A DNA stretch of 64,000 nucleotides from Parerythrobacter lutipelagi (GTDB lineage Bacteria > Pseudomonadota > Alphaproteobacteria > Sphingomonadales > Sphingomonadaceae), in the NCBI RefSeq assembly GCF_005434975.1, contig NZ_SKCJ01000001.1, positions 496,001 to 560,000 on the forward strand, written 5' to 3'. A program made the position numbers and the translations under genes. Below are positions 1 to 64,000 of this stretch, one piece after another; position 1 is the stretch's first letter; the number at the start of each line of letters is the position of its first letter. The notes beneath the pieces were generated by a model. That model made no database searches, was not told the origin of the DNA, and saw only the letters and a program-made list of their open reading frames with translations.

Positions 1-1471
1 CCCACGCCTTTTCAGGTGTGTCGCCAAGATTGCCCGAATATCGCAGCAGCAGCCGATCACCCCAGACGCGGAACAGCGGTACGCGGGTGCCGTCTTCGAG
101 TGTGCCGGAATGCCACCCGTTGGCGGGATCGAATGTCGCATCATAGACCCCCATGCTGCAGATATGCGCATTGGCCCCGAGCGCGTCGCCTTCCGCCGAA
201 ACACTGCCATCCTCCATGCCGGTCAGCGTGATCGACTGCGAGGCGGCATCCTTCAGCACCGGCAGGATGCGGCGGTATAGCGGCGTGTCGCGCAGCTCAT
301 CTGCCAGCGGAAGCGTTTCGTTGTAGTAAGTAACGCTCTGATCCGGAGCGAGGATCAGCCGGTCGCCCCGCGCCGCGAACAGTGTGTCCATGCGGCGGTC
401 GTAGGATGCGGCGAGGCATTCTTCATCGGCGCAGCGACCGCGGGATTGGATCCACTGGCGCTGGCTCTGCGTGGTGACCTTTCCGGCCCCGCGCAGCTCG
501 TCATAGAGCGCCGCCATGTCGCGATCTTTTATGCGCAGGTGGGAATTGTATTCGCCGCAGATCGTGCGTTCGGCATAGTTGCCCGCCTTGGTGCAATCGA
601 ACGACGGGACATCGCGTTTCGCGCTGCGCGAGGCGACCACCAGCGCCCGGAATTCCTGCGGCGAAACCGTGGCAGTCGGTGGCCGCTCGTCGCCTTCCAC
701 CTGCCACCAGTTCTGCGATTGCAGAATAATCGGACCGACGAGACTGGCAGCCGCGAGATTAGGGATGCTGCGCGGCGAGATGCGCGTTTCGTCGAGGCGG
801 GCGCGGTCAAAATTTCCTTCAATCCAGATGCCCAGCGTGCTCAGGTCGGCCCGTGCAAGTTCGGCTTCACCGAACTGCGCGGTGTAGCTGTCGAAACACC
901 AGGCATAGACCTCGATACCGCAGGAAAAGCCGGCTTCCGTCAAATCGGCGCGGGTGAAGTTGGTGTTGCTCAGATTGAGGCTGCCGAAAGCACCGACAAA
1001 GCGCGATCTTGCAAGCTTTGCCCCGGTGAAGTCAGCCTCTTTCAGGCTCATTCCGACAATTCTGGCATCTTCCAGCGTTGCCCCGTTGAAGTTGGCACCG
1101 TCCGCGCTCGCGCTGGTGAAATCGGTCCCGCTAAAATCCGCACCGCGCCAGTCGGTCTTGTCGAGCTTGGTCTGGAAGAAGCACCCGCCGCGCACCAGCG
1201 GCGCGATCGCGCGCATATCCTCGCCCGAGAAATCGCCGCGATAAACGATGACCTCTTGTGCGCCCTGCTTTTCGATCAATAGGCGGAGGATGTCAGCGCC
1301 GGTCTGGCCCTCGGCATTGACAACCGCCGCATCGCGCTCCTCGGCGCTTGCATAGGCGCAGCCCTGCCGAGCCATCTGCGCTTCTGCCGGATCGAGTTCG
1401 AGCTTTGCCTCGACCTGGTTGGACGTAGCGAAGCTGAACCAGAATGCGGCTGTGACGAGTTCGTGGATCAT
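1..1471 (-). CDS. Pentapeptide-repeat protein with LprI-like C-terminal domain (partial, runs off left edge)
   Basis: The reverse strand is open from an ATG at 1471 to the window edge (490 codons, no stop). A good ribosome site (AGGAGAGG) lies just upstream of the ATG. The first residues are a hydrophobic, signal-like stretch. Residues of about 95-200 hold A(D/N)L/F-type pentapeptide repeats such as GADFSGTDF, GANFNGATL and TNFTRADL, which in this family fold as a right-handed quadrilateral beta-helix. Further on, a block with paired cysteines (SFDCTKAGNYAERTIC, then RGRCADEECL) resembles the LprI/DUF1311 domain of secreted proteins. The combination suggests an exported or periplasmic protein. 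The specific function is unknown and the C terminus is missing. Confidence 0.8.
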   Translation of the reverse strand, partial: MIHELVTAAFWFSFATSNQVEAKLELDPAEAQMARQGCAYASAEERDAAVVNAEGQTGADILRLLIEKQGAQEVIVYRGDFSGEDMRAIAPLVRGGCFFQTKLDKTDWRGADFSGTDFTSASADGANFNGATLEDARIVGMSLKEADFTGAKLARSRFVGAFGSLNLSNTNFTRADLTEAGFSCGIEVYAWCFDSYTAQFGEAELARADLSTLGIWIEGNFDRARLDETRISPRSIPNLAAASLVGPIILQSQNWWQVEGDERPPTATVSPQEFRALVVASRSAKRDVPSFDCTKAGNYAERTICGEYNSHLRIKDRDMAALYDELRGAGKVTTQSQRQWIQSRGRCADEECLAASYDRRMDTLFAARGDRLILAPDQSVTYYNETLPLADELRDTPLYRRILPVLKDAASQSITLTGMEDGSVSAEGDALGANAHICSMGVYDATFDPANGWHSGTLEDGTRVPLFRVWGDRLLLRYSGNLGDTPEKAW

Positions 1472-1540
1472 GCCCTCTCCTGCAATCTCACCTGCTTTCG
1501 CGCCAGACCATGTTCAGGGCATGAACGGCGTCAATGGTGA

Positions 1541-1968
<428 letters not shown>

Positions 1969-2021
1969 GCTCTATCTAGTGCGGGTGCCGCCGTTTGGGA
2001 AGCGGCACCCGGTAACTCGCG

Positions 2022-2741
2022 TCAATCTCTATCGCCCCCGATATTCTCGAGACTTTCATCGGGCGAGAGAAGGTAACGCCAGATCAGCGCGCCGAGGATG
2101 GCCCCGGCCAGCGGTGCGATCCAGAACAGCCACAGCTGACCGACGGCATCGGTCTGCGCATAGAATGCGACTACCGTCGAACGTGCCGGATTGACCGAGG
2201 TGTTAGTGACGGGAATCGAAATGAGGTGGATCAACGTCAAAGCAAGACCGATCGAAATCGGGGCGAAACCGCCCGGCACTTTCGAAGAGGTCGAGCCGAG
2301 AATCACCACGAGGAACCCGGCTGTGAGAATGATCTCGATCATCAGGGCCGATTGCATCGAATAGCCACCCGGCGAGAGTTCGCCGAACCCGTTCGAGGCG
2401 AAGCCGCCCGCAGTCCAGCCGTCCATGCCGCTTGCGATAACGAACAGGCAACCTGCCGCGATAAACCCGCCGAACACCTGTGCACCCCAATAGGGCGCCA
2501 GCTCTTTCCAGTCGAACCGGTTGGCCAGCGCGAGGCCGAGCGAAACCGCCGGGTTGAAATGGCCGCCAGAAATTCCGCCCACGGCATAGGCCATGGTGAG
2601 AACGGTCAGGCCGAAGGCGAGCGAGACGCCCGCAAAGCCGATCCCCAGCTCGGGAAAGGCCGCAGCCAGCACGGCCGAACCGCAACCGCCGAATACCAGC
2701 CAGAAGGTGCCGAACGCTTCGGCAGACAATTTGCGCATCAT
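2022..2741 (-). CDS. aqpZ: Aquaporin Z-type water channel
   Basis: A 239-residue MIP-family protein with both NPA boxes, in GGHFNPAVS (first half) and TSVNPARS (second half), and six hydrophobic segments in the usual duplicated arrangement. The arginine following the second NPA is the selectivity-filter Arg. The ATG at 2741 is chosen over an upstream ATG at 2810 because it is preceded by GGGGAGAT and starts at the conserved [15 protein letters not shown]. Known role of the family: passive water flux across the inner membrane. It is a single gene with no obvious operon partner; rnpB lies downstream on the same strand. Confidence 0.93.
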
Positions 2742-2840
2742 AGAGGATCTCCCCAGTCCATTGCGAATGCCAAATGGTGGCGCAATCGGGCGCAAGCTCC
2801 AAACCAACAATTGTAAATTTTCGCTTTCGCGGCGCGAGGA

Positions 2841-3548
2841 TTACCGCGCGGCGCCCCGGTCACGGTCGAGCAACAGCTGGAACAGGATCGCGCGAATCTG
2901 GCCGTCGATCTCGCCGTTTATCTTTTCCGGACGCCAGCGGCGCTGGAACGCTTCGACTGCCTTGTGGCCGTCGGTGATGTCGTAACCGAAGCGTTCGAGC
3001 GCGAGGTAGAACGACGCATCATTGTCGAACGGGTCGCCTTGCTCCAGCTTCTCCGGCGTGGGCAGGCACAGCCCGTATTCCGCCAGACGGTCCCACGGAA
3101 ACAATTCGCCCGGATCAATCTTGCGCGCAGGCGCGACATCCGAGTGCGCAACCACATTGGCGCGCGGGATGTCATGCTCCTTCACGATGCGGTGGAGCAA
3201 CGGAACCAGCGCATCGATCTGCGCTTCGGAAAATTCGCGGTAGCCGAGCTCATGACCGGGATGATCGAGCTCGATACCGATGCTGGCGGAATTCACATCC
3301 TTGTGGCCGCGCCAATAGGATAATCCGGCATGCCAAGCGCGCTTTTCCTCCGCGACCAGCCGGACAACCTCGCCCTCTTCAGTGATGAGATAATGCGCGC
3401 TGACCGAAGCTTCCGGATCGCACAGCCGTTCGAGCGCAGTCTCGACCGGTTTCATTTCAGTATAGTGCAGCACCACCATGCTGACCGGCAGGCTGCGCTC
3501 ATTGAAATTGGGCGAAAGCTGCTCGCGGTGGACCAGCTCGTCCTTCAT
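2841..3548 (-). CDS. N-acetylmuramoyl-L-alanine amidase, AmpD/AmiD type (Amidase_2)
   Basis: A 235-residue amidase_2 protein. The zinc ligands are visible as H28 (VVLHYT), H135 (VVAHSD) and D145, with catalytic K143 (ARKIDPG) and E93 (IGIEL), matching the spacing in AmpD. The C-terminal about 70 residues (YDITDGHKAVEAFQRRW) look like a peptidoglycan-binding domain. It would cut the MurNAc-L-Ala bond of muropeptides during wall recycling. No signal peptide is evident, so cytosolic AmpD-like action is likely, but the extra wall-binding domain also occurs in AmiD-type periplasmic enzymes. Its ATG overlaps the chpT stop (ATGA), indicating translational coupling. Confidence 0.9.
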   Translation of the reverse strand: MKDELVHREQLSPNFNERSLPVSMVVLHYTEMKPVETALERLCDPEASVSAHYLITEEGEVVRLVAEEKRAWHAGLSYWRGHKDVNSASIGIELDHPGHELGYREFSEAQIDALVPLLHRIVKEHDIPRANVVAHSDVAPARKIDPGELFPWDRLAEYGLCLPTPEKLEQGDPFDNDASFYLALERFGYDITDGHKAVEAFQRRWRPEKINGEIDGQIRAILFQLLLDRDRGAAR

Positions 3549-4207
3549 CAGCCAATCAGCCCTTCAGGCTGCGGGAGCACCGCGCCGAGCACCAGCGTAT
3601 CGTCGTTGACCTTGTATTGCAGGCCGCCGCCGGCCTGTTCCGCCAACAGGTACAACATATGTGCGGGCGCTGTCCGGCCGGTCAGCTCGCCCGCCGCCAG
3701 TTCGCCTTGCAGGACGCGCCCGATATCCTCGTCGAAAGCCAGCCTGGAGCCGGAGGCGCGGACGACGATCTCGCTCGCGCCATCGCGCATTTCGGCACCG
3801 ATATCGAGCGTCCCGCCGCGGATCAGCGCATCGATCGCGATGTGCGCCAGGTTGAGCAGCACCTTGACCGCGTCTTTGGGCAATTTGCCTTCGGCCAAAG
3901 CCCAATTGACAGTGATCCGCTTGTTCTCGCCGATAAGCGCGCTGATCGCGGCCTTGGGCTCGTCAACCTCGACCATTTCGCCGTAACCGCCTGCCGCACC
4001 GAATGCGAGGCGGAAGAATTTGAGCTTGTCCGCGCTCGCCCGGGCGCTTTGTTCAAGCAATTCCATGCATTTGGCGCGCATTTCCGGGTCACGCTCGTCG
4101 GCCAGCAACTCTAGACCGTTGTTCAGCGCGCCAATCGGCGACAGCATGTCGTGGCACAGGCGCGAACAAAGCAGTGCGGCAAGATCGACGGAGGAATTGT
4201 CGGACAT
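3548..4207 (-). CDS. chpT: Histidine phosphotransferase ChpT
   Basis: The protein begins MSDNSSVDLAALLCSRLCHDMLSP, whose His-Asp in the CHDMLSP box is the phospho-accepting histidine of the ChpT DHp-like fold. A degenerate HATPase-like domain follows, ending in a glycine-rich GGGLQYKV region. In Caulobacter ChpT passes phosphate from CckA to CtrA and CpdR in the cell-cycle relay, and I infer the same here. The start at 4207 gives 219 residues and fits the family. An in-frame ATG at 4261, overlapping the stop of the JAMM gene, would add 18 residues and is a real alternative, since the ribosome site at 4207 is weak. Confidence 0.88.
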   Translation of the reverse strand: MSDNSSVDLAALLCSRLCHDMLSPIGALNNGLELLADERDPEMRAKCMELLEQSARASADKLKFFRLAFGAAGGYGEMVEVDEPKAAISALIGENKRITVNWALAEGKLPKDAVKVLLNLAHIAIDALIRGGTLDIGAEMRDGASEIVVRASGSRLAFDEDIGRVLQGELAAGELTGRTAPAHMLYLLAEQAGGGLQYKVNDDTLVLGAVLPQPEGLIG

Positions 4208-4253
4208 AAGAAGTGGTTCGCGCCTGTTGCCTGATTTCGAATATCTCCTGCCT

Positions 4254-4649
4254 TTACGCATCTATGACGCGAAGGGAAAGCCGCGCGAAGCCTTCCGGCG
4301 CATCTTTCCAGGCGGAAATGTCACCCTCCGCCACAATCAGCCAGATTGCACTGGCGCCTGCCGCCATGGCGCGATCCGTCGCAGATGGCCGGGCCAGGCC
4401 ATTGGGATGCGAATGATAATATCCGATCACCGGATCGCCGCCGCCGCGTGCAGCGCGATGCGCATCGATCAGCGGTTGCGGATCAATCTCGAAATGCGTT
4501 GCCGGGGCCGGATGAATGTTGGTTGCAGCAACCGAGCGATCGATGCATTCGCCTGTCCCGAACAGGATACCGCAGCACTCCAGCGGGTGAGCAATTTCAG
4601 CTTCGCGCACGATGGCTTCGGCCACGTCCCTTGTCAGCGCAATTTCCAT
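4254..4649 (-). CDS. JAMM/MPN-domain zinc isopeptidase-like protein (Mov34 family)
   Basis: A 131-residue single-domain protein with an intact JAMM metal site: E24 (PLECCG), then H79 and H81, S89 and D92 in YYHSHPNGLARPSATD, which fits E...HxHx7SxxD. Prokaryotic members cleave ubiquitin-like sulfur carriers from thiocarboxylate pathways or act as Cys-releasing peptidases. No sulfur-carrier gene is visible nearby. The start is the ATG at 4649, not the longer frame reaching 4958, which overlaps the divergent pseudouridine synthase. It heads the JAMM-chpT-amidase operon, whose genes touch or overlap. Confidence 0.82.
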   Translation of the reverse strand: MEIALTRDVAEAIVREAEIAHPLECCGILFGTGECIDRSVAATNIHPAPATHFEIDPQPLIDAHRAARGGGDPVIGYYHSHPNGLARPSATDRAMAAGASAIWLIVAEGDISAWKDAPEGFARLSLRVIDA

Positions 4650-4665
4650 CGCGCATGGCTCTAGC

Positions 4666-5610
4666 ATGAGCGAGCGTGAAGTCATTACCGGCCAAATTGA
4701 AACCGCCGGCCGCATCGACAAGTCGCTTGCCGAAACATCCGGCCTTTCACGTGAGAGGGTGAAGGCTCTGATGGCGCAAGGCGCGGTGCTGGTCGGCAAG
4801 ACGATTGCCACGAACCCTTCGGCAAAAATGCAGGCTGGCGCGCATTTCACGATTACGCTGCCTCCGCCTGACGAAGCCGAAGCCCTGCCGCAGCACATCC
4901 CACTCGACGTGGTGTTCGAGGATGCGCATCTGATCGTGGTCAACAAATCCGCAGGCATGGTGGTTCACCCTGCCGCGGGAAACCCCGACGGGACACTGGT
5001 CAACGCCCTGCTGTTCCATTGCGCCGGAGAGCTGTCGGGAATCGGCGGGGTTGCCCGCCCCGGCATCGTTCACCGGATCGACAAGGACACTTCTGGTTTG
5101 CTGGTTGTTGCAAAAACTACGTCCGCGCACGAGGGGCTTGCGGCGCAGTTTGCCGACCATTCGATCCATCGGCGTTATCTGGCAATCTGTGCCGGCCATC
5201 CCGCCTCACCTGAGGGCACAATTTCGGGGCGAATTGGCCGCTCGGATGCGAATCGCAAAAAGATGGCGATGCTGCCCGACACATCAAGCCGCGGAAAGCA
5301 TTCGGTGACGCATTTCAAGGTTCTGGAAAACCTCAATGATTGCAGTCTGTTGGAATGCAGGCTTGAAACCGGCAGGACGCATCAGGTGCGTGTTCACTGC
5401 GCGTCAATCGGCCATGCGCTACTAGGGGACCAGACATATGGCCGCACACCCAAATCGCTTAGACCGCTGCTTCAGCGGCTCGGTTTCGCCCGGCAGGCAC
5501 TTCATGCGGCCGAACTCGGTTTCGTCCATCCCGCCACCGGCGAGGCAGTCCGCTTTTCAGCTGAATTGCCTGCCGATATGCGGGAACTTATCGACGAAAC
5601 CGCTCGTTGA
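4666..5610 (+). CDS. rluD: RluA/RluD-family 23S rRNA pseudouridine synthase
   Basis: A 314-residue protein with an N-terminal S4 RNA-binding domain (RIDKSLAE...LSRERVKALMAQGAV) and a pseudouridine synthase domain containing the catalytic GIVHRIDKDTSG box, where the Asp is the nucleophile. RluD modifies helix 69 of 23S rRNA in other bacteria; paralogues RluA/RluC are possible, so the symbol is by best fit. The ATG at 4666 (MSEREV) is preferred over an upstream in-frame start at 4612 that lies inside the divergent JAMM gene. It lies just upstream of rpoH. Confidence 0.88.
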   Translation: MSEREVITGQIETAGRIDKSLAETSGLSRERVKALMAQGAVLVGKTIATNPSAKMQAGAHFTITLPPPDEAEALPQHIPLDVVFEDAHLIVVNKSAGMVVHPAAGNPDGTLVNALLFHCAGELSGIGGVARPGIVHRIDKDTSGLLVVAKTTSAHEGLAAQFADHSIHRRYLAICAGHPASPEGTISGRIGRSDANRKKMAMLPDTSSRGKHSVTHFKVLENLNDCSLLECRLETGRTHQVRVHCASIGHALLGDQTYGRTPKSLRPLLQRLGFARQALHAAELGFVHPATGEAVRFSAELPADMRELIDETAR

Positions 5611-5730
5611 AATCGATGAATAGCACTGCAAAACTCCGCAGTTCGGTGTATATGTAACCACGTGGCCCGACAGAGCGGATGCCCATCAGGGGTCCGGCAA
5701 GCGCGGTCGACGAAGAAAGGTTAGGGAAAA

Positions 5731-6636
5731 GTGAGCAAGACAAAAGCAATGAGCGTACCGGCGCTCGGCGGTGAGCAGGGGCTCAACCGCTATCTCTCGG
5801 AAATCAAGAAATACCCCGTGCTGAAGCCGGAGCAGGAATACATGCTCGCGAAGCGCTATGAAGAGCACGAGGATCCCGAAGCTGCGGCGCAGCTCGTTAC
5901 CTCGCATCTGCGCCTCGTGGCGAAAATCGCGATGGGCTATCGCGGCTATGGCTTGCCCGTGTCGGATCTCATTTCCGAAGGCAATGTCGGCCTGATGCAG
6001 GGTGTGAAGAAATTCGAGCCCGATCGCGGTTTCCGCCTCGCAACCTATGCGATGTGGTGGATCAAGGCGAGCATTCAGGAATATATCCTGCGTTCGTGGA
6101 GCCTCGTTAAGATGGGCACCACCGCTGCGCAGAAGAAGCTGTTCTTCAACCTGCGCCGCATGAAGAAGAACCTCGACGCCTACGAAGACACCGACCTGCA
6201 CCCGGACGATGTGACCAAGATTGCGACCGACCTTGGCGTGGCCGAGCAGGAAGTGGTCAATATGAACCGCCGGATGATGATGGGCGGCGACGGTTCGCTC
6301 AACGTCACCATGCGCAATGGCGAGGAAGGCTCGGGCGAATGGCTTGACTGGCTGACCGATGATCGCCCGCTGCAGGATGAAACCGTGGCCGAGGCGGAGG
6401 AAGCGACCGTGCGGCATGACATGCTGCTCGAAGCGATGGGTTCGCTCAATGACCGTGAGAAGCACATTCTCACCGAACGGCGTCTGACGGACAATCCGCA
6501 GACGCTCGAAGAACTGAGCCAGGTCTACGACGTGAGCCGCGAACGCATTCGCCAGATTGAAGTGCGCGCGTTTGAAAAGCTGCAGAAAGCGATGAAGTCC
6601 ATCGCCGGTGAAAGGTTGTTGCCAGGCATCGCCTGA
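5731..6636 (+). CDS. rpoH: RNA polymerase heat-shock sigma factor RpoH (sigma-32)
   Basis: A 301-residue sigma-70-family protein starting at GTG 5731 behind AGGTTAGGGAAAA. It shows region 1.2/2 (YLSEIKKYPVLKPEQEY, then SHLRLVAKIAMGYRGYG), the -10-binding region 2.4 (ATYAMWWIKASIQEYILRSW), the RpoH box near TAAQKKLFFNLRRMK, and a region 4.2 helix-turn-helix (LEELSQVYDVSRERIRQIE). It directs transcription of chaperones and proteases; the clp genes in this window are plausible clients. Alphaproteobacteria often carry two rpoH genes, and which paralogue this is cannot be told here. Confidence 0.95.
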   Translation: MSKTKAMSVPALGGEQGLNRYLSEIKKYPVLKPEQEYMLAKRYEEHEDPEAAAQLVTSHLRLVAKIAMGYRGYGLPVSDLISEGNVGLMQGVKKFEPDRGFRLATYAMWWIKASIQEYILRSWSLVKMGTTAAQKKLFFNLRRMKKNLDAYEDTDLHPDDVTKIATDLGVAEQEVVNMNRRMMMGGDGSLNVTMRNGEEGSGEWLDWLTDDRPLQDETVAEAEEATVRHDMLLEAMGSLNDREKHILTERRLTDNPQTLEELSQVYDVSRERIRQIEVRAFEKLQKAMKSIAGERLLPGIA

Positions 6637-6660
6637 TCGCACTTGCCGAATAACAATATC

Positions 6661-6700
6661 GCCCGGGATCGCGCAGATTGGCGCTTTCCCGGGCGTTTTC
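6661..6700 (+). terminator. Intrinsic terminator after rpoH
   Basis: GCCCGGGA at 6661-6668 pairs with TCCCGGGC at 6687-6694, followed immediately by GTTTTC. This is a GC-rich stem with a short T run 25 bp after the rpoH stop. Confidence 0.75.
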
Positions 6701-6738
6701 TATCTGGCACACTCCTGCCGAATTGGGAGGGGGTTTGA

Positions 6739-7329
6739 ATGTTCAGGATCCGGACGCTGGCCATCGCCTGTACGCTTGCTGTCGCGGCAATCGCTGCCTC
6801 GCCGCTTTCGGCGCAGCAACGGATCGAAAACCCGGCGGGGGTGTGGACACACAAGGGCACCGAAACGGCGTTTCCCCGGATGCTTTCCTCAGCAGAACGG
6901 ACCTCGATCACCGAATATGATCCAAACGGCTCCGACGCGAGCACAGGCTATTCCTATAGCGACGAGAATGGCACGCTGGTGCTGACCATATATGTCTATC
7001 CGGTGATCGAAGAATTCACCTGCCTGCAGACATATCAGGATGCCAAGCGCTCAATCGAGCAGTATGACGGAGCAGAGCTGCGCGCTGAAACGAATGTTGA
7101 GAGCCCCGGCGGCGCGCTAGGCGAAGCAGCCTATTTCGGCCGCTACCGGATCCCGGCGGGCGCGATGCGGGCTGATTACCCGGAACTGATATCCGATCTG
7201 TACCTCTACTGCCCGCCTGACAGCGAGTGGCTGGTCAAATACCGCGCCAGCTGGAATGGTAGCGAACAGACCTTTCCCGATGTCGGCGCATTGATAAAAC
7301 AGATCGGCTGGGGTGAAGAACTGGAATAG
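6739..7329 (+). CDS. Secreted protein of unknown function
   Basis: A 196-residue protein with a clear Sec signal peptide (MFRIRTLAIACTLAVAAIAA, cut near SAQQ) and a GGGAGGGGG ribosome site. The mature part is acidic, with two cysteines (FTCLQTY and LYCPPDSEW) that could pair. I recognise no family. The next gene starts 7 bp after its stop and may be co-transcribed. A periplasmic location is inferred from the signal peptide only. Confidence 0.7.
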   Translation: MFRIRTLAIACTLAVAAIAASPLSAQQRIENPAGVWTHKGTETAFPRMLSSAERTSITEYDPNGSDASTGYSYSDENGTLVLTIYVYPVIEEFTCLQTYQDAKRSIEQYDGAELRAETNVESPGGALGEAAYFGRYRIPAGAMRADYPELISDLYLYCPPDSEWLVKYRASWNGSEQTFPDVGALIKQIGWGEELE

Positions 7330-7336
7330 GGGCGGG

Positions 7337-8257
7337 ATGATGACGGAAACAAGCGCGAGCGAAGCAGGCGCCGTAGCGCCGCCGGAACAGGAACCATCGG
7401 CGGGCGGTCTGCGCGGCGCGTGGTCACGCGTGTCTGGCCCTGCACTGGGCACGTGGTCGGCGATTTCGCTGGTTGTCGGGCTGGTCGCCGATATTGCCGA
7501 GCCGGTTGCGCCATTTGCGATGAATTTGCTCGCGCTGTCGATTCTGCTGCTCCTGTTGTGCCTGGCCGGCATGTCGTCCGCCAAGCTGCGCGCGAAAGCG
7601 GGCACCGCGGCGATCTTCAGCGGGATTGCCGCGCTTGTCTTCGGGACTATCGTGCTGGGCCAGCAAGCCGTCCCGGGCAACGAGGGTGAGGAGCGCGGAG
7701 TTGCCGCCAGCTACATCGATCCGCTTGCCGGTTTGCAGAACGCTATCCTGCCGATTTCCGACGATGCGCGCGCAATGCTCGAATTCAGTAGCGCGATTTC
7801 GCATGGCAGCGACACGATGCGCGCAGTCGAAGCGCGGGACCGCATATCGCAGACCAAAGACCCGCTGTTGCGGCGCGGGATGATCGAAGCCCTCTACGAG
7901 ACGAGGCGCCCGCCCTTGCGGCAGCTCGCGATATCGATGGCCTTTGCGGAGCGGGACAATGATTCGCTCACCCTTTTGCCCACCGGCGACAGCAAGCTGG
8001 CCCGCGAACTGGTTGGCGAACCGCTCTATATTAGCGACGTCGATCTCGCTTCCGGCGCGCTCCGCATGGCGTGGAATGGGCGCAGATCGGAAGGTACGGT
8101 TGCGCGCGGCGAAGTGGTGTTTCCGCTGACGATCGTGCGTGACAACCAGCGCCGGCAAGTCGAAGTGCGCCTGACAGCGAAGGATGGCTTCGAGCTGAGC
8201 GGGACAGCGCGGCTGGCCGACGGCGAAAGTGCTGCTGTCGCTCTGCCGCTGTTCTGA
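7337..8257 (+). CDS. Membrane protein of unknown function
   Basis: About 306 residues from ATG 7337, which has GGGGCGGG upstream and follows the preceding stop. Two or three hydrophobic segments occur in the first 110 residues (AISLVVGLVADIAEPVAPFA, NLLALSILLLLLCLAG, AIFSGIAALVFGTIVLG), followed by a soluble C-terminal domain with alpha/beta character. No catalytic motif or known domain was recognised. The N-terminal 30 residues are Ala/Glu/Pro-rich and probably disordered. Confidence 0.65.
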   Translation: MMTETSASEAGAVAPPEQEPSAGGLRGAWSRVSGPALGTWSAISLVVGLVADIAEPVAPFAMNLLALSILLLLLCLAGMSSAKLRAKAGTAAIFSGIAALVFGTIVLGQQAVPGNEGEERGVAASYIDPLAGLQNAILPISDDARAMLEFSSAISHGSDTMRAVEARDRISQTKDPLLRRGMIEALYETRRPPLRQLAISMAFAERDNDSLTLLPTGDSKLARELVGEPLYISDVDLASGALRMAWNGRRSEGTVARGEVVFPLTIVRDNQRRQVEVRLTAKDGFELSGTARLADGESAAVALPLF

Positions 8258-8284
8258 AGCGTAACAACCGGATAACATCAGCCG

Positions 8285-8956
8285 ATGATAACTCGTGTCG
8301 CTCGTTTCCTCGCCAAGTGCGTGCTGTGGTTCATCGGGCTCAGCCTGGCGCTGGTGCTGTTGTTCAAATGGGTTCCGGTCCCGGTCACTGCGACCATGGT
8401 GCTGGATGGAAACGGCATCACCAAGGATTGGGAACCGCTGTCCAATATCGACCGCAATCTCGTTTCCGCAGTAATTGCAGCGGAAGACGGCAAGTTTTGC
8501 AGCCACAGCGGCTTTGACCGCGAGGCGATCCAGAAAGCGATCGAGCGCAACGCACAGGGCGGCCGTATCAGAGGCGGCTCGACGATCAGCCAGCAAACCG
8601 CGAAGAACGTCTTTCTGTGGCAGGGCGGCGGCTATGTCCGCAAAGGGTTTGAAGCGTGGTTCACATTCCTGATCGAAAACATCTGGGGCAAGCGGCGGAT
8701 CATGGAAGTTTATCTCAATGTCGCGGAGACAGGCATCGGGACATTTGGTGCAGAGGCCGGGGCGCAGCGTTATTTCAACCATTCGGCGAGCCGCCTGACC
8801 AAGGACCAGGCGGCACGGATGGCAGCTGCCCTCCCCCTGCCCAAGGAACGCTCGGTCACCAATCCGGCGGGCTTCACACGCCGCTATGGCAACACGATTG
8901 CCGCGCGGATGGGCAGTGTCCGGCGCGACGGGCTCGATGCCTGCGTTTACGATTAG
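8285..8956 (+). CDS. mtgA: Monofunctional biosynthetic peptidoglycan transglycosylase
   Basis: A 223-residue GT51 enzyme. One N-terminal membrane helix (CVLWFIGLSLALVLLFKWV) is followed by the signature EDGKFCSHSGFD with catalytic Glu67, then RGGSTISQQTAKN and the second catalytic region EVYLNVAETG. The length matches MtgA, with no transpeptidase domain. It polymerises lipid II into glycan strands at the inner membrane. Confidence 0.93.
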   Translation: MITRVARFLAKCVLWFIGLSLALVLLFKWVPVPVTATMVLDGNGITKDWEPLSNIDRNLVSAVIAAEDGKFCSHSGFDREAIQKAIERNAQGGRIRGGSTISQQTAKNVFLWQGGGYVRKGFEAWFTFLIENIWGKRRIMEVYLNVAETGIGTFGAEAGAQRYFNHSASRLTKDQAARMAAALPLPKERSVTNPAGFTRRYGNTIAARMGSVRRDGLDACVYD

Positions 8957-9046
8957 ACGGACCCGCCATTTCAACACCGCGCCCCGCCAAGGGCTTGCGC
9001 GAGCAATTTGCGAGATCAATCAAAGTGTTGCTCCGCTCAAAAATAC

Positions 9047-9089
9047 GGATATGTTATACCATTATAGGCTTGGATATTTTATATCATAC
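9047..9089 (+). promoter_or_regulatory. Tandem Zur-like operator repeats upstream of the CDF efflux gene
   Basis: Two related 18-nt repeats begin at 9047 (GGATATGTTATACCATTA) and 9072 (GGATATTTTATATCATAC), matching at 14 of 18 positions and spaced 25 bp apart. The first contains ATGTTATAcCAT (9051-9062), one base from a perfect palindrome. It carries the ATGTTATA half-site that I associate with alphaproteobacterial Zur sites. The surrounding 100 bp is strikingly AT-rich for this window. Assignment to Zur is by resemblance only. Confidence 0.4.
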
Positions 9090-9184
9090 TGATTTGATTG
9101 AATTTTCTTGCAGCCTTGCGATCGGATGACTAGGGCCCGGGCAAGGCAGGATTGTGCCTGAAGAGTGCTCGGCGGGAGGCCAAA

Positions 9185-10144
9185 TTGGGGCAAACGCATT
9201 CACATGGCGAACAAGCGCAGGCGAGCGAGCATTCCGCTGACCATGGGCATGCACACGGTCATGGGCATGGGCACAGCCACGCGCCGGCGGACTTCGGCTC
9301 GGCCTTCCTGATCGGGATAATCCTCAACACCGCTTTCGTGATTGTCGAGGCGACCTACGGCTATCTATCCGGCTCGATGGCGCTGGTCGCCGATGCCGGC
9401 CACAATCTGTCCGACGTGCTCGCGCTGATCCTCGCCTGGGTCGCCAGTGTCGCGGCCAAACGCCCGGCCAACTCCCGCTTTACCTATGGCTACAAGAGCT
9501 CGACCATCCTCGCCGCGATTGCCAACGCCGCATTGTTGATGGTCGCGATCGGCGCAATCCTGTTCGAAACGATACACCGCTTCACCGACCCGGCCCCTGT
9601 TCAGGGCATGACCATGATCATCGTGGCCGGGATCGGCATTGTGATCAACACCGGCACTGCGCTGCTCTTCCTGCGCGGCCGGCATGACGATCTGAACATT
9701 CGCGGCGCGTTCCTGCATATGGCGGCAGATGCGCTGGTCTCAGTCGGCGTGGTGGTCGCGGGGGTGATGATCCTGTTGACCGGACAATTGTGGATCGATC
9801 CGCTCACCAGCCTGCTGATCGTCGCCGTTATTGCCTGGGGCACCTGGGGCCTCGCCAAGGACAGCGTGAAGATGGGCCTGCTCGCCGTGCCGGAGAACAT
9901 CTCTGAGACGGAGGTGAGATGCTACCTTGCCTCCCTGCCCGGTGTAACCGCCGTGCACAACCTGCACATCTGGCCGATGAGCACGACCGAAACCGCGCTG
10001 ACCGCGCATCTGGTAATGCCCGGCGGACACCCGGGCGACGCTTTCCTGACAGACGTCTCGCATGAACTCGAACACCATCATCGCATCGGCCATGCAACAA
10101 TCCAGGTTGAGCAGCACCGCGAGGCGTGCGAGAACTGCTGCTGA
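9185..10144 (+). CDS. Cation diffusion facilitator (Zn/Co/Cd efflux, CzcD/ZitB type)
   Basis: Six membrane segments and the CDF metal-site motif in transmembrane helix 2, HNLSD (ALVADAGHNLSDVLAL), with the partner site in helix 5 (FLHMAADALVSVGVVV). A His-rich N terminus (HGHAHGHGHGHSHAP) and a C-terminal cytosolic domain ending HHRIGHATIQVEQHREACENCC supply further metal ligands. The likely start is TTG 9185, with GGGAGG five bases upstream; an earlier TTG at 9152 lacks a site. It exports divalent metal by proton antiport. Its stop overlaps the ATG of the ECF sigma gene by one base. Confidence 0.9.
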   Translation: MGQTHSHGEQAQASEHSADHGHAHGHGHGHSHAPADFGSAFLIGIILNTAFVIVEATYGYLSGSMALVADAGHNLSDVLALILAWVASVAAKRPANSRFTYGYKSSTILAAIANAALLMVAIGAILFETIHRFTDPAPVQGMTMIIVAGIGIVINTGTALLFLRGRHDDLNIRGAFLHMAADALVSVGVVVAGVMILLTGQLWIDPLTSLLIVAVIAWGTWGLAKDSVKMGLLAVPENISETEVRCYLASLPGVTAVHNLHIWPMSTTETALTAHLVMPGGHPGDAFLTDVSHELEHHHRIGHATIQVEQHREACENCC

Positions 10145-10734
10145 TGAGCAGCCAGACCGACTCCACCGCCGATCAGCCTGCTCAGGCCCGTGCGCGGCTG
10201 ACCGATGCCATGGTCCGGCTGGGCAACGGAGATCGCGCCGCACTCGAGCAAATTTATCGCGCGACCAATGTGAAGCTTTTCGGGATTTGCCTGCGTATCT
10301 TGGGTAACCGAAAGGAGGCCGAAGACGCGTTGCAGGACGTTTATGTGAATTTGTGGCGACGGGCGGATCGGTTCGATCCCCAGCGCGCCAGCCCGATCAG
10401 CTGGCTTGCAACCTTCGCGCGAAACTGCGCGGTGGATCGCCTGCGCACGGGCAAGGTGCGCGCTGGCGCAGTGCCGGTGGAAGCCGCTGCCGAACTGCCC
10501 GATGCAGAACCTCTGGCCGACGAATTGCTGATCGATGCGGAGCGCGCCGAACGTGTCCACACCTGCCTCGATACGCTCGATGGCAAGACGCGCGATGCCA
10601 TCCGCAGCGCGTTTTTCGGCGGCCACACCTATGCGGAACTGGCGGATGCGCAAGAGGTCCCGCTGGGCACCATGAAAAGCTGGATCCGCCGCGGACTGAC
10701 CAAGCTCAAGACCTGTCTGGAGAAAGGCGAATGA
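10144..10734 (+). CDS. ECF sigma factor, SigK-like
   Basis: A 196-residue ECF sigma factor with region 2 (LFGICLRILGNRKEAEDALQ, then DVYVNLWRRADRFDP) and region 4 (GHTYAELADAQEVPLGTMKS, then WIRRGLTKLKTCL). Start MSSQTD at 10144 overlaps the CDF stop. The following gene, overlapping by ATGA, is a RskA-type anti-sigma factor. A fasciclin gene downstream has a SigK-like promoter. Together this resembles the sigK-rskA stress module. Being coupled to the CDF gene, its expression may follow that gene's metal control. Confidence 0.9.
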   Translation: MSSQTDSTADQPAQARARLTDAMVRLGNGDRAALEQIYRATNVKLFGICLRILGNRKEAEDALQDVYVNLWRRADRFDPQRASPISWLATFARNCAVDRLRTGKVRAGAVPVEAAAELPDAEPLADELLIDAERAERVHTCLDTLDGKTRDAIRSAFFGGHTYAELADAQEVPLGTMKSWIRRGLTKLKTCLEKGE

Positions 10735-11441
10735 CCGATCTCGACCGCCCCCGCGATATGCTGGCTGCCGAATATGCGCTGGGCCTGCTTGAAGGCGAGG
10801 ATTTGCTCATGGCGCGTGCCCGCGCCGCGCGAGAGCCTGAATTTGCCGATGCAGTTACCTATTGGGAAACGAAACTGGCCCCGCTGCTGGATGACATCGG
10901 CGGGGCAGAGCCTGCGCCCGACCTGTGGCAGCGGATCGCAGCGGCGATCGACGAAACCCCGTCGAGCGGTGAGATCATCGATCTGCGCAAGCGGCTGAGA
11001 TACTGGAAATTCGCCAGCTTCGGCGCTGCTGCTGCCGCCGTCGCGGTCTTCGCGCTGGTGCTGATGCAACCGCTGCCGAATGCACCGATACCGCAACCCG
11101 CCGAAGCACCGATGGTCGCCAATATCCCGATTGGCGATACCGACCTGAGACTTGCGGTCACTTACCTGCCAGACCGTGACGAAATGCTGGTTTCTGCCAG
11201 CGGCCTGACCGCAGACGGAGTGCATGATCACGAGTTGTGGCTGGTGCCCGACGAAGGCGCGCTGCGCTCGCTTGGGGTGGTAAAGCCGGGTGAAGAAATA
11301 CGCATGGCTCTCGATCCCGATTTGGCTGCGCTGATCCATGACGGATCGCAGATGGTTCTGACCCGCGAACCGATTGGCGGCAAACCCGGCGATGCAGAGG
11401 CAGGACCGGTGGTGGCCGAAGGCGCGTTCGCAACCACCTGA
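10731..11441 (+). CDS. Anti-sigma factor, RskA family
   Basis: 236 residues from ATG 10731, overlapping the sigma gene stop. The N-terminal cytosolic part (MLAAEYALGLLEGEDLLMA) resembles the zinc-less anti-sigma domain of RskA/ChrR-type partners. One membrane helix (FASFGAAAAAVAVFALVLM) at about 90-110 is followed by a periplasmic RskA domain (LAVTYLPDRDEMLVSASGL...HELWLVPDEG...SLGVVK). The topology predicts release of the sigma factor by regulated proteolysis. A much longer frame starting at 10353 is a shadow inside the sigma gene. Confidence 0.9.
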   Translation: MTDLDRPRDMLAAEYALGLLEGEDLLMARARAAREPEFADAVTYWETKLAPLLDDIGGAEPAPDLWQRIAAAIDETPSSGEIIDLRKRLRYWKFASFGAAAAAVAVFALVLMQPLPNAPIPQPAEAPMVANIPIGDTDLRLAVTYLPDRDEMLVSASGLTADGVHDHELWLVPDEGALRSLGVVKPGEEIRMALDPDLAALIHDGSQMVLTREPIGGKPGDAEAGPVVAEGAFATT

Positions 11442-11462
11442 AATTTCCTGACAAAAGTTTTT

Positions 11463-11490
11463 GCATCCGCAAGGCGCGGCGCTGCGTAAC
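11463..11490 (+). promoter_or_regulatory. SigK-like ECF promoter for the fasciclin gene
   Basis: GCATCC at 11463-11468 and CGTAAC at 11485-11490 are separated by 16 bp, 48 bp upstream of the fasciclin ATG. The known mycobacterial SigK pattern is CCATCC-N16/17-CGAAT, so this is a close match placed next to a SigK/RskA pair. Confidence 0.5.
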
Positions 11491-11537
11491 TCTTCACGAC
11501 AAGCAGGACGGGGCTTGATCGACATCAGGAGAGTACA

Positions 11538-12107
11538 ATGCAGAATTCACCCAAGTTCAAAGCCGCCGCCCTTGCTGCCGTTGCCGCAATGGGAACCTTT
11601 GCTATCGCCACCACCGCGCCGGTTTCCGCGCATAATCACAACAGCCATGCCGCCCATTCGCAGCCGACCATCGTCGGCGTCGCGCAGAGCACCGGCGTCC
11701 ACAACACGCTGGTCGCCGCAGTCCAGGCAGCCGGCCTCGCAGATACGCTTTCGAGCGGCGGTCCGATCACGGTATTCGCGCCGACCGACGATGCCTTCGG
11801 CAAGCTGCCAGCCGGCACAGTCGACACGCTGCTCAAGCCGGAAAACAAGGGCGCGCTGACCAATGTGCTGACCTATCATGCGGTTGCAGGCCGCGTGACC
11901 GCGGGTGACCTCGTGTCGATGATCGACAAGAACGGTGGCGCAATTACCATCGATACGCTTGGCGGCGGCAAACTGGTCGCCAGCAAGTTTGGTGACACGG
12001 TCGCCATCACCGATGCAACCGGCCGCACCACTGTAGTGGCGCAAGCCGACGTCATGGCCTCGAACGGCATCGTCCATGTGACCGATGGCGTGTTCCTGCC
12101 TGGCTAA
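11538..12107 (+). CDS. Secreted fasciclin (FAS1) domain protein
   Basis: A 189-residue protein with a signal peptide (about 30 residues, cut after PVSA), a short His/Asn-rich linker (HNHNSHAAHS), and one FAS1 domain covering the rest. H1 is PITVFAPTDDAF and the C-terminal H2-like box is ASNGIVHVTDGVF. FAS1 proteins are extracytoplasmic adhesion or redox-stress proteins, and in several bacteria are controlled by the adjacent ECF sigma factor. A ribosome site (AGGAGAGT) precedes the ATG. Confidence 0.9.
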   Translation: MQNSPKFKAAALAAVAAMGTFAIATTAPVSAHNHNSHAAHSQPTIVGVAQSTGVHNTLVAAVQAAGLADTLSSGGPITVFAPTDDAFGKLPAGTVDTLLKPENKGALTNVLTYHAVAGRVTAGDLVSMIDKNGGAITIDTLGGGKLVASKFGDTVAITDATGRTTVVAQADVMASNGIVHVTDGVFLPG

Positions 12108-12155
12108 ACCTTTCCCCGGGCGCTGCCTTTCGGAACTTCGGCGGCGCCTACTGAG

Positions 12156-12194
12156 CCCCGCTCGGCCATTCCTCCGGCCGGGCGGGGTTTTTCT
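12156..12194. terminator. Terminator between convergent fasciclin and phosphatase genes
   Basis: CCCCGC at 12156-12161 and GCGGGG near 12183-12187 enclose an inner GGCC...GGCC stem and are followed by TTTTTCTTT. It lies between two converging genes and could serve both. Confidence 0.75.
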
Positions 12195-12527
12195 TTACTT
12201 CATCAAGTGACTTCGCAGTCGACCGCGCAGGAGTGCGATCAGCTCCGGCTGCATGAAAGCGTAGCGATCAGGAATATCGAGACAGACAAGTTTTTTGGCT
12301 CGAAGCGATGTGGGGAATCTTGAACGCAGTTGGGCAGCGTGCCGCTTTTCCATCACGAAAACTTCGTCGGCCCAATCGAGCAGCTCTGCCGATACTACCT
12401 CGTCGGCATCCTGGCGCGTCCCGGCAGACATGACTTCGTAACCGGCTATATCGGCAAAGATCTGTTCAGCGGTTGGGCTGCGAAGCAAGTTCTTGCCACA
12501 GACGAACAAAAGCCGCCTGACGGTCAA
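12195..12527 (-). CDS. Low-molecular-weight protein tyrosine phosphatase-like protein
   Basis: About 110 residues. It begins TVRRLLFVCGKNLLRSPT, where Cys10 and Arg16 form the CX5R phosphatase loop of the LMW-PTP fold. An Asp typical of the general acid appears in the C-terminal CLDIPDRY. I chose TTG 12527, which starts one base after the clpX stop; the open frame extends to 12596 but that part lies inside clpX. It is short for LMW-PTP (about 150 residues), so activity is uncertain. Probably co-transcribed with clpX. Confidence 0.7.
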   Translation of the reverse strand: MTVRRLLFVCGKNLLRSPTAEQIFADIAGYEVMSAGTRQDADEVVSAELLDWADEVFVMEKRHAAQLRSRFPTSLRAKKLVCLDIPDRYAFMQPELIALLRGRLRSHLMK

Positions 12528-12528
12528 G

Positions 12529-13794
12529 TCAGGCCGCTTCTTCCTTCTCTTCTTCTCCGCCCATGACCTTGACTGGCTCCTTGCGGCCTTCGACAACGTC
12601 CTTGTCGACTACGATCTCCGTCACGCCTTCCATGTCGGGGAGGTCGAACATCGTGTCGAGCAGGATCGCTTCCACGATAGAACGCAGGCCGCGTGCACCG
12701 GTCTTCCGCTTGATCGCTTTCTCCGCGATTTCGCGTAGCGCGTCGTCGGTGAAGGTAAGCTCCACATCTTCCAGTTCGAACAGCTTGCCGTACTGCTTTA
12801 CGATGGCGTTCTTCGGTTCCTGCAGGATGGTGACCAGCGCATCGACATCCAGGTCGTTGAGCGTGGCGATCACCGGCAGGCGGCCGACGAATTCAGGGAT
12901 CAGGCCGAATTTCAGCAGATCTTCCGGCTCGCTTTTTTCGAGCAGTTCGCCGATGCGGCGCTTGTCCGGATCGGCGACATGCGCGCCGAACCCGATCGAG
13001 CGTTTCTGCAGGCGGTCAGCGATAATCTTGTCCAGCCCGGCAAACGCGCCGCCGCAGATGAACAGGATGTTGGTCGTGTCGACCTGAAGAAATTCCTGCT
13101 GCGGATGCTTGCGGCCGCCCTGTGGCGGGACGGAGGCAGTCGTGCCTTCCATCAGCTTGAGCAGAGCCTGCTGAACGCCCTCCCCCGACACATCGCGGGT
13201 GATTGAGGGGTTTTCCGCCTTGCGGGTGATCTTGTCGATCTCGTCGATGTAGACGATGCCGTGCTGCGCCTTGTCGACGTTGTAATCGCTCGACTGCAGC
13301 AGCTTGAGAATGATATTCTCGACATCTTCGCCGACATATCCGGCTTCGGTCAGCGTGGTGGCATCAGCCATGGTGAAGGGAACGTCGAAGGTGCGCGCCA
13401 GCGTCTGCGCCAGCAGCGTCTTGCCTGAACCGGTCGGGCCGACCAGCAGGATGTTCGACTTGGCCAGTTCCACATCGCCGCCCTTGGCCGCGTGGTTCAA
13501 GCGCTTGTAATGATTGTGCACCGCCACCGAGAGGACGCGTTTGGCGCGATCCTGCCCGATGACATAATCGTTCAGCGTACCGCAGATTTCCGACGGCGTC
13601 GGCACTTCGCCTTCCTTGCGGCCGGTCAGCCCCGCCTTGGTCTCTTCGCGGATGATATCGTTGCACAGCTCGACGCATTCGTCGCAGATGAACACCGTCG
13701 GGCCCGCGATGAGCTTCCTCACCTCGTGCTGAGACTTCCCGCAGAAACTGCAGTACAACGTGCTCTTGCTATCTGTTCCGCTCAATTTCGTCAT
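12529..13794 (-). CDS. clpX: ATP-dependent Clp protease ATPase subunit ClpX
   Basis: 421 residues. The N-terminal C4 zinc finger (YCSFCGKS...[10 protein letters not shown]), Walker A ([16 protein letters not shown]), Walker B ([10 protein letters not shown]), a pore loop GYVGEDVE, the ClpP-docking IGF loop (KRSIGFG) and sensor-2 (GARGLRSI) are all seen. The length is standard. ClpX unfolds tagged substrates and feeds them to ClpP, whose gene lies 192 bp upstream on the same strand. In alphaproteobacteria ClpXP degrades CtrA through CpdR/RcdA, downstream of the ChpT relay also encoded here. Confidence 0.97.
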
Positions 13795-13895
13795 ATTCCT
13801 GTCGTCCCGAATCCACCCAAGCCGGAGGGCCAGCGGATTCGTCCGACTCTAAGGCCGGATGGTCATTAATCAACACATTGGATGTAGCAATTACC

Positions 13896-13921
13896 CCTTG
13901 CCACAAGCTGAAGTGGCAAGG
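13896..13921. other. Stem-loop between clpP and clpX
   Basis: A perfect 9-bp inverted repeat, CCTTGCCAC (13896-13904) and GTGGCAAGG (13913-13921), with an 8-nt loop lies between the clpP stop and the clpX start. There is no T run, so it is more likely an RNA-processing or attenuating element than a full terminator. Confidence 0.55.
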
Positions 13922-13986
13922 TTGCCGAAATGCTACAGTTAACGTCCCGATGTGGGTCGGCTTGGCTGGAAGGGCCTATCGGGCCC

Positions 13987-14688
13987 CTATTCGGGCGCGC
14001 CGCCCGAACCGTCCTTGTCCTCTTCGTCGTTCTCCGGACGGGTCTCGAAGACCTTGTCCACGAGGCCGAATTTCATCGCCTCTTCCGCTTCGAGGAAGGT
14101 GTCGCGGTCCATCGCCTTTTCGATGTCTTCCAGGCTCTTGCCGGTATATTTCACGTAGAGGTCGTTCATCCGCTTCTTGATGCGGAGAATTTCACGCGCC
14201 TGGATCTCGATGTCGGAGGCCATCCCGCGGGCGCCGCCCGAGGGCTGGTGAACCATGATCCGGGCGTTCGGCAGAGCGATGCGCATGCCCGGCTCGCCCG
14301 CAGCAAGCAGGAAGCTGCCCATGCTGGCGGCCTGCCCCATGCACACGGTCGAGACGCGCGGCTTGATGTATTGCATGGTGTCGTGGATCGCCATGCCGGC
14401 AGTCACGACCCCGCCAGGCGAGTTGATGTACATGCTGATCGGCTTGCTCGGGTTTTCGCTTTCGAGAAACAGCAGCTGGGCGGTGATCAGCGATGCCATG
14501 CCGTCTTCCACCTGACCGGTCACGAACACGATCCGTTCGCGCAGCAGGCGGCTGAAGATATCGAAACTGCGTTCGCCGCGGCTCGTCTGCTCAACCACTA
14601 CCGGCACCAGCGCACCGGTCAGCGGGTCGCGCGTGAATTGGCCCTGAGTGCCGTGAGTTTCGCCAAGCTGCGTGGACAGGTCGATCAT
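13987..14688 (-). CDS. clpP: ATP-dependent Clp protease proteolytic subunit ClpP
   Basis: 233 residues with catalytic Ser122 (MGQAASMGS) and His147 ([11 protein letters not shown]), and the usual INSPGG substrate-binding loop near residue 88. The C-terminal tail ([19 protein letters not shown]) is longer and more acidic than in E. coli ClpP. It forms the 14-mer chamber partnered with ClpX (and ClpA where present). A sigma-32-like promoter precedes it. Confidence 0.97.
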
Positions 14689-14718
14689 GAAAATGCCTCT
14701 CGATTTCGAATTGGTGGT

Positions 14719-14749
14719 CTATGTCGGATGAGCGCGCGCGATGTTCAAG
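14719..14749 (-). promoter_or_regulatory. Candidate RpoH (sigma-32) promoter for clpP
   Basis: On the reverse strand CTTGAA (14744-14749) is followed after 16 bp by CCGACATAG (14719-14727), about 30 bp upstream of the clpP ATG. The -35 matches the sigma-32 CTTGAA exactly and the -10 resembles CCYTATnT only partly. Confidence 0.45.
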
Positions 14750-14914
14750 GGGCTTAACCAATGCCGGTGGAAAAGCCTATCGGAACAGGTCTTGCGGATG
14801 CGCGTTCATCGTTCAGCGACATACCCTTGTCGATTGCGGGTGTTGATGTTGCTTTAAACTGCAATGCGCACTGCGCCTGCAACGCGAAGCGAATACGGGG
14901 ACTGGAAAAAAACG

Positions 14915-17032
14915 ATGACTGCGCGCGCCCCCAAGCCCCGGCTGCGACCACTCGCGAGCCTCTTGGTAACGGGTGTATGGCTCAGCGCATCTCCTGCATT
15001 CGGGCAGGATGACGCAGCAATCACACCGGAAGAAAACGGTGTGGACACGGCGCAGAGGAGCGGCCGCAACACAACGTATTCGCCAGACTATTTCGAACGT
15101 TATGGGCCACGCAATGCTCTCGACATGATCGAGCAAGTGCCCGGATTCCAGATCAGCGGCGGCGGCAATGGAGGTCGCGGTTTGGGACAGGCCGATCAGA
15201 ACGTGCTGGTCAATGGAGAGCGCTTGTCGAGCAAGAGCGACAGCGTACGCGACCAACTTCAACGCATTCCGGCCAAGGACGTCATTCGGATCGAGATTAT
15301 CGACGGCACCAGTCTCGACGTGCCCGGCCTGTCCGGACAAGTCGCCAATGTGATTGTCGATCTGGCGGGCATTGCCGGAACATTCAATTGGCAAGGCGAA
15401 TTTCGCACCACAGCCGTCGATCCAGAATGGTATGGCGGGGAATTGTCGGTCGCCGGAACTAGCGGCGCGTTGAATTTCACCGTGGCATTGTCGAACAATA
15501 ACAACAGATTTGGTGCTGAAGGACCGACGCTGATTGTCGACCGGGATGGTACGCTGGTTCAGGCGGAAGATACGATCTTCACCGGCAGCTTTGATCGCCC
15601 GACCGCGACAGCCAATTTGGGATACGATCTGGGCGACAATATCTCTTCGACGCTGAATCTGTCCTACACCCGCAGCTATTTCCGGCGCAGCGAAGGCGAA
15701 ACCATTTCCGGGCCGGCAATCGATCCGCGGCTGCGCTCCATTCTTACGGCCGAGGAAGGGTATGAATACGAAGTAAGCGGCGACATCACTTTCCCGGTAG
15801 GCGCAGGCCAACTGAAACTGATCGGCGTAGAGAGCTATGATGATGAGGAATTCGGCCAGACTGTCGTCTCGTCCTTCGAGGATCCAGCGGTACTGACTGT
15901 CGGAAGCCGGTTTACCCGGGCCGATGGTTCGGGCGAACGGATTGCGCGGGCCGAATATAACTTTCCCCTGTGGGAAGCTGATTGGCAGATTTCCGGGGAA
16001 GCGGCATTCAATCGCCTGAACCGTATATCCGGCCTGTTCGAACTCGGCGCAAATGGAGACTTCAACGCAATCGATTTCCCCGAGGGAACCGGCGGCGTGA
16101 GCGAAAGCCGATACGAAATCTCAACCAGCCTCAGCCGCGTTCTGACCGACCGGCTTAGCCTTCAGGTTACCGGGGGATACGAATTTTCGACCATAAAGCA
16201 GAGCGGTATTGCAGCAAACCAGCGCAGCTTTTCGCGGCCAAAAGGTAAAGCATCGCTTTCATGGCAGGTCGGCGAAGGATTCGATATCACGGCAGCGATC
16301 GAGCGGCGCGTGGGTCAGCTTTCGTTCGGCGATTTTCTCGCCCGCGTATTCCTCGACAATGACAATGCGAATGCCGGCAATAATGAGTTGGTCCCGTCGC
16401 AGACTTGGGAGACGCGGGTTGAAGTCAACAAGTCGCTTGGCGACTGGGGATCGACAACTTTCATTTACGAGCAACGCTGGATCGAAGATTTCGTCGACCT
16501 TGTACCCATTCCCGGTGGTGGAGAAGCACGAGGCAACATCGACACAGCACGGCGCACCGAAATAGAGTGGGCCACCACTGTTCGGATGGACCCGATCGGC
16601 TGGAATGGTGCTCAGTTCGATATCCGTCTTGAGTATGAAGAAGGAGAGGTCATCGACCTGCTGACCGGCGAATTGCGAGATTTCTCAGGCGGACGGGATC
16701 GTGAAATCGAGATCGATTATCGCCATGATATTCCCGGGAGCAATATCGCCTACGGTGGTGGCATGGAATACAATCGAACCCGGCCTTACCGACGTATCGG
16801 GGAGGTAGGGCGCGAACAGGACGGGCCCACTTTCGCCAATGTATTTGTCGAACACAAAGACTTACTTGGTCTGACCGTGCGTGCAACGGCAGCGAACCTG
16901 ATCGGCGGGCGCGATCGTTTCGCACGGACGGTATTCGACGGGCCGCGCAACGAGGGAAAAATCGCATTCGTCGAAGATCGAAATCGCAGGATCGGGCCAA
17001 TCTTCCGCTTCAGCGTCAGCGGGAATTTCTAG
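14915..17032 (+). CDS. TonB-dependent receptor-like outer-membrane protein
   Basis: About 705 residues from ATG 14915. The signal peptide is LASLLVTGVWLSASPAFGQ. The plug domain follows (ALDMIEQVPGFQISGGGNGG, then NVLVNGERLSSKSDSVRDQL and IRIEIIDGTSLDVPGLSG). A long beta-barrel region ends in the outer-membrane C-terminal aromatic signature (FRFSVSGNF). The substrate is not inferable: no siderophore, vitamin or sugar genes adjoin it. An upstream in-frame start at 14864 would precede the signal peptide and is less likely. Confidence 0.85.
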   Translation: MTARAPKPRLRPLASLLVTGVWLSASPAFGQDDAAITPEENGVDTAQRSGRNTTYSPDYFERYGPRNALDMIEQVPGFQISGGGNGGRGLGQADQNVLVNGERLSSKSDSVRDQLQRIPAKDVIRIEIIDGTSLDVPGLSGQVANVIVDLAGIAGTFNWQGEFRTTAVDPEWYGGELSVAGTSGALNFTVALSNNNNRFGAEGPTLIVDRDGTLVQAEDTIFTGSFDRPTATANLGYDLGDNISSTLNLSYTRSYFRRSEGETISGPAIDPRLRSILTAEEGYEYEVSGDITFPVGAGQLKLIGVESYDDEEFGQTVVSSFEDPAVLTVGSRFTRADGSGERIARAEYNFPLWEADWQISGEAAFNRLNRISGLFELGANGDFNAIDFPEGTGGVSESRYEISTSLSRVLTDRLSLQVTGGYEFSTIKQSGIAANQRSFSRPKGKASLSWQVGEGFDITAAIERRVGQLSFGDFLARVFLDNDNANAGNNELVPSQTWETRVEVNKSLGDWGSTTFIYEQRWIEDFVDLVPIPGGGEARGNIDTARRTEIEWATTVRMDPIGWNGAQFDIRLEYEEGEVIDLLTGELRDFSGGRDREIEIDYRHDIPGSNIAYGGGMEYNRTRPYRRIGEVGREQDGPTFANVFVEHKDLLGLTVRATAANLIGGRDRFARTVFDGPRNEGKIAFVEDRNRRIGPIFRFSVSGNF

Positions 17033-17038
17033 CCCGCT

Positions 17039-18271
17039 CTAAGTCGCCGGGGCATTTTCCGGTGCTGGCCGGCTGCCCAGGGCGCCGCGCTGTTTCCGGA
17101 TCGCACCGATATCGGTTTTGCCGTTGAACAACAAGCGTGCGAGCGGGGCGCGCCGGATGACATATTCGTGCAGCACAACGACTGTCCCGGCCGCAAGAGC
17201 GGTAATTGCAAGAAACTCGATTGCTATCGGCCAGTCCAATGACACGAAGGCACGTCCAAAAATGTACACCAGACAGTGATGGAACAGGTACATCGACAGC
17301 GCACAGTCGGCGAGCCACGCGGTCCGCTGGCTCTGGAAGTTTGCATAGCGATGGAAGAATTGCAGGATGAACAGCACCAGCACCCAGATCGCGAGCTGGT
17401 TGGCGAACAGGCGGCCGATGCCTTCCCACATGCCGTTATCGGGGAACGCGTAGGGCTGGATGATGAACGCAGCGGCGGCCGCGTAGGGCATCCAGCCACG
17501 CCACCTGGTCAGGCCGGAGAGAAGCCGCGGCGACAACGCCGCCATCACGCCGACAATGTAGAACGGAAACTCCGATGTCAGCTTGTACCAGCTTTGGAAG
17601 CCCGGCAGCAGAAGCTCGTAACTGCCCGGAATTTTGGCTGCAGCCGTGTAATTGGCGAAGTTCACGAATGCCAACAACAGGACGAGGATCGCAAATCGCC
17701 CGCCCTTCTCGCTGTCGGCCCACGCGCCCAACTTGATGCTCGCCTTTTTGGCCAAGTCACGGATGCGCGATTGAGCAGGCAGGACAGCGTGGATGATCCC
17801 TGAAAGAGCGAACATCGGGATCAGGCTGACGAGGAACCACAGGTGTAGCTGCCACAGGCCGCTCGACCAGACATGGTTGAATTCGACACTTCCGATCCAG
17901 CCAAAGAAGCTGAGGCCACCGCCTGCATCGGCATAGCGCAGGTAATGTTCCAGCATGTTGAAGGTCACCGCGATGGTGATCAGCGGTACAGCGGTACGCA
18001 GGAACCTGTTCCAGAAGAAATCACCAACCGACCGGCGCGACAGCAGCAGGACCGTGAAAAACCCGCCAACGAAGAAGAAAGTCGGCGTCACCAGCAGGTG
18101 CAGCCCGAAAATCAGCCAATCGAAGAACTCTGCGCGATCGATGTTGGCAGTGATATGAGGCCGCGCCGGCGCGTAAACGGTCCCCGCATGAAGCGCGACC
18201 GACAGGAACATCAGCACCGAGCGGGCGCCGTCGATGTCATGGTAATGCTTGCGCGGTGCCGTTGCGTCCAT
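17039..18271 (-). CDS. Acyltransferase-3/OpgC-like membrane protein
   Basis: 410 residues with about ten membrane helices. It begins HYHDIDGARSVLMFLSVALH, the DxxR...H motif typical of acyltransferase-3 proteins and OpgC-like glucan-succinyl transferases. Such enzymes add acyl groups to periplasmic or surface glycans. It converges on the TonB receptor with 6 bp between stops. The acceptor is unknown. Confidence 0.85.
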   Translation of the reverse strand: MDATAPRKHYHDIDGARSVLMFLSVALHAGTVYAPARPHITANIDRAEFFDWLIFGLHLLVTPTFFFVGGFFTVLLLSRRSVGDFFWNRFLRTAVPLITIAVTFNMLEHYLRYADAGGGLSFFGWIGSVEFNHVWSSGLWQLHLWFLVSLIPMFALSGIIHAVLPAQSRIRDLAKKASIKLGAWADSEKGGRFAILVLLLAFVNFANYTAAAKIPGSYELLLPGFQSWYKLTSEFPFYIVGVMAALSPRLLSGLTRWRGWMPYAAAAAFIIQPYAFPDNGMWEGIGRLFANQLAIWVLVLFILQFFHRYANFQSQRTAWLADCALSMYLFHHCLVYIFGRAFVSLDWPIAIEFLAITALAAGTVVVLHEYVIRRAPLARLLFNGKTDIGAIRKQRGALGSRPAPENAPAT

Positions 18272-18449
18272 CGTTCACTCGTCTTCCAGGGGTCTGTAAT
18301 CAGGCAATCGGAAAGCACGCAGCGTGGCACACGCCAAGCGCAGGACTGCCGCTGTCCTGCCTAGGGACGAGGCCGTGAGAAATCGTTAACGCTCCGCTAA
18401 GCGCGCTGTTTCGCTTGCATAGGAAGACGCGGGTTTGCACAGTCGCCAC

Positions 18450-20003
18450 ATGAAAACGCACACCTTTGCAGGTGCGGCTATGCTCGCCGCCCTCCTCGCC
18501 AGCTCTCCCTTGCATGCTCAGGATAGGGCAGACACTGAAGCGGAGGAGCAGGATGCCCCGGCAATCATGCGGATACCGCCGCCGCGCAATGTGATAGCGC
18601 GCCGCCAGATCGAGCGCATTCGCGAACTGGACGATGCCGGTCCGGAATTGAATGCTGTTATCGTCTACGATCAGGAAGCGTACCGGACGATGGGCCGCAG
18701 CATGGTCAAAGGACCGCTTCTGGGGCGAACGGTGCTGGTGAAGGACAATATCGAAACGCGCGAATTCCCCACCACGGCAGGCTCGCTTGCTCTCGCGAAC
18801 AATTACACCGGGCGCGATGCGCCGCTGATCGCGAACCTGCGCAATGCGGGCGGGGTCGTGCTGGGCAAGACCAATCTCAGCGAATGGGCAAATATTCGCG
18901 ACAACGCCTCGACCAGCGGGTGGAGCGCCGTGGGCGGCCTGACCCGTAATCCTTACGCGATCGATCGCAACAGCTGCGGCTCGTCTTCCGGCAGCGGTGC
19001 GGCGGTGGCCGCAGGCTTTGCCTGGGGGGCAATTGGTACGGAAACCAACGGCTCGATCACCTGCCCCGCATCGATCAATGGCATTGTCGGTTTCAAGCCA
19101 AGCATCGGACTTGTCAGCCGGACGCATGTCGTGCCGATCTCCAGCACGCAGGACACTGCCGGACCGATGACGAAGACCGTCCGCGATGCAGCGATGCTGC
19201 TTGGAGCGATTGCCGGGACCGATACCGCAGATCCGGTGACCCTGACTGTGCCCAACCGCAAACAGAAATACACCGACGGACTGTCCGAATTCTCGCTCGA
19301 AGGGGTGCGCATCGGGGTAATGCGCAATCAGATCGGCAATCGCGAGGACGTAAAGACCGTGTTCGAAACGGCGCTGGCGGATCTGGAGCGCGCCGGAGCT
19401 GTGCTGGTCGATATCGAGTTCGAGCCGGACACTGCAATGTATGGCGACAGCTTCACGGTACTGATGTTCGAACTGCGCGAGGAAATGGGCAAATACCTCC
19501 GCTCCTTGCCCGAGATGGAGGGGCAGGACACTCCGCGCAGTCTCACCGATCTGATCGCGTTCAACGCGGCGCATGCAGACAAGGAAATGCGCTGGTTCGG
19601 GCAGGACCTGTTCGAATTGGCTGAGACCACCACCGATCGCGAAGTCTATGAGACCGCCCGCGCGAACGCCGTACGCATCGCAGGCGAGGAAACGCTCGAC
19701 ATGCTCCTGGCGGAAAACACAGTCCAATTCCTTGTCGCTCCGACACGCGGTCCGGCGTGGACCAGCGATCTGGTCAATGGCGACAATTTCAACGGCAGCA
19801 TCGGGTTTGGCAGTCCGGCGGCAATTGCAGGCTATCCGCACCTCACTGTCCCGATGGGCCGGGTCGAGGCTCTGCCCGTCGGCATCAGCTTCTTTGGTGC
19901 AAAGTGGGCCGATCACGAGGTGCTTAAACTGGGCGCCGCCTACGAACGGGCGCGAACGGCTGAACTTCCCGGTCCGACCTTCGAACGCTGGAAAGCGGAG
20001 TAG
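18450..20003 (+). CDS. Secreted amidase (amidase signature family)
   Basis: About 517 residues from ATG 18450, with a signal peptide (GAAMLAALLASSPLHAQ). The amidase signature is complete: catalytic Lys in TVLVKDNIET, the Gly/Ser-rich block NSCGSSSGSGAAVAAGFAWG with cis-Ser, and the nucleophile Ser in TETNGSITCPAS. The family hydrolyses carboxamides. Export suggests action on peptides or amides outside the cytoplasm. A TTG 15 bases upstream is the only other in-frame option. Confidence 0.9.
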   Translation: MKTHTFAGAAMLAALLASSPLHAQDRADTEAEEQDAPAIMRIPPPRNVIARRQIERIRELDDAGPELNAVIVYDQEAYRTMGRSMVKGPLLGRTVLVKDNIETREFPTTAGSLALANNYTGRDAPLIANLRNAGGVVLGKTNLSEWANIRDNASTSGWSAVGGLTRNPYAIDRNSCGSSSGSGAAVAAGFAWGAIGTETNGSITCPASINGIVGFKPSIGLVSRTHVVPISSTQDTAGPMTKTVRDAAMLLGAIAGTDTADPVTLTVPNRKQKYTDGLSEFSLEGVRIGVMRNQIGNREDVKTVFETALADLERAGAVLVDIEFEPDTAMYGDSFTVLMFELREEMGKYLRSLPEMEGQDTPRSLTDLIAFNAAHADKEMRWFGQDLFELAETTTDREVYETARANAVRIAGEETLDMLLAENTVQFLVAPTRGPAWTSDLVNGDNFNGSIGFGSPAAIAGYPHLTVPMGRVEALPVGISFFGAKWADHEVLKLGAAYERARTAELPGPTFERWKAE

Positions 20004-20006
20004 AGT

Positions 20007-20507
20007 TCAATCTGCGGCAGCGCTCGCAGCTTCGTGCCACTCTTTGCCTGTCCGAATAAGCAGATTGAGCGACGTTCCGCCTCGCGGAGTTTCATCGCCG
20101 CACGCCATCGGGCTGAAATGCACGGCTTCCGATCCCGTTAACGGTCGCGGCTTCGCCTCGAGCACTTTCGCGTGGATTTGCGTTCCGTCGAAACGGTAGT
20201 ACCGGACATTGCGGGACCACTGCAGCTTCGCCGCGCAGTCGTAAACACGGTCCAGAATATAGAAATCGGCACTCAGGCCGTCCACATTTACAGGTCCGGA
20301 GCGGTTCACGCCGAACGATCGGAAATACACAAGATCGCCGTCTCGCTCGATCGAGCCGACATCCATCGCGCTCCAGCCGGAATATCCGCCGGCGTAAACA
20401 TGCCAGCGGCCTTCTTCGCGCTCGCCGAAATCATTCCCGGCTTCGTTTGCAACTGACAGCGATGATGTCGCGAGCAGGGCTAGTGCAAATGCGGCGATAC
20501 GCATCAT
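20007..20507 (-). CDS. Secreted protein of unknown function
   Basis: 166 residues with a signal peptide (MMRIAAFALALLATSSLSVAN). The mature domain contains two conserved-looking blocks (YFRSFGVNRSG and YDCAAKLQWSRNVRYYRFDG) and two cysteines (YDCAAK, MACGDE). I do not recognise the family. It converges with the amidase, the stops being three bases apart. Confidence 0.7.
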   Translation of the reverse strand: MMRIAAFALALLATSSLSVANEAGNDFGEREEGRWHVYAGGYSGWSAMDVGSIERDGDLVYFRSFGVNRSGPVNVDGLSADFYILDRVYDCAAKLQWSRNVRYYRFDGTQIHAKVLEAKPRPLTGSEAVHFSPMACGDETPRGGTSLNLLIRTGKEWHEAASAAAD

Positions 20508-20534
20508 CGCACGATTGCCCTGCTCGTCGTCATC

Positions 20535-22127
20535 TTACTTCTTCGCTGGAGCCTTCTTGGCTGCCGGCTTCTTGGCCGGTGCCTTCTTGGCTGCGGGCTT
20601 CTTGTCCGCATCGGCTTTCTTGGCCGCAGGCTTCTTCGCTGCCGGTTTCTTCTCGGCTGCCTTTTTCGCCGGAGCCTTCTTGGCTGCCGGCTTGTCGTCC
20701 TTGGCAGCTTCCTTTTTGGCCGGTGCCTTTTTCGCCGGGGCTTTTTTCTTCGCCGCCGCCTTTTTCGGAGCCTTCTTCGCGGCTTCCGCTTCGGCTTGCT
20801 CGTCGGCTTCTATTGCCGCCTCAAGCTCCTCGCGCGTCACTTCGCGCTCGGTAATTTCGGCTTTCGAGAACAGGAAGTCGACGACCTTGTCTTCGTAAAG
20901 TGGCGCGCGCAATTGAGCGGCAGCCATTGGTTCTGACTGGACGTACTGGACGAACCGCTCGCGGTCTTCTTCGCGATATTGCTGGGCAGCCTGCTGGATC
21001 AGCATGCTCATTTCCTGCTGGCTCACTTCGACGCCGTTTTTCTGGCCGATTTCCGACAGCAGCAGACCGAGACGCACGCGGCGCTCGGCGATGTGGCGAT
21101 AATCGTCCTTCTCGGCTTCGATTTCCTTCATCGCCTTCTCGGGATTCTCGTCCTGCGAGGCTTCCTGCTGCAACTGAGCCCAGATCTGCTCGAATTCAGC
21201 ATCGACCATTTTCTGCGGCACGGGGAAATCGTGGCCTGCAGCAAGCCGGTCAAGCAACTGGCGCTTCATTTGCGTACGGGTCAGGCCGTTGGTTTCCTGC
21301 TCGAGCTGGCCGCGCAGCAATTCCTTCAGCTTGTCGAGGCTTTCGAGGCCCAGCGATTCGGCAAACGCATCGTCGACCTTGGTTTCGTCTTCGACCTTCA
21401 CCTGCTTGACGACGACGGCGAACTGCGCGTCTTTGCCCTTCAGGTTTTCTGCCGGGTAATCTTCCGGGAACGTGACGGTGATGGTTTTCTCATCGCCGGT
21501 CTTGGCGCCCTTGAGCTGCTCTTCGAAGCCCGGAATGAACTGGCCCGAACCGATCACCAGCGGTGCGTCTTCCGCCTTGCCGCCTTCGAATTCCACGCCA
21601 TCGATGGAACCGGTGAAATCGATGATCAGCTGATCGCCATCGCCAGCCTTCTTCGATTTGGCCGCGTCCTTGTAGCTTTTCTGCTGACCGGCAATATTGC
21701 CCAGCGCTTCTTCGACCGCTTTGTCGGCCACAGGCACTGTCAGGCGTTCAAGCTTGATACCCTCGATATCGGGCGCATCCACATCGGGCAGAACTTCGAG
21801 GTCGATCGTCAGGACCGCGTCCTTGCCTTCCTCGTAGCCTTCCTTGAGGTCGATCGCCGGCTGCATGGCCGGGCGCAGCTGCTTGTCCTGCATCACCTTG
21901 TCGACCGATTCGCGGATCACGTCGTTGACGGTTTGCGCATGAAGCTGCTCGCCGTGCATTTTCTTGACGAGATTCTCCGGCACCTTGCCAGGGCGGAACC
22001 CGGGCATGCGCACTTGCGGTGCGATCTTTTTCACTTCGGCATCCACACGGGCCGCAATATCGGCTGCGGGGATCGTCACTTCATAAGCGCGCGCGAGGCC
22101 TTCGTTGGTGGTCTCTTTGATCTGCAT
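20535..22127 (-). CDS. tig: Trigger factor (ribosome-associated chaperone/PPIase) with long Lys/Ala/Pro tail
   Basis: 530 residues from ATG 22127 (MQIKETTNEGLARAYEVTIP). The N-terminal ribosome-binding domain has its signature MPGFRPGKVPENLV, followed by an FKBP-type PPIase (IIDFTGSIDGVEFEGGKAED) and the C-terminal chaperone arms. From about residue 440 the protein runs into a tail of repeated KKAPAKKA-like units about 85 residues long, absent from E. coli Tig (432 aa) but seen in sphingomonads. The tail resembles histone H1-like C termini and could bind nucleic acid. tig is usually next to clpPX; here it lies about 6 kb from clpP with receptor and enzyme genes between. Confidence 0.95.
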   Translation of the reverse strand: MQIKETTNEGLARAYEVTIPAADIAARVDAEVKKIAPQVRMPGFRPGKVPENLVKKMHGEQLHAQTVNDVIRESVDKVMQDKQLRPAMQPAIDLKEGYEEGKDAVLTIDLEVLPDVDAPDIEGIKLERLTVPVADKAVEEALGNIAGQQKSYKDAAKSKKAGDGDQLIIDFTGSIDGVEFEGGKAEDAPLVIGSGQFIPGFEEQLKGAKTGDEKTITVTFPEDYPAENLKGKDAQFAVVVKQVKVEDETKVDDAFAESLGLESLDKLKELLRGQLEQETNGLTRTQMKRQLLDRLAAGHDFPVPQKMVDAEFEQIWAQLQQEASQDENPEKAMKEIEAEKDDYRHIAERRVRLGLLLSEIGQKNGVEVSQQEMSMLIQQAAQQYREEDRERFVQYVQSEPMAAAQLRAPLYEDKVVDFLFSKAEITEREVTREELEAAIEADEQAEAEAAKKAPKKAAAKKKAPAKKAPAKKEAAKDDKPAAKKAPAKKAAEKKPAAKKPAAKKADADKKPAAKKAPAKKPAAKKAPAKK

Positions 22128-22190
22128 GATGCGAATATCTTCTCGTCTTTTCAAAAACTTCAGGGTTTCGAGGGGTGAGCCGGCGGCGGC

Positions 22191-22275
22191 TGGTGCGGGC
22201 GAAGGGACTCGAACCCCCACATCTTACGATACTGGTACCTAAAACCAGCGCGTCTACCAATTCCGCCACGCCCGC
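22191..22275 (-). tRNA. tRNA-Leu(UAG)
   Basis: The reverse strand begins GCGGGCGTGGCGGAATTGG, has the anticodon arm CTGGT-TTTAGGT-ACCAG (anticodon TAG), a long class II variable arm, the T arm GGGGGTTCGAGTCCC, and an acceptor with an encoded CCA. The total is 85 nt. Confidence 0.97.
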
Positions 22276-22416
22276 AACCCGAACGAAGCCACGTGCAGGC
22301 AAAAACCCGCACGGACAGGGGAGCGCCCTTAGAAGGGCACGGCGCAAAGGGCAAGCAGGGATGGTGCAGGAACGGTCGGCAAGAGACGCGCGTTGTGTGA
22401 ATGGAAGGAAAGACCC

Positions 22417-22584
22417 ATGGCAACGCAGCCCGATCGTATCGACCCGCAATCACCGCCAGAGACGCCCGCGCCGGACGCGCCAGACGAAGCCCCCAACACC
22501 GAGCCACCCGAAATCCTGCCGTCTCAGCCTGATATCGACCAACCGGGAGAAGTTCCGCCCGAGAGACCGGGCCAGCCAATCTGA
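22417..22584 (+). CDS. Small proline-rich protein of unknown function
   Basis: 55 residues from ATG 22417, behind GGAAGGAAAG. The composition is almost wholly Pro, Glu, Asp and Gln (ending GEVPPERPGQPI), so it is acidic and presumably disordered. No signal peptide or membrane helix is present. It lies just before the DUF3297 gene on the same strand. The ribosome site and the third-position G/C bias support a real gene. Confidence 0.55.
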   Translation: MATQPDRIDPQSPPETPAPDAPDEAPNTEPPEILPSQPDIDQPGEVPPERPGQPI

Positions 22585-22632
22585 TCGTTCAGCTATTGCC
22601 ACTGTTCAAACTCGACAGTACGGGCCAGTGCC

Positions 22633-22917
22633 ATGAGCGAAGACACAGCAAACGACACCCCGCCCGACCGCATTTCGGTCAATCCGCGCAGCGAGCATTT
22701 CGATGCAGAGAAATTGCAGCGCGGTATCGGCATCCGCTTCAAGGAACGGGTGCGCACCGATATCGAGGAATATTGCATTTCGGAAGGCTGGGTCCGCGTG
22801 CAGGCGGGCAAGACAACCGACCGTCACGGTCAGCCTTTGACCCTCAAGCTCAATGGCCCGGTTGAAGCCTGGTATGAAGATCTGGGCGACGAACCGCCAA
22901 TCGCCAAGAAAGACTGA
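22633..22917 (+). CDS. DUF3297 family protein
   Basis: 94 residues with the family's conserved blocks PPDRISVNPRSEHFD, RGIGIRFK and LKLNGPVEAWYED. The length is full for the family, which is common in proteobacteria and of unknown function. It is small, soluble and slightly acidic. Its stop lies four bases from the convergent CHAP amidase stop. Confidence 0.85.
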   Translation: MSEDTANDTPPDRISVNPRSEHFDAEKLQRGIGIRFKERVRTDIEEYCISEGWVRVQAGKTTDRHGQPLTLKLNGPVEAWYEDLGDEPPIAKKD

Positions 22918-22920
22918 GCC

Positions 22921-23694
22921 TCAGTTATCGTATCGGAGGACAGCAGCCTCCAGCGGGTCGATGCTGCGCGAAGCTGTGCGTCCCGCCGGGCGCGTCACAG
23001 AGCGTACAGGTTCCGCCCGCGTCCGCTGCACGGTGGCTGGCAGCGGACGGGGGCGAAGCGGTGAAGTGGTTGCGGGCGCAGCAAACGCCTGAAGGAACTC
23101 AGGCGAACTCTTCTGACGCACAGCGGCTGGACGGACAGGGGCCGCACGGACAGGCGACAGCGCGATTTGCGAACGTTCGATCCGGCTACGTTCGCCATAG
23201 ATGAAGCCGTGAACCGGCCATGCTGTCTTTCCGAGACCCTCGATCGGATCGTACCACACCCGAACCTCGCTCCAATCGTTGCCTGGTGACACATCGACCG
23301 CTTTGACATCGCGTTCGATCTGCCCGCGGCGTCCGTTGATCGGCGACCAGTTGGCATGGTCGAGAAGCACAGTGCGACTGTCGATGACTTTGCTGACAGC
23401 GGCAACATGGCCGAGCCGCATATTGCGATGCGGAACAAATGCCATCACCGCGCCTACTTTCGGTGTACTGCCCCGAGCATACTTGCCCGCTGCCTGATCC
23501 CACCAGGTGTGCGCATCACCATAGATGCCGATACCCGATAGCTGACGCGCGTAAGGCACGCATTGCAGATAGGGCGGGAGCTCAACCCGGGCGCCGCGAT
23601 CGGGATCGCGAAAATTGTCCGATGTCTCGGCCAGCGCAGGAGCGCCGATTGCGGCCAAAAAGAAAACGATAAGAGGTGTCAAACGGCGTAACAT
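22921..23694 (-). CDS. Secreted CHAP-domain peptidoglycan hydrolase
   Basis: 257 residues with a signal peptide (LTPLIVFFLAAIGAPALAE). The CHAP domain has Cys45 (YLQCVPYARQLSG), His96 (RLGHVAAV) and a polar residue in LLDHANWSP, forming a Cys-His-Asn/Asp amidase/endopeptidase site. The C-terminal about 90 residues are Pro/Arg/Ala-rich and look unstructured and basic, which may help bind wall or envelope polymers. It probably acts in cell-wall turnover. Confidence 0.88.
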   Translation of the reverse strand: MLRRLTPLIVFFLAAIGAPALAETSDNFRDPDRGARVELPPYLQCVPYARQLSGIGIYGDAHTWWDQAAGKYARGSTPKVGAVMAFVPHRNMRLGHVAAVSKVIDSRTVLLDHANWSPINGRRGQIERDVKAVDVSPGNDWSEVRVWYDPIEGLGKTAWPVHGFIYGERSRIERSQIALSPVRAAPVRPAAVRQKSSPEFLQAFAAPATTSPLRPRPLPATVQRTRAEPVRSVTRPAGRTASRSIDPLEAAVLRYDN

Positions 23695-23822
23695 GCGGTG
23701 GCTAATGCCGCGTTAGGGTTGCAACCCTACTGACCAGTACGGTTAACGCAAATTAGCCATAAGCGCTGGAGCAAGCCTCTACGCTTGCCATTCGGCGCGT
23801 TAGGGGCCAACTGCGCACCACC

Positions 23823-25262
23823 ATGCTACCCACTGCCCTTCCCCAAGTCATTATTCTCGGTCGACCCAATGTCGGCAAGTCGACGCTGTTCAACCGGCTT
23901 ATCGGAAAGAAGCTGGCACTGGTCGATGATCAGCCCGGCGTTACGCGCGACCGCCGGCTGGGCGAGGCGGAGCTTGCCGGGATGCGTTTCACAGCCGTCG
24001 ATACTGCGGGGTGGGAAGACCTCGACGAAGAAACCCTGCCAGGACGGATGCGAAAGCAGACCGAAGTCAGTCTCCACGGTGCCGACGCGGTTTTGTTCGT
24101 GATCGATTCGCGCGCCGGCCTGACGCCGATGGACGAAGAAATCGCGCGCTGGTTGCGCGGGCAGGAACTGCCGATCATTCTCGTGGCCAATAAGGCCGAA
24201 GGACGCGCGAGCGAATCCGGCATACTAGAGAGCTATTCGCTGGGACTTGGCGAACCCATCGCCGTCTCGGCCGAGCATGGCGAGGGCATTGCCGACCTGT
24301 TCGGAGCCTTGTGGCCAATAATCGGCGACAAGGTCGATGCCGCTGAAGCAGCCCAGGAAGCCGCCGCAGCTGAAGCGGCGCTGGAAGACGAGCCGCCGCT
24401 TGGCCCGCTCAAACTCGCGATCGTCGGACGGCCGAATGCCGGCAAGTCGACAATCATCAACCGGCTGTTGGGCGAAGATCGCCTGTTGACCGGTCCCGAG
24501 GCGGGTATCACGCGCGATTCCATCTCTATCGACTGGCAGTGGACCGATCCGAATTCGGGGGAAGTGCGCGATATCGAGCTGATCGATACAGCCGGGATGC
24601 GCAAGCGTGCCAAGGTCGTCGACAAGCTGGAAAAGCTTTCCGTTGCCGATGGCCTGCGGGCAGTCGATTTCGCAGAAGTCGTGGTGCTTGTGCTCGACGC
24701 GACACTGGGCCTCGAGCATCAGGACCTCAAGATCGCCGACCGCGTGCTGCAGGAAGGCCGGGCGCTGGTCATAGCGATCAACAAATGGGATGTGGCTGAG
24801 AACGCCAGCAGCCTGTTCAACGGGATCAAGCACGCGCTCGATGAAGGTCTGGCGCAAGTGCGCGGCGTTCCGCTGCTGGCGATCAGTGCGAAGACCGGCA
24901 AAGGGCTCGACACGATGATCGGCGCCGCCTTCGAAATCCGTGAAGCGTGGTCGAAACGCGTACCCACCGCTGCGCTTAACCGCTGGTTCGACGATGCGCT
25001 CGCAGCCAACCCTCCCCCTGCCCCCAAGGGCCGCCGGATCAAGTTGCGCTACATCACTCAGTCTTCCACCAGGCCGCCGCGTTTCGTGGTTTTCGGCACA
25101 AGGCTGGATGCGCTGCCGAAAAGCTATGAACGATATCTCGTCAACGGGATCCGCCGCTCGCTCGGCTTCGATGCGGTGCCAATCCGTGTCGTGCTCAAAA
25201 GCCCGAAAAACCCGTACAACGCCAACAAGGGCGGTGGGGGCAACTACAGCGGAGAGCGGTAG
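23823..25262 (+). CDS. der: Ribosome-assembly GTPase Der (EngA)
   Basis: 479 residues with two tandem G domains. The first has GRPNVGKS near residue 14 and the second has GRPNAGKS near residue 202, each with DTAG and NKxD-type boxes (NKAE in the first, NKWD in the second). A C-terminal KH-like domain (LRYITQSSTRPPRFVVFGTR) follows. It is essential for 50S subunit assembly. The first-domain NKAE departs from NKxD, a mild variation. The length is standard. Confidence 0.97.
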   Translation: MLPTALPQVIILGRPNVGKSTLFNRLIGKKLALVDDQPGVTRDRRLGEAELAGMRFTAVDTAGWEDLDEETLPGRMRKQTEVSLHGADAVLFVIDSRAGLTPMDEEIARWLRGQELPIILVANKAEGRASESGILESYSLGLGEPIAVSAEHGEGIADLFGALWPIIGDKVDAAEAAQEAAAAEAALEDEPPLGPLKLAIVGRPNAGKSTIINRLLGEDRLLTGPEAGITRDSISIDWQWTDPNSGEVRDIELIDTAGMRKRAKVVDKLEKLSVADGLRAVDFAEVVVLVLDATLGLEHQDLKIADRVLQEGRALVIAINKWDVAENASSLFNGIKHALDEGLAQVRGVPLLAISAKTGKGLDTMIGAAFEIREAWSKRVPTAALNRWFDDALAANPPPAPKGRRIKLRYITQSSTRPPRFVVFGTRLDALPKSYERYLVNGIRRSLGFDAVPIRVVLKSPKNPYNANKGGGGNYSGER

Positions 25263-25270
25263 CTAGTGCG

Positions 25271-27268
25271 ATGACGTCCGCACCGCTGGTATTCACCTAC
25301 AGGCGCGAGCTTGACGGGCTCCGGGGTTTCGCGCTGATCGCGGTGATTCTCTATCATGCGGGCTACACCTTCTTGCCCGGCGGCTATTCCGGGGTGGACG
25401 TCTTCTTTGTCCTCAGTGGCTATCTGATCTGTTCCATGATCGTAAAAGATCTGGACCGGGAACGGTTCTCGTTTCTGGAATTTTTCGAACGCCGCGCACG
25501 GCGGATCTTCCCCGCACTATTCTCTGTCATGTTGGTGACGCTGGCGCTGTCGCTGGTAATCCTGTTCCCGGCCGATTTGCGCAATTTTGGCAGCGGCCTT
25601 GCGTCGGTGGGCGCGTTTGCGTCGAATATCCTGTTCGCCAGACGCGAAGGCTATTTCGATGCATCGAGCGAGCTCAATCCGCTGATCCACACCTGGACGT
25701 TATCGGTGGAAGAGCAGTTTTACCTCTTTTTCCCACCGCTGCTGTTCGTTCTGTGGCGCTGGGGCATCAAGCCGGCCGCGGCCGCGTTGAGCGTCGTGCT
25801 GCTGGCCAGCCTTGCCGCTGCCGAGATGACGGTGCGAAGCGATAGCGTTACCGCCTTTTACTATCTGCACACCCGCGCGTGGGAATTTCTGGTCGGGGCC
25901 CTGGCCGGTATTGTGATGTCGCGCCGTGACATTGCAGCCGATTTCATACTTTCGCGGGCTGCTGCCAATTTCGGCTTCGCACTAATCCTGTTCAGTTTCT
26001 TCTGGCTTGAACCCACCTCCCGCTTCCCCGGTCTTTCCGCCCTTCCTGCCGTTACGGGTGCCGTGTTGGTGATTCTCTTCGCGCAGCCCGGCGGGTTGGC
26101 CTACCGGATGATGGCTTGGGGCCCTTTGGTTGCGGCAGGCCTGATGTCATACAGCATCTATCTGTGGCATCAGCCGCTGTTTGCCTTCGCTCGGCAGTTC
26201 AATTTCGTAGACCCGTATGGCCTCACCATGCCGCTACTGATCGCGCTTACGGTCGGGCTGTCCTACGCGAGTTGGCGGTGGATCGAAAACCCGGTGCGTG
26301 ACCGCAGGAATTTTAGTCGGAAGACCATCTTCACTGCCTCGGCAGGTGCGCTGGTAGCGTCCATGGCCGCCGGTCTGGGGCTCTATGCCACCGATGGCTT
26401 GCCCGCGCGATTTTCGCCCGAGGTGCTGGAGGCACTCGAACCCCTGCAAAATCCGACGTTCGCAACTTCCAGTTGTCGCGTGACCAACGGATCTCCCGAT
26501 GATCTGTCTGCCGCGGTTGCCAATTGCTATCGCCCGGGCGAAACGATCTACCTTGTTGGCGATTCCCACGCTGGTGCGATCGACCCGGCACTGCGCGAAT
26601 ATGCCGAGGCTCAGGGCTTTTCGCTTGTCACGCTGGAACGTCACTCGTGCACCCCGGTTTTCGGCCTTTCGCTTCAGCGTAGCGCGCAAACTTGCAGCAG
26701 GTTCCGCGAGCAGGTGCGCGATCTGATCGCAGCGAACCCCGCGCCCATCGTATTGGCCGGCCGCTGGCGCATGATTACGACGGGCGAACCGTTCGACAAC
26801 GGCGAAGGTGGCCGCGAACTGGGGCACGCTGAACCGATCATGGCGGACGGACGTATCGTACAAGATACCTATGCGGTGTTCGAACAATCGATGCGCGATT
26901 GGGGGCGCATTGCACCAGTGGTGGTCGTCGATCAGATCCCCGAGGCTGGATGGTTGGTACGGCGAGCTATGGCGAGGCGCGCGCAGTTCGGCGTCGAAAC
27001 AGAGCCGCTCTCGACCAGCTATGCCGAATACCAGCGCCAGAACGCCGACGTGAACACAGTGTTGGGCCGCCTGGCAGCCAGCAATACGATCGAAGTGGTT
27101 CGCAGCGCCCCGCTTGTATGCAGCGAAAGCAGTGGCCGCTGCCTCAACGAACTGGATGGCAGGCCGCTGTATTTCGATGATGACCACCCCAGCCTTCTCT
27201 ATTCACGCCTCATCGCGGCAGGGGTAATGGTCACTGCCACGGTCCAAAAAGTGACTGAAAGAGAGTAA
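25271..27268 (+). CDS. Acyltransferase-3 with C-terminal SGNH domain (OafA/YrhL-like)
   Basis: 665 residues. The first 380 hold about ten membrane helices with the acyltransferase-3 opening YRRELDGLRGFALIAVILYH. The C-terminal soluble domain is SGNH-like: nucleophile region YLVGDSHAGAID near residue 430 and the Asp-x-x-His end motif in FDDDHPSLLYS. Such fusions O-acetylate surface polysaccharides. It starts eight bases after der and may be co-transcribed. Confidence 0.92.
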   Translation: MTSAPLVFTYRRELDGLRGFALIAVILYHAGYTFLPGGYSGVDVFFVLSGYLICSMIVKDLDRERFSFLEFFERRARRIFPALFSVMLVTLALSLVILFPADLRNFGSGLASVGAFASNILFARREGYFDASSELNPLIHTWTLSVEEQFYLFFPPLLFVLWRWGIKPAAAALSVVLLASLAAAEMTVRSDSVTAFYYLHTRAWEFLVGALAGIVMSRRDIAADFILSRAAANFGFALILFSFFWLEPTSRFPGLSALPAVTGAVLVILFAQPGGLAYRMMAWGPLVAAGLMSYSIYLWHQPLFAFARQFNFVDPYGLTMPLLIALTVGLSYASWRWIENPVRDRRNFSRKTIFTASAGALVASMAAGLGLYATDGLPARFSPEVLEALEPLQNPTFATSSCRVTNGSPDDLSAAVANCYRPGETIYLVGDSHAGAIDPALREYAEAQGFSLVTLERHSCTPVFGLSLQRSAQTCSRFREQVRDLIAANPAPIVLAGRWRMITTGEPFDNGEGGRELGHAEPIMADGRIVQDTYAVFEQSMRDWGRIAPVVVVDQIPEAGWLVRRAMARRAQFGVETEPLSTSYAEYQRQNADVNTVLGRLAASNTIEVVRSAPLVCSESSGRCLNELDGRPLYFDDDHPSLLYSRLIAAGVMVTATVQKVTERE

Positions 27269-27274
27269 GGGACG

Positions 27275-27793
27275 ATGATGGATACATTTTCGCTCGCCGT
27301 TGATCTGATCGAACGCACATCGAGCACGACGCGAGTGCAGGCGATCGTGCAACTCAGCCTTGCGCCGGTGTTCCTGCTCGCAGCCATTGGTGCGATGCTC
27401 AATGTGATGAATGCTCGGCTCACCTGGCTCATCGACCGCATCGAGTTCGTCGAGCGGCGGACAGAAAAAGGGCTGGCCGGGCGCGAGGCGGAGGAACTGC
27501 CCGCTCTGCGCCAGCGGCAGCACTACGCTCAGCTGGCCGTCAGTCTCAGTACGGCAGCAGCGCTGGTCATCTGCGCGATTGTGGCCTTGCTGTTCATCAG
27601 TGCTTTCATCCGGCCGCAGATCGGCACAGCGGTTGCCACCGCGTGGATCGGAACCATGGTTTTCCTGTTCGGCGCGCTGACATTGTTCTTGATGGAGACG
27701 CGGCTGGCTACGGCCAGTGCGCGGGATCGGCGCAAGCGGAGCCGGCAGATACTGGAGCGAAGCGGCGAAGGCAGTGAAGAACCCGACGCTTAG
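27275..27793 (+). CDS. DUF2721 family membrane protein
   Basis: 172 residues with three membrane helices and the family pattern SLAPVFLLAAIGAMLNVM followed by ARLTWLIDRIEFVE and a C-terminal basic tail. Function unknown. It starts six bases after the preceding gene; AAGGGACG precedes the ATG. Confidence 0.85.
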   Translation: MMDTFSLAVDLIERTSSTTRVQAIVQLSLAPVFLLAAIGAMLNVMNARLTWLIDRIEFVERRTEKGLAGREAEELPALRQRQHYAQLAVSLSTAAALVICAIVALLFISAFIRPQIGTAVATAWIGTMVFLFGALTLFLMETRLATASARDRRKRSRQILERSGEGSEEPDA

Positions 27794-27799
27794 CGTTCG

Positions 27800-28282
27800 C
27801 TAACCGGCTTCCGCCGGCTTGCTCTGCATCTGCACGTAATTCTCCAGACCCATCCGCTCGATCATATCGAACTGGGTCTCAAGGAAATCGACGTGTTCTT
27901 CTTCGCTTGAAAGGATGCTGGCGAAGAGGTCCCGGCTGACATAATCGCGCACGCTTTCGCAATGTTCGATCGCATCCTTGAGCAGGGGGATCGCTTCCAT
28001 CTCCACCGCAAGGTCAGCCTTGAGAATCTCCTCGACGGTCTCGCCCACCTTCAATTTGTGGATCGCCTGAAAATTGGGCAGCCCGCTGAGAAACAGCACA
28101 CGCTCGGCCAGCTGATCGGCGTGCTTCATCTCATCGATCGATTCGTGGCGCTCATACTCGGCCAGCTTGTGCACGCCCCAGTCTTCGAGGACGCGGTAGT
28201 GCAGCCAGTATTGATTGATTGCGGTCAGTTCGTTGGTGAGCGCCTTGTTGAGGAATTCGATGACTTTCTCGTCGCCCTTCAT
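27800..28282 (-). CDS. bfr: Bacterioferritin
   Basis: 160 residues from ATG 28282 (MKGDEKVIEFLNKAL). Ferroxidase ligands are seen in ELTAINQYW, YERHESIDEMKHAD and EEEHVDFLE; the Met in DEMKHAD is the position that ligates haem in Bfr. It forms a 24-mer iron store. The associated ferredoxin gene lies about 130 bp upstream on the same strand with a Fur-like site, so iron control is likely. Confidence 0.96.
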   Translation of the reverse strand: MKGDEKVIEFLNKALTNELTAINQYWLHYRVLEDWGVHKLAEYERHESIDEMKHADQLAERVLFLSGLPNFQAIHKLKVGETVEEILKADLAVEMEAIPLLKDAIEHCESVRDYVSRDLFASILSSEEEHVDFLETQFDMIERMGLENYVQMQSKPAEAG

Positions 28283-28408
28283 GGCATTTTTCCTTGGATC
28301 AGATGAGGACACATCTATGCGCCCTGACGATGCAGAATGACAAGAGGCATTAAGATAGAAAACGGCGGAATTCCGCCAGTTGCGAGCGATTTGCGTTAGC
28401 GATTTGCG

Positions 28409-28600
28409 CTATGCTGCGCAGGCCGGCTCGACGGTCATTTCCCGCTCTTCGAACAGAATTTCGTCCGCTTCGCACAGGCAAGTCCCGCACTGCGGCTGCT
28501 TACCCATCGATGCATAGACCGACTCCGCATCGCCCGGCACGACCCGTGCCGCACGGCGCAGTTCGCATTCACGGATGGCGTTGCAGACACAGGTATACAT
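28409..28600 (-). CDS. bfd: Bacterioferritin-associated ferredoxin
   Basis: 63 residues with the Bfd [2Fe-2S] ligands: Cys4 and Cys6 (MYTCVCNAI), then Cys38 and Cys41 (QCGTC). An extra Cys43 occurs in the same loop. Bfd binds Bfr and reduces its iron core for release. The ATG at 28600 follows a Fur-like box by 36 bp. Confidence 0.93.
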   Translation of the reverse strand: MYTCVCNAIRECELRRAARVVPGDAESVYASMGKQPQCGTCLCEADEILFEEREMTVEPACAA

Positions 28601-28635
28601 AGGGCGATTCGTTCCTTGCTACGCCCAATTGTTAA

Positions 28636-28656
28636 TGCGACTTATTCTCAATAGCA
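28636..28656 (-). promoter_or_regulatory. Fur-like operator upstream of bfd
   Basis: On the reverse strand TGCTATTGAGAATAAGTCGCA (28636-28656) has the TGAGAATnA core and TGC...GCA ends of proteobacterial Fur boxes. It is 36 bp from the bfd start. Confidence 0.55.
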
Positions 28657-28683
28657 AGTCGAAATTTTACGCTGCTGGTGCAA

Positions 28684-28717
28684 CAAGAAAGCCCTCCCGC
28701 ATCGCTGCGGAAGGGCT
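28684..28717 (-). terminator. Terminator of the SPOR lipoprotein gene
   Basis: Read in reverse, AGCCCTTCCGCAGCGATGCGGGAGGGCT forms a GC-rich stem and is followed by TTCTTGTT, 27 bp past the stop. Confidence 0.65.
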
Positions 28718-28743
28718 CACTCGCTATTCGCCGATCGGTGATG

Positions 28744-30138
28744 CTAGTCGCGACGGGCGAGGCGTACTCCATTGTCGATCGCCCCGGGCAGTGGCTTGTT
28801 AGAAGCCCAGGCGATACAGCCGTGGCCGCCCGATTTGACGCTGTTGCACATGGTCGCGGCACTGGCACGCTGGAAGCCGCCAGCCGAGACACGGAAGTAG
28901 GTTTTGCCGCGCACCACAGCTTTGGTGATGACCATATCGGCATCCTTCAGCTGCGGATAACGCTTGGAATAGATGCCCCATGCGCGCTTGGCTCCGGCTT
29001 CGCTGGAGAACGAGCCGAGTTGGACGAGGTGTTCGCCATCGACCACGCCGCGCTGTCCGGACGAAGCTGCATTCGATGCAGCGCCAGTGTCAGCGGAAGC
29101 AGAGGTGCCTGTCGGTGCTCGGCGGCTGGCCGGAACGTCCTGCACAACCGGGGTCGAGACGTAGCGCACGGTATCCTGTGCAAAGCGCTCGATCGCTCGG
29201 GCATTGGGTGCCGGTGCTTCGAACACTTCAGCAAACGTTTCCTGCGGGGCAGGCGCGGCGACGGCTGCCGGCACCGCTACGGGTTCCGCTGCGGCATAAC
29301 CGGTCGCCGGAAGCTCGCCGCCGACCGGCGCGAGTTCAGGGATTGTGTAGCCGCGTACGGGTGTGAACTGACCTTCCGGCTCTACAGTCGATGCAGCGAG
29401 CTGTGCAGCGCTGGGCGCATTGGACAGAGCCAGCTCCACCGGCTGGCCAGAATCGCCAACCACGGGAACATCGAGCAGTCTGGCAACGCGGTGCTGGGTC
29501 ATGCCCGGTTGCATCGTCGCGGCCCATTCTGCCATCCGGTCACCAACCTTGTCGGCCGGAACGTCTTCTGCCGCCATCAAGCGCGCGGCACGCCAATTGC
29601 CTTGCAAGGCATAGGCGTAAGCAAGGTTCTGACGCACTTTCGCAGTGTTTTCACCGCTGCGCAGCGCATTGCCGAGAATGTGCACGCCCTGATCGGGATC
29701 TCCCGCCAACGCCATGGCCAGGCCAAGATCGGCAGCGGCGATTTGTCCGCGCCATTGATCGAGCGTCGCCAGAGCCGTGGCATGGTTGCCTGCCGCCGCC
29801 GAAGCGAGCGCATAGCTGAGCGCGGTGCGCGGCGACTGGTCGCCAAGGTCCATTGCGTCCTTGAAGCTGGTTGCAGCTGAACTGAAACGGCCAACTTCCA
29901 TATAGCTGGCACCGAGCATCGCGCGGTAAGCGGTGTTGCGCGGTTCCGCGCGAACGGCATCCTCAGCATGCCCGACGGCAGAATCGGTCCTGCCCTTGGC
30001 CAGCTCAGCCTGCGCTTTGCTGGCGGAGACAGTTGCCGGTGCAGCAGCTTTGGTCGTGCACCCGGCGAGAGCCGTCGTTGCCAGGGCGGTGGTGACCGCC
30101 AGCATGATGGTACGATTGCGTTTGGCGTCCGTCAGCAT
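28744..30138 (-). CDS. TPR and SPOR-domain lipoprotein
   Basis: 464 residues. A lipobox ends in LAGC at Cys27. TPR-like helices span about 35-200, a Pro/Ala-rich linker 230-380, and a C-terminal SPOR domain (EHLVQLGSFSSEAGAKRAWG...RVSAGGFQRASAATMCNSVK) completes it. SPOR domains bind denuded septal peptidoglycan, so a role at the division site is likely. It is followed on the same strand by the RHH/ParA pair, 19 bp away from the former. Confidence 0.85.
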   Translation of the reverse strand: MLTDAKRNRTIMLAVTTALATTALAGCTTKAAAPATVSASKAQAELAKGRTDSAVGHAEDAVRAEPRNTAYRAMLGASYMEVGRFSSAATSFKDAMDLGDQSPRTALSYALASAAAGNHATALATLDQWRGQIAAADLGLAMALAGDPDQGVHILGNALRSGENTAKVRQNLAYAYALQGNWRAARLMAAEDVPADKVGDRMAEWAATMQPGMTQHRVARLLDVPVVGDSGQPVELALSNAPSAAQLAASTVEPEGQFTPVRGYTIPELAPVGGELPATGYAAAEPVAVPAAVAAPAPQETFAEVFEAPAPNARAIERFAQDTVRYVSTPVVQDVPASRRAPTGTSASADTGAASNAASSGQRGVVDGEHLVQLGSFSSEAGAKRAWGIYSKRYPQLKDADMVITKAVVRGKTYFRVSAGGFQRASAATMCNSVKSGGHGCIAWASNKPLPGAIDNGVRLARRD

Positions 30139-30157
30139 TGTACGTTCCCCTGTATAA

Positions 30158-30775
30158 TTACTTGTGCGCCATCTGTGCGGCGAGCGATTCGAGTTCGGGC
30201 ATTTCGCCCAAAAGCTGGTCGAGCGCTTCGGTCACCAGCTGCTGCGCGGATTTGTTGCGCATGGTGCTGGCTAGCCGAAGCTTGAGATGGCGTTCCTGGT
30301 CGAGGCGAAGCGTGAAGGCAGCGCGCTTGCCGCGGTCGAGCGCCGAACGGCGCGGACGCGGTGCGGCGGTCGCTTTCGAACGCAGCGGTGATGAGGGGAT
30401 TTGTCTTTGAACGCCCTGCCCGACATCATCTTGCCCGACATCGTCTTGTTTACCTTCGAGCCGATCAACGATCGCTTCCTGCTGGGCACGAACGGCAGGC
30501 TTTGCCGTCAGCTTTTCAGCCAGTTTGGCCTCTTCGACCAGATCCTGTTCATGCGCTTCAGCCGCCACGTCCGGATTTTCCGGCTCGGGCGTGAGATTGA
30601 TCACATTGGTTTTGCGCTCGTCCTCTTCGCCCATGTCGTTCCAGCCGAGATCCTCGAGATTGGCCGCCTGGCCAGTCGGGATATGACCGAGTTGTGGACG
30701 CATGGCCGGTTTGGCGCCGCCCTTGCGTGCAAGCAGGGTCGGGCCGAGCGATGCGAAATTCGATTCGCTCATCAT
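30158..30775 (-). CDS. ParA-associated protein with RHH-like C-terminal domain
   Basis: 205 residues. The first 150 are low complexity, acidic then Arg/Pro-rich, with an internal tandem QDDVGQDDVGQ. The C terminus (KRAAFTLRLDQERHLKLRL, then SAQQLVTEALDQLL) looks like a ribbon-helix-helix DNA-binding or dimerisation fold. It lies 13 bp downstream of an orphan ParA and probably acts as its ParB-like partner or localisation adaptor. No parB or parS is visible. Confidence 0.65.
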   Translation of the reverse strand: MMSESNFASLGPTLLARKGGAKPAMRPQLGHIPTGQAANLEDLGWNDMGEEDERKTNVINLTPEPENPDVAAEAHEQDLVEEAKLAEKLTAKPAVRAQQEAIVDRLEGKQDDVGQDDVGQGVQRQIPSSPLRSKATAAPRPRRSALDRGKRAAFTLRLDQERHLKLRLASTMRNKSAQQLVTEALDQLLGEMPELESLAAQMAHK

Positions 30776-30788
30776 CGTTACCCCCCGC

Positions 30789-31505
30789 TTACTGTGCGAC
30801 CCGACGGCCGAAGCCGCCGGCGGGGCGATTGGCAGGTGCTATCTGCGAAACGGTATTGGGCGCCGCAAAAACGGTGCGGCGGAAATTCTTTTCGAGTCGG
30901 TCGGCGATATAGCCCCACAGCGCGGTCACTTCGGCAGCGCTGCGGCTTTCGGGATCGACTTCCATCACGGTTCGCCCGTCGATCATCGAAGCTGCAAAAT
31001 CGGTACGATGATGAAGCGTGATCGGAGCGACTGTGCCGTGCTGGGAAAGCGCCACGGCTGCTTCCGAAGTAATCTTGGCTTTCGGGGTAGCGGCATTGAC
31101 CACGAAGACCAAAGGCTTGCCAGCGCGTTCGCACAGATCGACCGTGGCGCCCACTGCGCGCAGATCGTGCGGGCTGGGGCGGGTTGGCACCACAATCAGT
31201 TCGGCAACGCCGATGACCGATTGGATGGCCATGGTAATCGCCGGAGGTGTGTCGATCACGGCCAGCTTGAAGCCCTGCTGACGCAGGACTTGAAGATCGC
31301 TCGCGAGACGGGCGACAGTGGTCTGAGCGAAGGCCGGATATTCCGCTTCTCGTTCATTCCACCAGTCCGCAAGCGAACCCTGCGGGTCGATATCGATAAG
31401 CACAACCGGGCCAGCCCCGGCGCGCTGCGCCTGAACGGCGAGATGCCCGGACAGTGTGGTCTTCCCCGATCCACCCTTCTGCGATGCCAATGCAAGTACA
31501 CGCAA
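30789..31505 (-). CDS. ParA-family ATPase (orphan, positioning type)
   Basis: About 238 residues. It opens LRVLALASQKGGSGKTT with the deviant Walker A KGGSGKTT, Walker A' DIDPQGS and Walker B FKLAVIDTPP. I prefer TTG 31505 with AGGGGGA seven bases upstream; a second TTG at 31529 lies before that site. Orphan ParA proteins place protein cargo (chemoreceptors, MipZ-style division control). Flanking SPOR-domain genes suggest a septum or envelope positioning job. Confidence 0.88.
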   Translation of the reverse strand: MRVLALASQKGGSGKTTLSGHLAVQAQRAGAGPVVLIDIDPQGSLADWWNEREAEYPAFAQTTVARLASDLQVLRQQGFKLAVIDTPPAITMAIQSVIGVAELIVVPTRPSPHDLRAVGATVDLCERAGKPLVFVVNAATPKAKITSEAAVALSQHGTVAPITLHHRTDFAASMIDGRTVMEVDPESRSAAEVTALWGYIADRLEKNFRRTVFAAPNTVSQIAPANRPAGGFGRRVAQ

Positions 31506-31724
31506 GGCGCGGTCCCCCTGTAATTCCAATTTCGAGCCGCCTGAATGCGGTCCGGGGACTGAATTCGCAGGATACCCCTAATTTTGGGTTAACGGGGTTG
31601 CCACTGATCTGGCGGAATTCGGCCCTTTGCTCCCGATGTGGTAGAAAAACTTTGCTAACGGCATGTTCACTATGTCAGGCTAACCCGAGGGCATGACTGG
31701 GCTGCAAAAGGTTGCATTGGGTCG

Positions 31725-32939
31725 ATGAAGGTTTCGAAGAAAATTCACCTGTTTGTTGCGGGAGCCATGATGTCAGTGGCCGTTCCTGCGCTTGCCGATG
31801 TAAAGGCCGGTGTCGATGCGTGGGCCCGCGGCGATTACACGACTGCCGTGCGTGAATGGCGCGGCCCGGCAAACGCCGGCGACCCCGACGCACAATTCAA
31901 TATGGCGCAGGCTTACCGCCTCGGGCGCGGCGTGGAAGAGAATGCCGCGCAGGCAGAGGTTCTCTATGCCAAAGCCGCAGCGCAGGGCCATATCAAGGCG
32001 TCGGACAATTACGGGCTCTTGCTGTTTCAGGCCGGACGCCGCGAAGAAGCCATGCCTTATGTGAAGGGCGCGGCTGATCGCGGTGATCCGCGCGCGCAAT
32101 ATTTGCTCGGCATTGCCCATTTCAATGGCGAGCTGGTCGAGAAGGACTGGGTGCGTGCCTATGCGCTGCTGACGCTCGCCAACGGATCCGGTTTGCCTCA
32201 GGCCCCGCCTGCCCTCGCCCAGATGGACGATTTTATTCCGCTGGAACAGCGCCAGCAGGCGCAACTTGTTGCGCAAAACATCAAACGCAATGCCGACACG
32301 CAGCGCGCGCAGCAACTCGCGGCAGTGGACCTCGCCATCACAGACAATCTGCCGGATCAGGCGAGGTCGCGCCCCGCACCGACTGCCGCACCGAATACCG
32401 CGCAGACTGCCGCGCAGACAGCGACACCGACCACAACTCCTTTGCCGCAAGCGGTGCGCCGCCTGCCACAACCAATCCCCGCAGCAGTCGTGCCGCCATC
32501 GGTCGCTGCAGCGCGCGCAGCGGTGGCGGAAGCTGCGCGTGTGACAGGTACGGAAAGCCCTGCGACCGCCGGGGCGGACTTTTTACGCCAACCGATCGCA
32601 ACCGGGACATCATCAGCGCCGATACAGGCCGCACAGACACGCCCGGTGGAGGCCGCGCGCCCGGCCCCTGCTGCGGCAGCAGCCCCGACGACCCGCTCTA
32701 CCAGTTCGGCTGACGGTCCCTGGCGGGTCCAGCTTGGCGCTTTCTCAGTCAGCGCCAATGCCGATCGGTTGTGGAGCCGCGTCGCGGGCAATTCGGCCTT
32801 GGCCGGGAAAAAGAAGTTTGTCGTACCTTCCGGCCGCGTCGTGCGCTTGCAGGCGGGCGGATTTGCTTCCCGAAATGCAGCGCAAATGGCGTGCAACAGC
32901 CTCAAGCGCAGCGGGCAGGATTGCCTGGTCACCCGATAA
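31725..32939 (+). CDS. Secreted Sel1-repeat and SPOR-domain protein
   Basis: 404 residues with a signal peptide (FVAGAMMSVAVPALA). Three Sel1-like repeats follow (GDPDAQFNMAQAYRLGRGV, GHIKASDNYGLLLFQAG, GDPRAQYLLGIAHFNG), then a Pro/Ala/Thr linker of about 120 residues and a SPOR domain (WRVQLGAFSVSANADRLW...VRLQAGGFASRNAAQMACNS). It is divergent from the parA operon and shares its 219-bp promoter region. Septal peptidoglycan binding is expected. Confidence 0.88.
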   Translation: MKVSKKIHLFVAGAMMSVAVPALADVKAGVDAWARGDYTTAVREWRGPANAGDPDAQFNMAQAYRLGRGVEENAAQAEVLYAKAAAQGHIKASDNYGLLLFQAGRREEAMPYVKGAADRGDPRAQYLLGIAHFNGELVEKDWVRAYALLTLANGSGLPQAPPALAQMDDFIPLEQRQQAQLVAQNIKRNADTQRAQQLAAVDLAITDNLPDQARSRPAPTAAPNTAQTAAQTATPTTTPLPQAVRRLPQPIPAAVVPPSVAAARAAVAEAARVTGTESPATAGADFLRQPIATGTSSAPIQAAQTRPVEAARPAPAAAAAPTTRSTSSADGPWRVQLGAFSVSANADRLWSRVAGNSALAGKKKFVVPSGRVVRLQAGGFASRNAAQMACNSLKRSGQDCLVTR

Positions 32940-33027
32940 TCAAATCTTCTGCTTGCTCGATTTGACCGTTTCCACTGCCGCTACCTTGCGATAGGCCGTT
33001 CACTGTCCATACCGGGGGAGGATAGCG

Positions 33028-34314
33028 ATGAGCATGGCGGACCGCGAAAATCTTGAGGGATTGCCGGGGGTGTTCGACGATACGCCGGTCACCAAGACCA
33101 CGCGCATCGCCAGCCTTGATTTCATCCGCGGGATCGCCGTCATGGGGATACTCGCGGCGAATATCGTGGCCTTTGGCCAGCCGTTCCAGGCCTACATGTA
33201 TCCCGATGCCTTCCTGACGGGACACGATGACACATCCAACTGGATGTGGGTGACACAGTTCATTCTGATCGACGGCAAGATGCGCGGTCTGTTCACACTG
33301 CTGTTCGGCGCGGGAATGTACCTGTTTCTGGAAAAAGCGTGGGAGCGCGGTTCAGGGCGCAAATTGCAAGCCCGCAGGCTCGCCTGGCTCGGCCTGTTCG
33401 GCCTGATCCATTTCTATTTCATCTGGCGCGGCGACATCTTGTTCCTGTATGCAATCAGCGGATTTGTCGCGCTGCTGCTGGTCCGGATGGAAGCCAAGAT
33501 GCAGCTCTTGCTCGGCATCACCGGCTATATCGGTGGCGGCATCCTCTATCTGCTGATGTTCGGGCCGCTCTATTTCGTGGCCGATACATCGCTCGGGAAA
33601 CAGGTCGCTTTCTCAGAACTGGCGAGTGATCTCGAGCTCGCGCGAAGCGAGGATATCGCCGATGGGGTGAGCGAGGCCGCAATCATCACAGATGGCAGCT
33701 ATTTCGATTTCGTCGCTCACAATTTCACGGTCCACGGGGCCGATCCGTTCACCATGCTGATCATCTTTGCGTTTGAGACCCTGCCGCTGATGATGCTCGG
33801 CATGGCGCTTTACCGCATGGGTTTGTTCAGCGGCGGGATCAATCCGCGCAAACAGCGGATGTGGGGCTGGATCGGTGTGATCGGCGGCTCGCTGGCCACA
33901 TTGCCTGTTGCCTTGTGGGGACTCTCCACCGGGCCGAGTTACTGGGGCAGCCTGACGGCATTCACGGCCTTTTCCATGTTCCCCCGTTTGCCGGTGATTC
34001 TGGGTCTCGCAGCGCTCCTCGCGCTGTGGGGGGCCAACGCCGACGGTTGGCTTGGCCGCCGCATCGCAGCCGCAGGACGGGCAGCCTTCACCAACTACCT
34101 CGGCACTTCGATCCTGATGCTGTTCGTGTTTCACGGCTGGGCCGGCGGGCTATTCGGCGAGTTGACCCGGCCGCAGCTCTATATCGTTGTCGTCTCGGCA
34201 TGGGCGGTTATGCTGGCGTGGTCGCTGCCATGGCTCGAACGGTTCCGCTTCGGTCCGCTCGAATGGTTATGGCGCTGTCTGACGTACTGGAAACGCTTTC
34301 CTCTCAAGCGTTAG
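33028..34314 (+). CDS. DUF418 family membrane protein
   Basis: 428 residues with about ten membrane helices. The N terminus IASLDFIRGIAVMGILAANI and the C-terminal DUF418 block (FTNYLGTSILMLFVFHGWAG) are diagnostic. The family is related to acyltransferases and often sits in envelope loci; its function is unknown. Its stop overlaps the convergent dihydroorotase-like stop. Confidence 0.88.
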   Translation: MSMADRENLEGLPGVFDDTPVTKTTRIASLDFIRGIAVMGILAANIVAFGQPFQAYMYPDAFLTGHDDTSNWMWVTQFILIDGKMRGLFTLLFGAGMYLFLEKAWERGSGRKLQARRLAWLGLFGLIHFYFIWRGDILFLYAISGFVALLLVRMEAKMQLLLGITGYIGGGILYLLMFGPLYFVADTSLGKQVAFSELASDLELARSEDIADGVSEAAIITDGSYFDFVAHNFTVHGADPFTMLIIFAFETLPLMMLGMALYRMGLFSGGINPRKQRMWGWIGVIGGSLATLPVALWGLSTGPSYWGSLTAFTAFSMFPRLPVILGLAALLALWGANADGWLGRRIAAAGRAAFTNYLGTSILMLFVFHGWAGGLFGELTRPQLYIVVVSAWAVMLAWSLPWLERFRFGPLEWLWRCLTYWKRFPLKR

Positions 34315-35543
34315 AGAATCACGCCACCCTTGATGACGGTCGTGGCGCGGCCTTGCGTCGGTTGCTTGTCAAACGGCGTGTTGCCCGCGACTGCGGCCAT
34401 CTTAGCGGAATCGACCACCCACGGTTTGTCCGGATTGACAATGCACAGATCTGCTTCGTAGCCTTCAGCCAGCACACCGGCATTGATGCCCAGCAATCTC
34501 GCCGGATTGCCCGCTAGAAGGGCAAAAGCCCGCGCCAGGTCGATCACGCCGTCGCGCACGAGGCCCAGCGTCATAGCCAGCAGCGTTTCGGCCCCGGCCA
34601 TTCCCGGCGCGGCATCGGCAAAGGGCAAACGCTTGTCTTCCGGCCCGCGCGGATCATGGCCGCTGGCAACAACGTCTATCGTGCCGTCGGCGATTGCTTC
34701 GATCACTGCCTGCCGGTCGGCCTCGCTGCGAAGCGGCGGCGAAAGCCGCGCAAAAGTGCGGAATTCGGCAGTCGCCAGATCGGACAACATGAAATGCGCA
34801 GGGGTGACGCCGGCAGTCACTGCGACGCCCCGCCCCTTCGCTGCTCGCACGAGATCGAGCGCAGCGCGTGTCGTGATCTGGCGGATATGCACCCGCGCGC
34901 CCGACATTTCGGCCAGAGCAATATCTCGCGCCACCGCCAGAGCCTCCGCTTCGGCTGGCGCGCTGGGCAAACCAAGTCGGGTCGCCATCTCTCCGGCAGT
35001 CGCACTCGCATCCCCGACCAGTGCGGCATCTTCCGCGTGGGTCACGACGACCAGGTCGAGCATCGCTGCATATTGAAGCAAGCGCAGCATCACGCCGGTA
35101 TCAGCAATCCATTTGCGCCCGGTTGCAACGCCGCGAGCGCCAGCGTCTTTCATCAGACCGATTTCGGCCAGTTCGCTGCCTCTCAGCTCGCATGTCGCGG
35201 CCGCAAGCGGATGGACCCACAGATCGGGTTTGCCGCTCTTCGCGATGTAGGAGACCCGGCTCGGCAGATCGAGCGGCGGTGACTGATCGGGCATCAATGC
35301 AGCGCGGGTGATGCCGCCGAAATGAAAGGCCGGCTTGTCGATCGCGAAGACGCCGAAATCGACCAGACCGGGGGCGATCAGCTGTCCCTTGGCATCGATT
35401 ACCTCATCGCCGTCTTGCGCCGTCACCTTGCCCAATGCGGCAATGCGCCCTTCGACCACGCGGATCGCGCCGTCCATGACGCTGTCTGGCGTGACCAGCC
35501 TGCCGCCGGTGATAGTGAGTGGGCGAGCCTGCTTCATTGCCAC
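34311..35543 (-). CDS. pyrX: Dihydroorotase-like protein PyrC' (probably non-catalytic ATCase partner)
   Basis: 410 residues with the amidohydrolase (DHOase type I) fold, but the metal motif DxHxH after the first beta strand is missing: [13 protein letters not shown] stands where GLVDMHVHxR should be. The later sites HIRQITT and ASGHDPRG are also altered. Inactive PyrC' proteins assemble with PyrB as a structural subunit in pseudomonads and others, and the gene overlaps pyrB by 10 bp, which fits that role. A separate active dihydroorotase should exist elsewhere. Confidence 0.85.
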
Positions 35544-36565
35544 TCTCCATCGTTCCAGCCTGCGACACCGCGGGTCTTGCGGGTCAACACATCGAGCGCG
35601 GCCATTCGCACCGCCACGCCCATCTCGACCTGCCGCGTGATGATCGAGCGGTCGAGCATGTCGGCCACGTCGCTATCAATCTCCACCCCTCTGTTCATCG
35701 GGCCCGGATGCATGACCAGCGCGTCTGGCGCGCAGCGCTCAAGCCGTCCCTGAGTCAGTCCGTAAAGGCGATGATACTCGCGAGCGGACGGGATGAACTG
35801 ACCGCTCATCCGCTCGGTCTGCAGCCGCAGCATCATCGCAACATCGGTTCCCTCGAGTGCGGCATCGAAATCATGGTACGGCACGGCTCCCATAGCCTCG
35901 ACACCTTGAGGCATCAGCGCAGGGGGCGCACACAGACGGACCGTCGCGCCCAAGGCCGTCAGGCAAAGAATGTTCGACCGCGCGACCCGGCTGTGCAGTA
36001 TGTCGCCGCAAATTGTGACTTTGAGCCCGGTGAAGTCCTCGCTCGCCTGCCCTCTTTCAGCCAGCGCTGATCGCAGTGCAAGCGCATCGAGCAAGGCCTG
36101 CGTCGGGTGTTCATGCTGGCCGTCGCCTGCGTTCAGCACCGGGCAATCGACTTTGCTAGCGATGAGTTCGACCGCGCCGCTGCTGCCATGGCGGATTACG
36201 ATGGCATCGGCCCGCATGGCATTGAGCGTGATCGCCGTGTCGATCAGCGTCTCGCCCTTTTTTACACTCGATTGCGCGGCGTGCATGTTGACCACGTCCG
36301 CCCCCAACCGTTTGCCGGCGATCTCGAAGCTCAGAAGCGTCCGCGTTGAGTTCTCGAAGAACGCATTGATGACCGTCAGGCCGCGTAGCGCCTTGGATCG
36401 CTTCTTGGATTGATGGTTGAACTCGACCCATTGCTGCGCCTCGGCCAGCAAATAAAGGATTTCGTGCCGCTCGAGCTGCGAGATGCCCAGCAAGTCACGA
36501 TGCGGAAATGCCCTTCGGCCCGCTGGAAAGCGGCCGGGATCAGGCTGATTAAACGTAGCTGTCAT
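35534..36565 (-). CDS. pyrB: Aspartate carbamoyltransferase catalytic chain PyrB
   Basis: 343 residues with the carbamoyl-phosphate site [13 protein letters not shown], the 80s-loop SSVKKGETL, the HPTQALLDA box and the late HPGPMNRG. It catalyses carbamoyl phosphate plus L-aspartate to N-carbamoyl-L-aspartate, the second step of pyrimidine synthesis. Its long N terminus (about 20 extra residues) is typical of the class that binds PyrC'. It heads the pyrB-pyrC' operon. Confidence 0.96.
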
Positions 36566-36679
36566 TAAAAAGCGGCTGTTAGTCGAGTGAAGTCACCCGC
36601 TCAAGCGGTTTCGACTGGAAAGCTGCGGCGGGGTGACCTACGTCCGCCACAAGGGACCAATTTCACAACAGGACTATCG

Positions 36680-38569
36680 ATGGCATTTGCAGGCAAGGTC
36701 TGGAAACTTCTGGTTGGCATCAAGGACGGGCTGAGCCTTGTCTTTCTGTTGCTGTTCTTCGCCCTCCTGTTTGCGATCCTCACCGCGCGCCCCAGCCCGG
36801 CACAGGTGCGTGACGGCGCATTGCTGCTCGAACTCAACGGCATCGTGGTGGAAGAGAAATCCATCGTCGATCCGTTGAACACGTTGTTGACCGGCCAGCA
36901 GCCAGTCGGCGAGTATCAGGTCCGCGATTTGGTCCACGCTATCGACATGGCTGCCGGAGATGACCGGATAAAAGCCGTCGTTCTGGACCTGAGCGGTTTC
37001 ATGGGCGGTGGGCAGGTCCATTTGCAAGCCGTTGGCGAAGCACTCGACAGAGTGCGCGCAGCTGACAAGCCGGTCCTCTCGCATGCATTGGCCTATGGCG
37101 ATGATGCGATGCATCTTGCGGCCCATGCCAGCGAGGTCTGGGTCGATCCAATGGGCGGTGCCGTAATCACCGGTCCCGGCGGTTCGCGCCTCTATTACGC
37201 CTCCTTGCTGGATAATCTCAACGTCAATGCGCGCGTCTACAAGGTCGGCACCTACAAGTCCGCAGTGGAGCCCTATTCCCGCGACTCCATGTCGCCGGAA
37301 GCACGCGAAAATTACGAGCAGCTCTATGGCTCTCTGTGGGAAGAGTGGCAGGCCAATGTGAAAAAGGCCCGCCCCAAGCTAGAGCTGGACCGGGTGACCA
37401 AGCAACCGGTCGAATGGGTCGAAAGCGCACAGGGCAACCTTGCCGAAGCCGCGCTTGAAGGCGGATTGGTGGACAAGCTGGGCGACCGCGTTGCCTTCGG
37501 CAAGCGCGTGGCTGAAATCGCTGGCGAGGACCGGTGGGACGATCTGCCCGGCGCCTTCGCCTTTACAGAACTCGATCCGTGGCTTGCGGATGTGGCGCCT
37601 GACACGCCGGGCGATGCCATTGGCGTCGTGACCATCGCCGGCGAGATTGTCGATGGCGATGCCGGCCCCGGCACTGCAGGCGGTGAACGCATCGCCAAAC
37701 TGCTCGACGAGGCACTGGACGAAGACTTCAAGGCACTGGTCGTGAGAGTGGATTCGCCGGGCGGTTCCGTGACCGCATCGGAAGATATCCGACAGGCCAT
37801 TTTGCGCCACAAGGCGAAGAAGATTCCTGTTGTGGTATCGATGGCCAATGTTGCAGCGAGCGGGGGATACTGGGTTTCGACCCCGGCTGATCGCATCTTC
37901 GCAGAGCCTGAGACCATCACCGGATCGATCGGAATCTTTGCGGTCATCCCGACCTTCGAACGCGCAGCAGCCGAGTGGGGTGTGAGCGGTGATGGCGTTC
38001 GCACGACGCCGCTATCGGGCCAGCCCGACATCATTTCCGGCTTCACGCCCGAAGTCGACGCAATCCTGCAATCCTCAATCGAAAATGGCTATGACCAGTT
38101 TCTCACCCGCGTTGCGCAATCGCGCAAGATGAGCAAATCGCAGATTGACGAAATCGGTCAGGGGCGCGTGTGGGATGGCGGAACTGCGCGCCAGATCGGC
38201 CTGGTCGATCAGTATGGCGGCATCGAAGACGCGCTCGCTTGGGCGGCCAATAAGGCTGGCCTCGAAGACGGTGACTGGCACGCGCAATATCTCGGCAACG
38301 AAATTGGCGGATACAACACGCTGCTCGCCAGCCTGCTGACCGATGATAGCCAGGCCCGTACCCGGTCGGGCGGCGGCGATTTGTTCGCGATGGTTGCTCG
38401 CCAGCAGCAGGTCGCGCTCGGGCAGGTGGAAAGCGATGTCGCCCGATTGCTGTCGGTTCGCGGAATGCAGGTCTACTGCCTCGAATGCCCGATCCAGCCG
38501 CGTGCCGAAGCAAGTGCGGCGAGCGAGCAAGGCTGGCTGGCCAAACTCGCAAGCCTGTTCGCAGACTGA
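36680..38569 (+). CDS. sppA: Signal peptide peptidase SppA, 67K type
   Basis: About 629 residues from ATG 36680. One N-terminal membrane helix (LSLVFLLLFFALLFAILTA) is followed by two tandem S49 domains. The catalytic Lys lies in YKVGTYKSAVEPYSRDSMSP of the first domain and the catalytic Ser in ANVAASGGYWVS of the second, as in E. coli SppA. It degrades cleaved signal peptides in the inner membrane. An in-frame start at 36587 precedes the membrane helix without a good site. Confidence 0.95.
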   Translation: MAFAGKVWKLLVGIKDGLSLVFLLLFFALLFAILTARPSPAQVRDGALLLELNGIVVEEKSIVDPLNTLLTGQQPVGEYQVRDLVHAIDMAAGDDRIKAVVLDLSGFMGGGQVHLQAVGEALDRVRAADKPVLSHALAYGDDAMHLAAHASEVWVDPMGGAVITGPGGSRLYYASLLDNLNVNARVYKVGTYKSAVEPYSRDSMSPEARENYEQLYGSLWEEWQANVKKARPKLELDRVTKQPVEWVESAQGNLAEAALEGGLVDKLGDRVAFGKRVAEIAGEDRWDDLPGAFAFTELDPWLADVAPDTPGDAIGVVTIAGEIVDGDAGPGTAGGERIAKLLDEALDEDFKALVVRVDSPGGSVTASEDIRQAILRHKAKKIPVVVSMANVAASGGYWVSTPADRIFAEPETITGSIGIFAVIPTFERAAAEWGVSGDGVRTTPLSGQPDIISGFTPEVDAILQSSIENGYDQFLTRVAQSRKMSKSQIDEIGQGRVWDGGTARQIGLVDQYGGIEDALAWAANKAGLEDGDWHAQYLGNEIGGYNTLLASLLTDDSQARTRSGGGDLFAMVARQQQVALGQVESDVARLLSVRGMQVYCLECPIQPRAEASAASEQGWLAKLASLFAD

Positions 38570-38589
38570 ATCGAATCTTGTCATTCGTT

Positions 38590-38616
38590 CAGGGGCGTGG
38601 CACAGGCGCGCCCCTG
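38590..38616 (+). other. Stem-loop after sppA
   Basis: A perfect 8-bp inverted repeat (CAGGGGCG at 38590-38597, CGCCCCTG at 38609-38616) lies between sppA and tRNA-Val. There is no T run, so termination is possible but not certain. Confidence 0.4.
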
Positions 38617-38651
38617 CCGGGGCCGGGATTGACCCAAGTTCCCTGAAAGGC

Positions 38652-38726
38652 GGGCGCGTAGCTCAGTGGTAGAGCACACCCTTCACACGGGTGGGGTCGC
38701 AAGTTCAATCCTTGCCGCGCCCACCA
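38652..38726 (+). tRNA. tRNA-Val(CAC)
   Basis: 75 nt: acceptor GGGCGCG pairing with CGCGCCC, D arm GCTCAGTGGTAGAGC, anticodon arm CACCC-TTCACAC-GGGTG (anticodon CAC), T arm GCAAGTTCAATCCTTGC, and an encoded CCA. The gene remains intact although it serves as the attachment site of the adjoining island. Confidence 0.97.
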
Positions 38727-38727
38727 T
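38713..38727 (+). repeat. attL-like direct repeat in the tRNA-Val 3' end
   Basis: TGCCGCGCCCACCAT at 38713-38727 covers the end of the T arm, the acceptor 3' strand, CCA and one base more. The identical 15-mer occurs at 47559-47573 in the same orientation. Direct duplication of a tRNA 3' end bracketing foreign genes is the standard footprint of tyrosine-recombinase integration. Confidence 0.8.
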
Positions 38728-39128
38728 CTTTTCAATGACTTAGAAGAGATGGAAAACATTCATGCCGCGATAGGGCGATCCGCAAGGGCGTAGGCGCCGC
38801 GGATCAGGGCCACCGCACCACAGCTTGGCCCATCACTTGCTGCTCCGACCGAGCTTTTCGAAAGAGTCGACAGTGCCTGCCAAAGTCTAAGTGCAGGCAG
38901 CGACAAGATCCACTTTGTAAGAGTTGGCCGCACTTAGTTCGGTGAAGTTGAATCCAAAATGGGGTGCTGCCGAAGGCCAAATCTTAAAAATTTCAAATAT
39001 CCGTGCTTGCCTCATCCCTGGCTACCAGCTTAAACAAGGCAAACTGGTTAGGCACAATTCCACAGAATATTATTCTGCAATAAGTTCAAGATTTTCTGAC
39101 GACGCACAATAGGAGGTTTCCTCAGTAA
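38728..39128. other. Gene-poor left end of the island
   Basis: About 400 bp without a convincing gene. It holds a 7-bp inverted repeat (TGCCTGC at 38874-38880, GCAGGCA at 38893-38899) and an AT-rich stretch from about 38980 to 39110 that probably contains the promoter of the export operon. A 62-codon frame from a non-ATG start at 38924 has no ribosome site and no recognisable protein character. The strong site TAGGAGG just before hlyD belongs to the adaptor gene. Confidence 0.5.
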
Positions 39129-40352
39129 ATGTTCCGCTCTGAGGTCTTGGAAAAATCACGCGATAGACTGTCGGGCGATGTGATCATAGCGGTTCCCCTG
39201 TCGTGGGGGGCTATCAGCTACCTTTTTCTTGCAGGGCTGTGCACAGCAATCATTTTTCTTTCCCTCGCCAACTATTCCCGGACCGAAACTGCTACCGGCG
39301 CGCTGACTCCTGATAAAGGCGTGTCAACAATTGTGCCTGCGCGCAGCGGTGTCGTGATTGAGCTTGCCGTAACTGAAGGAGAAGAAGTTCAGGCCGGTGA
39401 TTTGCTTGCCACGATCCGGACTGAAGAGGACAGTGACGGATCCGCTTCTTCGGCAGAGCAGGTCGCCCGGGCAATTGCACTTCAGGACGCAAGCCTTGCC
39501 TCGCAAATGGACGCCGCCAGCGCGGTGGCTGCAGCTCAACAAAGCCAGTTGATAGCCCAGCAAAGTGGGTACATGGCGCAGATAGACCAGATCCGCTCGC
39601 AGATTGTGCTGCAGGCGAATCTGGTGAAAACAGCCCGCGAAGACTTCGATCGGGCGCTGGAGGTGGCAGAGCGCGGGTTTATCAGTGCGCGTGACCTGCA
39701 AATCCGCGAAGAAACGTTGCTGACGCGCCAGCAGGGCCTTTCGCAGCTAAACCAGGCGCTCGCGGCACAGCGGGCAGCGCTGTCTGAATCGAAACGGTCA
39801 CTCACACAGATCGCAGCGCAAGGCCGAGTAGCGGGAGCCAATCTGGCTGCGACGCGGGCGCAAGTCGGGCAACAGGCAGCCAGCACTGCCGGGGCGCGTT
39901 CCTACGGTATTCGAGCTCCGATCGGCGGCAGAGTTACCGCCATTACTGCTCGCGCCGGACAATCGGCTGATCCGCAAAGTCCTCTCATGGCGATCATTCC
40001 TTCAGGAGCGGAGCTGCAAGCGGAGCTGGCTGTTCCCAGCTCAGCGATAGGATTTGTCAAAGAGGGTCAGGAAGTCAGTCTCGCGATTGACGCCTTCCCC
40101 TATCAGCGGTTCGGAACCGCGAAAGGTGAAGTGCTCACAGTTGCGCAAAGCGCGCTGAATCAAAAAGGCGCGAACGGTGCCGTGGTTTCATTCTATCCGG
40201 TTCGCGTGAAACTGGATGCCGAAACGATCACGGCGTTTGGCCGCAAGGAGCCGCTGGTATCAGGAATGACGCTGTCGGCCCGCATCGTCACGGAAAAGCA
40301 ATCCTTGATCGAATGGCTGTTCGAACCGCTCTACGCAGTAGGGCGGCGGTAG
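39129..40352 (+). CDS. HlyD-family periplasmic adaptor (membrane fusion protein) of a peptide exporter
   Basis: 407 residues behind TAGGAGG. A short cytosolic N terminus precedes one membrane helix (YLFLAGLCTAIIFLSLANYS), then a lipoyl half (SGVVIELAVTEGEEVQAGDL), a long Gln/Ala-rich coiled-coil hairpin of about 110-265, the second lipoyl half (YGIRAPIGGRVTAITARAGQ) and a beta-barrel domain. This is the CvaA/HlyD design that links an inner-membrane peptide ABC transporter to a TolC-type outer-membrane channel. No tolC lies nearby. The exporter gene follows after 13 bp and is surely co-transcribed. Confidence 0.92.
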   Translation: MFRSEVLEKSRDRLSGDVIIAVPLSWGAISYLFLAGLCTAIIFLSLANYSRTETATGALTPDKGVSTIVPARSGVVIELAVTEGEEVQAGDLLATIRTEEDSDGSASSAEQVARAIALQDASLASQMDAASAVAAAQQSQLIAQQSGYMAQIDQIRSQIVLQANLVKTAREDFDRALEVAERGFISARDLQIREETLLTRQQGLSQLNQALAAQRAALSESKRSLTQIAAQGRVAGANLAATRAQVGQQAASTAGARSYGIRAPIGGRVTAITARAGQSADPQSPLMAIIPSGAELQAELAVPSSAIGFVKEGQEVSLAIDAFPYQRFGTAKGEVLTVAQSALNQKGANGAVVSFYPVRVKLDAETITAFGRKEPLVSGMTLSARIVTEKQSLIEWLFEPLYAVGRR

Positions 40353-40365
40353 AGAGCTCCCAGAG

Positions 40366-42492
40366 ATGCTGGATTTGGGTTTCTTCACCGGCACTCGTGT
40401 GCGCCTCGTGCGCCAGACAGAGATCGCCGAATGCGGCCTCGCTTCGCTGGCGATGGTCGCCAATTCTCACGGGCTTGATATCGATCTAGGGTGCATGCGG
40501 CGCCGGTTTGCTCCGTCCTTGCGCGGCACTACCATGCGCTCGCTCATGGCGATCGCCGACAAGATGGGCCTTACTCCGCGAGCCGTGAAGCTGCCGCTGG
40601 AGGAGCTGCAGAACCTCCAGATGCCGTGCATTCTGCACTGGGACATGAACCATTACGTGGTTCTGGAGCGAGTAACGCGCGGGGCCAAAAGCGTTCGGGC
40701 GCTGATCCACAATCCCGACGGTCGCTCTATCAGCATGCCGCTGGAAGAGGTGTCGCAACACTTCACCGGCGTCGCGCTTGAACTTCGGCCGAGCGACAAT
40801 TTCGAAATTGGCACGCAACGTGAACGGCTCAAGCTCTCGCAGCTGTGGCGCCGTATGTCAGGGCTGAAGCGTGCTTTGGCGCAAGTTCTGGTGCTGACGA
40901 TTGTGCTGCAAGCCTATGTCCTCGCTGCACCCTATTATATGCAGGTTGCAATCGATAGTGCGTTGCCTGCGCTCGATCTGGATTTGCTCACAGTCCTCGC
41001 AATCGGATTCGGCCTCTTCATGATCCTGAATGCCGGAGCTTCGCTGCTGCGCTCTTTCGTGGTCCTGGTTGCAGGTACGACGCTCGGATTCACGCTTAGT
41101 GCAAATATAGCCCGGCGCCTGTTTCGTCTGCCCATAGACTGGTTCGAGAGACGTCATACCGGCGACATCCTTTCGCGTTTTCAGTCAACTGCTCCAATCC
41201 AGACCATGCTCACGCAAGGCACTGTCGCAGCCATCGTCGACGGCATGCTGGCGATTTTCACACTAGCGCTGATGTTCTGGTACAGTGTGCTTTTGGCGAT
41301 TATCGCGATCATCGCTTTTGCTCTTTACGGAATCGTGCGCGCCGTTTCCTACTCGTTCGAACGCGAAGCACAGGAAGCTTCGATCATCACGCGGGGGAAG
41401 GAACAGACGGCGCTGATCGAAACGCTTCGCGGGATGACTACGCTGCGCTTGTTCGGCCGGGAAACCCTGCGCCACGCCTTTTGGCAAACCAAGCTTACAG
41501 ATGCGACGAATGCAGATATTCGCAGGGCACGGATCAGCATCTGGCAAAGCACTGCCAATACGTTGATCTTCGGGTTGGAGAACATTGCGACAATATATTT
41601 CGCGATCAGTTTCGTAATCGAGGGAAGCGGCTTCAGCATCGGGATGGTGTTCGCCTACATGGCCTACAAAGGGCAATTCATTCAGAAAAGTGCTGCTCTG
41701 ATAGACAGCGCGATAGCGTTTCGAATGCTGAGTCTGCATCTCGAGCGGTTGTCGGACATTGCCTTGTCTGATGAAGACAAGAGCTTCGGCCCCAGCCTTG
41801 AGCGCCAAACCGAGCTTAAAGGCCGGATCGAACTGCGCGATGTCTTCTATCGGTATTCGCCCACCGATCCTTTGCTTCTTGATGGTTTGAATCTGAAGAT
41901 CGAACAGAACGAATTCGTAGCGATTACCGGGCCATCGGGGGGAGGGAAATCCACGCTCGTCAAGCTGATGCTGGGATTGGTCGAGCCGGAAAGCGGGGAA
42001 GTGTTGGTCGACGGCCTGCCGCTAGACCGGTTTGGGCACAAGAGTTATCATCGACAGATCGCATCCGTGCTACAGGAAGACACGCTCTTCGCAGGCCCAC
42101 TGTGTGACAATATCGCGCTTTTCGATGAAGATTTCGACATGGAACGAGTGGTTCGCGCGGCCCGCGCAGCTTCTATCCACACCGACATAGTAAACATGCC
42201 GATGCAGTATCAGACCCTTGTCGGCGACATGGGCTCGACTTTGTCTGGAGGGCAGAAGCAGCGCGTACTGCTTGCGCGTGCCTTATATCGCCAGCCCCGC
42301 ATACTGATTATGGACGAAGGGACCGCGCATCTCGATCTGAAGCATGAGAAAGCAGTCAACGAGGCGATCAAGAAGCTGGGTATCACCCGGATAATCGTTG
42401 CTCACCGCAAGGAGACTATCGATCAGGCTGAACGGATATTGCTGTTGAAAGGCGGGCAGTTCGAACCCCTGCCGGACGTTCAGAAAGAATAG
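40366..42492 (+). CDS. C39-peptidase-containing ABC exporter (PCAT) for a double-glycine peptide
   Basis: 708 residues in three parts. The N-terminal C39 peptidase has Gln17 (oxyanion), Cys23 (RQTEIAECGLASLAMVA) and His96 (HWDMNHYVVLE). Six membrane helices span about 165-450. The ATPase has Walker A GPSGGGKST, signature LSGGQKQR and Walker B ILIMDEGTAHLD (Gly where most have Ala or Pro, then Glu retained). Unlike HlyB, the active Cys is present, so it should cut after Gly-Gly while exporting. The usual third residue, Asp in a DPA box, is Asn116 here (HNPDG); Cys-His-Asn is the papain arrangement, so activity is still plausible. The expected substrate is the GG-leader peptide at 46949-47200. 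Confidence 0.93.
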   Translation: MLDLGFFTGTRVRLVRQTEIAECGLASLAMVANSHGLDIDLGCMRRRFAPSLRGTTMRSLMAIADKMGLTPRAVKLPLEELQNLQMPCILHWDMNHYVVLERVTRGAKSVRALIHNPDGRSISMPLEEVSQHFTGVALELRPSDNFEIGTQRERLKLSQLWRRMSGLKRALAQVLVLTIVLQAYVLAAPYYMQVAIDSALPALDLDLLTVLAIGFGLFMILNAGASLLRSFVVLVAGTTLGFTLSANIARRLFRLPIDWFERRHTGDILSRFQSTAPIQTMLTQGTVAAIVDGMLAIFTLALMFWYSVLLAIIAIIAFALYGIVRAVSYSFEREAQEASIITRGKEQTALIETLRGMTTLRLFGRETLRHAFWQTKLTDATNADIRRARISIWQSTANTLIFGLENIATIYFAISFVIEGSGFSIGMVFAYMAYKGQFIQKSAALIDSAIAFRMLSLHLERLSDIALSDEDKSFGPSLERQTELKGRIELRDVFYRYSPTDPLLLDGLNLKIEQNEFVAITGPSGGGKSTLVKLMLGLVEPESGEVLVDGLPLDRFGHKSYHRQIASVLQEDTLFAGPLCDNIALFDEDFDMERVVRAARAASIHTDIVNMPMQYQTLVGDMGSTLSGGQKQRVLLARALYRQPRILIMDEGTAHLDLKHEKAVNEAIKKLGITRIIVAHRKETIDQAERILLLKGGQFEPLPDVQKE

Positions 42493-42506
42493 AGTTCTTC
42501 CTGTCT

Positions 42507-43154
42507 TCAGGCGAATACGAAGTCGACCGGCTCGGTAGAGCTCCCGCACTCGAATGCTTCGTCGGCGAATTGGCCGTGGCGTTCGACCCAATGCAAGAAA
42601 ATGTGCGCCGACCATTCGTTGGGGTTGGGATATATCCGGGCATGGTTGGCCTCGATGCCCCGATACATGACGGCATCGCCAGGCTCCATAGCGAAATCCG
42701 CATAGGGCGTATCACCAAAATCGTCGGTAGGGGCAGGAACTTCAGGGGATAGTTCCTTGCTGACATGGAAGGGCCAAATTGCGTCGTCGCTGTAGCCCAA
42801 TGTCAGGGACAAGCTATGCTCGCAGGCATCGCGGTCAGAGTGGACCCGGCAGATGTCTCCTTTCCGGTAGATCCGGAAGAAACTGTAGGTCGGCTCCAAC
42901 GGAACCTTGATGAGCTTTTCCATCACCGGCGTAAGGCCCCACAGAAGAAACTTCAGTGGCGTGTAAGATGGTCCGTATACCTCGAAAGACTTGCGCTTCA
43001 GGATGACCGCGTGGCGATTGGGTTCATTGATCTTGATATCACTTGGTGCGCAATCCCTCTTTATATCATTGAGGATGGCCCGGACTACATTCTCATCCAG
43101 CAGCTGCTTGATATGCGCGTGACCCGTATCAGCGTAATCTCCGTATACTCTCAT
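42507..43154 (-). CDS. Second 2OG-Fe(II) oxygenase-like protein of the RiPP operon
   Basis: 215 residues. An HxD metal motif occurs at His105/Asp107 (RVHSDRDACEHSLSLTLGY) with a plausible distal His171 (PGDAVMYRGIEANHARIY), on a predicted double-stranded beta-helix with the typical PGDAVMY strand. The basic residue that binds 2-oxoglutarate is not obvious (no Lys/Arg 10 after His171; Arg173 or His184 are options). It starts 18 bp after the M16 stop with AGGAAC upstream and closes the minus-strand operon. I infer a second hydroxylation or oxidation of the same peptide. Its distance from the first oxygenase suggests a different site or reaction. Confidence 0.7.
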   Translation of the reverse strand: MRVYGDYADTGHAHIKQLLDENVVRAILNDIKRDCAPSDIKINEPNRHAVILKRKSFEVYGPSYTPLKFLLWGLTPVMEKLIKVPLEPTYSFFRIYRKGDICRVHSDRDACEHSLSLTLGYSDDAIWPFHVSKELSPEVPAPTDDFGDTPYADFAMEPGDAVMYRGIEANHARIYPNPNEWSAHIFLHWVERHGQFADEAFECGSSTEPVDFVFA

Positions 43155-43172
43155 TGTATCAGTTCCTGGTTG

Positions 43173-46013
43173 TCAATTAGCGAGCTGGACGGGGCGCGTA
43201 TGCGCAAGAGGACGAGCGAAGGTCTCGCGTGCCAGATCTCCGATTTCGTCGGCTGTTATGGTCTGCATCTGGGTTTCGACGCCGCGCCATATGCGGATGA
43301 TATTCGGGCGTTGTGAAAGCTCGGCAGCCTGATAGGCCCAGGCTCGGTCCTGATTGTATGATCCCGCTATGCCATTGATCATCATGGCGCGGATTGTCTC
43401 CAGAAGCTGCAGGTCAGGACCAGACTCAGCCAATTTCTTGCCAACCTCGTCGATCGCCGCTGCCACATCCGCTGCCTGCCCGCGTGGAGCCGTGACCGCT
43501 GCGGCGAGGATCGGTTGCCGATATCCGTCAACGCGTTGGACGCGCTCGACCTGCGGTGAATAGCTTGTTCCCTGTTCGACCAGGTCAATGTAGATCATGC
43601 GCGCGAACAGGGCCGTGAAAAGCTCTTGTTTTGCGCGCCCATGCGCGTCAGCGGGCTCATCCATGGCCCAAACCGCTCCTACGATTTCCTGACCTCCTGA
43701 AGCAGGCGGCAAATCGACCGTGATGACAGGCATATCGGTGTCATCAGGTGGATCAGGCGGGGTGTAATTATTCTCGTCACGGTCTTCCTGACCAAAGGTC
43801 GAGGCGAACAACGCAATGATTGAGTCTTCATCCATACTGCCGGCGATCGCAGCATCGATATGTCCCCGGGTGAGGATCGGGTGCAAAAGTGTGGAGGCGC
43901 GGGCCATCGTTCCGGCGCTGACGCACCGCTCTACCATCGCAGCGCCATCGACCTGAGTGCCGGGTGTCAGGCGGCTTTCAAGAGCCGCAACGACGGCCCT
44001 CAAAGGGTTTTTCGCTTGCTCGCGAAGGGCATCTCCGGCGCGACGGCTCGCCACTACGTCACCGGCCTCGCGAAAGCCGGGATCAGATACGAACGCGTAC
44101 AGGTTTCGCAGTGCCACAGAGGCATCCTCGGTTCGCACCGACGCGCCAGTTCGTATGCCGAACGCCGTAGCTTCGAACGGGAAATTGCGGATGTCCTTGC
44201 CCCAAAGTTCATCGCGGATCGCCCATTCCGATCGAGAACTAGTCCCTCCAGCCTGCACGAAATGGGGCAGGACCAGAGCATCGCAATGCGACAGCCTTGC
44301 GCGTGGCTCAGGCGCATTCGCATAGATGGCTATCTCAAGGTATTTGCCCTGATGCTTGCGATCGATAAGGCGCAATATGGAGCCGTTGGCAAAGGTCACG
44401 CTGCGGATCCCCTCTGCAGATCGCAGGTCTGATACGATCGCCCCGGGCGTACCACCCAATTGTCGTCGCACTGGATCGGCCTCGCTATCGCCAGATACCC
44501 CAAGCGGCCTCGGCTCATAGGCTTTGACGAACTTTGCCAGTTCGCTTGACGGGGTCGATGTCCACTGATCCGCAGCCCCTTCAACTCTTGTTTGAAACGG
44601 TGCTTGAGGCACTTGGTCGCGCCAAATTGCGTTCAATCGGTCGAGAGTCATGTCAGCCAGAATGCGACGTTGTTGCATGAAACGGTCTTGTTCGGACTGC
44701 AGTTCAAATCCTTTCGTCAGGGCCTCTCCGATGCTCGCAGAGACTCGGCTGTTGCTGTAGAACAAAGCTTGATCGGTCCGGTCGCTGATGTCCCTCAGGA
44801 TTACGCGCTTTGCGATGGCCAGCTCTCGCTCACTGAAGGCGCCCGCTTGTGCCGCTGCAACTTGATCCAAAAGGATGGAGAGCGCAGAGTGCCATTTTCC
44901 TTTTGCAGGATCCGCCTGCCAAATAAGAACGCGGCTGCTCGGGGCGGTGTCGTCAATCGTGAACTTGGCGCTGCCCACACCGGTCTCCAGCGCTTGCAGA
45001 TCAAGCCGGTGAGACAGAATCAGAGCAATAACTCTGTCGAGCATAGCGGTTTCTAGGTGTGAAGATGTCAAAGTGCCTGTTGAAAGTTTCGGCTTTTCGA
45101 GGCGAAGACTTGCAAGCACCGTCGGAGGCCCGGAAGCATCGGCATCGGCTGTATAGAGCGTGGCAACAGCGGCTGGCCTGTGACCTTTGTTGTTATCAAG
45201 ATGCATCGCAGTCGGGACATTTTGATCGGGTGGCGACCACATCCCCAGTGTCGAACGCAGGATTGCATTTGTTTCGGCTGCATCGACATCGCCAACAATC
45301 ACAATGGTCACATTTTCCGGCCGGTAAATCCGGGCGTATAGCGCCTCGATTGTCTCGACGCTGGCGGAAGCTACATCCGAAGAATCGTATCCGCGCGAGA
45401 CATCCCATTCGGAGCCGGGGGCAAGCTCGCGAGCGCGCTCGTGCAGCCTCATCGCTTGAGGCAGCCTTCCAGCCATCTCGTTGATGACAGTCTGCCGTTG
45501 CTGGTCCACAGGCTCTGCGGAAATTCGCATTCCGTCTACGATCCCGCGGAAGTATCGCAGGGCGTTGGCGATTGCGGCGACATCATTGGTCTGCGTGGTC
45601 AGAAAATACTCGCTCGCATAAGGCGATGTAAAGGCACCCCATTCACGCACTACCGTGGCCTGATCACGAAATGCGATGACTTCGTCGGGCGACATCATGC
45701 CATTCGCTTCGCGTGGTAGGTGTTCGATCAAGTGGACAAGGCCGTTCTCTCCGGGTCGTTCGGCCTGCCAGCCTCCTTTGACATGCATTCGAATGGCAAC
45801 ACGTGAAGAATCCTGACGAGCGGCGCTGCGTCGCCGGACGACGACATAGCTCAGCCCATTGGCCAGCTGCCCGGACACAACCGACTCTGAATCGACAGGC
45901 GATTCGGCATCCGAAGAGACCACATTGGTCTCGCTATGCGCTAAGAGTGAAGTGGCACCGCCAACGCCGAACAGGCCAAGGCAACCAAGCACCACAAAAG
46001 CTCTGAATATCAA
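43173..46013 (-). CDS. Periplasmic M16-family zinc metallopeptidase
   Basis: 946 residues: two fused M16 halves as in pitrilysin or PqqL. The inverzincin motif HLIEH (His94, Glu97, His98 in GLVHLIEHLPREANG) is intact, with a downstream Glu (TVINEMAGR) as the third ligand. The N terminus (IFRAFVVLGCLGLFGVGGAT) is a signal peptide, so it acts outside the cytoplasm. The start is TTG 46013 with GGAG seven bases upstream. Within the RiPP operon it could trim the exported peptide, degrade re-imported peptide as self-protection, or process a competitor. Which role cannot be decided from sequence. Confidence 0.88.
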   Translation of the reverse strand: MIFRAFVVLGCLGLFGVGGATSLLAHSETNVVSSDAESPVDSESVVSGQLANGLSYVVVRRRSAARQDSSRVAIRMHVKGGWQAERPGENGLVHLIEHLPREANGMMSPDEVIAFRDQATVVREWGAFTSPYASEYFLTTQTNDVAAIANALRYFRGIVDGMRISAEPVDQQRQTVINEMAGRLPQAMRLHERARELAPGSEWDVSRGYDSSDVASASVETIEALYARIYRPENVTIVIVGDVDAAETNAILRSTLGMWSPPDQNVPTAMHLDNNKGHRPAAVATLYTADADASGPPTVLASLRLEKPKLSTGTLTSSHLETAMLDRVIALILSHRLDLQALETGVGSAKFTIDDTAPSSRVLIWQADPAKGKWHSALSILLDQVAAAQAGAFSERELAIAKRVILRDISDRTDQALFYSNSRVSASIGEALTKGFELQSEQDRFMQQRRILADMTLDRLNAIWRDQVPQAPFQTRVEGAADQWTSTPSSELAKFVKAYEPRPLGVSGDSEADPVRRQLGGTPGAIVSDLRSAEGIRSVTFANGSILRLIDRKHQGKYLEIAIYANAPEPRARLSHCDALVLPHFVQAGGTSSRSEWAIRDELWGKDIRNFPFEATAFGIRTGASVRTEDASVALRNLYAFVSDPGFREAGDVVASRRAGDALREQAKNPLRAVVAALESRLTPGTQVDGAAMVERCVSAGTMARASTLLHPILTRGHIDAAIAGSMDEDSIIALFASTFGQEDRDENNYTPPDPPDDTDMPVITVDLPPASGGQEIVGAVWAMDEPADAHGRAKQELFTALFARMIYIDLVEQGTSYSPQVERVQRVDGYRQPILAAAVTAPRGQAADVAAAIDEVGKKLAESGPDLQLLETIRAMMINGIAGSYNQDRAWAYQAAELSQRPNIIRIWRGVETQMQTITADEIGDLARETFARPLAHTRPVQLAN

Positions 46014-46076
46014 ACCACCACTCCAGCCATTGCGACGTCGAACCGGAAAACTACCTGACGATCCGGCGATTGGAAA

Positions 46077-46778
46077 TCACGCAGCTTCCTTGCTGCCCTT
46101 GGACTTGGACTTTTCCTGCGGCGCGCGCGCCCATCGTCGTTCCCGATACCACTTGGTGATGATGGTCTTCTCTCCCTTCGCGACAGGAATTCCTTCGTGC
46201 AACGTCAACCAGTTGGGCAGGCCATCTCTGTTCATGTTGGCCCACAGAACAAGCATGCCTGCTACCGGCCTGATGCTGAACCCGGCTCGGACGAACTTTG
46301 TGTCCCCGCCCTCCATCTCGTCATCGAGATATGCCATCGCAGTCCAGACGCGCTGACCGCCTTCGCGGCGCGCAATTTTCCAGTGCGACTGACTCTCGTG
46401 CATGAAATCGCAGTGAGCCCGGAACGTCTGGCCCTCGGCATAATGCTGGCCTTGCGTCAGCTCGCCATTGATAGCCTCGATCCCCATGAGATCGGCTATG
46501 CGGGCATCTATCGCTTTTACCACCTCATCGTGCTCATCCATGTTCGAGGTTGAGCTCGTACGAAATTCCGAAATCGCCGGAAATTGATCGCCCATGGTTT
46601 TGGAACGCTCGAGCTTGCCCTTGATCAAGGCCTTCAAATATTCACGTTCGTCGGGCTTGATGAAATCTTTCACGAGGTAGATTTCGAGGCCACTGCGCCC
46701 GAATACAACCACATTTTCATGGGCCGCAATTCTTTTTTCAACTCGACGACTGATTGCAGCGCGTTCTCTAATTCCCAT
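46077..46778 (-). CDS. Prolyl 4-hydroxylase-type 2OG-Fe(II) oxygenase
   Basis: 233 residues from ATG 46778. The P4Hc signature is complete: substrate-loop SEFRTSSTSNM, iron ligands His122 and Asp124 (FRAHCDF), WTAMAYLDDEMEGGDTKF, distal His194 (WLTLHEGIPV) and the 2-oxoglutarate Lys204 ten residues later (KGEKTIITKWY). This matches collagen-type and bacterial prolyl 4-hydroxylases. Its gene follows a precursor peptide with 20 prolines, the most natural substrate in the region. The start upstream at 46841 would lie inside a stem-loop and is rejected. The Lys/Ser-rich tail (QEKSKSKGSK) is unusual. Confidence 0.88.
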   Translation of the reverse strand: MGIRERAAISRRVEKRIAAHENVVVFGRSGLEIYLVKDFIKPDEREYLKALIKGKLERSKTMGDQFPAISEFRTSSTSNMDEHDEVVKAIDARIADLMGIEAINGELTQGQHYAEGQTFRAHCDFMHESQSHWKIARREGGQRVWTAMAYLDDEMEGGDTKFVRAGFSIRPVAGMLVLWANMNRDGLPNWLTLHEGIPVAKGEKTIITKWYRERRWARAPQEKSKSKGSKEAA

Positions 46779-46838
46779 TGTGCAAGTCCTGCCGCATAAG
46801 TGCAGCCAAAGCTGCCTGGTATTTGAAAAGTGCAAAGT

Positions 46839-46888
46839 CATTCCGGCAAGGCGTGGGGTTCAAATTGCCCCATTGCCTTGCCGGAATG
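46839..46888 (-). other. Strong intercistronic stem-loop between precursor and modifying genes
   Basis: CATTCCGGCAAGGC (46839-46852) is a perfect inverted complement of GCCTTGCCGGAATG (46875-46888). An inner GTGGGG/CCCCAT stem extends it to about 20 bp around a small loop. No long T run follows on the reverse strand. Such a structure between a RiPP precursor and its enzymes commonly gives excess precursor mRNA by partial termination or by 3' end protection. Confidence 0.7.
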
Positions 46889-46948
46889 CTTCAAGGAACT
46901 TGCGACTGACAATGGGCCAAGCCCTTGGTCAGCCGACAGGCTTCCAAC

Positions 46949-47200
46949 TCAGAGATCCCTCGATGCCGGAAAAGGTCCGAACGCCGGAGAAGCCGGTATG
47001 GGCGGTTCGCCAGGATACGTCCAAGGCGGAGGTGGAGGCGGCGGCGGCGGCGGCGCGTTGGGAGGACCATAGGGGTCTCCTCCCACCACTTCGTCGAGAA
47101 CCTCGGGCGCTTCGATGCTTACGATGCCGTCAAGCTCACTTCCAGCAATATTTGCCTCAGTTACGCTCTTGGCTCCCTTTGTTGGGGATTTTCTTGCCAT
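46949..47200 (-). CDS. Double-glycine-leader, proline-rich RiPP precursor peptide
   Basis: 83 residues behind an excellent site (AGGAG, six bases before ATG). The leader, residues 1-41, is charged (MARKSPTKGAKSV...) and ends SIEAPEVLDEVVGG, a textbook Gly-Gly C39 cleavage site with Leu and Val at the expected helical positions. The core, residues 42-83, begins DPYGPPNA, has ten prolines at 50-59, then WTYPGEPPIPASP and a tail ending ASRDL. 20 of 42 core residues are Pro, with one Trp, two Tyr and two Phe, and no Cys. Leader cleavage and export by the PCAT, and Pro hydroxylation by the neighbouring P4H, are inferred. Confidence 0.85.
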   Translation of the reverse strand: MARKSPTKGAKSVTEANIAGSELDGIVSIEAPEVLDEVVGGDPYGPPNAPPPPPPPPPPWTYPGEPPIPASPAFGPFPASRDL

Positions 47201-47576
47201 TTCTACTCCTATCGCACACCGTTTTTGAGTGCTCTATAAATAACGCTTAACGGTTACATAGGAGTCAAGATCTCTAAAAGAAATTTTTTAGTTGACTACT
47301 TTGTGCTCATGCCCATCTGTCCGCTCTGCCATATAAAAAGGAGTAATCATGATGGATTTCCAGAGAAATGACTAGTGACCCCTATCCGTTTTCGAGCGAA
47401 ACTGCTGGTCGGTTTCAAGCATTTCGTCAGCGCACCGGCGTATGTGCCGCTCATTCAAGCAAGAGCAATATCACCCTTTGCTTGCGTGATAATGTCGTAC
47501 ACGGCAGAACGTGCCGCGCTTACCCTATTCGGAAGCTCGGAAGCTGATTTATCAGCCATGCCGCGCCCACCATTGC
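47201..47576. promoter_or_regulatory. AT-rich right end of the island with precursor promoter region
   Basis: No confident gene. On the reverse strand, TTGACT (47261-47266) and TATTTA about 20 bp on may form the precursor promoter, though the spacing is long. An 8-bp inverted pair, ACTCCTAT (47204-47211) and ATAGGAGT (47258-47265), brackets the leader region. On the forward strand AAAAAGGAG precedes a nine-codon frame (MMDFQRND, 47349-47375), either a leader peptide or a gene cut off at the island end. The region ends in the duplicated tRNA 3' end. Confidence 0.45.
47559..47573 (+). repeat. attR-like copy of the tRNA-Val 3' end
   Basis: TGCCGCGCCCACCAT, identical to 38713-38727 and in the same orientation, with CC-A versus CC-T immediately before it. 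It ends three bases before the tetR stop. No tRNA body precedes it, so it is a detached tRNA end. Confidence 0.8.
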
Positions 47577-48215
47577 TTAGTTTTTCGAGAGACCCTCACC
47601 AATAAGCAGGTTCGCCTGCCGGGCGATTTCGTCTGCGTCGCAGTCGCCCGAGCCCCAGATGGCGTAGCGCAGGCCAAGGAATACATTCATACCCATGATT
47701 GCCCAGGCCTGCGCCTCGTGCAGGTCTGACCGCAACTCGCCTTTGTCGGCGCCCGCTTTCAGGCGTTCGAGGATGCGTGCGGCAGTGTTTTCATAATGCG
47801 CGCGGTAACTGGCCGGGTCGACGAATTCCGCCTCGTCGATGATGCGATAGACTTCCTTGTGTTCGCTGGCGAAGCGCAGAAAAGCGGCCAGCGCCTGACG
47901 CTCCACCTCAAGCGCGCTCATGGGCTCGCGCACAGCTTCGCCGGCAGCTTGCTTCACGGCATCGCTCATATCTTTTACGAGCCCGCGAAAGATCGCGTCC
48001 TTCGAATCAAAATAGGTGTAAAATGTGCCAAGGGCGACACCGGCCCTGCGAGTGATGCCGCTGATCGAAGCTTCGTGAAACCCTTTCTCGCCGAATTCAC
48101 TGGCGGCAGCGTCCAGAAGCTTGCGCAGGGTACGGCGCCCACGCTCCGTGCGCGGAGTTTTTTCGCCAGAAGCCTGCTGCATCCCTGCCTGTTCGATCTT
48201 CGAGCCCCGTCCCAT
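47577..48215 (-). CDS. TetR-family transcriptional regulator
   Basis: About 212 residues from ATG 48215. The N-terminal TetR helix-turn-helix (EKGFHEASISGITRRAGVAL, then GTFYTYFDSKDAIF) is typical, and the C-terminal ligand domain ends in IWGSGDCDADEIARQANLLI. A second ATG at 48182 (MQQASGEK) is possible. It is divergent from the TonB receptor gene, and a perfect palindrome between them is a likely operator for both. The ligand is unknown. Confidence 0.88.
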   Translation of the reverse strand: MGRGSKIEQAGMQQASGEKTPRTERGRRTLRKLLDAAASEFGEKGFHEASISGITRRAGVALGTFYTYFDSKDAIFRGLVKDMSDAVKQAAGEAVREPMSALEVERQALAAFLRFASEHKEVYRIIDEAEFVDPASYRAHYENTAARILERLKAGADKGELRSDLHEAQAWAIMGMNVFLGLRYAIWGSGDCDADEIARQANLLIGEGLSKN

Positions 48216-48258
48216 ACCCCCTAAGTAAGCGCCAATCCCGTCCTGCACAAGATCCAAC

Positions 48259-48281
48259 TTGAAAGTCGGTTCAACTTTCAA
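48259..48281. promoter_or_regulatory. Palindromic operator between tetR and the TonB receptor gene
   Basis: TTGAAAGT-N7-ACTTTCAA is a perfect 8-bp inverted repeat with a 7-bp spacer, placed 44 bp from the tetR start and 39 bp from the receptor ATG. The geometry suits a TetR dimer. Confidence 0.65.
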
Positions 48282-48319
48282 TAACACGGCGAGCAATCAT
48301 GGATTCAGGGAGAAGAACA

Positions 48320-50662
48320 ATGGCCAGATTTGAACGCCGATTCGCCGCCAGCTTGCTCGTTGGCAGCGCCGCTCTTGCAATTACTGCTACCCCGGCGATG
48401 GCACAGGATGCTGGCGCAGACATCGCTGCCGAAAGCGGCAATTCAGATGGTCCGATCATCGTCACAGCGCGCCGCCGTGAAGAACGCATCACCGATGTAC
48501 CCCTGTCCATAACTGCCATTAACGGGCAGCAGCTTGCCAAGTCGGGCACGCTGGAATTGACGGAAATCGGCCAGAAAGTGCCCAATCTCACACTGGAGGT
48601 GAGCCGCGGCACCAACACCACTCTCACCGCCTTTATTCGCGGGGTCGGACAACAAGATCCGGTCGCCGGTTTCGAAGCCGGCGTCGGGCTGTATGTCGAC
48701 GATGTCTATCTCAATCGCCCGCAAGCCGCTGTCCTGGATATCTACGATGTCGAACGGATCGAAGTGCTGCGAGGTCCGCAGGGCACGCTTTACGGGCGCA
48801 ACACCATTGGCGGCGCGATCAAGTATGTGACCGCCCGCCTGCCCGATGCAACCACACTCAAGGTTCGCGGGACTTACGGCAGCTACGACCAGGCCGATCT
48901 GGTCGTGACGGCCTCCACACCGCTGACCGACAGCCTGCGCATCGGCGCGAGCGGCGCGCGCCTTTCGCGCGGCGGTTTCGGCGACAATTTGAACCTGCCC
49001 GGGGTAGAGAATTACAACAAGGATGTCTGGGCCGCACGCGGCACGATCGAATTCGACAACGGACCGATCTTTGTCCGTCTGTCCGGCGATTATGTGAAGG
49101 ACAATTCAGAGGCGCGGCAAGGTTCTCGCCTTATACCGGGTCTGTTCACCGGGGCTCCGGTACTCGATGACGTTTATGACACGCGGGCCGGACTCAACGT
49201 CGTTGATCAGGAAGTGGAGGCCTATGGCGGCGCGCTGCAGATCGCGCTCGATGTGTCCGATACCATCACGCTCAAGTCGATCACTGGCTACCGCGAGGAC
49301 AAGTCGACCAGCCCGATCGATTTCGACAGCCTTCCGGCTGCCGACCTCGATGTCCCGGCAATCTATGAGAACGACCAGTTCAGCCAGGAATTCCAGCTAT
49401 TGTACGACGGCGACCGCCTGAAGGGTGTCCTCGGAGTCTATTATCTTGACGCGAGCGCGTTCACCGCATTCGATGTGGCCCTGTTCACCACCGGAGCGCT
49501 GATCAATCTGCCTGGCCTGAATGCGCAGACACTGGGCGATGTCGACACGGAGACATACTCCGTCTTCGGCGATTTCACCTACGATATCACCGACCAGCTG
49601 AGCCTGTCGCTCGGCGGCCGCTACACGTGGGACAAACGGAGCAGCCGCGTGCTGCGCACCACTTTTATTGGTGGCTATTCGGACCTGTTCGCCACGGGCG
49701 CGATCCCGATTGCTGTCACATCCGATTTCGATGGCAGTGAGACCTTCGAGGAATTCACCCCGCGCGCTTCGATCAGCTTCAGGCCCGATGAGAACCACAA
49801 TATCTATTTCACCTATTCAAAGGGCTTCAAGGGCGGTGGCTTCGATCCGCGTGGGCAAACCACCGCAGCGCCCGATCTTGATGGCGATGGTGACATCGAT
49901 TTCGACGACCAGTTCCAATTCCTGCGCTTCGCGCCGGAGACAGTCGACAGCTATGAACTGGGCTGGAAAGCCTCGCTCCTCGACAACCGGCTGAACGTCG
50001 CATTCGCCATCTTCAAGGGCGATTACTCCGACATCCAGATCCCAGGTTCGGTCGGCATCGACGCGAACAATGACGGCGTGAACGAGACCTTCATCGGCAT
50101 TACCTCCAACGCCGGCTCGGCTGATGTCAACGGGTTCGAGTTCGAAGGCAATGCTCTGGTTGGCAGGGATTTCGCCGGCATGGGAAGCCGCTTTGATGTC
50201 AACTGGGCGCTCGGTTATGTCGATGCTCAATACAACCGGTTCATCGATGCTTTCGGCAATGATGTGGCAGACCAGCGGGTGTTCCAGAACACTCCTGAAT
50301 GGACGGTCAACACGGGATTTGATCTTGGCCTGCCGATTGGCAGCGGCTTCATCGACTTCCTCGGCTCAGTCTCGCTGCGTTCCGACGCAAGCCAGTTCGA
50401 AACGCCCAACGCGTTCCTCGACCAGGATGGATTTGTCCTGCTCGATGCCAGCATTGTCTACACGGCTGCCGATGATCGCTGGTCGGTCGGGGTGCATGGC
50501 AAGAACCTGACCGACGAACGGTACATCGTTTCAGGATACAACTTTGTCGCTGGCGGGACCAACGGTCAGCCTTTTGCATCTACCCTCGGCCTCGAAGGCA
50601 CGCTGACCGGTTTCTACGGCGATCCGCAGCGTTTCTTCATCACCGGCGAATTCCGCTTCTGA
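48320..50662 (+). CDS. TonB-dependent receptor
   Basis: About 780 residues from ATG 48320 with GGGAGAAG upstream. The signal peptide is SLLVGSAALAITATPAMAQ. A TonB box-like IIVTARRREERITDVP leads into a plug (FIRGVGQQDPVAGFEAGVGL, then YVDDVYLNRPQAAV and RIEVLRGPQGTLYGRNTIGG) and a long barrel ending FFITGEFRF. The sequence style is that of sphingomonad receptors for hydrophobic or lipid-like substrates. Control by the divergent TetR protein is likely. Confidence 0.93.
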   Translation: MARFERRFAASLLVGSAALAITATPAMAQDAGADIAAESGNSDGPIIVTARRREERITDVPLSITAINGQQLAKSGTLELTEIGQKVPNLTLEVSRGTNTTLTAFIRGVGQQDPVAGFEAGVGLYVDDVYLNRPQAAVLDIYDVERIEVLRGPQGTLYGRNTIGGAIKYVTARLPDATTLKVRGTYGSYDQADLVVTASTPLTDSLRIGASGARLSRGGFGDNLNLPGVENYNKDVWAARGTIEFDNGPIFVRLSGDYVKDNSEARQGSRLIPGLFTGAPVLDDVYDTRAGLNVVDQEVEAYGGALQIALDVSDTITLKSITGYREDKSTSPIDFDSLPAADLDVPAIYENDQFSQEFQLLYDGDRLKGVLGVYYLDASAFTAFDVALFTTGALINLPGLNAQTLGDVDTETYSVFGDFTYDITDQLSLSLGGRYTWDKRSSRVLRTTFIGGYSDLFATGAIPIAVTSDFDGSETFEEFTPRASISFRPDENHNIYFTYSKGFKGGGFDPRGQTTAAPDLDGDGDIDFDDQFQFLRFAPETVDSYELGWKASLLDNRLNVAFAIFKGDYSDIQIPGSVGIDANNDGVNETFIGITSNAGSADVNGFEFEGNALVGRDFAGMGSRFDVNWALGYVDAQYNRFIDAFGNDVADQRVFQNTPEWTVNTGFDLGLPIGSGFIDFLGSVSLRSDASQFETPNAFLDQDGFVLLDASIVYTAADDRWSVGVHGKNLTDERYIVSGYNFVAGGTNGQPFASTLGLEGTLTGFYGDPQRFFITGEFRF

Positions 50663-50674
50663 TCTGACATCCAC

Positions 50675-50917
50675 TCAATCGAAAGCGCTAGCGGGCCGCC
50701 GGTTCGCCCGCGACCGCGCAGCTTCCACTGTGAAGCTGCGCGGTTTCTGGTTCGCGTCACCGATTGCGAATACAACCAGATCGTCTGGCGCGACATCGTC
50801 TGCCGCATACCGATCCCAGTCGCGGTGGATCATATCGGGCGGACCGAAGATCCGCAGCGCATTCCAATACCGGTCATCGCGAAAGCCGACAAAATGAACG
50901 AGGCGGGACATTGTCAT
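50675..50917 (-). CDS. Small protein of unknown function
   Basis: 80 residues from ATG 50917 (MTMSRLVHFVGFRDDRYWNA); ATG 50911 two codons later is equally possible. The body has a compact pattern (FGPPDMIHRDWDRYAADDVA, then PDDLVVFAIGDANQ) and a basic C terminus. It is buried in a longer frame that overlaps ompW, but only this part has protein-like composition. It fills the gap between the TonB receptor and ompW. No domain was recognised with certainty. Confidence 0.6.
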   Translation of the reverse strand: MTMSRLVHFVGFRDDRYWNALRIFGPPDMIHRDWDRYAADDVAPDDLVVFAIGDANQKPRSFTVEAARSRANRRPASAFD

Positions 50918-50966
50918 CCAATGCCCCGCCCCGACGTGCGTTTCCAGCCCCGGAGGGGTCGTGGCG

Positions 50967-51638
50967 CTAGAAACGGTAAGAAAGACCCGCGCTGACGACC
51001 CACGGATCGAGCTGGTGCTCCGTCTGGATGGCAATTGTATTGCCAGCAAACCAACGTGCGGTCGTGTCGACGAAATACCGTTTGGCATCCACACTGATCC
51101 CCAGACCGCTGTCGTTGAGCTCGGCATCGAAGCCGGCCTGCAACGCAAAGCCGAATTCATCCGACAGGCTGAAATCGGTCACGCCGAGCGGGATCGTTGC
51201 CGCACCGGGCTCGTCGTCGATGAACATGAAATAGGCCGGACCCGCCCCGACATACGGCTTCACCGGACCGGCATCGAAATGATATTTGGCCGTCACCGTG
51301 GCCGGGATCAGCTTCGCGTCAGCGACCAGCTCGGCCCCGGGCAATCCGGTCGTGCCGTCGACATCGTGCTGAGTCAGGCAGCAGATCGTCTCGATCGAGA
51401 AATTGTCGCTCACGAAATACTCGATCGCAATCGTCGGGACCACATTGTCGTTGGCTCTGGTCTGAGTATTCGCCGGTAGACCGATCGTATCCACTTCGAC
51501 AGTCTTGATCTTGCCATCCGGCAGGACACCGGTGACGAATGCCTTGACCTGGACCGAACCTTCGCGCTCGGCAGCCTGCGCAGGTACCGTGGCCACGGCA
51601 CACGCGCCGGCCGCGAGCATCAGGATCTTGGTGTTCAT
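50967..51638 (-). CDS. ompW: OmpW-family outer-membrane protein
   Basis: 223 residues from ATG 51638. The signal peptide is ILMLAAGACAVATVPAQAAE. An 8-stranded barrel follows with the OmpW-type blocks VPTIAIEYFVSDNFSIE and TVTAKYHFDAGPVKPYVGAG, ending in WVVSAGLSYRF. OmpW forms a narrow hydrophobic channel, and in many bacteria its gene is under FNR control. An FNR box lies 95 bp upstream here, shared with the divergent regulator gene. Confidence 0.9.
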   Translation of the reverse strand: MNTKILMLAAGACAVATVPAQAAEREGSVQVKAFVTGVLPDGKIKTVEVDTIGLPANTQTRANDNVVPTIAIEYFVSDNFSIETICCLTQHDVDGTTGLPGAELVADAKLIPATVTAKYHFDAGPVKPYVGAGPAYFMFIDDEPGAATIPLGVTDFSLSDEFGFALQAGFDAELNDSGLGISVDAKRYFVDTTARWFAGNTIAIQTEHQLDPWVVSAGLSYRF

Positions 51639-51732
51639 TGGTTTTTCCCTGGCGAAACAGCGGCCGCACTGCGCGGCCCAGGATTCTTGCTTCGCTGCTG
51701 AACCCCTTTGGGGCGATTGCGGGGCAGGATCA

Positions 51733-51746
51733 TTGACCTGAGTCAA
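51733..51746. promoter_or_regulatory. FNR/FixK box between ompW and the fixK-like gene
   Basis: TTGACCTGAGTCAA fits the anaerobox TTGAT-N4-ATCAA with one change in each half. It lies 35 bp before the regulator ATG, suggesting autoregulation as well as ompW control. Confidence 0.65.
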
Positions 51747-51781
51747 AGACGCTGGACGCGCAAAAGGCCAGATAGCCCGTC

Positions 51782-52504
51782 ATGGCAACACAAACGGAAA
51801 AATGCGCCGGTGAAGCGCAATCGTTCGAGCGGTTCGGCGCCGCAATGCTGTCAGGCAAGGTCTCCGATTCTGCCTACCTGCGCTTCCAGTCGCTGGCAGC
51901 ATACCGCCAGATCAATGCAGGCGAGACCGTTCCAAATATGGATCTCGCCGACCGGTTTGTCTTTCTGGCATCGGGTGCAACCAAGCTGGTTGCCGAAGCT
52001 TCCGGCGGACGTGAGCAAGTGGTCGCTTTTCATTTCGCCGACGATCTTGTCTCCATTCCGGCCCGCGGGCCACATGGTTATACGCTGCGGGCGCTGACCG
52101 ATTGCGATATCCTTGTCTTCCCGTCGCTCGAGTTCATGCAGATTGCTCACACTGAACCGGTTACTCTGGGCGAAGTGGCGCGGCGCGCGCTCCATGCTCT
52201 TTGGCGGTGCCGTGAAAAGGCGGTCCTGCTCGGCCGCAAGACGGCGCAGGAAAGGATCGCGTCCTTCCTCATCGCAACGGCCCGCAGAATCGGCTCGATC
52301 GAGCGCGGAGCATGCGTCCTGAGCCTGCCGATGTCGCGCCGCGACATTGCCGACAGCCTCGGTCTGACGACTGAAACCGTGAGCCGCCAGTTCACCGATC
52401 TACGGCAAATGGGGCTGATCGCCACCTCCGGCAGGTCGGAAGTCCGGCTGCTCGACATAGCCGGCCTGGTAGCGCGTTCGGGCAATTTCTCCATAGCCGC
52501 GTGA
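51782..52504 (+). CDS. fixK: Crp/Fnr-family regulator, FixK-like
   Basis: 240 residues: a cyclic-nucleotide-binding-type domain at about 35-150 and a C-terminal Crp helix-turn-helix (MSRRDIADSLGLTTETVSRQ) whose SxxR recognition helix suits TTGAT-type sites. The N-terminal cysteine cluster that holds the [4Fe-4S] in FNR is absent: only Cys8 precedes residue 100. It is therefore more like FixK, which needs an upstream oxygen signal. It stands next to the cbb3 oxidase genes it presumably activates. Confidence 0.82.
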   Translation: MATQTEKCAGEAQSFERFGAAMLSGKVSDSAYLRFQSLAAYRQINAGETVPNMDLADRFVFLASGATKLVAEASGGREQVVAFHFADDLVSIPARGPHGYTLRALTDCDILVFPSLEFMQIAHTEPVTLGEVARRALHALWRCREKAVLLGRKTAQERIASFLIATARRIGSIERGACVLSLPMSRRDIADSLGLTTETVSRQFTDLRQMGLIATSGRSEVRLLDIAGLVARSGNFSIAA

Positions 52505-52517
52505 GAATTTCTCCAAT

Positions 52518-52531
52518 TTGATCTGAGTCAA
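52518..52531 (+). promoter_or_regulatory. FNR/FixK box upstream of ccoN
   Basis: TTGATCTGAGTCAA matches the anaerobox at all but one core position. It is 51 bp before the ccoN ATG, a normal class II activation distance once a leader is allowed. Confidence 0.75.
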
Positions 52532-52582
52532 TGTCTGCCCGGACGCAGCCGCATAGGCGGCAGGAAACCAACGGAGATTTTC

Positions 52583-54259
52583 ATGCAAGCGGAAGCAGCA
52601 CTGGGCCGAATCGGACTCTGGTTCGCGTTGATGTTCCTCGCGATCGTCGCGATTGTCGCGGCCAAGGACAGCGGTTTTGCCGCGCACGCTACGATTGTGG
52701 CTGCGGTCGCGTTCCTGCTGGTGCTCGTGTCGGCGGCCAGGTTTGACCCGCTGAGCAGCGGCAGATCATTCTTTCGCATGCCGGACGGACCCGACAAATA
52801 TGATGACGACCCGGTCCGCTGGGGCGTCCTCGCCACCACATTCTGGGGCATGGCAGGCTTTCTCGCGGGGCTGTTTATCGCGCTGCAAATGGCGTTTCCG
52901 CAGCTGAACATCGAACCCTGGTTCAATTTCGGACGGCTTCGTCCGCTACACACGTCTGCAGTCATCTTCGCGTTCGGCGGCAATGCGTTGATCGCGACGA
53001 GTTTCTACATCGTCCAGCGAACCTGCCGCACGCAGCTTGCCTTCCCCTCGCTCGCGCGGTTCGTATTCTGGGGCTACCAGATGTTCATCTTGCTGGCGGC
53101 GACCGGATACCTGCTCGGCATCACTCAGTCGAAGGAATATGCCGAGCCGGAATGGTATGTAGACCTGTGGCTGACGATCGTCTGGGTGGCCTATTTCATC
53201 GTCTTCATGGGCACCATCGTTAAACGCAAAGAGCCGCATATCTATGTGGCGAACTGGTTCTTCCTCGCATTCATCGTAACCGTTGCGATGCTCCACATCG
53301 TCAACAATCTGGCTGTGCCGGTGAGCCTGCTCGGCGCCAAGAGCTACGGCGTGTGGTCGGGCGTGCAGGATGCGCTGACTCAGTGGTGGTACGGCCACAA
53401 TGCGGTGGGCTTTTTCCTGACTGCCGGTTTCCTTGCGATGATGTATTACTTCGTGCCCAAGCAAGCGGAACGGCCGGTCTATTCCTACCGCCTGTCGATC
53501 ATTCACTTCTGGTCGCTGATCTTTCTCTACATCTGGGCCGGGCCGCACCATTTGCACTACACCGCCCTGCCCGACTGGGCGCAGACATTGGGCATGGTGT
53601 TCTCCATCATCCTGTGGATGCCGAGCTGGGGCGGGATGATCAACGGCCTGATGACGCTGAACGGCGCATGGGACAAGATCCGCACCGACCCGATAATCCG
53701 CATGATGGTGATGGCGCTCGCGTTCTACGGGATGAGCACATTCGAAGGGCCGATGCTGTCGATCAAGGCGGTGAACAGCCTCAGCCACTATACCGACTGG
53801 ACGATCGGCCACGTCCACTCCGGCGCGCTCGGCTGGAACGGCATGATCACTTTTGCCGCGCTGTACTTTCTTGTCCCGCGACTGTGGAAGCGCGAGCGGA
53901 TGTACTCGCTGCGGATGATCAACTGGCACTTCTGGCTCGCGACGCTCGGCATCGTATTTTACGCCGCGAGCATGTGGGTTGCCGGAGTGACCCAGGGCCT
54001 GATGTGGCGCGAATACGGGCCTGACGGCTACCTGATCTGGTCATTCGCCGACACAATGGACGCGATGTTCCCGATGTATGTCGCCCGCGCGTTCGGCGGC
54101 CTGCTTTACCTCTCGGGCGCGATTATCATGACCTACAACATAGCGATGACGCTGGCTGGCAGGCTGCGCGACGAAGCCCCGATGACTGAAACCCCGCATG
54201 ATGCGCAAGCGGATCGCCCGCTGCCCGCAGCCGTGCCCGCAGCCGTACCCGCCGAATAG
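52583..54259 (+). CDS. ccoN: cbb3-type cytochrome c oxidase subunit I
   Basis: 558 residues with about 13 membrane helices. Haem and CuB ligands are seen in [34 protein letters not shown] (with the cross-linked Tyr region) and [17 protein letters not shown], plus the late [11 protein letters not shown]. It is the catalytic subunit reducing O2 with high affinity. It heads the ccoNOQP operon behind an FNR box. The C-terminal Ala/Pro tail ([10 protein letters not shown]) is a local extension. Confidence 0.97.
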
Positions 54260-54271
54260 GAACTGCCGACA

Positions 54272-55051
54272 ATGACCGAACACGTCGACACGACAAACGC
54301 CGCCGAGGACAAGCCAAAGGGTCACAAGCGGCTCGAACGCAATGTGACCTTGCTGGCGGTCGCCACCCTCGTCACTGTGGCCATCGGCGGCATCGTGGAA
54401 ATTGCGCCGCTGTTCTGGATCGACAACACGATCGAGAAGGTTGACGGGATGCGTCCCTACACGCCGCTCGAACAGGCGGGGCGGGACATCTACATCCGCG
54501 AAGGCTGCTATTCGTGTCACAGCCAGATGATCCGTCCGTTCCGCGACGAGGTCGAGCGCTATGGCCACTACAGCCTGGCTGCGGAGTCAATGTACGACCA
54601 CCCGTTCCAATGGGGTTCGAAACGCACGGGACCGGACCTTGCACGGGTCGGCGGCCGCTATTCGGACGCATGGCATGTCCAGCACCTGAAGGACCCGCAA
54701 AGCGTGGTGCCGCAAAGCATCATGCCGTCATACAGGTTCCTCGCGGAGACCGACCTCAAGGTGCCGGACCCGGCCGAAACCATGCGCACGCTCCGCACAG
54801 TGGGCGTGCCCTACTCCGATACGCAGGTTAAGCAGGCTGAAAGCGATCTCGCGCTGCAAGCGGAAGCCTTCGGCAACGCGAAGGATCTCCAGTCGCGCTA
54901 TCCCAAAGCTCAGGTGCGCGATTTCGACGGTGACCCCGGACGGCTGACCGAGATGGATGCGCTGGTCGCCTATCTGCAGATGCTCGGCACTCTGGTGGAT
55001 GTGAACAGCGCAGCGGCGCAGGAAGAACTGGCCGAGGAGAAAGGCCGGTGA
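54272..55051 (+). CDS. ccoO: cbb3-type cytochrome c oxidase subunit II (mono-haem)
   Basis: 259 residues. One N-terminal membrane helix ([20 protein letters not shown]) anchors a periplasmic c-type domain with CYSCH (Cys79, Cys82, His83) and a later Met ligand (SIMPSYRFL). It passes electrons from CcoP to CcoN. Its stop overlaps the ccoQ GTG (GTGA). Confidence 0.96.
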
Positions 55052-55212
55052 GCGTGTACGAAACTCTGCGCCACTTCGCGGACAGCTGGTTCCTGCTGGT
55101 GATGTTCCTGCTTTTCCTGACGTTTTGCCTGTGGCCGTTCCGGCCCGGCGCGAAGGATCACAACCAGGCAGCTGCCAATTCGATTTTCGAAGGACAAGAC
55201 GATGGCGAATGA
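55048..55212 (+). CDS. ccoQ: cbb3-type oxidase small subunit CcoQ (FixQ)
   Basis: 54 residues from GTG 55048. Translated directly, it starts [14 protein letters not shown] and has one membrane helix ([20 protein letters not shown]) and a polar tail. It overlaps ccoO by four bases and ccoP by 11, in the canonical NOQP order. CcoQ stabilises the oxidase complex. Confidence 0.88.
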
Positions 55213-56128
55213 ACGCCCGGACAGCAAGCGCGTCGACCAGGCCACAGGCACCGAGTTTGTCGGCCATGAATGGGACGGCATCGAGGAGCTCGATACGCCG
55301 ATGCCGCGCTGGTGGGTGCTGACCTTCTACGCGACCATCATCTGGGCGATCGTCTATGTGGTTCTCTACCCGGCATGGCCGATGATCGAGAAAGGCACCG
55401 AGGGTGTGCTTGGCTGGACCAGCCGCGGCCAGCTGGCGCAGGAAATGAGCGTCGCCGATCAGGCGCAGACGACTTTCCGCGAACAGCTCGCGCGCGTTCC
55501 GATCGAGCGGCTGCCGGATGACAGCGTGCTGATGCAGCGCGCAGTCGCCGGTGGCGCGGCCGCTTTCAAGGTCAATTGCGTCCAGTGTCACGGCTCCGGT
55601 GCGGCAGGCAGCCAGACGCTCGGTTATCCCAACCTCAGCGATGACGACTGGCTCTGGGGCGGCGACCTGCGGGCAATCGAGTACACGCTGGTACACGGCA
55701 TTCGCGAGCAAGGAACCGAAGGCACACGGACCGGTGCCATGCCGGCGTTCGAAGGCCTGCTGGACGCTGCTCAGCTTGGCGCGGTGACGGATCACGTCCT
55801 CTCGCTGAGCGGCAAGGCCAAGGCCAATCCGGCAGGGGCGGAAGTTTACGCGGCTCAATGCGCTGTCTGCCACGGCGCGAACGGCGAAGGCGACCGCGCG
55901 CAGGGTTCCCCCAACCTGTCGGACGCAATCTGGCTGTATGGCTCCAGCCGGGAACAGGTCATGCAGCAAATCCTCAACCCCCGCATGGGCATGATGCCGA
56001 GTTGGCAGAAGCGGCTCGACCCGGTGACGATCAAGATGCTCGCGGCCTATGTCCACTCGCTGGGCGGCGGCGAGGATTTCATCGAGGTCGCGCAGGACCC
56101 GGAAACGCAGGTCGATGAACAGCCCTGA
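55202..56128 (+). CDS. ccoP: cbb3-type cytochrome c oxidase subunit III (di-haem)
   Basis: 308 residues. The CcoP N terminus VGHEWDGIEELDTPMPRWWV precedes one or two membrane helices, followed by two c-type domains with CVQCH and CAVCH and Met ligands in GAMPAFEG and GMMPSWQKR. It takes electrons from cytochrome c or bc1. Confidence 0.96.
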   Translation: MANERPDSKRVDQATGTEFVGHEWDGIEELDTPMPRWWVLTFYATIIWAIVYVVLYPAWPMIEKGTEGVLGWTSRGQLAQEMSVADQAQTTFREQLARVPIERLPDDSVLMQRAVAGGAAAFKVNCVQCHGSGAAGSQTLGYPNLSDDDWLWGGDLRAIEYTLVHGIREQGTEGTRTGAMPAFEGLLDAAQLGAVTDHVLSLSGKAKANPAGAEVYAAQCAVCHGANGEGDRAQGSPNLSDAIWLYGSSREQVMQQILNPRMGMMPSWQKRLDPVTIKMLAAYVHSLGGGEDFIEVAQDPETQVDEQP

Positions 56129-57572
56129 TATCGCAGGCAGTCCGGGCCCGGCCAAGCTATACGAGGCAAATCAGACGGTTCACAACAAGCGGATCGACGG
56201 CCCGTTTCGCCGCTTCAAATGGGCGGTCATGGTGGCCACTCTGGCAGTCTATTACATCACGCCATGGATCAGGTGGGACCGCGGCCCCTATGCGCCCGAC
56301 CAGGCGGTGTTGATCGACGTTGCCAATCGGCGGTTCTACATGTTCGGGATCGAGATCTGGCCGCATGAATTCTATTTCGTCGCCGGGCTGCTCATCATGG
56401 CTGCAATCGGGCTCTTTCTGGTAACCACCGCAGTCGGGCGCGCGTGGTGCGGCTATGCCTGCCCGCAAACGGTGTGGACCGATCTGTTTCAGCATGTCGA
56501 CCGCTTTGTCGATGGTGATCGCAACGCGCGAACACGGCTCGACGCTGCGCCGTGGACCTGGGGCAAGGTGGCAAGGCGCGGTGCAAAATGGACCATCTAC
56601 CTCTTCATCGCTTTCTGGACCGGCGGGGCATGGATCATGTATTTCGCCGACGCGCCCACGCTCACAGTCGACTTCTGGACCGGACAGGCTGCGCCGGTCG
56701 CTTATATCACCGTTGCGATCCTGACGCTCACGACCTTCGTGCTTGGCGGCTTCATGCGCGAACAGGTGTGCGTCTACATGTGCCCCTGGCCCCGCATACA
56801 ATCAGCCATGATGGACGAAAAATCGCTGCTGGTGACCTACAAGGACTGGCGCGGCGAACCGCGCGGCAGTCTGAAGAAAGCCCGGAAGACCCCCGGCGAG
56901 TTCGGCGATTGCATCGACTGTATGCAATGTGTGCAGGTTTGCCCCACGGGGATCGATATCCGCGAGGGTCCGCAAATCGGTTGCATTACCTGCGCCCTGT
57001 GTATCGACGCCTGCGACAAGGTCATGGCCGACATTGGCCGCCCGCGCGGGCTGATCGATTACGCCACGCTGGAAGACTGCAAAGCCGAAGCTGCCGGCGA
57101 GCCGCCCCGCCCGGTCTGGAAAACACTGCTGCGCCCGCGCACGATCGCCTATTCGCTGATCTGGGGCGGCATCGGTCTCGCCCTGCTGTTCGCGCTCGGC
57201 AACCGGACTCATGCCGATATTTCCGTGTCGCAGGACCGCAATCCGCCCTTCATGCTGATGAGCGACGGATCGATCCGCAATTCCTACACGCTCAAACTGC
57301 GCAATATGCAAAGCAATCCGCGCGCAATGGAAATCGCCCTCGATGGCCCGTCAGGCGCGGTCATGTGGACCGATACGATCGGATCGGATGATGCCGCTCG
57401 CGCACAAGTGGTTGAAGTGGCCGCCGATCAGACGCTGACGGTTCGTGCCTACGTCCGAGCGCCGGCCGACACCAACAGCCGCGAGATCACCTTCCACATC
57501 ACGACACTGGATGAAGAGCGCGAGACAGACAGCGGTACTATCCGCTTCGCCACGCCCGGAGACACAGAATGA
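56115..57572 (+). CDS. ccoG: Oxidase accessory ferredoxin-like protein CcoG (FixG/RdxA)
   Basis: 485 residues from ATG 56115, overlapping ccoP by 14 bases. Five membrane helices, a cysteine-rich segment GYACPQTVWTDLFQ, and two 4Fe-4S clusters (CIDCMQCVQVCPTGID and CITCALCIDACDKVM) are followed by a C-terminal Ig-like periplasmic domain. CcoG reduces Cu(II) during delivery of copper to the cbb3 oxidase. Confidence 0.95.
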   Translation: MNSPDIAGSPGPAKLYEANQTVHNKRIDGPFRRFKWAVMVATLAVYYITPWIRWDRGPYAPDQAVLIDVANRRFYMFGIEIWPHEFYFVAGLLIMAAIGLFLVTTAVGRAWCGYACPQTVWTDLFQHVDRFVDGDRNARTRLDAAPWTWGKVARRGAKWTIYLFIAFWTGGAWIMYFADAPTLTVDFWTGQAAPVAYITVAILTLTTFVLGGFMREQVCVYMCPWPRIQSAMMDEKSLLVTYKDWRGEPRGSLKKARKTPGEFGDCIDCMQCVQVCPTGIDIREGPQIGCITCALCIDACDKVMADIGRPRGLIDYATLEDCKAEAAGEPPRPVWKTLLRPRTIAYSLIWGGIGLALLFALGNRTHADISVSQDRNPPFMLMSDGSIRNSYTLKLRNMQSNPRAMEIALDGPSGAVMWTDTIGSDDAARAQVVEVAADQTLTVRAYVRAPADTNSREITFHITTLDEERETDSGTIRFATPGDTE

Positions 57573-58015
57573 CCCGCGAATTCACTGGACGGCATATGGC
57601 GATCATCCTGATTGTGGGCTTCGGCATCGTTTTCGCGGTCAACATTGCCATGGCGACAGTGGCGACGCGCGGCTTTGGCGGCGTGACGGTCGAGAATTCC
57701 TACGTGGCGAGCCAGAAATTCAACGGTTGGCTCGAACAGGCCGAGAGCGACCGCGCGCTGGGCTGGCGGGCGCGGAGCCAGCGGCGGGGAGACGGCAAAC
57801 TGGCCGTGTTCACACAAGAGGTTCCAGCGGGGGCGCAGGTGACCGCCGAACTGCGCCGCCCGCTGGGCAGCAGGGAAAGGCTTGGTCTGGCCTTCGAACC
57901 AACCGCAGGTGGGGCCTACCAATCGACCGAAGCAATCCCTGCAGGCCGCTGGATTATCCGCTTTCGCATCGAGTCAGGCGATGAAAGCTGGTTCGGCGAA
58001 GAGCGGATCGAATGA
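57569..58015 (+). CDS. ccoH: FixH-family cbb3 assembly protein
   Basis: 148 residues with one N-terminal membrane helix (HMAIILIVGFGIVFAVNIAM) and the FixH pattern ATRGFGGVTVENSYVASQKF followed by a periplasmic beta domain. It overlaps ccoG by four bases (ATGA) and assists copper insertion or complex maturation with CcoI. Confidence 0.9.
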   Translation: MTREFTGRHMAIILIVGFGIVFAVNIAMATVATRGFGGVTVENSYVASQKFNGWLEQAESDRALGWRARSQRRGDGKLAVFTQEVPAGAQVTAELRRPLGSRERLGLAFEPTAGGAYQSTEAIPAGRWIIRFRIESGDESWFGEERIE

Positions 58016-60138
58016 ATGTCCCGGTAGACCTGCCGACCGACCACCAGGTTCTGGTCGACACGCGCTTCACTGTGCCGGGCATGCGCTGTGCGGGCTGTAT
58101 CGCCAAAATCGAGCGCGGCCTAGGCGAACTGGACGGAGTCGAGTCTGCGCGCGTCAACTTTTCTGCCAAGCGGGTGGCGGTTCGCCATGATCCCAGGACC
58201 GAAAAATCGGCGCTGATCGAAGCGCTCAACCAGCTCGGTTTCGAAGCGCAGGAAGTCAGCGCCAATCCCCTAGCAAGCGATGACCGCGAAAGCCGTCAAT
58301 TGCTGCGCGCGCTGGCGGTCGCAGGCTTCGGCATGATGAATATCATGCTGCTTTCGGTCAGCGTCTGGTCCGGTGCTGGCGGCGTGACCCGCGAGCTGTT
58401 TCACTGGCTGTCCGCGCTGATCGCGCTGCCTGTGGTAGCTTATTCCGGGCGGCCCTTCTTCGCGTCCGCCGCGATGGCGCTGCGATATCGGCGGACGAAC
58501 ATGGATGTTCCGATCTCCATTGGCGTTCTGCTGGCGACTGCGCTTAGCCTCTATGAAACGCTGACCGGCGGCGAGCATGCCTATTTCGATGGCGCAGTGA
58601 TGCTGCTGTTTTTCCTGTTGGCCGGACGCACACTCGACGCGGCGATGCGCGGCAAGACCCGAGCGGGTATCGGCGCGCTGCTCGGGCGGATGGGGCGCAG
58701 TGGCAGCGTGATCCAGCCCGACGGATCAACCCGCAGGATCGATGCCGAGCAACTCGAACCGGGTATGCTGATGCTCGTCGCTGCGGGAGAAGCGCTCGCG
58801 GCTGACGGTGTGATCGAGCAGGGCAGCGGCGCGATCGACAATTCGATGCTGACCGGCGAAAGCGCGCCCGAAGCCGTTTCGGTTGGGGCAGTCATCCATG
58901 CCGGGTCGATCAATCTGCTTGAGCCGCTGAAGGTTCGCATCTCTGCTGTCGCGCAGGACACTGCAATCGCTGAAATCGCGCGCCTGATGGACGAGGCGGG
59001 CCAGTCGCGTAGCCGCTATGTCCGCATCGCCGATCGCGCATCACGCCTCTACGCACCCGCCGTACACACGCTCGCCGCGCTGGCTTTTGCCGGATGGATG
59101 ATTGCCGGCGCCGGGTGGTACCAGTCGCTGGTCATAGCGATAGCCGTGCTGATCATCACCTGCCCCTGCGCCATCGGCCTTGCAGTACCGGCAGCACAGG
59201 TGGTGGCGAGCAACGCGCTGATCCGGCGCGGACTGCTGGTGAAAGACGGAACGGCACTCGAGCGGCTGGCCGAAGTCGATATCGCTCTGTTCGACAAGAC
59301 CGGCACACTGACTCTGGGGGAGCCGCGTGCGGATATCTCCGACTTGGACGAAGCGGAGAAATCGATCGCGCTGGCTCTCGCGCAAACCAGCCGTCATCCG
59401 CTCAGCCTCGGTATCGCACGATCGCTTGCAGGCAAGATTGCTCCCGCAGCAATCGAACAGGTCCGGGAAGAAAGCGGACAGGGCGTTGCGGCGGAGTGCG
59501 GAGGTACTGCGGTCGCGCTGGTCCGGCCTGGCAGCGCCACGCAGGCAATGGCGGTCGATCTTTTGGTCGGCAGCAAGCGGAAACGGATAATTTTCAACGA
59601 CCTCTTGCGCAGCGATGCTGCCGAGACGCTGGCAGCGCTTGGCGCCATGGGGATCGACGGCTCGATCATCTCTGGTGACCGGTCCGGTGCGGTCGCTTCG
59701 ATCGCGGCGCAGCTCGGCATCGCTGGCATGGGTGCGATGGACCCGGCGGCGAAGCTCGAGTTTCTCAGCCGTCTCACCAAGACCGGCCATCGACCACTGA
59801 TGGTGGGCGACGGGCTGAATGACGGCCCGGCCCTTGCTGCCGCTCATGCCTCGATCGCGCCCGGAACTGCGAGTGACGCCAGTCAGCAGGCAGCCGATGC
59901 CGTTTTTGTCGGCGAGAAACTGATGCCGGTTGCACTGGCCGTCCACACAGCGCGGCAGACGATGCAAATTGTGCGGCAAAACTTTGCTTTCGCCATTGGC
60001 TACAACATCCTCGCTGTTCCGCTCGCGCTGGCCGGGCTGGTCACACCGCTGATCGCAGCCATAGCCATGTCACTCAGTTCGCTTGTGGTCGTCGCCAATT
60101 CGCTTCGCCTGGCAAGATCCGGGAGGGCTGTAGGATGA
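58012..60138 (+). CDS. ccoI: Copper-transporting P1B-type ATPase for cbb3 assembly (CcoI/FixI)
   Basis: 708 residues. An N-terminal HMA domain with CxxC (GMRCAGCI, Cys26/29), the transmembrane CPC motif (IITCPCAIGLAVPA), phosphorylation site DKTGTLT, a TGES-type actuator (MLTGESAPE) and the hinge GDGLNDGPAL are all present. It moves copper outward for the oxidase centre. It overlaps ccoH and ccoS by four bases each, within one coupled operon. Confidence 0.95.
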   Translation: MNVPVDLPTDHQVLVDTRFTVPGMRCAGCIAKIERGLGELDGVESARVNFSAKRVAVRHDPRTEKSALIEALNQLGFEAQEVSANPLASDDRESRQLLRALAVAGFGMMNIMLLSVSVWSGAGGVTRELFHWLSALIALPVVAYSGRPFFASAAMALRYRRTNMDVPISIGVLLATALSLYETLTGGEHAYFDGAVMLLFFLLAGRTLDAAMRGKTRAGIGALLGRMGRSGSVIQPDGSTRRIDAEQLEPGMLMLVAAGEALAADGVIEQGSGAIDNSMLTGESAPEAVSVGAVIHAGSINLLEPLKVRISAVAQDTAIAEIARLMDEAGQSRSRYVRIADRASRLYAPAVHTLAALAFAGWMIAGAGWYQSLVIAIAVLIITCPCAIGLAVPAAQVVASNALIRRGLLVKDGTALERLAEVDIALFDKTGTLTLGEPRADISDLDEAEKSIALALAQTSRHPLSLGIARSLAGKIAPAAIEQVREESGQGVAAECGGTAVALVRPGSATQAMAVDLLVGSKRKRIIFNDLLRSDAAETLAALGAMGIDGSIISGDRSGAVASIAAQLGIAGMGAMDPAAKLEFLSRLTKTGHRPLMVGDGLNDGPALAAAHASIAPGTASDASQQAADAVFVGEKLMPVALAVHTARQTMQIVRQNFAFAIGYNILAVPLALAGLVTPLIAAIAMSLSSLVVVANSLRLARSGRAVG

Positions 60139-60290
60139 GCGTGCTTGCAATCCTGATCCCGGTCGCTTTGCTGATGGGCGGCGTCGGGCTTGCGCTGTTC
60201 TTCTGGGCGATGCGCAGCGGCCAGTTCGAGGACCTCGACGGAGCCGCCCAGCGCATCCTGATCGACGAGCTGGAAGAGGAAGAGGACTGA
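60135..60290 (+). CDS. ccoS: cbb3 oxidase maturation protein CcoS
   Basis: 51 residues translated directly from ATG 60135: a membrane helix (ILIPVALLMGGVGLALFFWA) followed by the family motif MRSGQFEDLDGAAQRIL and an acidic tail (LEEEED). It overlaps ccoI (ATGA). CcoS is needed for cofactor insertion in cbb3 oxidase. Confidence 0.92.
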   Translation: MSVLAILIPVALLMGGVGLALFFWAMRSGQFEDLDGAAQRILIDELEEEED

Positions 60291-60520
60291 TGCGTCTGCC
60301 GCTGGCCCTGCTTGCCCTTGTGTCATTGATGGCGGGCCCTCCGCCCGCTGGCGGCGCAGAGATTGTCGCCAAACAATGCGGCGGGCCTGAGATAAGTATC
60401 CCGCTCAAGCGTTCACCGCGTCATCTGCCGGAGCCGTGCCACGAAAATGCCTGTCATGCCGGCAATTGCCGCAAGACAATTGATCTGCGTCAAAGAAAGG
60501 CTACTCGCCCGCGGCCATAG
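60290..60520 (+). CDS. Small secreted Cys-rich protein in the cbb3 cluster
   Basis: 76 residues whose ATG overlaps the ccoS stop. A signal-like N terminus (MRLPLALLALVSLMAGPP) leads to a short domain with Cys and His clustered as CGGPEIS and EPCHENACHAGNCRK, then a basic tail. No family is recognised. Four Cys and two His outside the membrane beside copper-handling genes suggest metal or redox chemistry. Its last codons carry the FNR box of hemN, so the 3' end has a second job. Confidence 0.6.
   Translation: MRLPLALLALVSLMAGPPPAGGAEIVAKQCGGPEISIPLKRSPRHLPEPCHENACHAGNCRKTIDLRQRKATRPRP
60480..60493 (+). promoter_or_regulatory. FNR/FixK box upstream of hemN
   Basis: TTGATCTGCGTCAA, a near-consensus anaerobox 34 bp before the hemN ATG, inside the end of the small Cys-rich gene. 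Confidence 0.72.
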
Positions 60521-60527
60521 GGCCTGC

Positions 60528-61841
60528 ATGTGGACCTATCACCCCGACCTGCTCGCGAAGCCGGTCCCGCGCTATACCAGCTACCCGACTGCAGCGGACT
60601 TCGGCCCGCTGGCGGCTGACGCCTATCGCAGCGCCCTGCACAACGCAGAAGGCGATGTCTCGCTGTACCTGCATATCCCGTTCTGCGAAAAAATATGTTT
60701 CTACTGCGGCTGCAACACCGGACGCGCCAACCGGCGCCACCGGCTCGAGAGTTATGTTAGCGCTCTCTTGCAGGAAATTGCGACAGTCGGCGCGTTGCTG
60801 CCCGGCGATGCCCGGGTTCGGCGTATCTCGTTCGGCGGGGGCAGTCCCAATGCCATAGCCCCCGATGAATTCCGCACGCTGGTCGAAGCGCTCCATCAGC
60901 GGTTCAATCTTGCCGATCCCGAATGGTCGATCGAGCTTGATCCTCGCAGCATGACTGGCGAATGGGCCGATGTCCTTGCGGAAACCGGCGTGCAGCGCGC
61001 GAGCCTTGGTGTGCAGACATTCTCTGCTGCGTGCCAGCAGGCAATCGGCCGCGTCCAGCCGGAAGAGCTGATCGTCAGAGCCGTCGAGAGGCTGCGCGCG
61101 GCGGGGGTCCAATCGCTCAATTTCGATCTGATGTACGGCCTGCCCGGTCAATCGCAGGACGATCTGCTCGACAGCCTGGACCGCACCTGCGCGCTGGCCG
61201 CAGACAGGATTGCGCTGTTCGGCTATGCCCATGTGCCGCACATCGTACCGCGCCAGCGGGCAATCGATGCCAGCAATTTGCCCGGTGCCCGCGCGCGCTT
61301 CGAGATGGCACAGCTCGGTTACTCCTATCTCGGCAGCCATGGCTTCACGCCGGTCGGATTCGACCATTTCGCACGGACCGTCAGTGATCCCCTGGCGAAG
61401 GCCGTGCGCGAGGGCAGACTGCACCGCAACTTTCAGGGCTTTACCGACGATCCTTCGCCCAACCTCATCGGCCTGGGAAGTTCCGCCATCAGCAGCTTCC
61501 CGGACCTGATCGCGCAAAACGAGAAGAACAGCGGACGGTATCGCATGAAATCAAGCCAGGGGCTGCTGGCCAGCGAACGGGGGATCGTGCGTAGCGTTGA
61601 TGACCGCTATCGCGGCGCAGTGATCACGCGCCTGCTGTGTGACGGACGGGCGCGGATCGGTGCCTGTCTGATGCGAAAGGCATGGTCCGGGCTGCAGTCG
61701 TTCATCGCGCGCGAACTTGCCACTTACGAGGACGGTTGGCTGTCGATCACGCCCGATGGCCTGCCCTACGCACGTTCGATTGCCGCTCTGTTCGACAGTT
61801 ACCGCCAGGAGTCGGCGCGGCAGTTCAGCTCTGCGATCTGA
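60528..61841 (+). CDS. hemN: Oxygen-independent coproporphyrinogen III oxidase (radical SAM)
   Basis: 437 residues from ATG 60528 (MWTYHPDLLAKPVPRYTSYP). The radical-SAM CxxxCxxC cluster (Cys53, Cys57, Cys60) with the extra Cys62 is in PFCEKICFYCGCN, followed by FGGGSPN and VQTFSAACQQAIGRVQ. The C-terminal HemN domain is present. It decarboxylates coproporphyrinogen III without O2, matching the FNR box and the haem need of the cbb3 oxidase upstream. Confidence 0.95.
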   Translation: MWTYHPDLLAKPVPRYTSYPTAADFGPLAADAYRSALHNAEGDVSLYLHIPFCEKICFYCGCNTGRANRRHRLESYVSALLQEIATVGALLPGDARVRRISFGGGSPNAIAPDEFRTLVEALHQRFNLADPEWSIELDPRSMTGEWADVLAETGVQRASLGVQTFSAACQQAIGRVQPEELIVRAVERLRAAGVQSLNFDLMYGLPGQSQDDLLDSLDRTCALAADRIALFGYAHVPHIVPRQRAIDASNLPGARARFEMAQLGYSYLGSHGFTPVGFDHFARTVSDPLAKAVREGRLHRNFQGFTDDPSPNLIGLGSSAISSFPDLIAQNEKNSGRYRMKSSQGLLASERGIVRSVDDRYRGAVITRLLCDGRARIGACLMRKAWSGLQSFIARELATYEDGWLSITPDGLPYARSIAALFDSYRQESARQFSSAI

Positions 61842-61897
61842 TTGCGCTGCCAGCATGCGCTTGAAGCGGCTCCGATAAAGCGGCATAGCGCCCGCCC

Positions 61898-63178
61898 ATG
61901 CACGATATCCGCTCTATCCGAGACAATCCCGAAGCCTTCGACACCGCGCTGGCAAGGCGCGGGGTCGAGGCGTCGTCCACCGCCATCCTTGCGCTCGATG
62001 CGAAGCGCCGCGAAGTGACGACTGAACTGCAGGTCGTACAAAGCCGCCGCAACGATGTGTCCAAGGCGATTGGCCAGGCGATGGGCCAGGGCGACAAGGA
62101 CAAGGCCGAAGCTCTCAAGGCCGAAGTGGCGGACTTGAAGCAGAAGATGCCGGAGCTGGAAGAGCAGGACCGGCAGCTGAGCGCTGAGCTCGAAGCCGTG
62201 CTGGCCGCGATTCCCAATTTGCCCGCCGAAGACGTGCCTGAAGGCGCTGACGAAGACGATAATGTCGAAGTCAGCCGTTGGGGCGACCCGCGCGCGTTTG
62301 ATTTCGAGGCGAAAGAACACGCCGATATCGGCCCCGCATTGGGCATGGATTTCGAAACCGGCGCCTCTATCTCCGGCGCGCGATTTACCTTCCTTCGTGG
62401 CGGCATGGCCCGCCTTCATCGTGCGCTTGGCCAGTTCATGCTCGACCGGCAAACAGGCGACAACGGCTATCGCGAATGCGCGCCGCCATTGCTGGTCCGC
62501 AGTGAGAGTCTGTACGGCACCGGCCAGCTACCCAAGTTTGCCGAAGATAATTTCCGCACCACCGACGACCGTTGGCTGATCCCCACCGCCGAAGTCAGCC
62601 TGACCAATGCGGTGCGCGAGCAGATTCTCGACGAAAGCGACTTCCCGCTCCGGATGACTGCCCTCACCCCCTGCTTCCGCTCCGAAGCGGGTGCGGCGGG
62701 CAAGGATACGCGCGGCTTCATCCGCCAGCACCAGTTCGAAAAGGTCGAGCTGGTCAGCATCTGCCGCCCCGAAGAAGCGCAGGCCGAGCATGACCATATG
62801 GTCGCAAGCGCCGTAGGTGTGCTCGAAGCTCTTGAGCTGCCTTATCGCAAGATGCTGCTGTGCACCGGTGACATGGGCTTTGGCGCGCGCAAGACTTTCG
62901 ATGTCGAAGTCTGGTTGCCCGGACAGGGTGCCTATCGCGAGATCAGCTCGATCAGCTGGTGCGGCGATTTCCAGGCCCGCCGGATGGATGCGCGCTACAA
63001 GCCCGAGGGCGAGAAGAAGACCGCCTTTGTCCACACACTCAACGGATCCGGCCTCGCGGTCGGGCGCACGCTTGTCGCGGTGCTGGAGAATTACCAGCAG
63101 GCCGACGGCAGCGTTACAATTCCGCAAGTTCTTCAACCGTATATGGGCGGCATCGAGCGGCTGGAGCCTCTCGCCTGA
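61898..63178 (+). CDS. serS: Seryl-tRNA synthetase
   Basis: 426 residues: an N-terminal coiled-coil arm at about 30-105 that grips the tRNA-Ser variable arm, then a class II core with motif 2 ([20 protein letters not shown]) and motif 3 ([19 protein letters not shown]). The length is standard. Essential housekeeping enzyme. Confidence 0.97.
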
Positions 63179-63198
63179 TCAACCAAGGAGAATCCCCG

Positions 63199-64000
63199 AT
63201 GAGCAATAGCCCCTGGAGCCACAGCCGCAGCGGCAGCGTGTCCGATGATATCGATTTTGCCATCCGCGGAGAGGACCTGCAGTTCGTCGAAATCGAACTC
63301 GATCCGGGTGAAAGCGCAGTGGCAGAAGCCGGTGCCATGGTATGGAAAGACGCCAGCATCGATATGCAGACCGTCTTCGGTGACGGCAGCGCCAGCCAGG
63401 ATGGCGGCTTCATGGGCAAGCTTGTCGGTGCGGGCAAGCGGCTGGTGACCGGCGAAAGCCTGTTCACCACGGTCTTCACCCATCAGGGCCAGGGCAAGGC
63501 GCGGGTCGCTTTCGCTTCCCCTACTCCCGGCACGATCTTGCCGATCAAGCTGGACAGTGTCGGCGGCACATTGATCTGCCAGAAAGACAGCTTCCTCGCC
63601 GCTGCTCGCGGGGTGGCGATCGGGATCGAGTTTCAGCAGAAGATGATGACCGGCCTGTTCGGCGGCGAAGGCTTCATCATGCAAAAACTGACCGGTGATG
63701 GCTGGGTCTTCGTCCAGATGGGCGGCACGTTGATCGAGCGCGAGCTCGGCCCGGGCGAAGAACTGCATGTCGATACCGGCTGCGTCGCGGCCTACACTTC
63801 CGGGGTCGACATGGATGTCACTCGCGTGGGCGGGGTCAAGACCATGCTGGTGGGCGGCGAAGGCGTGTTCTTCGCCCGGCTGCGCGGCCCCGGCAAGGTG
63901 TGGATACAATCGCTACCATTCAGCCGCCTTGCCGGACGAATGCTCGCAGCAGCGGGCCCGCTCGGCAGCAAGAACAATGCCGGCGAAGGCAGCGTGCTCG
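63199..64000 (+). CDS. AIM24/TIGR00266 family protein (partial, runs off right edge)
   Basis: 267 codons from ATG 63199 with AAGGAG upstream. The pattern FAIRGEDLQFVEIELDPGES, then AEAGAMVWKDASIDM and LIERELGPGEELHVDTGCVA is that of the AIM24/TIGR00266 beta-barrel proteins, whose function is unknown. No stop is reached before the window ends. It starts 20 bp after serS and may be co-transcribed with it. Confidence 0.85.
   Translation, partial: MSNSPWSHSRSGSVSDDIDFAIRGEDLQFVEIELDPGESAVAEAGAMVWKDASIDMQTVFGDGSASQDGGFMGKLVGAGKRLVTGESLFTTVFTHQGQGKARVAFASPTPGTILPIKLDSVGGTLICQKDSFLAAARGVAIGIEFQQKMMTGLFGGEGFIMQKLTGDGWVFVQMGGTLIERELGPGEELHVDTGCVAAYTSGVDMDVTRVGGVKTMLVGGEGVFFARLRGPGKVWIQSLPFSRLAGRMLAAAGPLGSKNNAGEGSVL

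What the first reader, a model, noticed from the sequence alone, without database searches (positions are those of the whole stretch)
38713..47573. Putative new RiPP system: GG-leader polyproline peptide plus prolyl hydroxylase, M16 peptidase and C39 exporter
Seen: precursor (46949-47200), P4H-type enzyme, M16 peptidase and a second 2OG-Fe(II)-like enzyme in one operon, converging on HlyD plus a C39-peptidase ABC exporter. Known: C39 domains cut Gly-Gly leaders, and P4H enzymes hydroxylate Pro. Inference: the core is hydroxylated on several prolines and secreted as a mature peptide of about 42 residues, possibly trimmed by M16. I know of no described RiPP class built on a prolyl hydroxylase acting on an oligoproline core; plant extensin-like chemistry would be the nearest analogy.
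Basis: partly seen in the sequence, partly recalled or inferred. Interest (0 to 1): 0.95.

Follow-up and report, generated by a model that had tools for sequence, protein, structure and literature searches.

The report
Mobile island making proline-rich secreted peptide
A small DNA island inserted in a tRNA gene of a sphingomonad bacterium encodes a proline-rich peptide with an export tag, its own exporter, a collagen-type proline hydroxylase and a periplasmic-type protease, so it probably makes a hydroxyproline peptide of a kind I have not found described from bacteria; no product has been seen and no second complete copy of the set was found.

Summary
Between 38.7 and 47.6 kb lie an 83-aa Gly-Gly-leader ORF whose 42-aa core has 20 Pro, ten in a row; a prolyl-4-hydroxylase-family enzyme; an M16 peptidase with intact zinc motif; a second putative 2OG oxygenase, OG2 (HxD...H in 18 of 18; fold unproven); and a convergent HlyD + C39-ABC pair. 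The set is a low-GC island in tRNA-Val with flanking repeats; one congener has an almost empty site, another a different insert. P4H-M16-OG2 recur in contig L004, followed by HlyC- and MchC-like genes; M16-OG2-HlyD-C39 recur in G478, with only a 3' piece of P4H. No precursor homologue was found in plasmids, viral contigs, L004's genome or the cluster loci. In G041 a kin exporter serves a Pro-rich peptide without P4H. Best reading: a C39-exported, microcin-like RiPP whose prolines are hydroxylated by a dedicated P4H; untested. M16 resembles periplasmic PqqL: self-protection or import processing rather than pre-export trimming.

The parts
38652..38726 (+). tRNA-Val (CAC), integration site of the island
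   Evidence: ARAGORN
38710..38727 (.). left direct repeat = 3' end of tRNA-Val (att-like)
   Evidence: 17 of 18 nt match to 47556-47573
39129..40352 (+). HlyD-family periplasmic adaptor, 407 aa
   Evidence: PF13437 5.4e-20
40366..42492 (+). ABC exporter with N-terminal C39 peptidase, 708 aa
   Evidence: PF03412/PF00664/PF00005; the three other matches in G000 at 1e-20 begin only at residues 142, 175 and 209
42507..43154 (-). OG2: putative 2OG-Fe(II) oxygenase, 215 aa
   Evidence: H105xD107...H171 invariant in 18 of 18; no Pfam
43173..46013 (-). M16 peptidase, 946 aa, signal-like N terminus (TTG start)
   Evidence: PF05193/PF00675, the latter below its cut-off; HLIEH...E intact in 4 of 4
46077..46778 (-). 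P4H-family 2OG oxygenase, 233 aa
   Evidence: PF13640; nearest solved chains are prolyl-4-hydroxylases; H122, D124, H194, K204 invariant in 6 of 6
46949..47200 (-). precursor peptide ORF, 83 aa
47078..47200 (-). leader, 41 aa, ending LDEVVGG (L at -7, V at -4)
46952..47077 (-). core, 42 aa, 20 Pro including Pro10
   Evidence: unmodified monoisotopic mass 4351.14 Da
47556..47573 (.). right direct repeat (att-like)

Best explanation
The locus is a small horizontally acquired island that makes a secreted, microcin-like RiPP. Shown: the genes, their catalytic motifs, the flanking repeats, low GC, absence from the same site in two congeners, and partial recurrence of the cluster. Inferred: the Gly-Gly leader holds the precursor for the cytoplasmic P4H, which hydroxylates prolines of the oligoproline core; OG2 adds a second oxidation; the C39 exporter cuts after GG and, with HlyD and a TolC-type channel encoded elsewhere, exports a 42-residue hydroxyproline rod. 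The M16 enzyme works in the periplasm, as its relative PqqL does, most likely destroying or processing peptide that re-enters the cell (self-protection or uptake), not the leader.
For: Precursor with GG leader and Pro10; P4H nearest to B. anthracis-type P4H chains (species recalled), human C-P4H alpha-2 and the P4H chains 2jig/3gze (algal, recalled), active-site residues kept. The cluster P4H is a separate lineage: 71% to L004, at most 47% over full length to the six paralogues examined, though P4H homologues are common (264 of 298 family genomes; one 74-residue piece in L008 is 54%). Trio P4H-M16-OG2 in the same order in L004; M16-OG2-HlyD-C39 in G478 with a P4H 3' piece at another contig's start. 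Controls: 0 of 17 loci of more distant OG2 relatives hold M16 or HlyD; 0 of 6 P4H-paralogue loci hold M16, OG2 or HlyD. Kin exporters (70-74%) lie beside GG/GA-leader ORFs in L130, L131, L132. M16 profile best hit PqqL (1.5e-26), then an unnamed M16 peptidase 9ldy, then (after a PqqL fragment) chains 6b03, 6brs, 6b05, recalled as FusC; M16 stands alone in the 20 kb read from G543. Island: repeats, GC 56.2% against 59.2-63.1% in 150 overlapping outside windows, congener sites.
Against: No precursor homologue was found: none in plasmids or viral contigs; in L004's genome only an E 0.68 match inside a 528-aa frame; none in L004, L096 or L104 at E 0.01 (133 loci, own-genome loci of the island left out; unfiltered Pro-rich chance matches elsewhere). 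It was not sought in other whole genomes. L004's contig has only 84 nt before P4H. G478 keeps M16-OG2-exporter although its P4H piece lacks the part with HxD. A Pro-rich GA-leader peptide beside a 72% exporter in G041 has no P4H within 20 kb. OG2's fold is unproven: AlphaFold pLDDT 30, no link to P4H by hhalign. Precursor codon score is slightly negative. Precursor and P4H are 170 nt apart and co-transcription is untested; promoter scans were at chance level.
Confidence: 0.6

Rival explanations
1. The peptide is an unmodified Pro-rich class II microcin-like bacteriocin; P4H and OG2 act on something else (for example a host protein such as EF-Tu, recalled) or are decaying passengers.
For: Pro-rich GA-leader peptide with a kin exporter but no P4H in G041; P4H reduced to a 3' piece in G478 while M16-OG2-HlyD-C39 persist; P4H homologues occur in 264 of 298 family genomes, and the six loci checked lack such clusters.
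Against: The cluster P4H is a distinct lineage (71% between window and L004), directly follows a Pro10 precursor, and keeps company with M16-OG2 in two genomes, as a 3' piece in a third.
Confidence: 0.22
2. M16 is a maturation protease that trims the exported or modified peptide, as M16 pairs remove leaders in class III lanthipeptides, and is not a protective or import protease.
For: M16 genes sit in RiPP clusters: PttP1/PttP2 (PMC10885120, passages) and PesP1/P2 in the pes cluster, role not read (PMC13060819, passages).
Against: Here M16 is one 946-aa chain with a signal-like N terminus, nearest PqqL; a C39 exporter already removes the leader; M16 occurs alone in the 20 kb read from G543.
Confidence: 0.25
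3. The product is a siderophore-type or otherwise conjugated microcin: HlyC- and MchC-like genes of L004 attach a group to the peptide, and the window copy has lost them.
For: L004 carries PF02794 (7.5e-8) and a SelO/MchC-like gene (PF02696 E 0.0032, below cut-off) right after OG2; plasmid proteins annotated MchC match the latter; MceI/MceJ attach salmochelin to Ser84 of MccE492 (PMC6071977, abstract and passages).
Against: No MchC-like match in G000; the core ends SRDL, without the Ser-rich tail recalled for class IIb microcins.
Confidence: 0.2
4. The precursor ORF is a chance GC-rich frame and the island makes something else.
For: Codon score -7.4; no homologue found.
Against: Ribosome-binding site, GG leader, Pro10 with mixed codons (next longest run 3), and position beside P4H and the only C39 exporter seen in G000.
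Confidence: 0.08

Closest known systems
Class II (IIb) microcins, e.g. MccE492/MccH47
   Same: GG-leader peptide, HlyD adaptor plus C39 ABC exporter (microcin features recalled); L004 relative also has HlyC- and MchC-like genes
   Different: Window genome lacks an MchC-like match; has P4H, OG2 and M16; core is oligoproline
Nitrilobacillins (pes cluster, PMC13060819, passages)
   Same: RiPP with enzymatic Pro hydroxylation and M16 peptidases
   Different: PesO is an alphaKG-HExxH enzyme acting on one Pro at C3; no P4H-type enzyme in the gene list read; Bacillus-related hosts
Prolyl-4-hydroxylases of B. anthracis, human collagen P4H, Chlamydomonas P4H (species partly recalled)
   Same: Sequence family and active-site residues
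   Different: Here sits in a peptide-export island; substrate unknown
PqqL/FusC periplasmic M16 proteases (PMC6793856, abstract and passages)
   Same: PqqL is the best profile match; long single chain; signal-like N terminus
   Different: No co-encoded TonB receptor inside the island; the nearby TonB receptor belongs to the old flank
Caulobacter Cdz bacteriocin (PMC5380434, listing and start of abstract only)
   Same: Alphaproteobacterial bacteriocin; glycine-rich GA-leader ORF beside the kin exporter in L131 looks similar by eye
   Different: No oxygenases known to me; not compared by sequence

Membership tests
RiPP | ribosomal precursor with leader and core | tested here: met
   83-aa ORF with GG leader and 42-aa core; translation itself not shown
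RiPP | post-translational modification of the core | not testable with these tools
   P4H beside the precursor; no chemistry
Class II microcin (C39/HlyD exported) | GG-type leader plus C39 ABC exporter and HlyD | tested here: met
Class II microcin (C39/HlyD exported) | antibacterial activity and immunity protein | not testable with these tools
   no small immunity gene recognised; M16 only a candidate
Class IIb (siderophore) microcin | MceJ/MchC-type gene | tested here: not met
   no MchC-like match in G000; present in L004
Class IIb (siderophore) microcin | MceI/HlyC-type gene | tested here: inconclusive
   none among the island genes scanned; rest of G000 not searched for it; present in L004
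Prolyl 4-hydroxylase family | sequence family and Fe/2OG residues | tested here: met
   PF13640, PDB P4H matches, H122/D124/H194/K204
Prolyl 4-hydroxylase family | hydroxylation of peptidyl proline | not testable with these tools
   needs assay
2OG-Fe(II) oxygenase (OG2) | HxD...H motif | tested here: met
   18 of 18
2OG-Fe(II) oxygenase (OG2) | double-stranded beta-helix fold | tested here: inconclusive
   model pLDDT 30; weak PhyH in 6 of 18, best E 0.031
PqqL/FusC-type import-associated M16 | M16 zinc motif and family | tested here: met
   motif 4 of 4, nearest PqqL
PqqL/FusC-type import-associated M16 | periplasmic location | tested here: inconclusive
   hydrophobic N terminus (hydropathy only); no location test
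PqqL/FusC-type import-associated M16 | co-encoded TonB receptor | tested here: not met
   TonB receptor beside the island is old flank in both congeners
tRNA-inserted genomic island | att-like repeats at tRNA 3' end, site differs in relatives | tested here: met
tRNA-inserted genomic island | own integrase | tested here: not met
   none among the genes recognised within 38727-47573; integrase-family genes near kin exporters in L129, L130, L132

The most novel reading that the evidence does not exclude
A new RiPP class, 'hydroxyproline microcins': a collagen/extensin-type P4H turns an oligoproline core into a rigid hydroxyproline rod that is exported, taken up again or by rivals, and cut by a dedicated periplasmic M16 protease; in L004-type versions HlyC/MchC-like enzymes add a further conjugate.
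Probability: 0.28. Interest if true: 0.9.

Novelty: new variant of a known kind. Interest (0 to 1): 0.72.

Why it matters
P4H-type enzymes are known from collagen, plant and algal cell-wall proteins and a few bacteria (recalled), but my library searches showed none as a bacterial RiPP tailoring enzyme. If true, this gives a small, self-contained bacterial system for making hydroxylated oligoproline peptides, a natural substrate for a bacterial P4H, and a new use of a PqqL-like protease in a peptide system.

Tried and rejected
Rejected: the TonB receptor and TetR (47577-50662) as parts of the system, because both lie at the same place in both congeners without the cluster. Rejected: OG2 as a cluster marker, because its 42-49% relatives in 17 fetched loci (one, L065, only 7 kb) sit elsewhere (one search used a cruder gene caller that missed OG2 itself in several loci and was replaced). 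Rejected: P4H homologues in other genomes as evidence of more clusters.

Led nowhere: plasmid searches for M16, OG2, P4H gave only distant matches (at most 26, 30 and 41% among the rows listed). M16 at 1e-40 in the class sample (1 of 318, own genome only) and in the genus of G478 (1 of 121, G478 itself) gave no further cluster; no more than two candidates per genome were scored in the rows shown, so misses are possible. AlphaFold of OG2 failed; profile search of OG2 against PDB gave nothing significant; promoter and terminator scans were near chance; viral contigs gave one OG2 relative beside phage-like ORFs and no precursor. Contig L129, with the closest exporter (82%), starts inside HlyD, so its cargo is unknown. 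In one search, 23 of 298 genomes matched OG2 (own genome included); 17 places (L039-L055) were fetched as larger loci and five weak or partial ones (L056-L060) were not. In one search leader-only matches were three, at E 0.008-0.009, in loci unrelated to the cluster; whole-precursor matches were many and look Pro-composition driven, since filters were off.
Full report
Observation. The window (G000:C1:496001-560000) holds, between 38.7 and 47.6 kb, two convergent gene sets whose ends lie 14 nt apart. On the plus strand are HlyD (39129-40352) and an ABC exporter with an N-terminal C39 peptidase (40366-42492). On the minus strand, in transcription order, are the precursor ORF (46949-47200), a P4H-family enzyme (46077-46778), an M16 peptidase (43173-46013) and OG2 (42507-43154). 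Pfam supports all but the precursor and OG2. The P4H start was moved to Met22 of the longest ORF because the 71%-identical L004 protein begins there.

Precursor. The leader is 41 aa, net charge -3, with Leu at -7 and Val at -4 before Gly-Gly. The core has 42 residues, 20 of them Pro, ten in a row; mixed Pro codons argue against a simple triplet repeat. GGAG lies 5 nt before ATG. In the 376 ORFs of 60 aa or more in the window the next longest Pro run is 3 (all). A codon-usage score is slightly negative (-7.4), which does not help the claim. Homologues were sought in plasmids (no match at E 10), viral contigs (none), L004's genome (one chance match) and 133 fetched loci (none in L004, L096 or L104 at E 0.01; the Pro-rich peptide of L131 matches at 2.5e-4, others seem due to composition; six own-genome loci were left out).

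Enzymes. Eight of nine PDB matches of the P4H are P4H-type chains, mostly named prolyl-4-hydroxylase, at E 6e-24 to 9e-5; the ninth is a chance hit at E 0.99. Residues H122, D124, H194, K204, in the places of the Fe and 2OG ligands, are invariant in the 6 sequences aligned. P4H homologues are common in the family (264 of 298 genomes), and G000 has two more at 38-39%; the best-scoring non-self match in that sample is 45%. OG2 has invariant H105, D107, H171 in 18 of 18 sequences; sequence and fold searches did not prove its family. The M16 zinc motif HLIEH and the distal Glu are kept in 4 of 4; the nearest solved proteins are PqqL, an unnamed M16 peptidase (9ldy), and 'Putative zinc protease' chains 6b03, 6brs and 6b05, which I recall as FusC. 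PqqL is periplasmic, and PqqL and FusC share features that set them apart from other M16 proteases (PMC6793856, abstract and passages). A hydrophobic N terminus is present in the window and L004 proteins (a hydropathy count, not a signal-peptide predictor).

Exporter. At 1e-20 the three other matches in G000 lack the N-terminal C39 region. Besides G478's, five of these neighbourhoods were read (L129-L133). GG/GA-leader small ORFs occur near the exporter in L130, L131 and L132; in L133 only pattern matches opposite the exporter genes were seen, and L129 is cut. One in L131 is Pro-rich and has no P4H in its 20 kb: Pro-rich cargo does not need P4H beside it.

Recurrence. M16 at 1e-40 was found in 4 of 396 order genomes: G000, G478, G543 and a 24% match in G068. 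G478 (L096) has M16-OG2-HlyD-C39 on one strand (36, 52, 54, 69% identity). Its contig ends at M16; the start of another contig holds a P4H piece (71-72%, residues 141-224) without the HxD part, and what looks like an M16 N terminus. That these ends adjoin is inferred. G543 has the M16 (53%) with no other island gene in the 20 kb read and no exporter match at 1e-100 in the genome. L004, from the genome-contig scan (5 loci confirmed), has P4H-M16-OG2 (71, 39, 58%) and then HlyC-like and SelO/MchC-like genes; plasmid proteins annotated MchC match the latter at 32-35% over 32-42% of its length (rows listed). L004's genome has an exporter of 56% elsewhere, near a radical SAM gene. No MchC-like match was found in G000, and 3 of 298 family genomes had one, one of them weak; G110 has a GG-leader ORF, HlyD, C39, an MchC-like gene and a gene weakly similar to the HlyC-like one together. 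Controls: none of 17 OG2-relative loci has M16 or HlyD, one (L068) has a 42% P4H 4.5 kb away; none of 6 P4H-paralogue loci has M16, OG2 or HlyD.

Island. An 18-nt repeat (17 identical) links the 3' end of tRNA-Val (38710-38727) with 47556-47573. GC is 56.2%, below all 150 outside windows of equal size (59.2-63.1%; windows overlap). Congener G015 has at this site only one ORF called (80 aa) before TetR; G104 has type IV secretion genes instead. TetR and the TonB receptor follow in both, so they are old flank. No integrase was recognised inside; integrase-family genes lie near kin exporters in L129, L130 and L132.

Mechanism. Steps shown are gene content, motifs and island structure. Inferred: leader-guided hydroxylation by P4H in the cytoplasm, a second oxidation by OG2, cutting and export by C39/HlyD with an outer-membrane channel from elsewhere, and periplasmic M16 acting on peptide that re-enters. 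Protection is favoured over leader trimming because the C39 domain already removes the leader, M16 probably leaves the cytoplasm, it diverges fastest (39% against 71% and 58% between window and L004), and it occurs without the rest in G543, as orphan immunity genes do (recalled). M16 maturation proteases do exist in RiPP pathways (PMC10885120, passages), so this stays open.

Known or new. Pro hydroxylation in RiPPs is known from PesO and MibO (PMC13060819, passages). A P4H-type enzyme in a bacterial RiPP cluster did not appear in the listings of ten searches of the open-access library, of which bear on it; the listings are capped and most subscription papers are not held. I therefore rate it a new variant of a known kind (C39-exported microcin-like RiPP), with a real chance of being a new RiPP class. 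The weak point is that the full set is seen once.

Noticed in passing
L131:13318-13506 (-): Pro-rich GA-leader peptide (core alternates Pro with Tyr, Phe, Ser, Leu and others) beside an exporter 72% identical to the window's, with other GG/GA-leader ORFs, a CHASE2 histidine kinase and a probable response regulator (not scanned); no P4H in the 20 kb.
   Followed up: partly
L083:4246-11734 (G110): GG-leader ORF, HlyD, C39 exporter, MchC-like gene and a gene weakly like HlyC-type in one stretch: a sphingomonad class IIb-microcin-like cluster, with a 390-aa gene without Pfam match.
   Followed up: partly
L134:5315-10446 (G298): The genome of L004 also carries a radical SAM/SPASM gene and a 62-aa ORF next to a C39 exporter 56% identical to the window's: perhaps another RiPP cluster.
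   Followed up: no
L110 (G104), tRNA-Val site: The same tRNA-Val site in a congener holds T2SSE-family (TrbB-like) and CagE/TrbE/VirB-family genes: an integration hotspot.
   Followed up: partly
L095:8930-11962 (G543): Stand-alone M16 53% identical to the island's, without oxygenases or exporter in the 20 kb read: possible orphan protection gene.
   Followed up: partly
L139:2920-3357: Partial OG2 relative (39%) on a viral contig beside ORFs that look like phage portal, protease and capsid (by eye).
   Followed up: no
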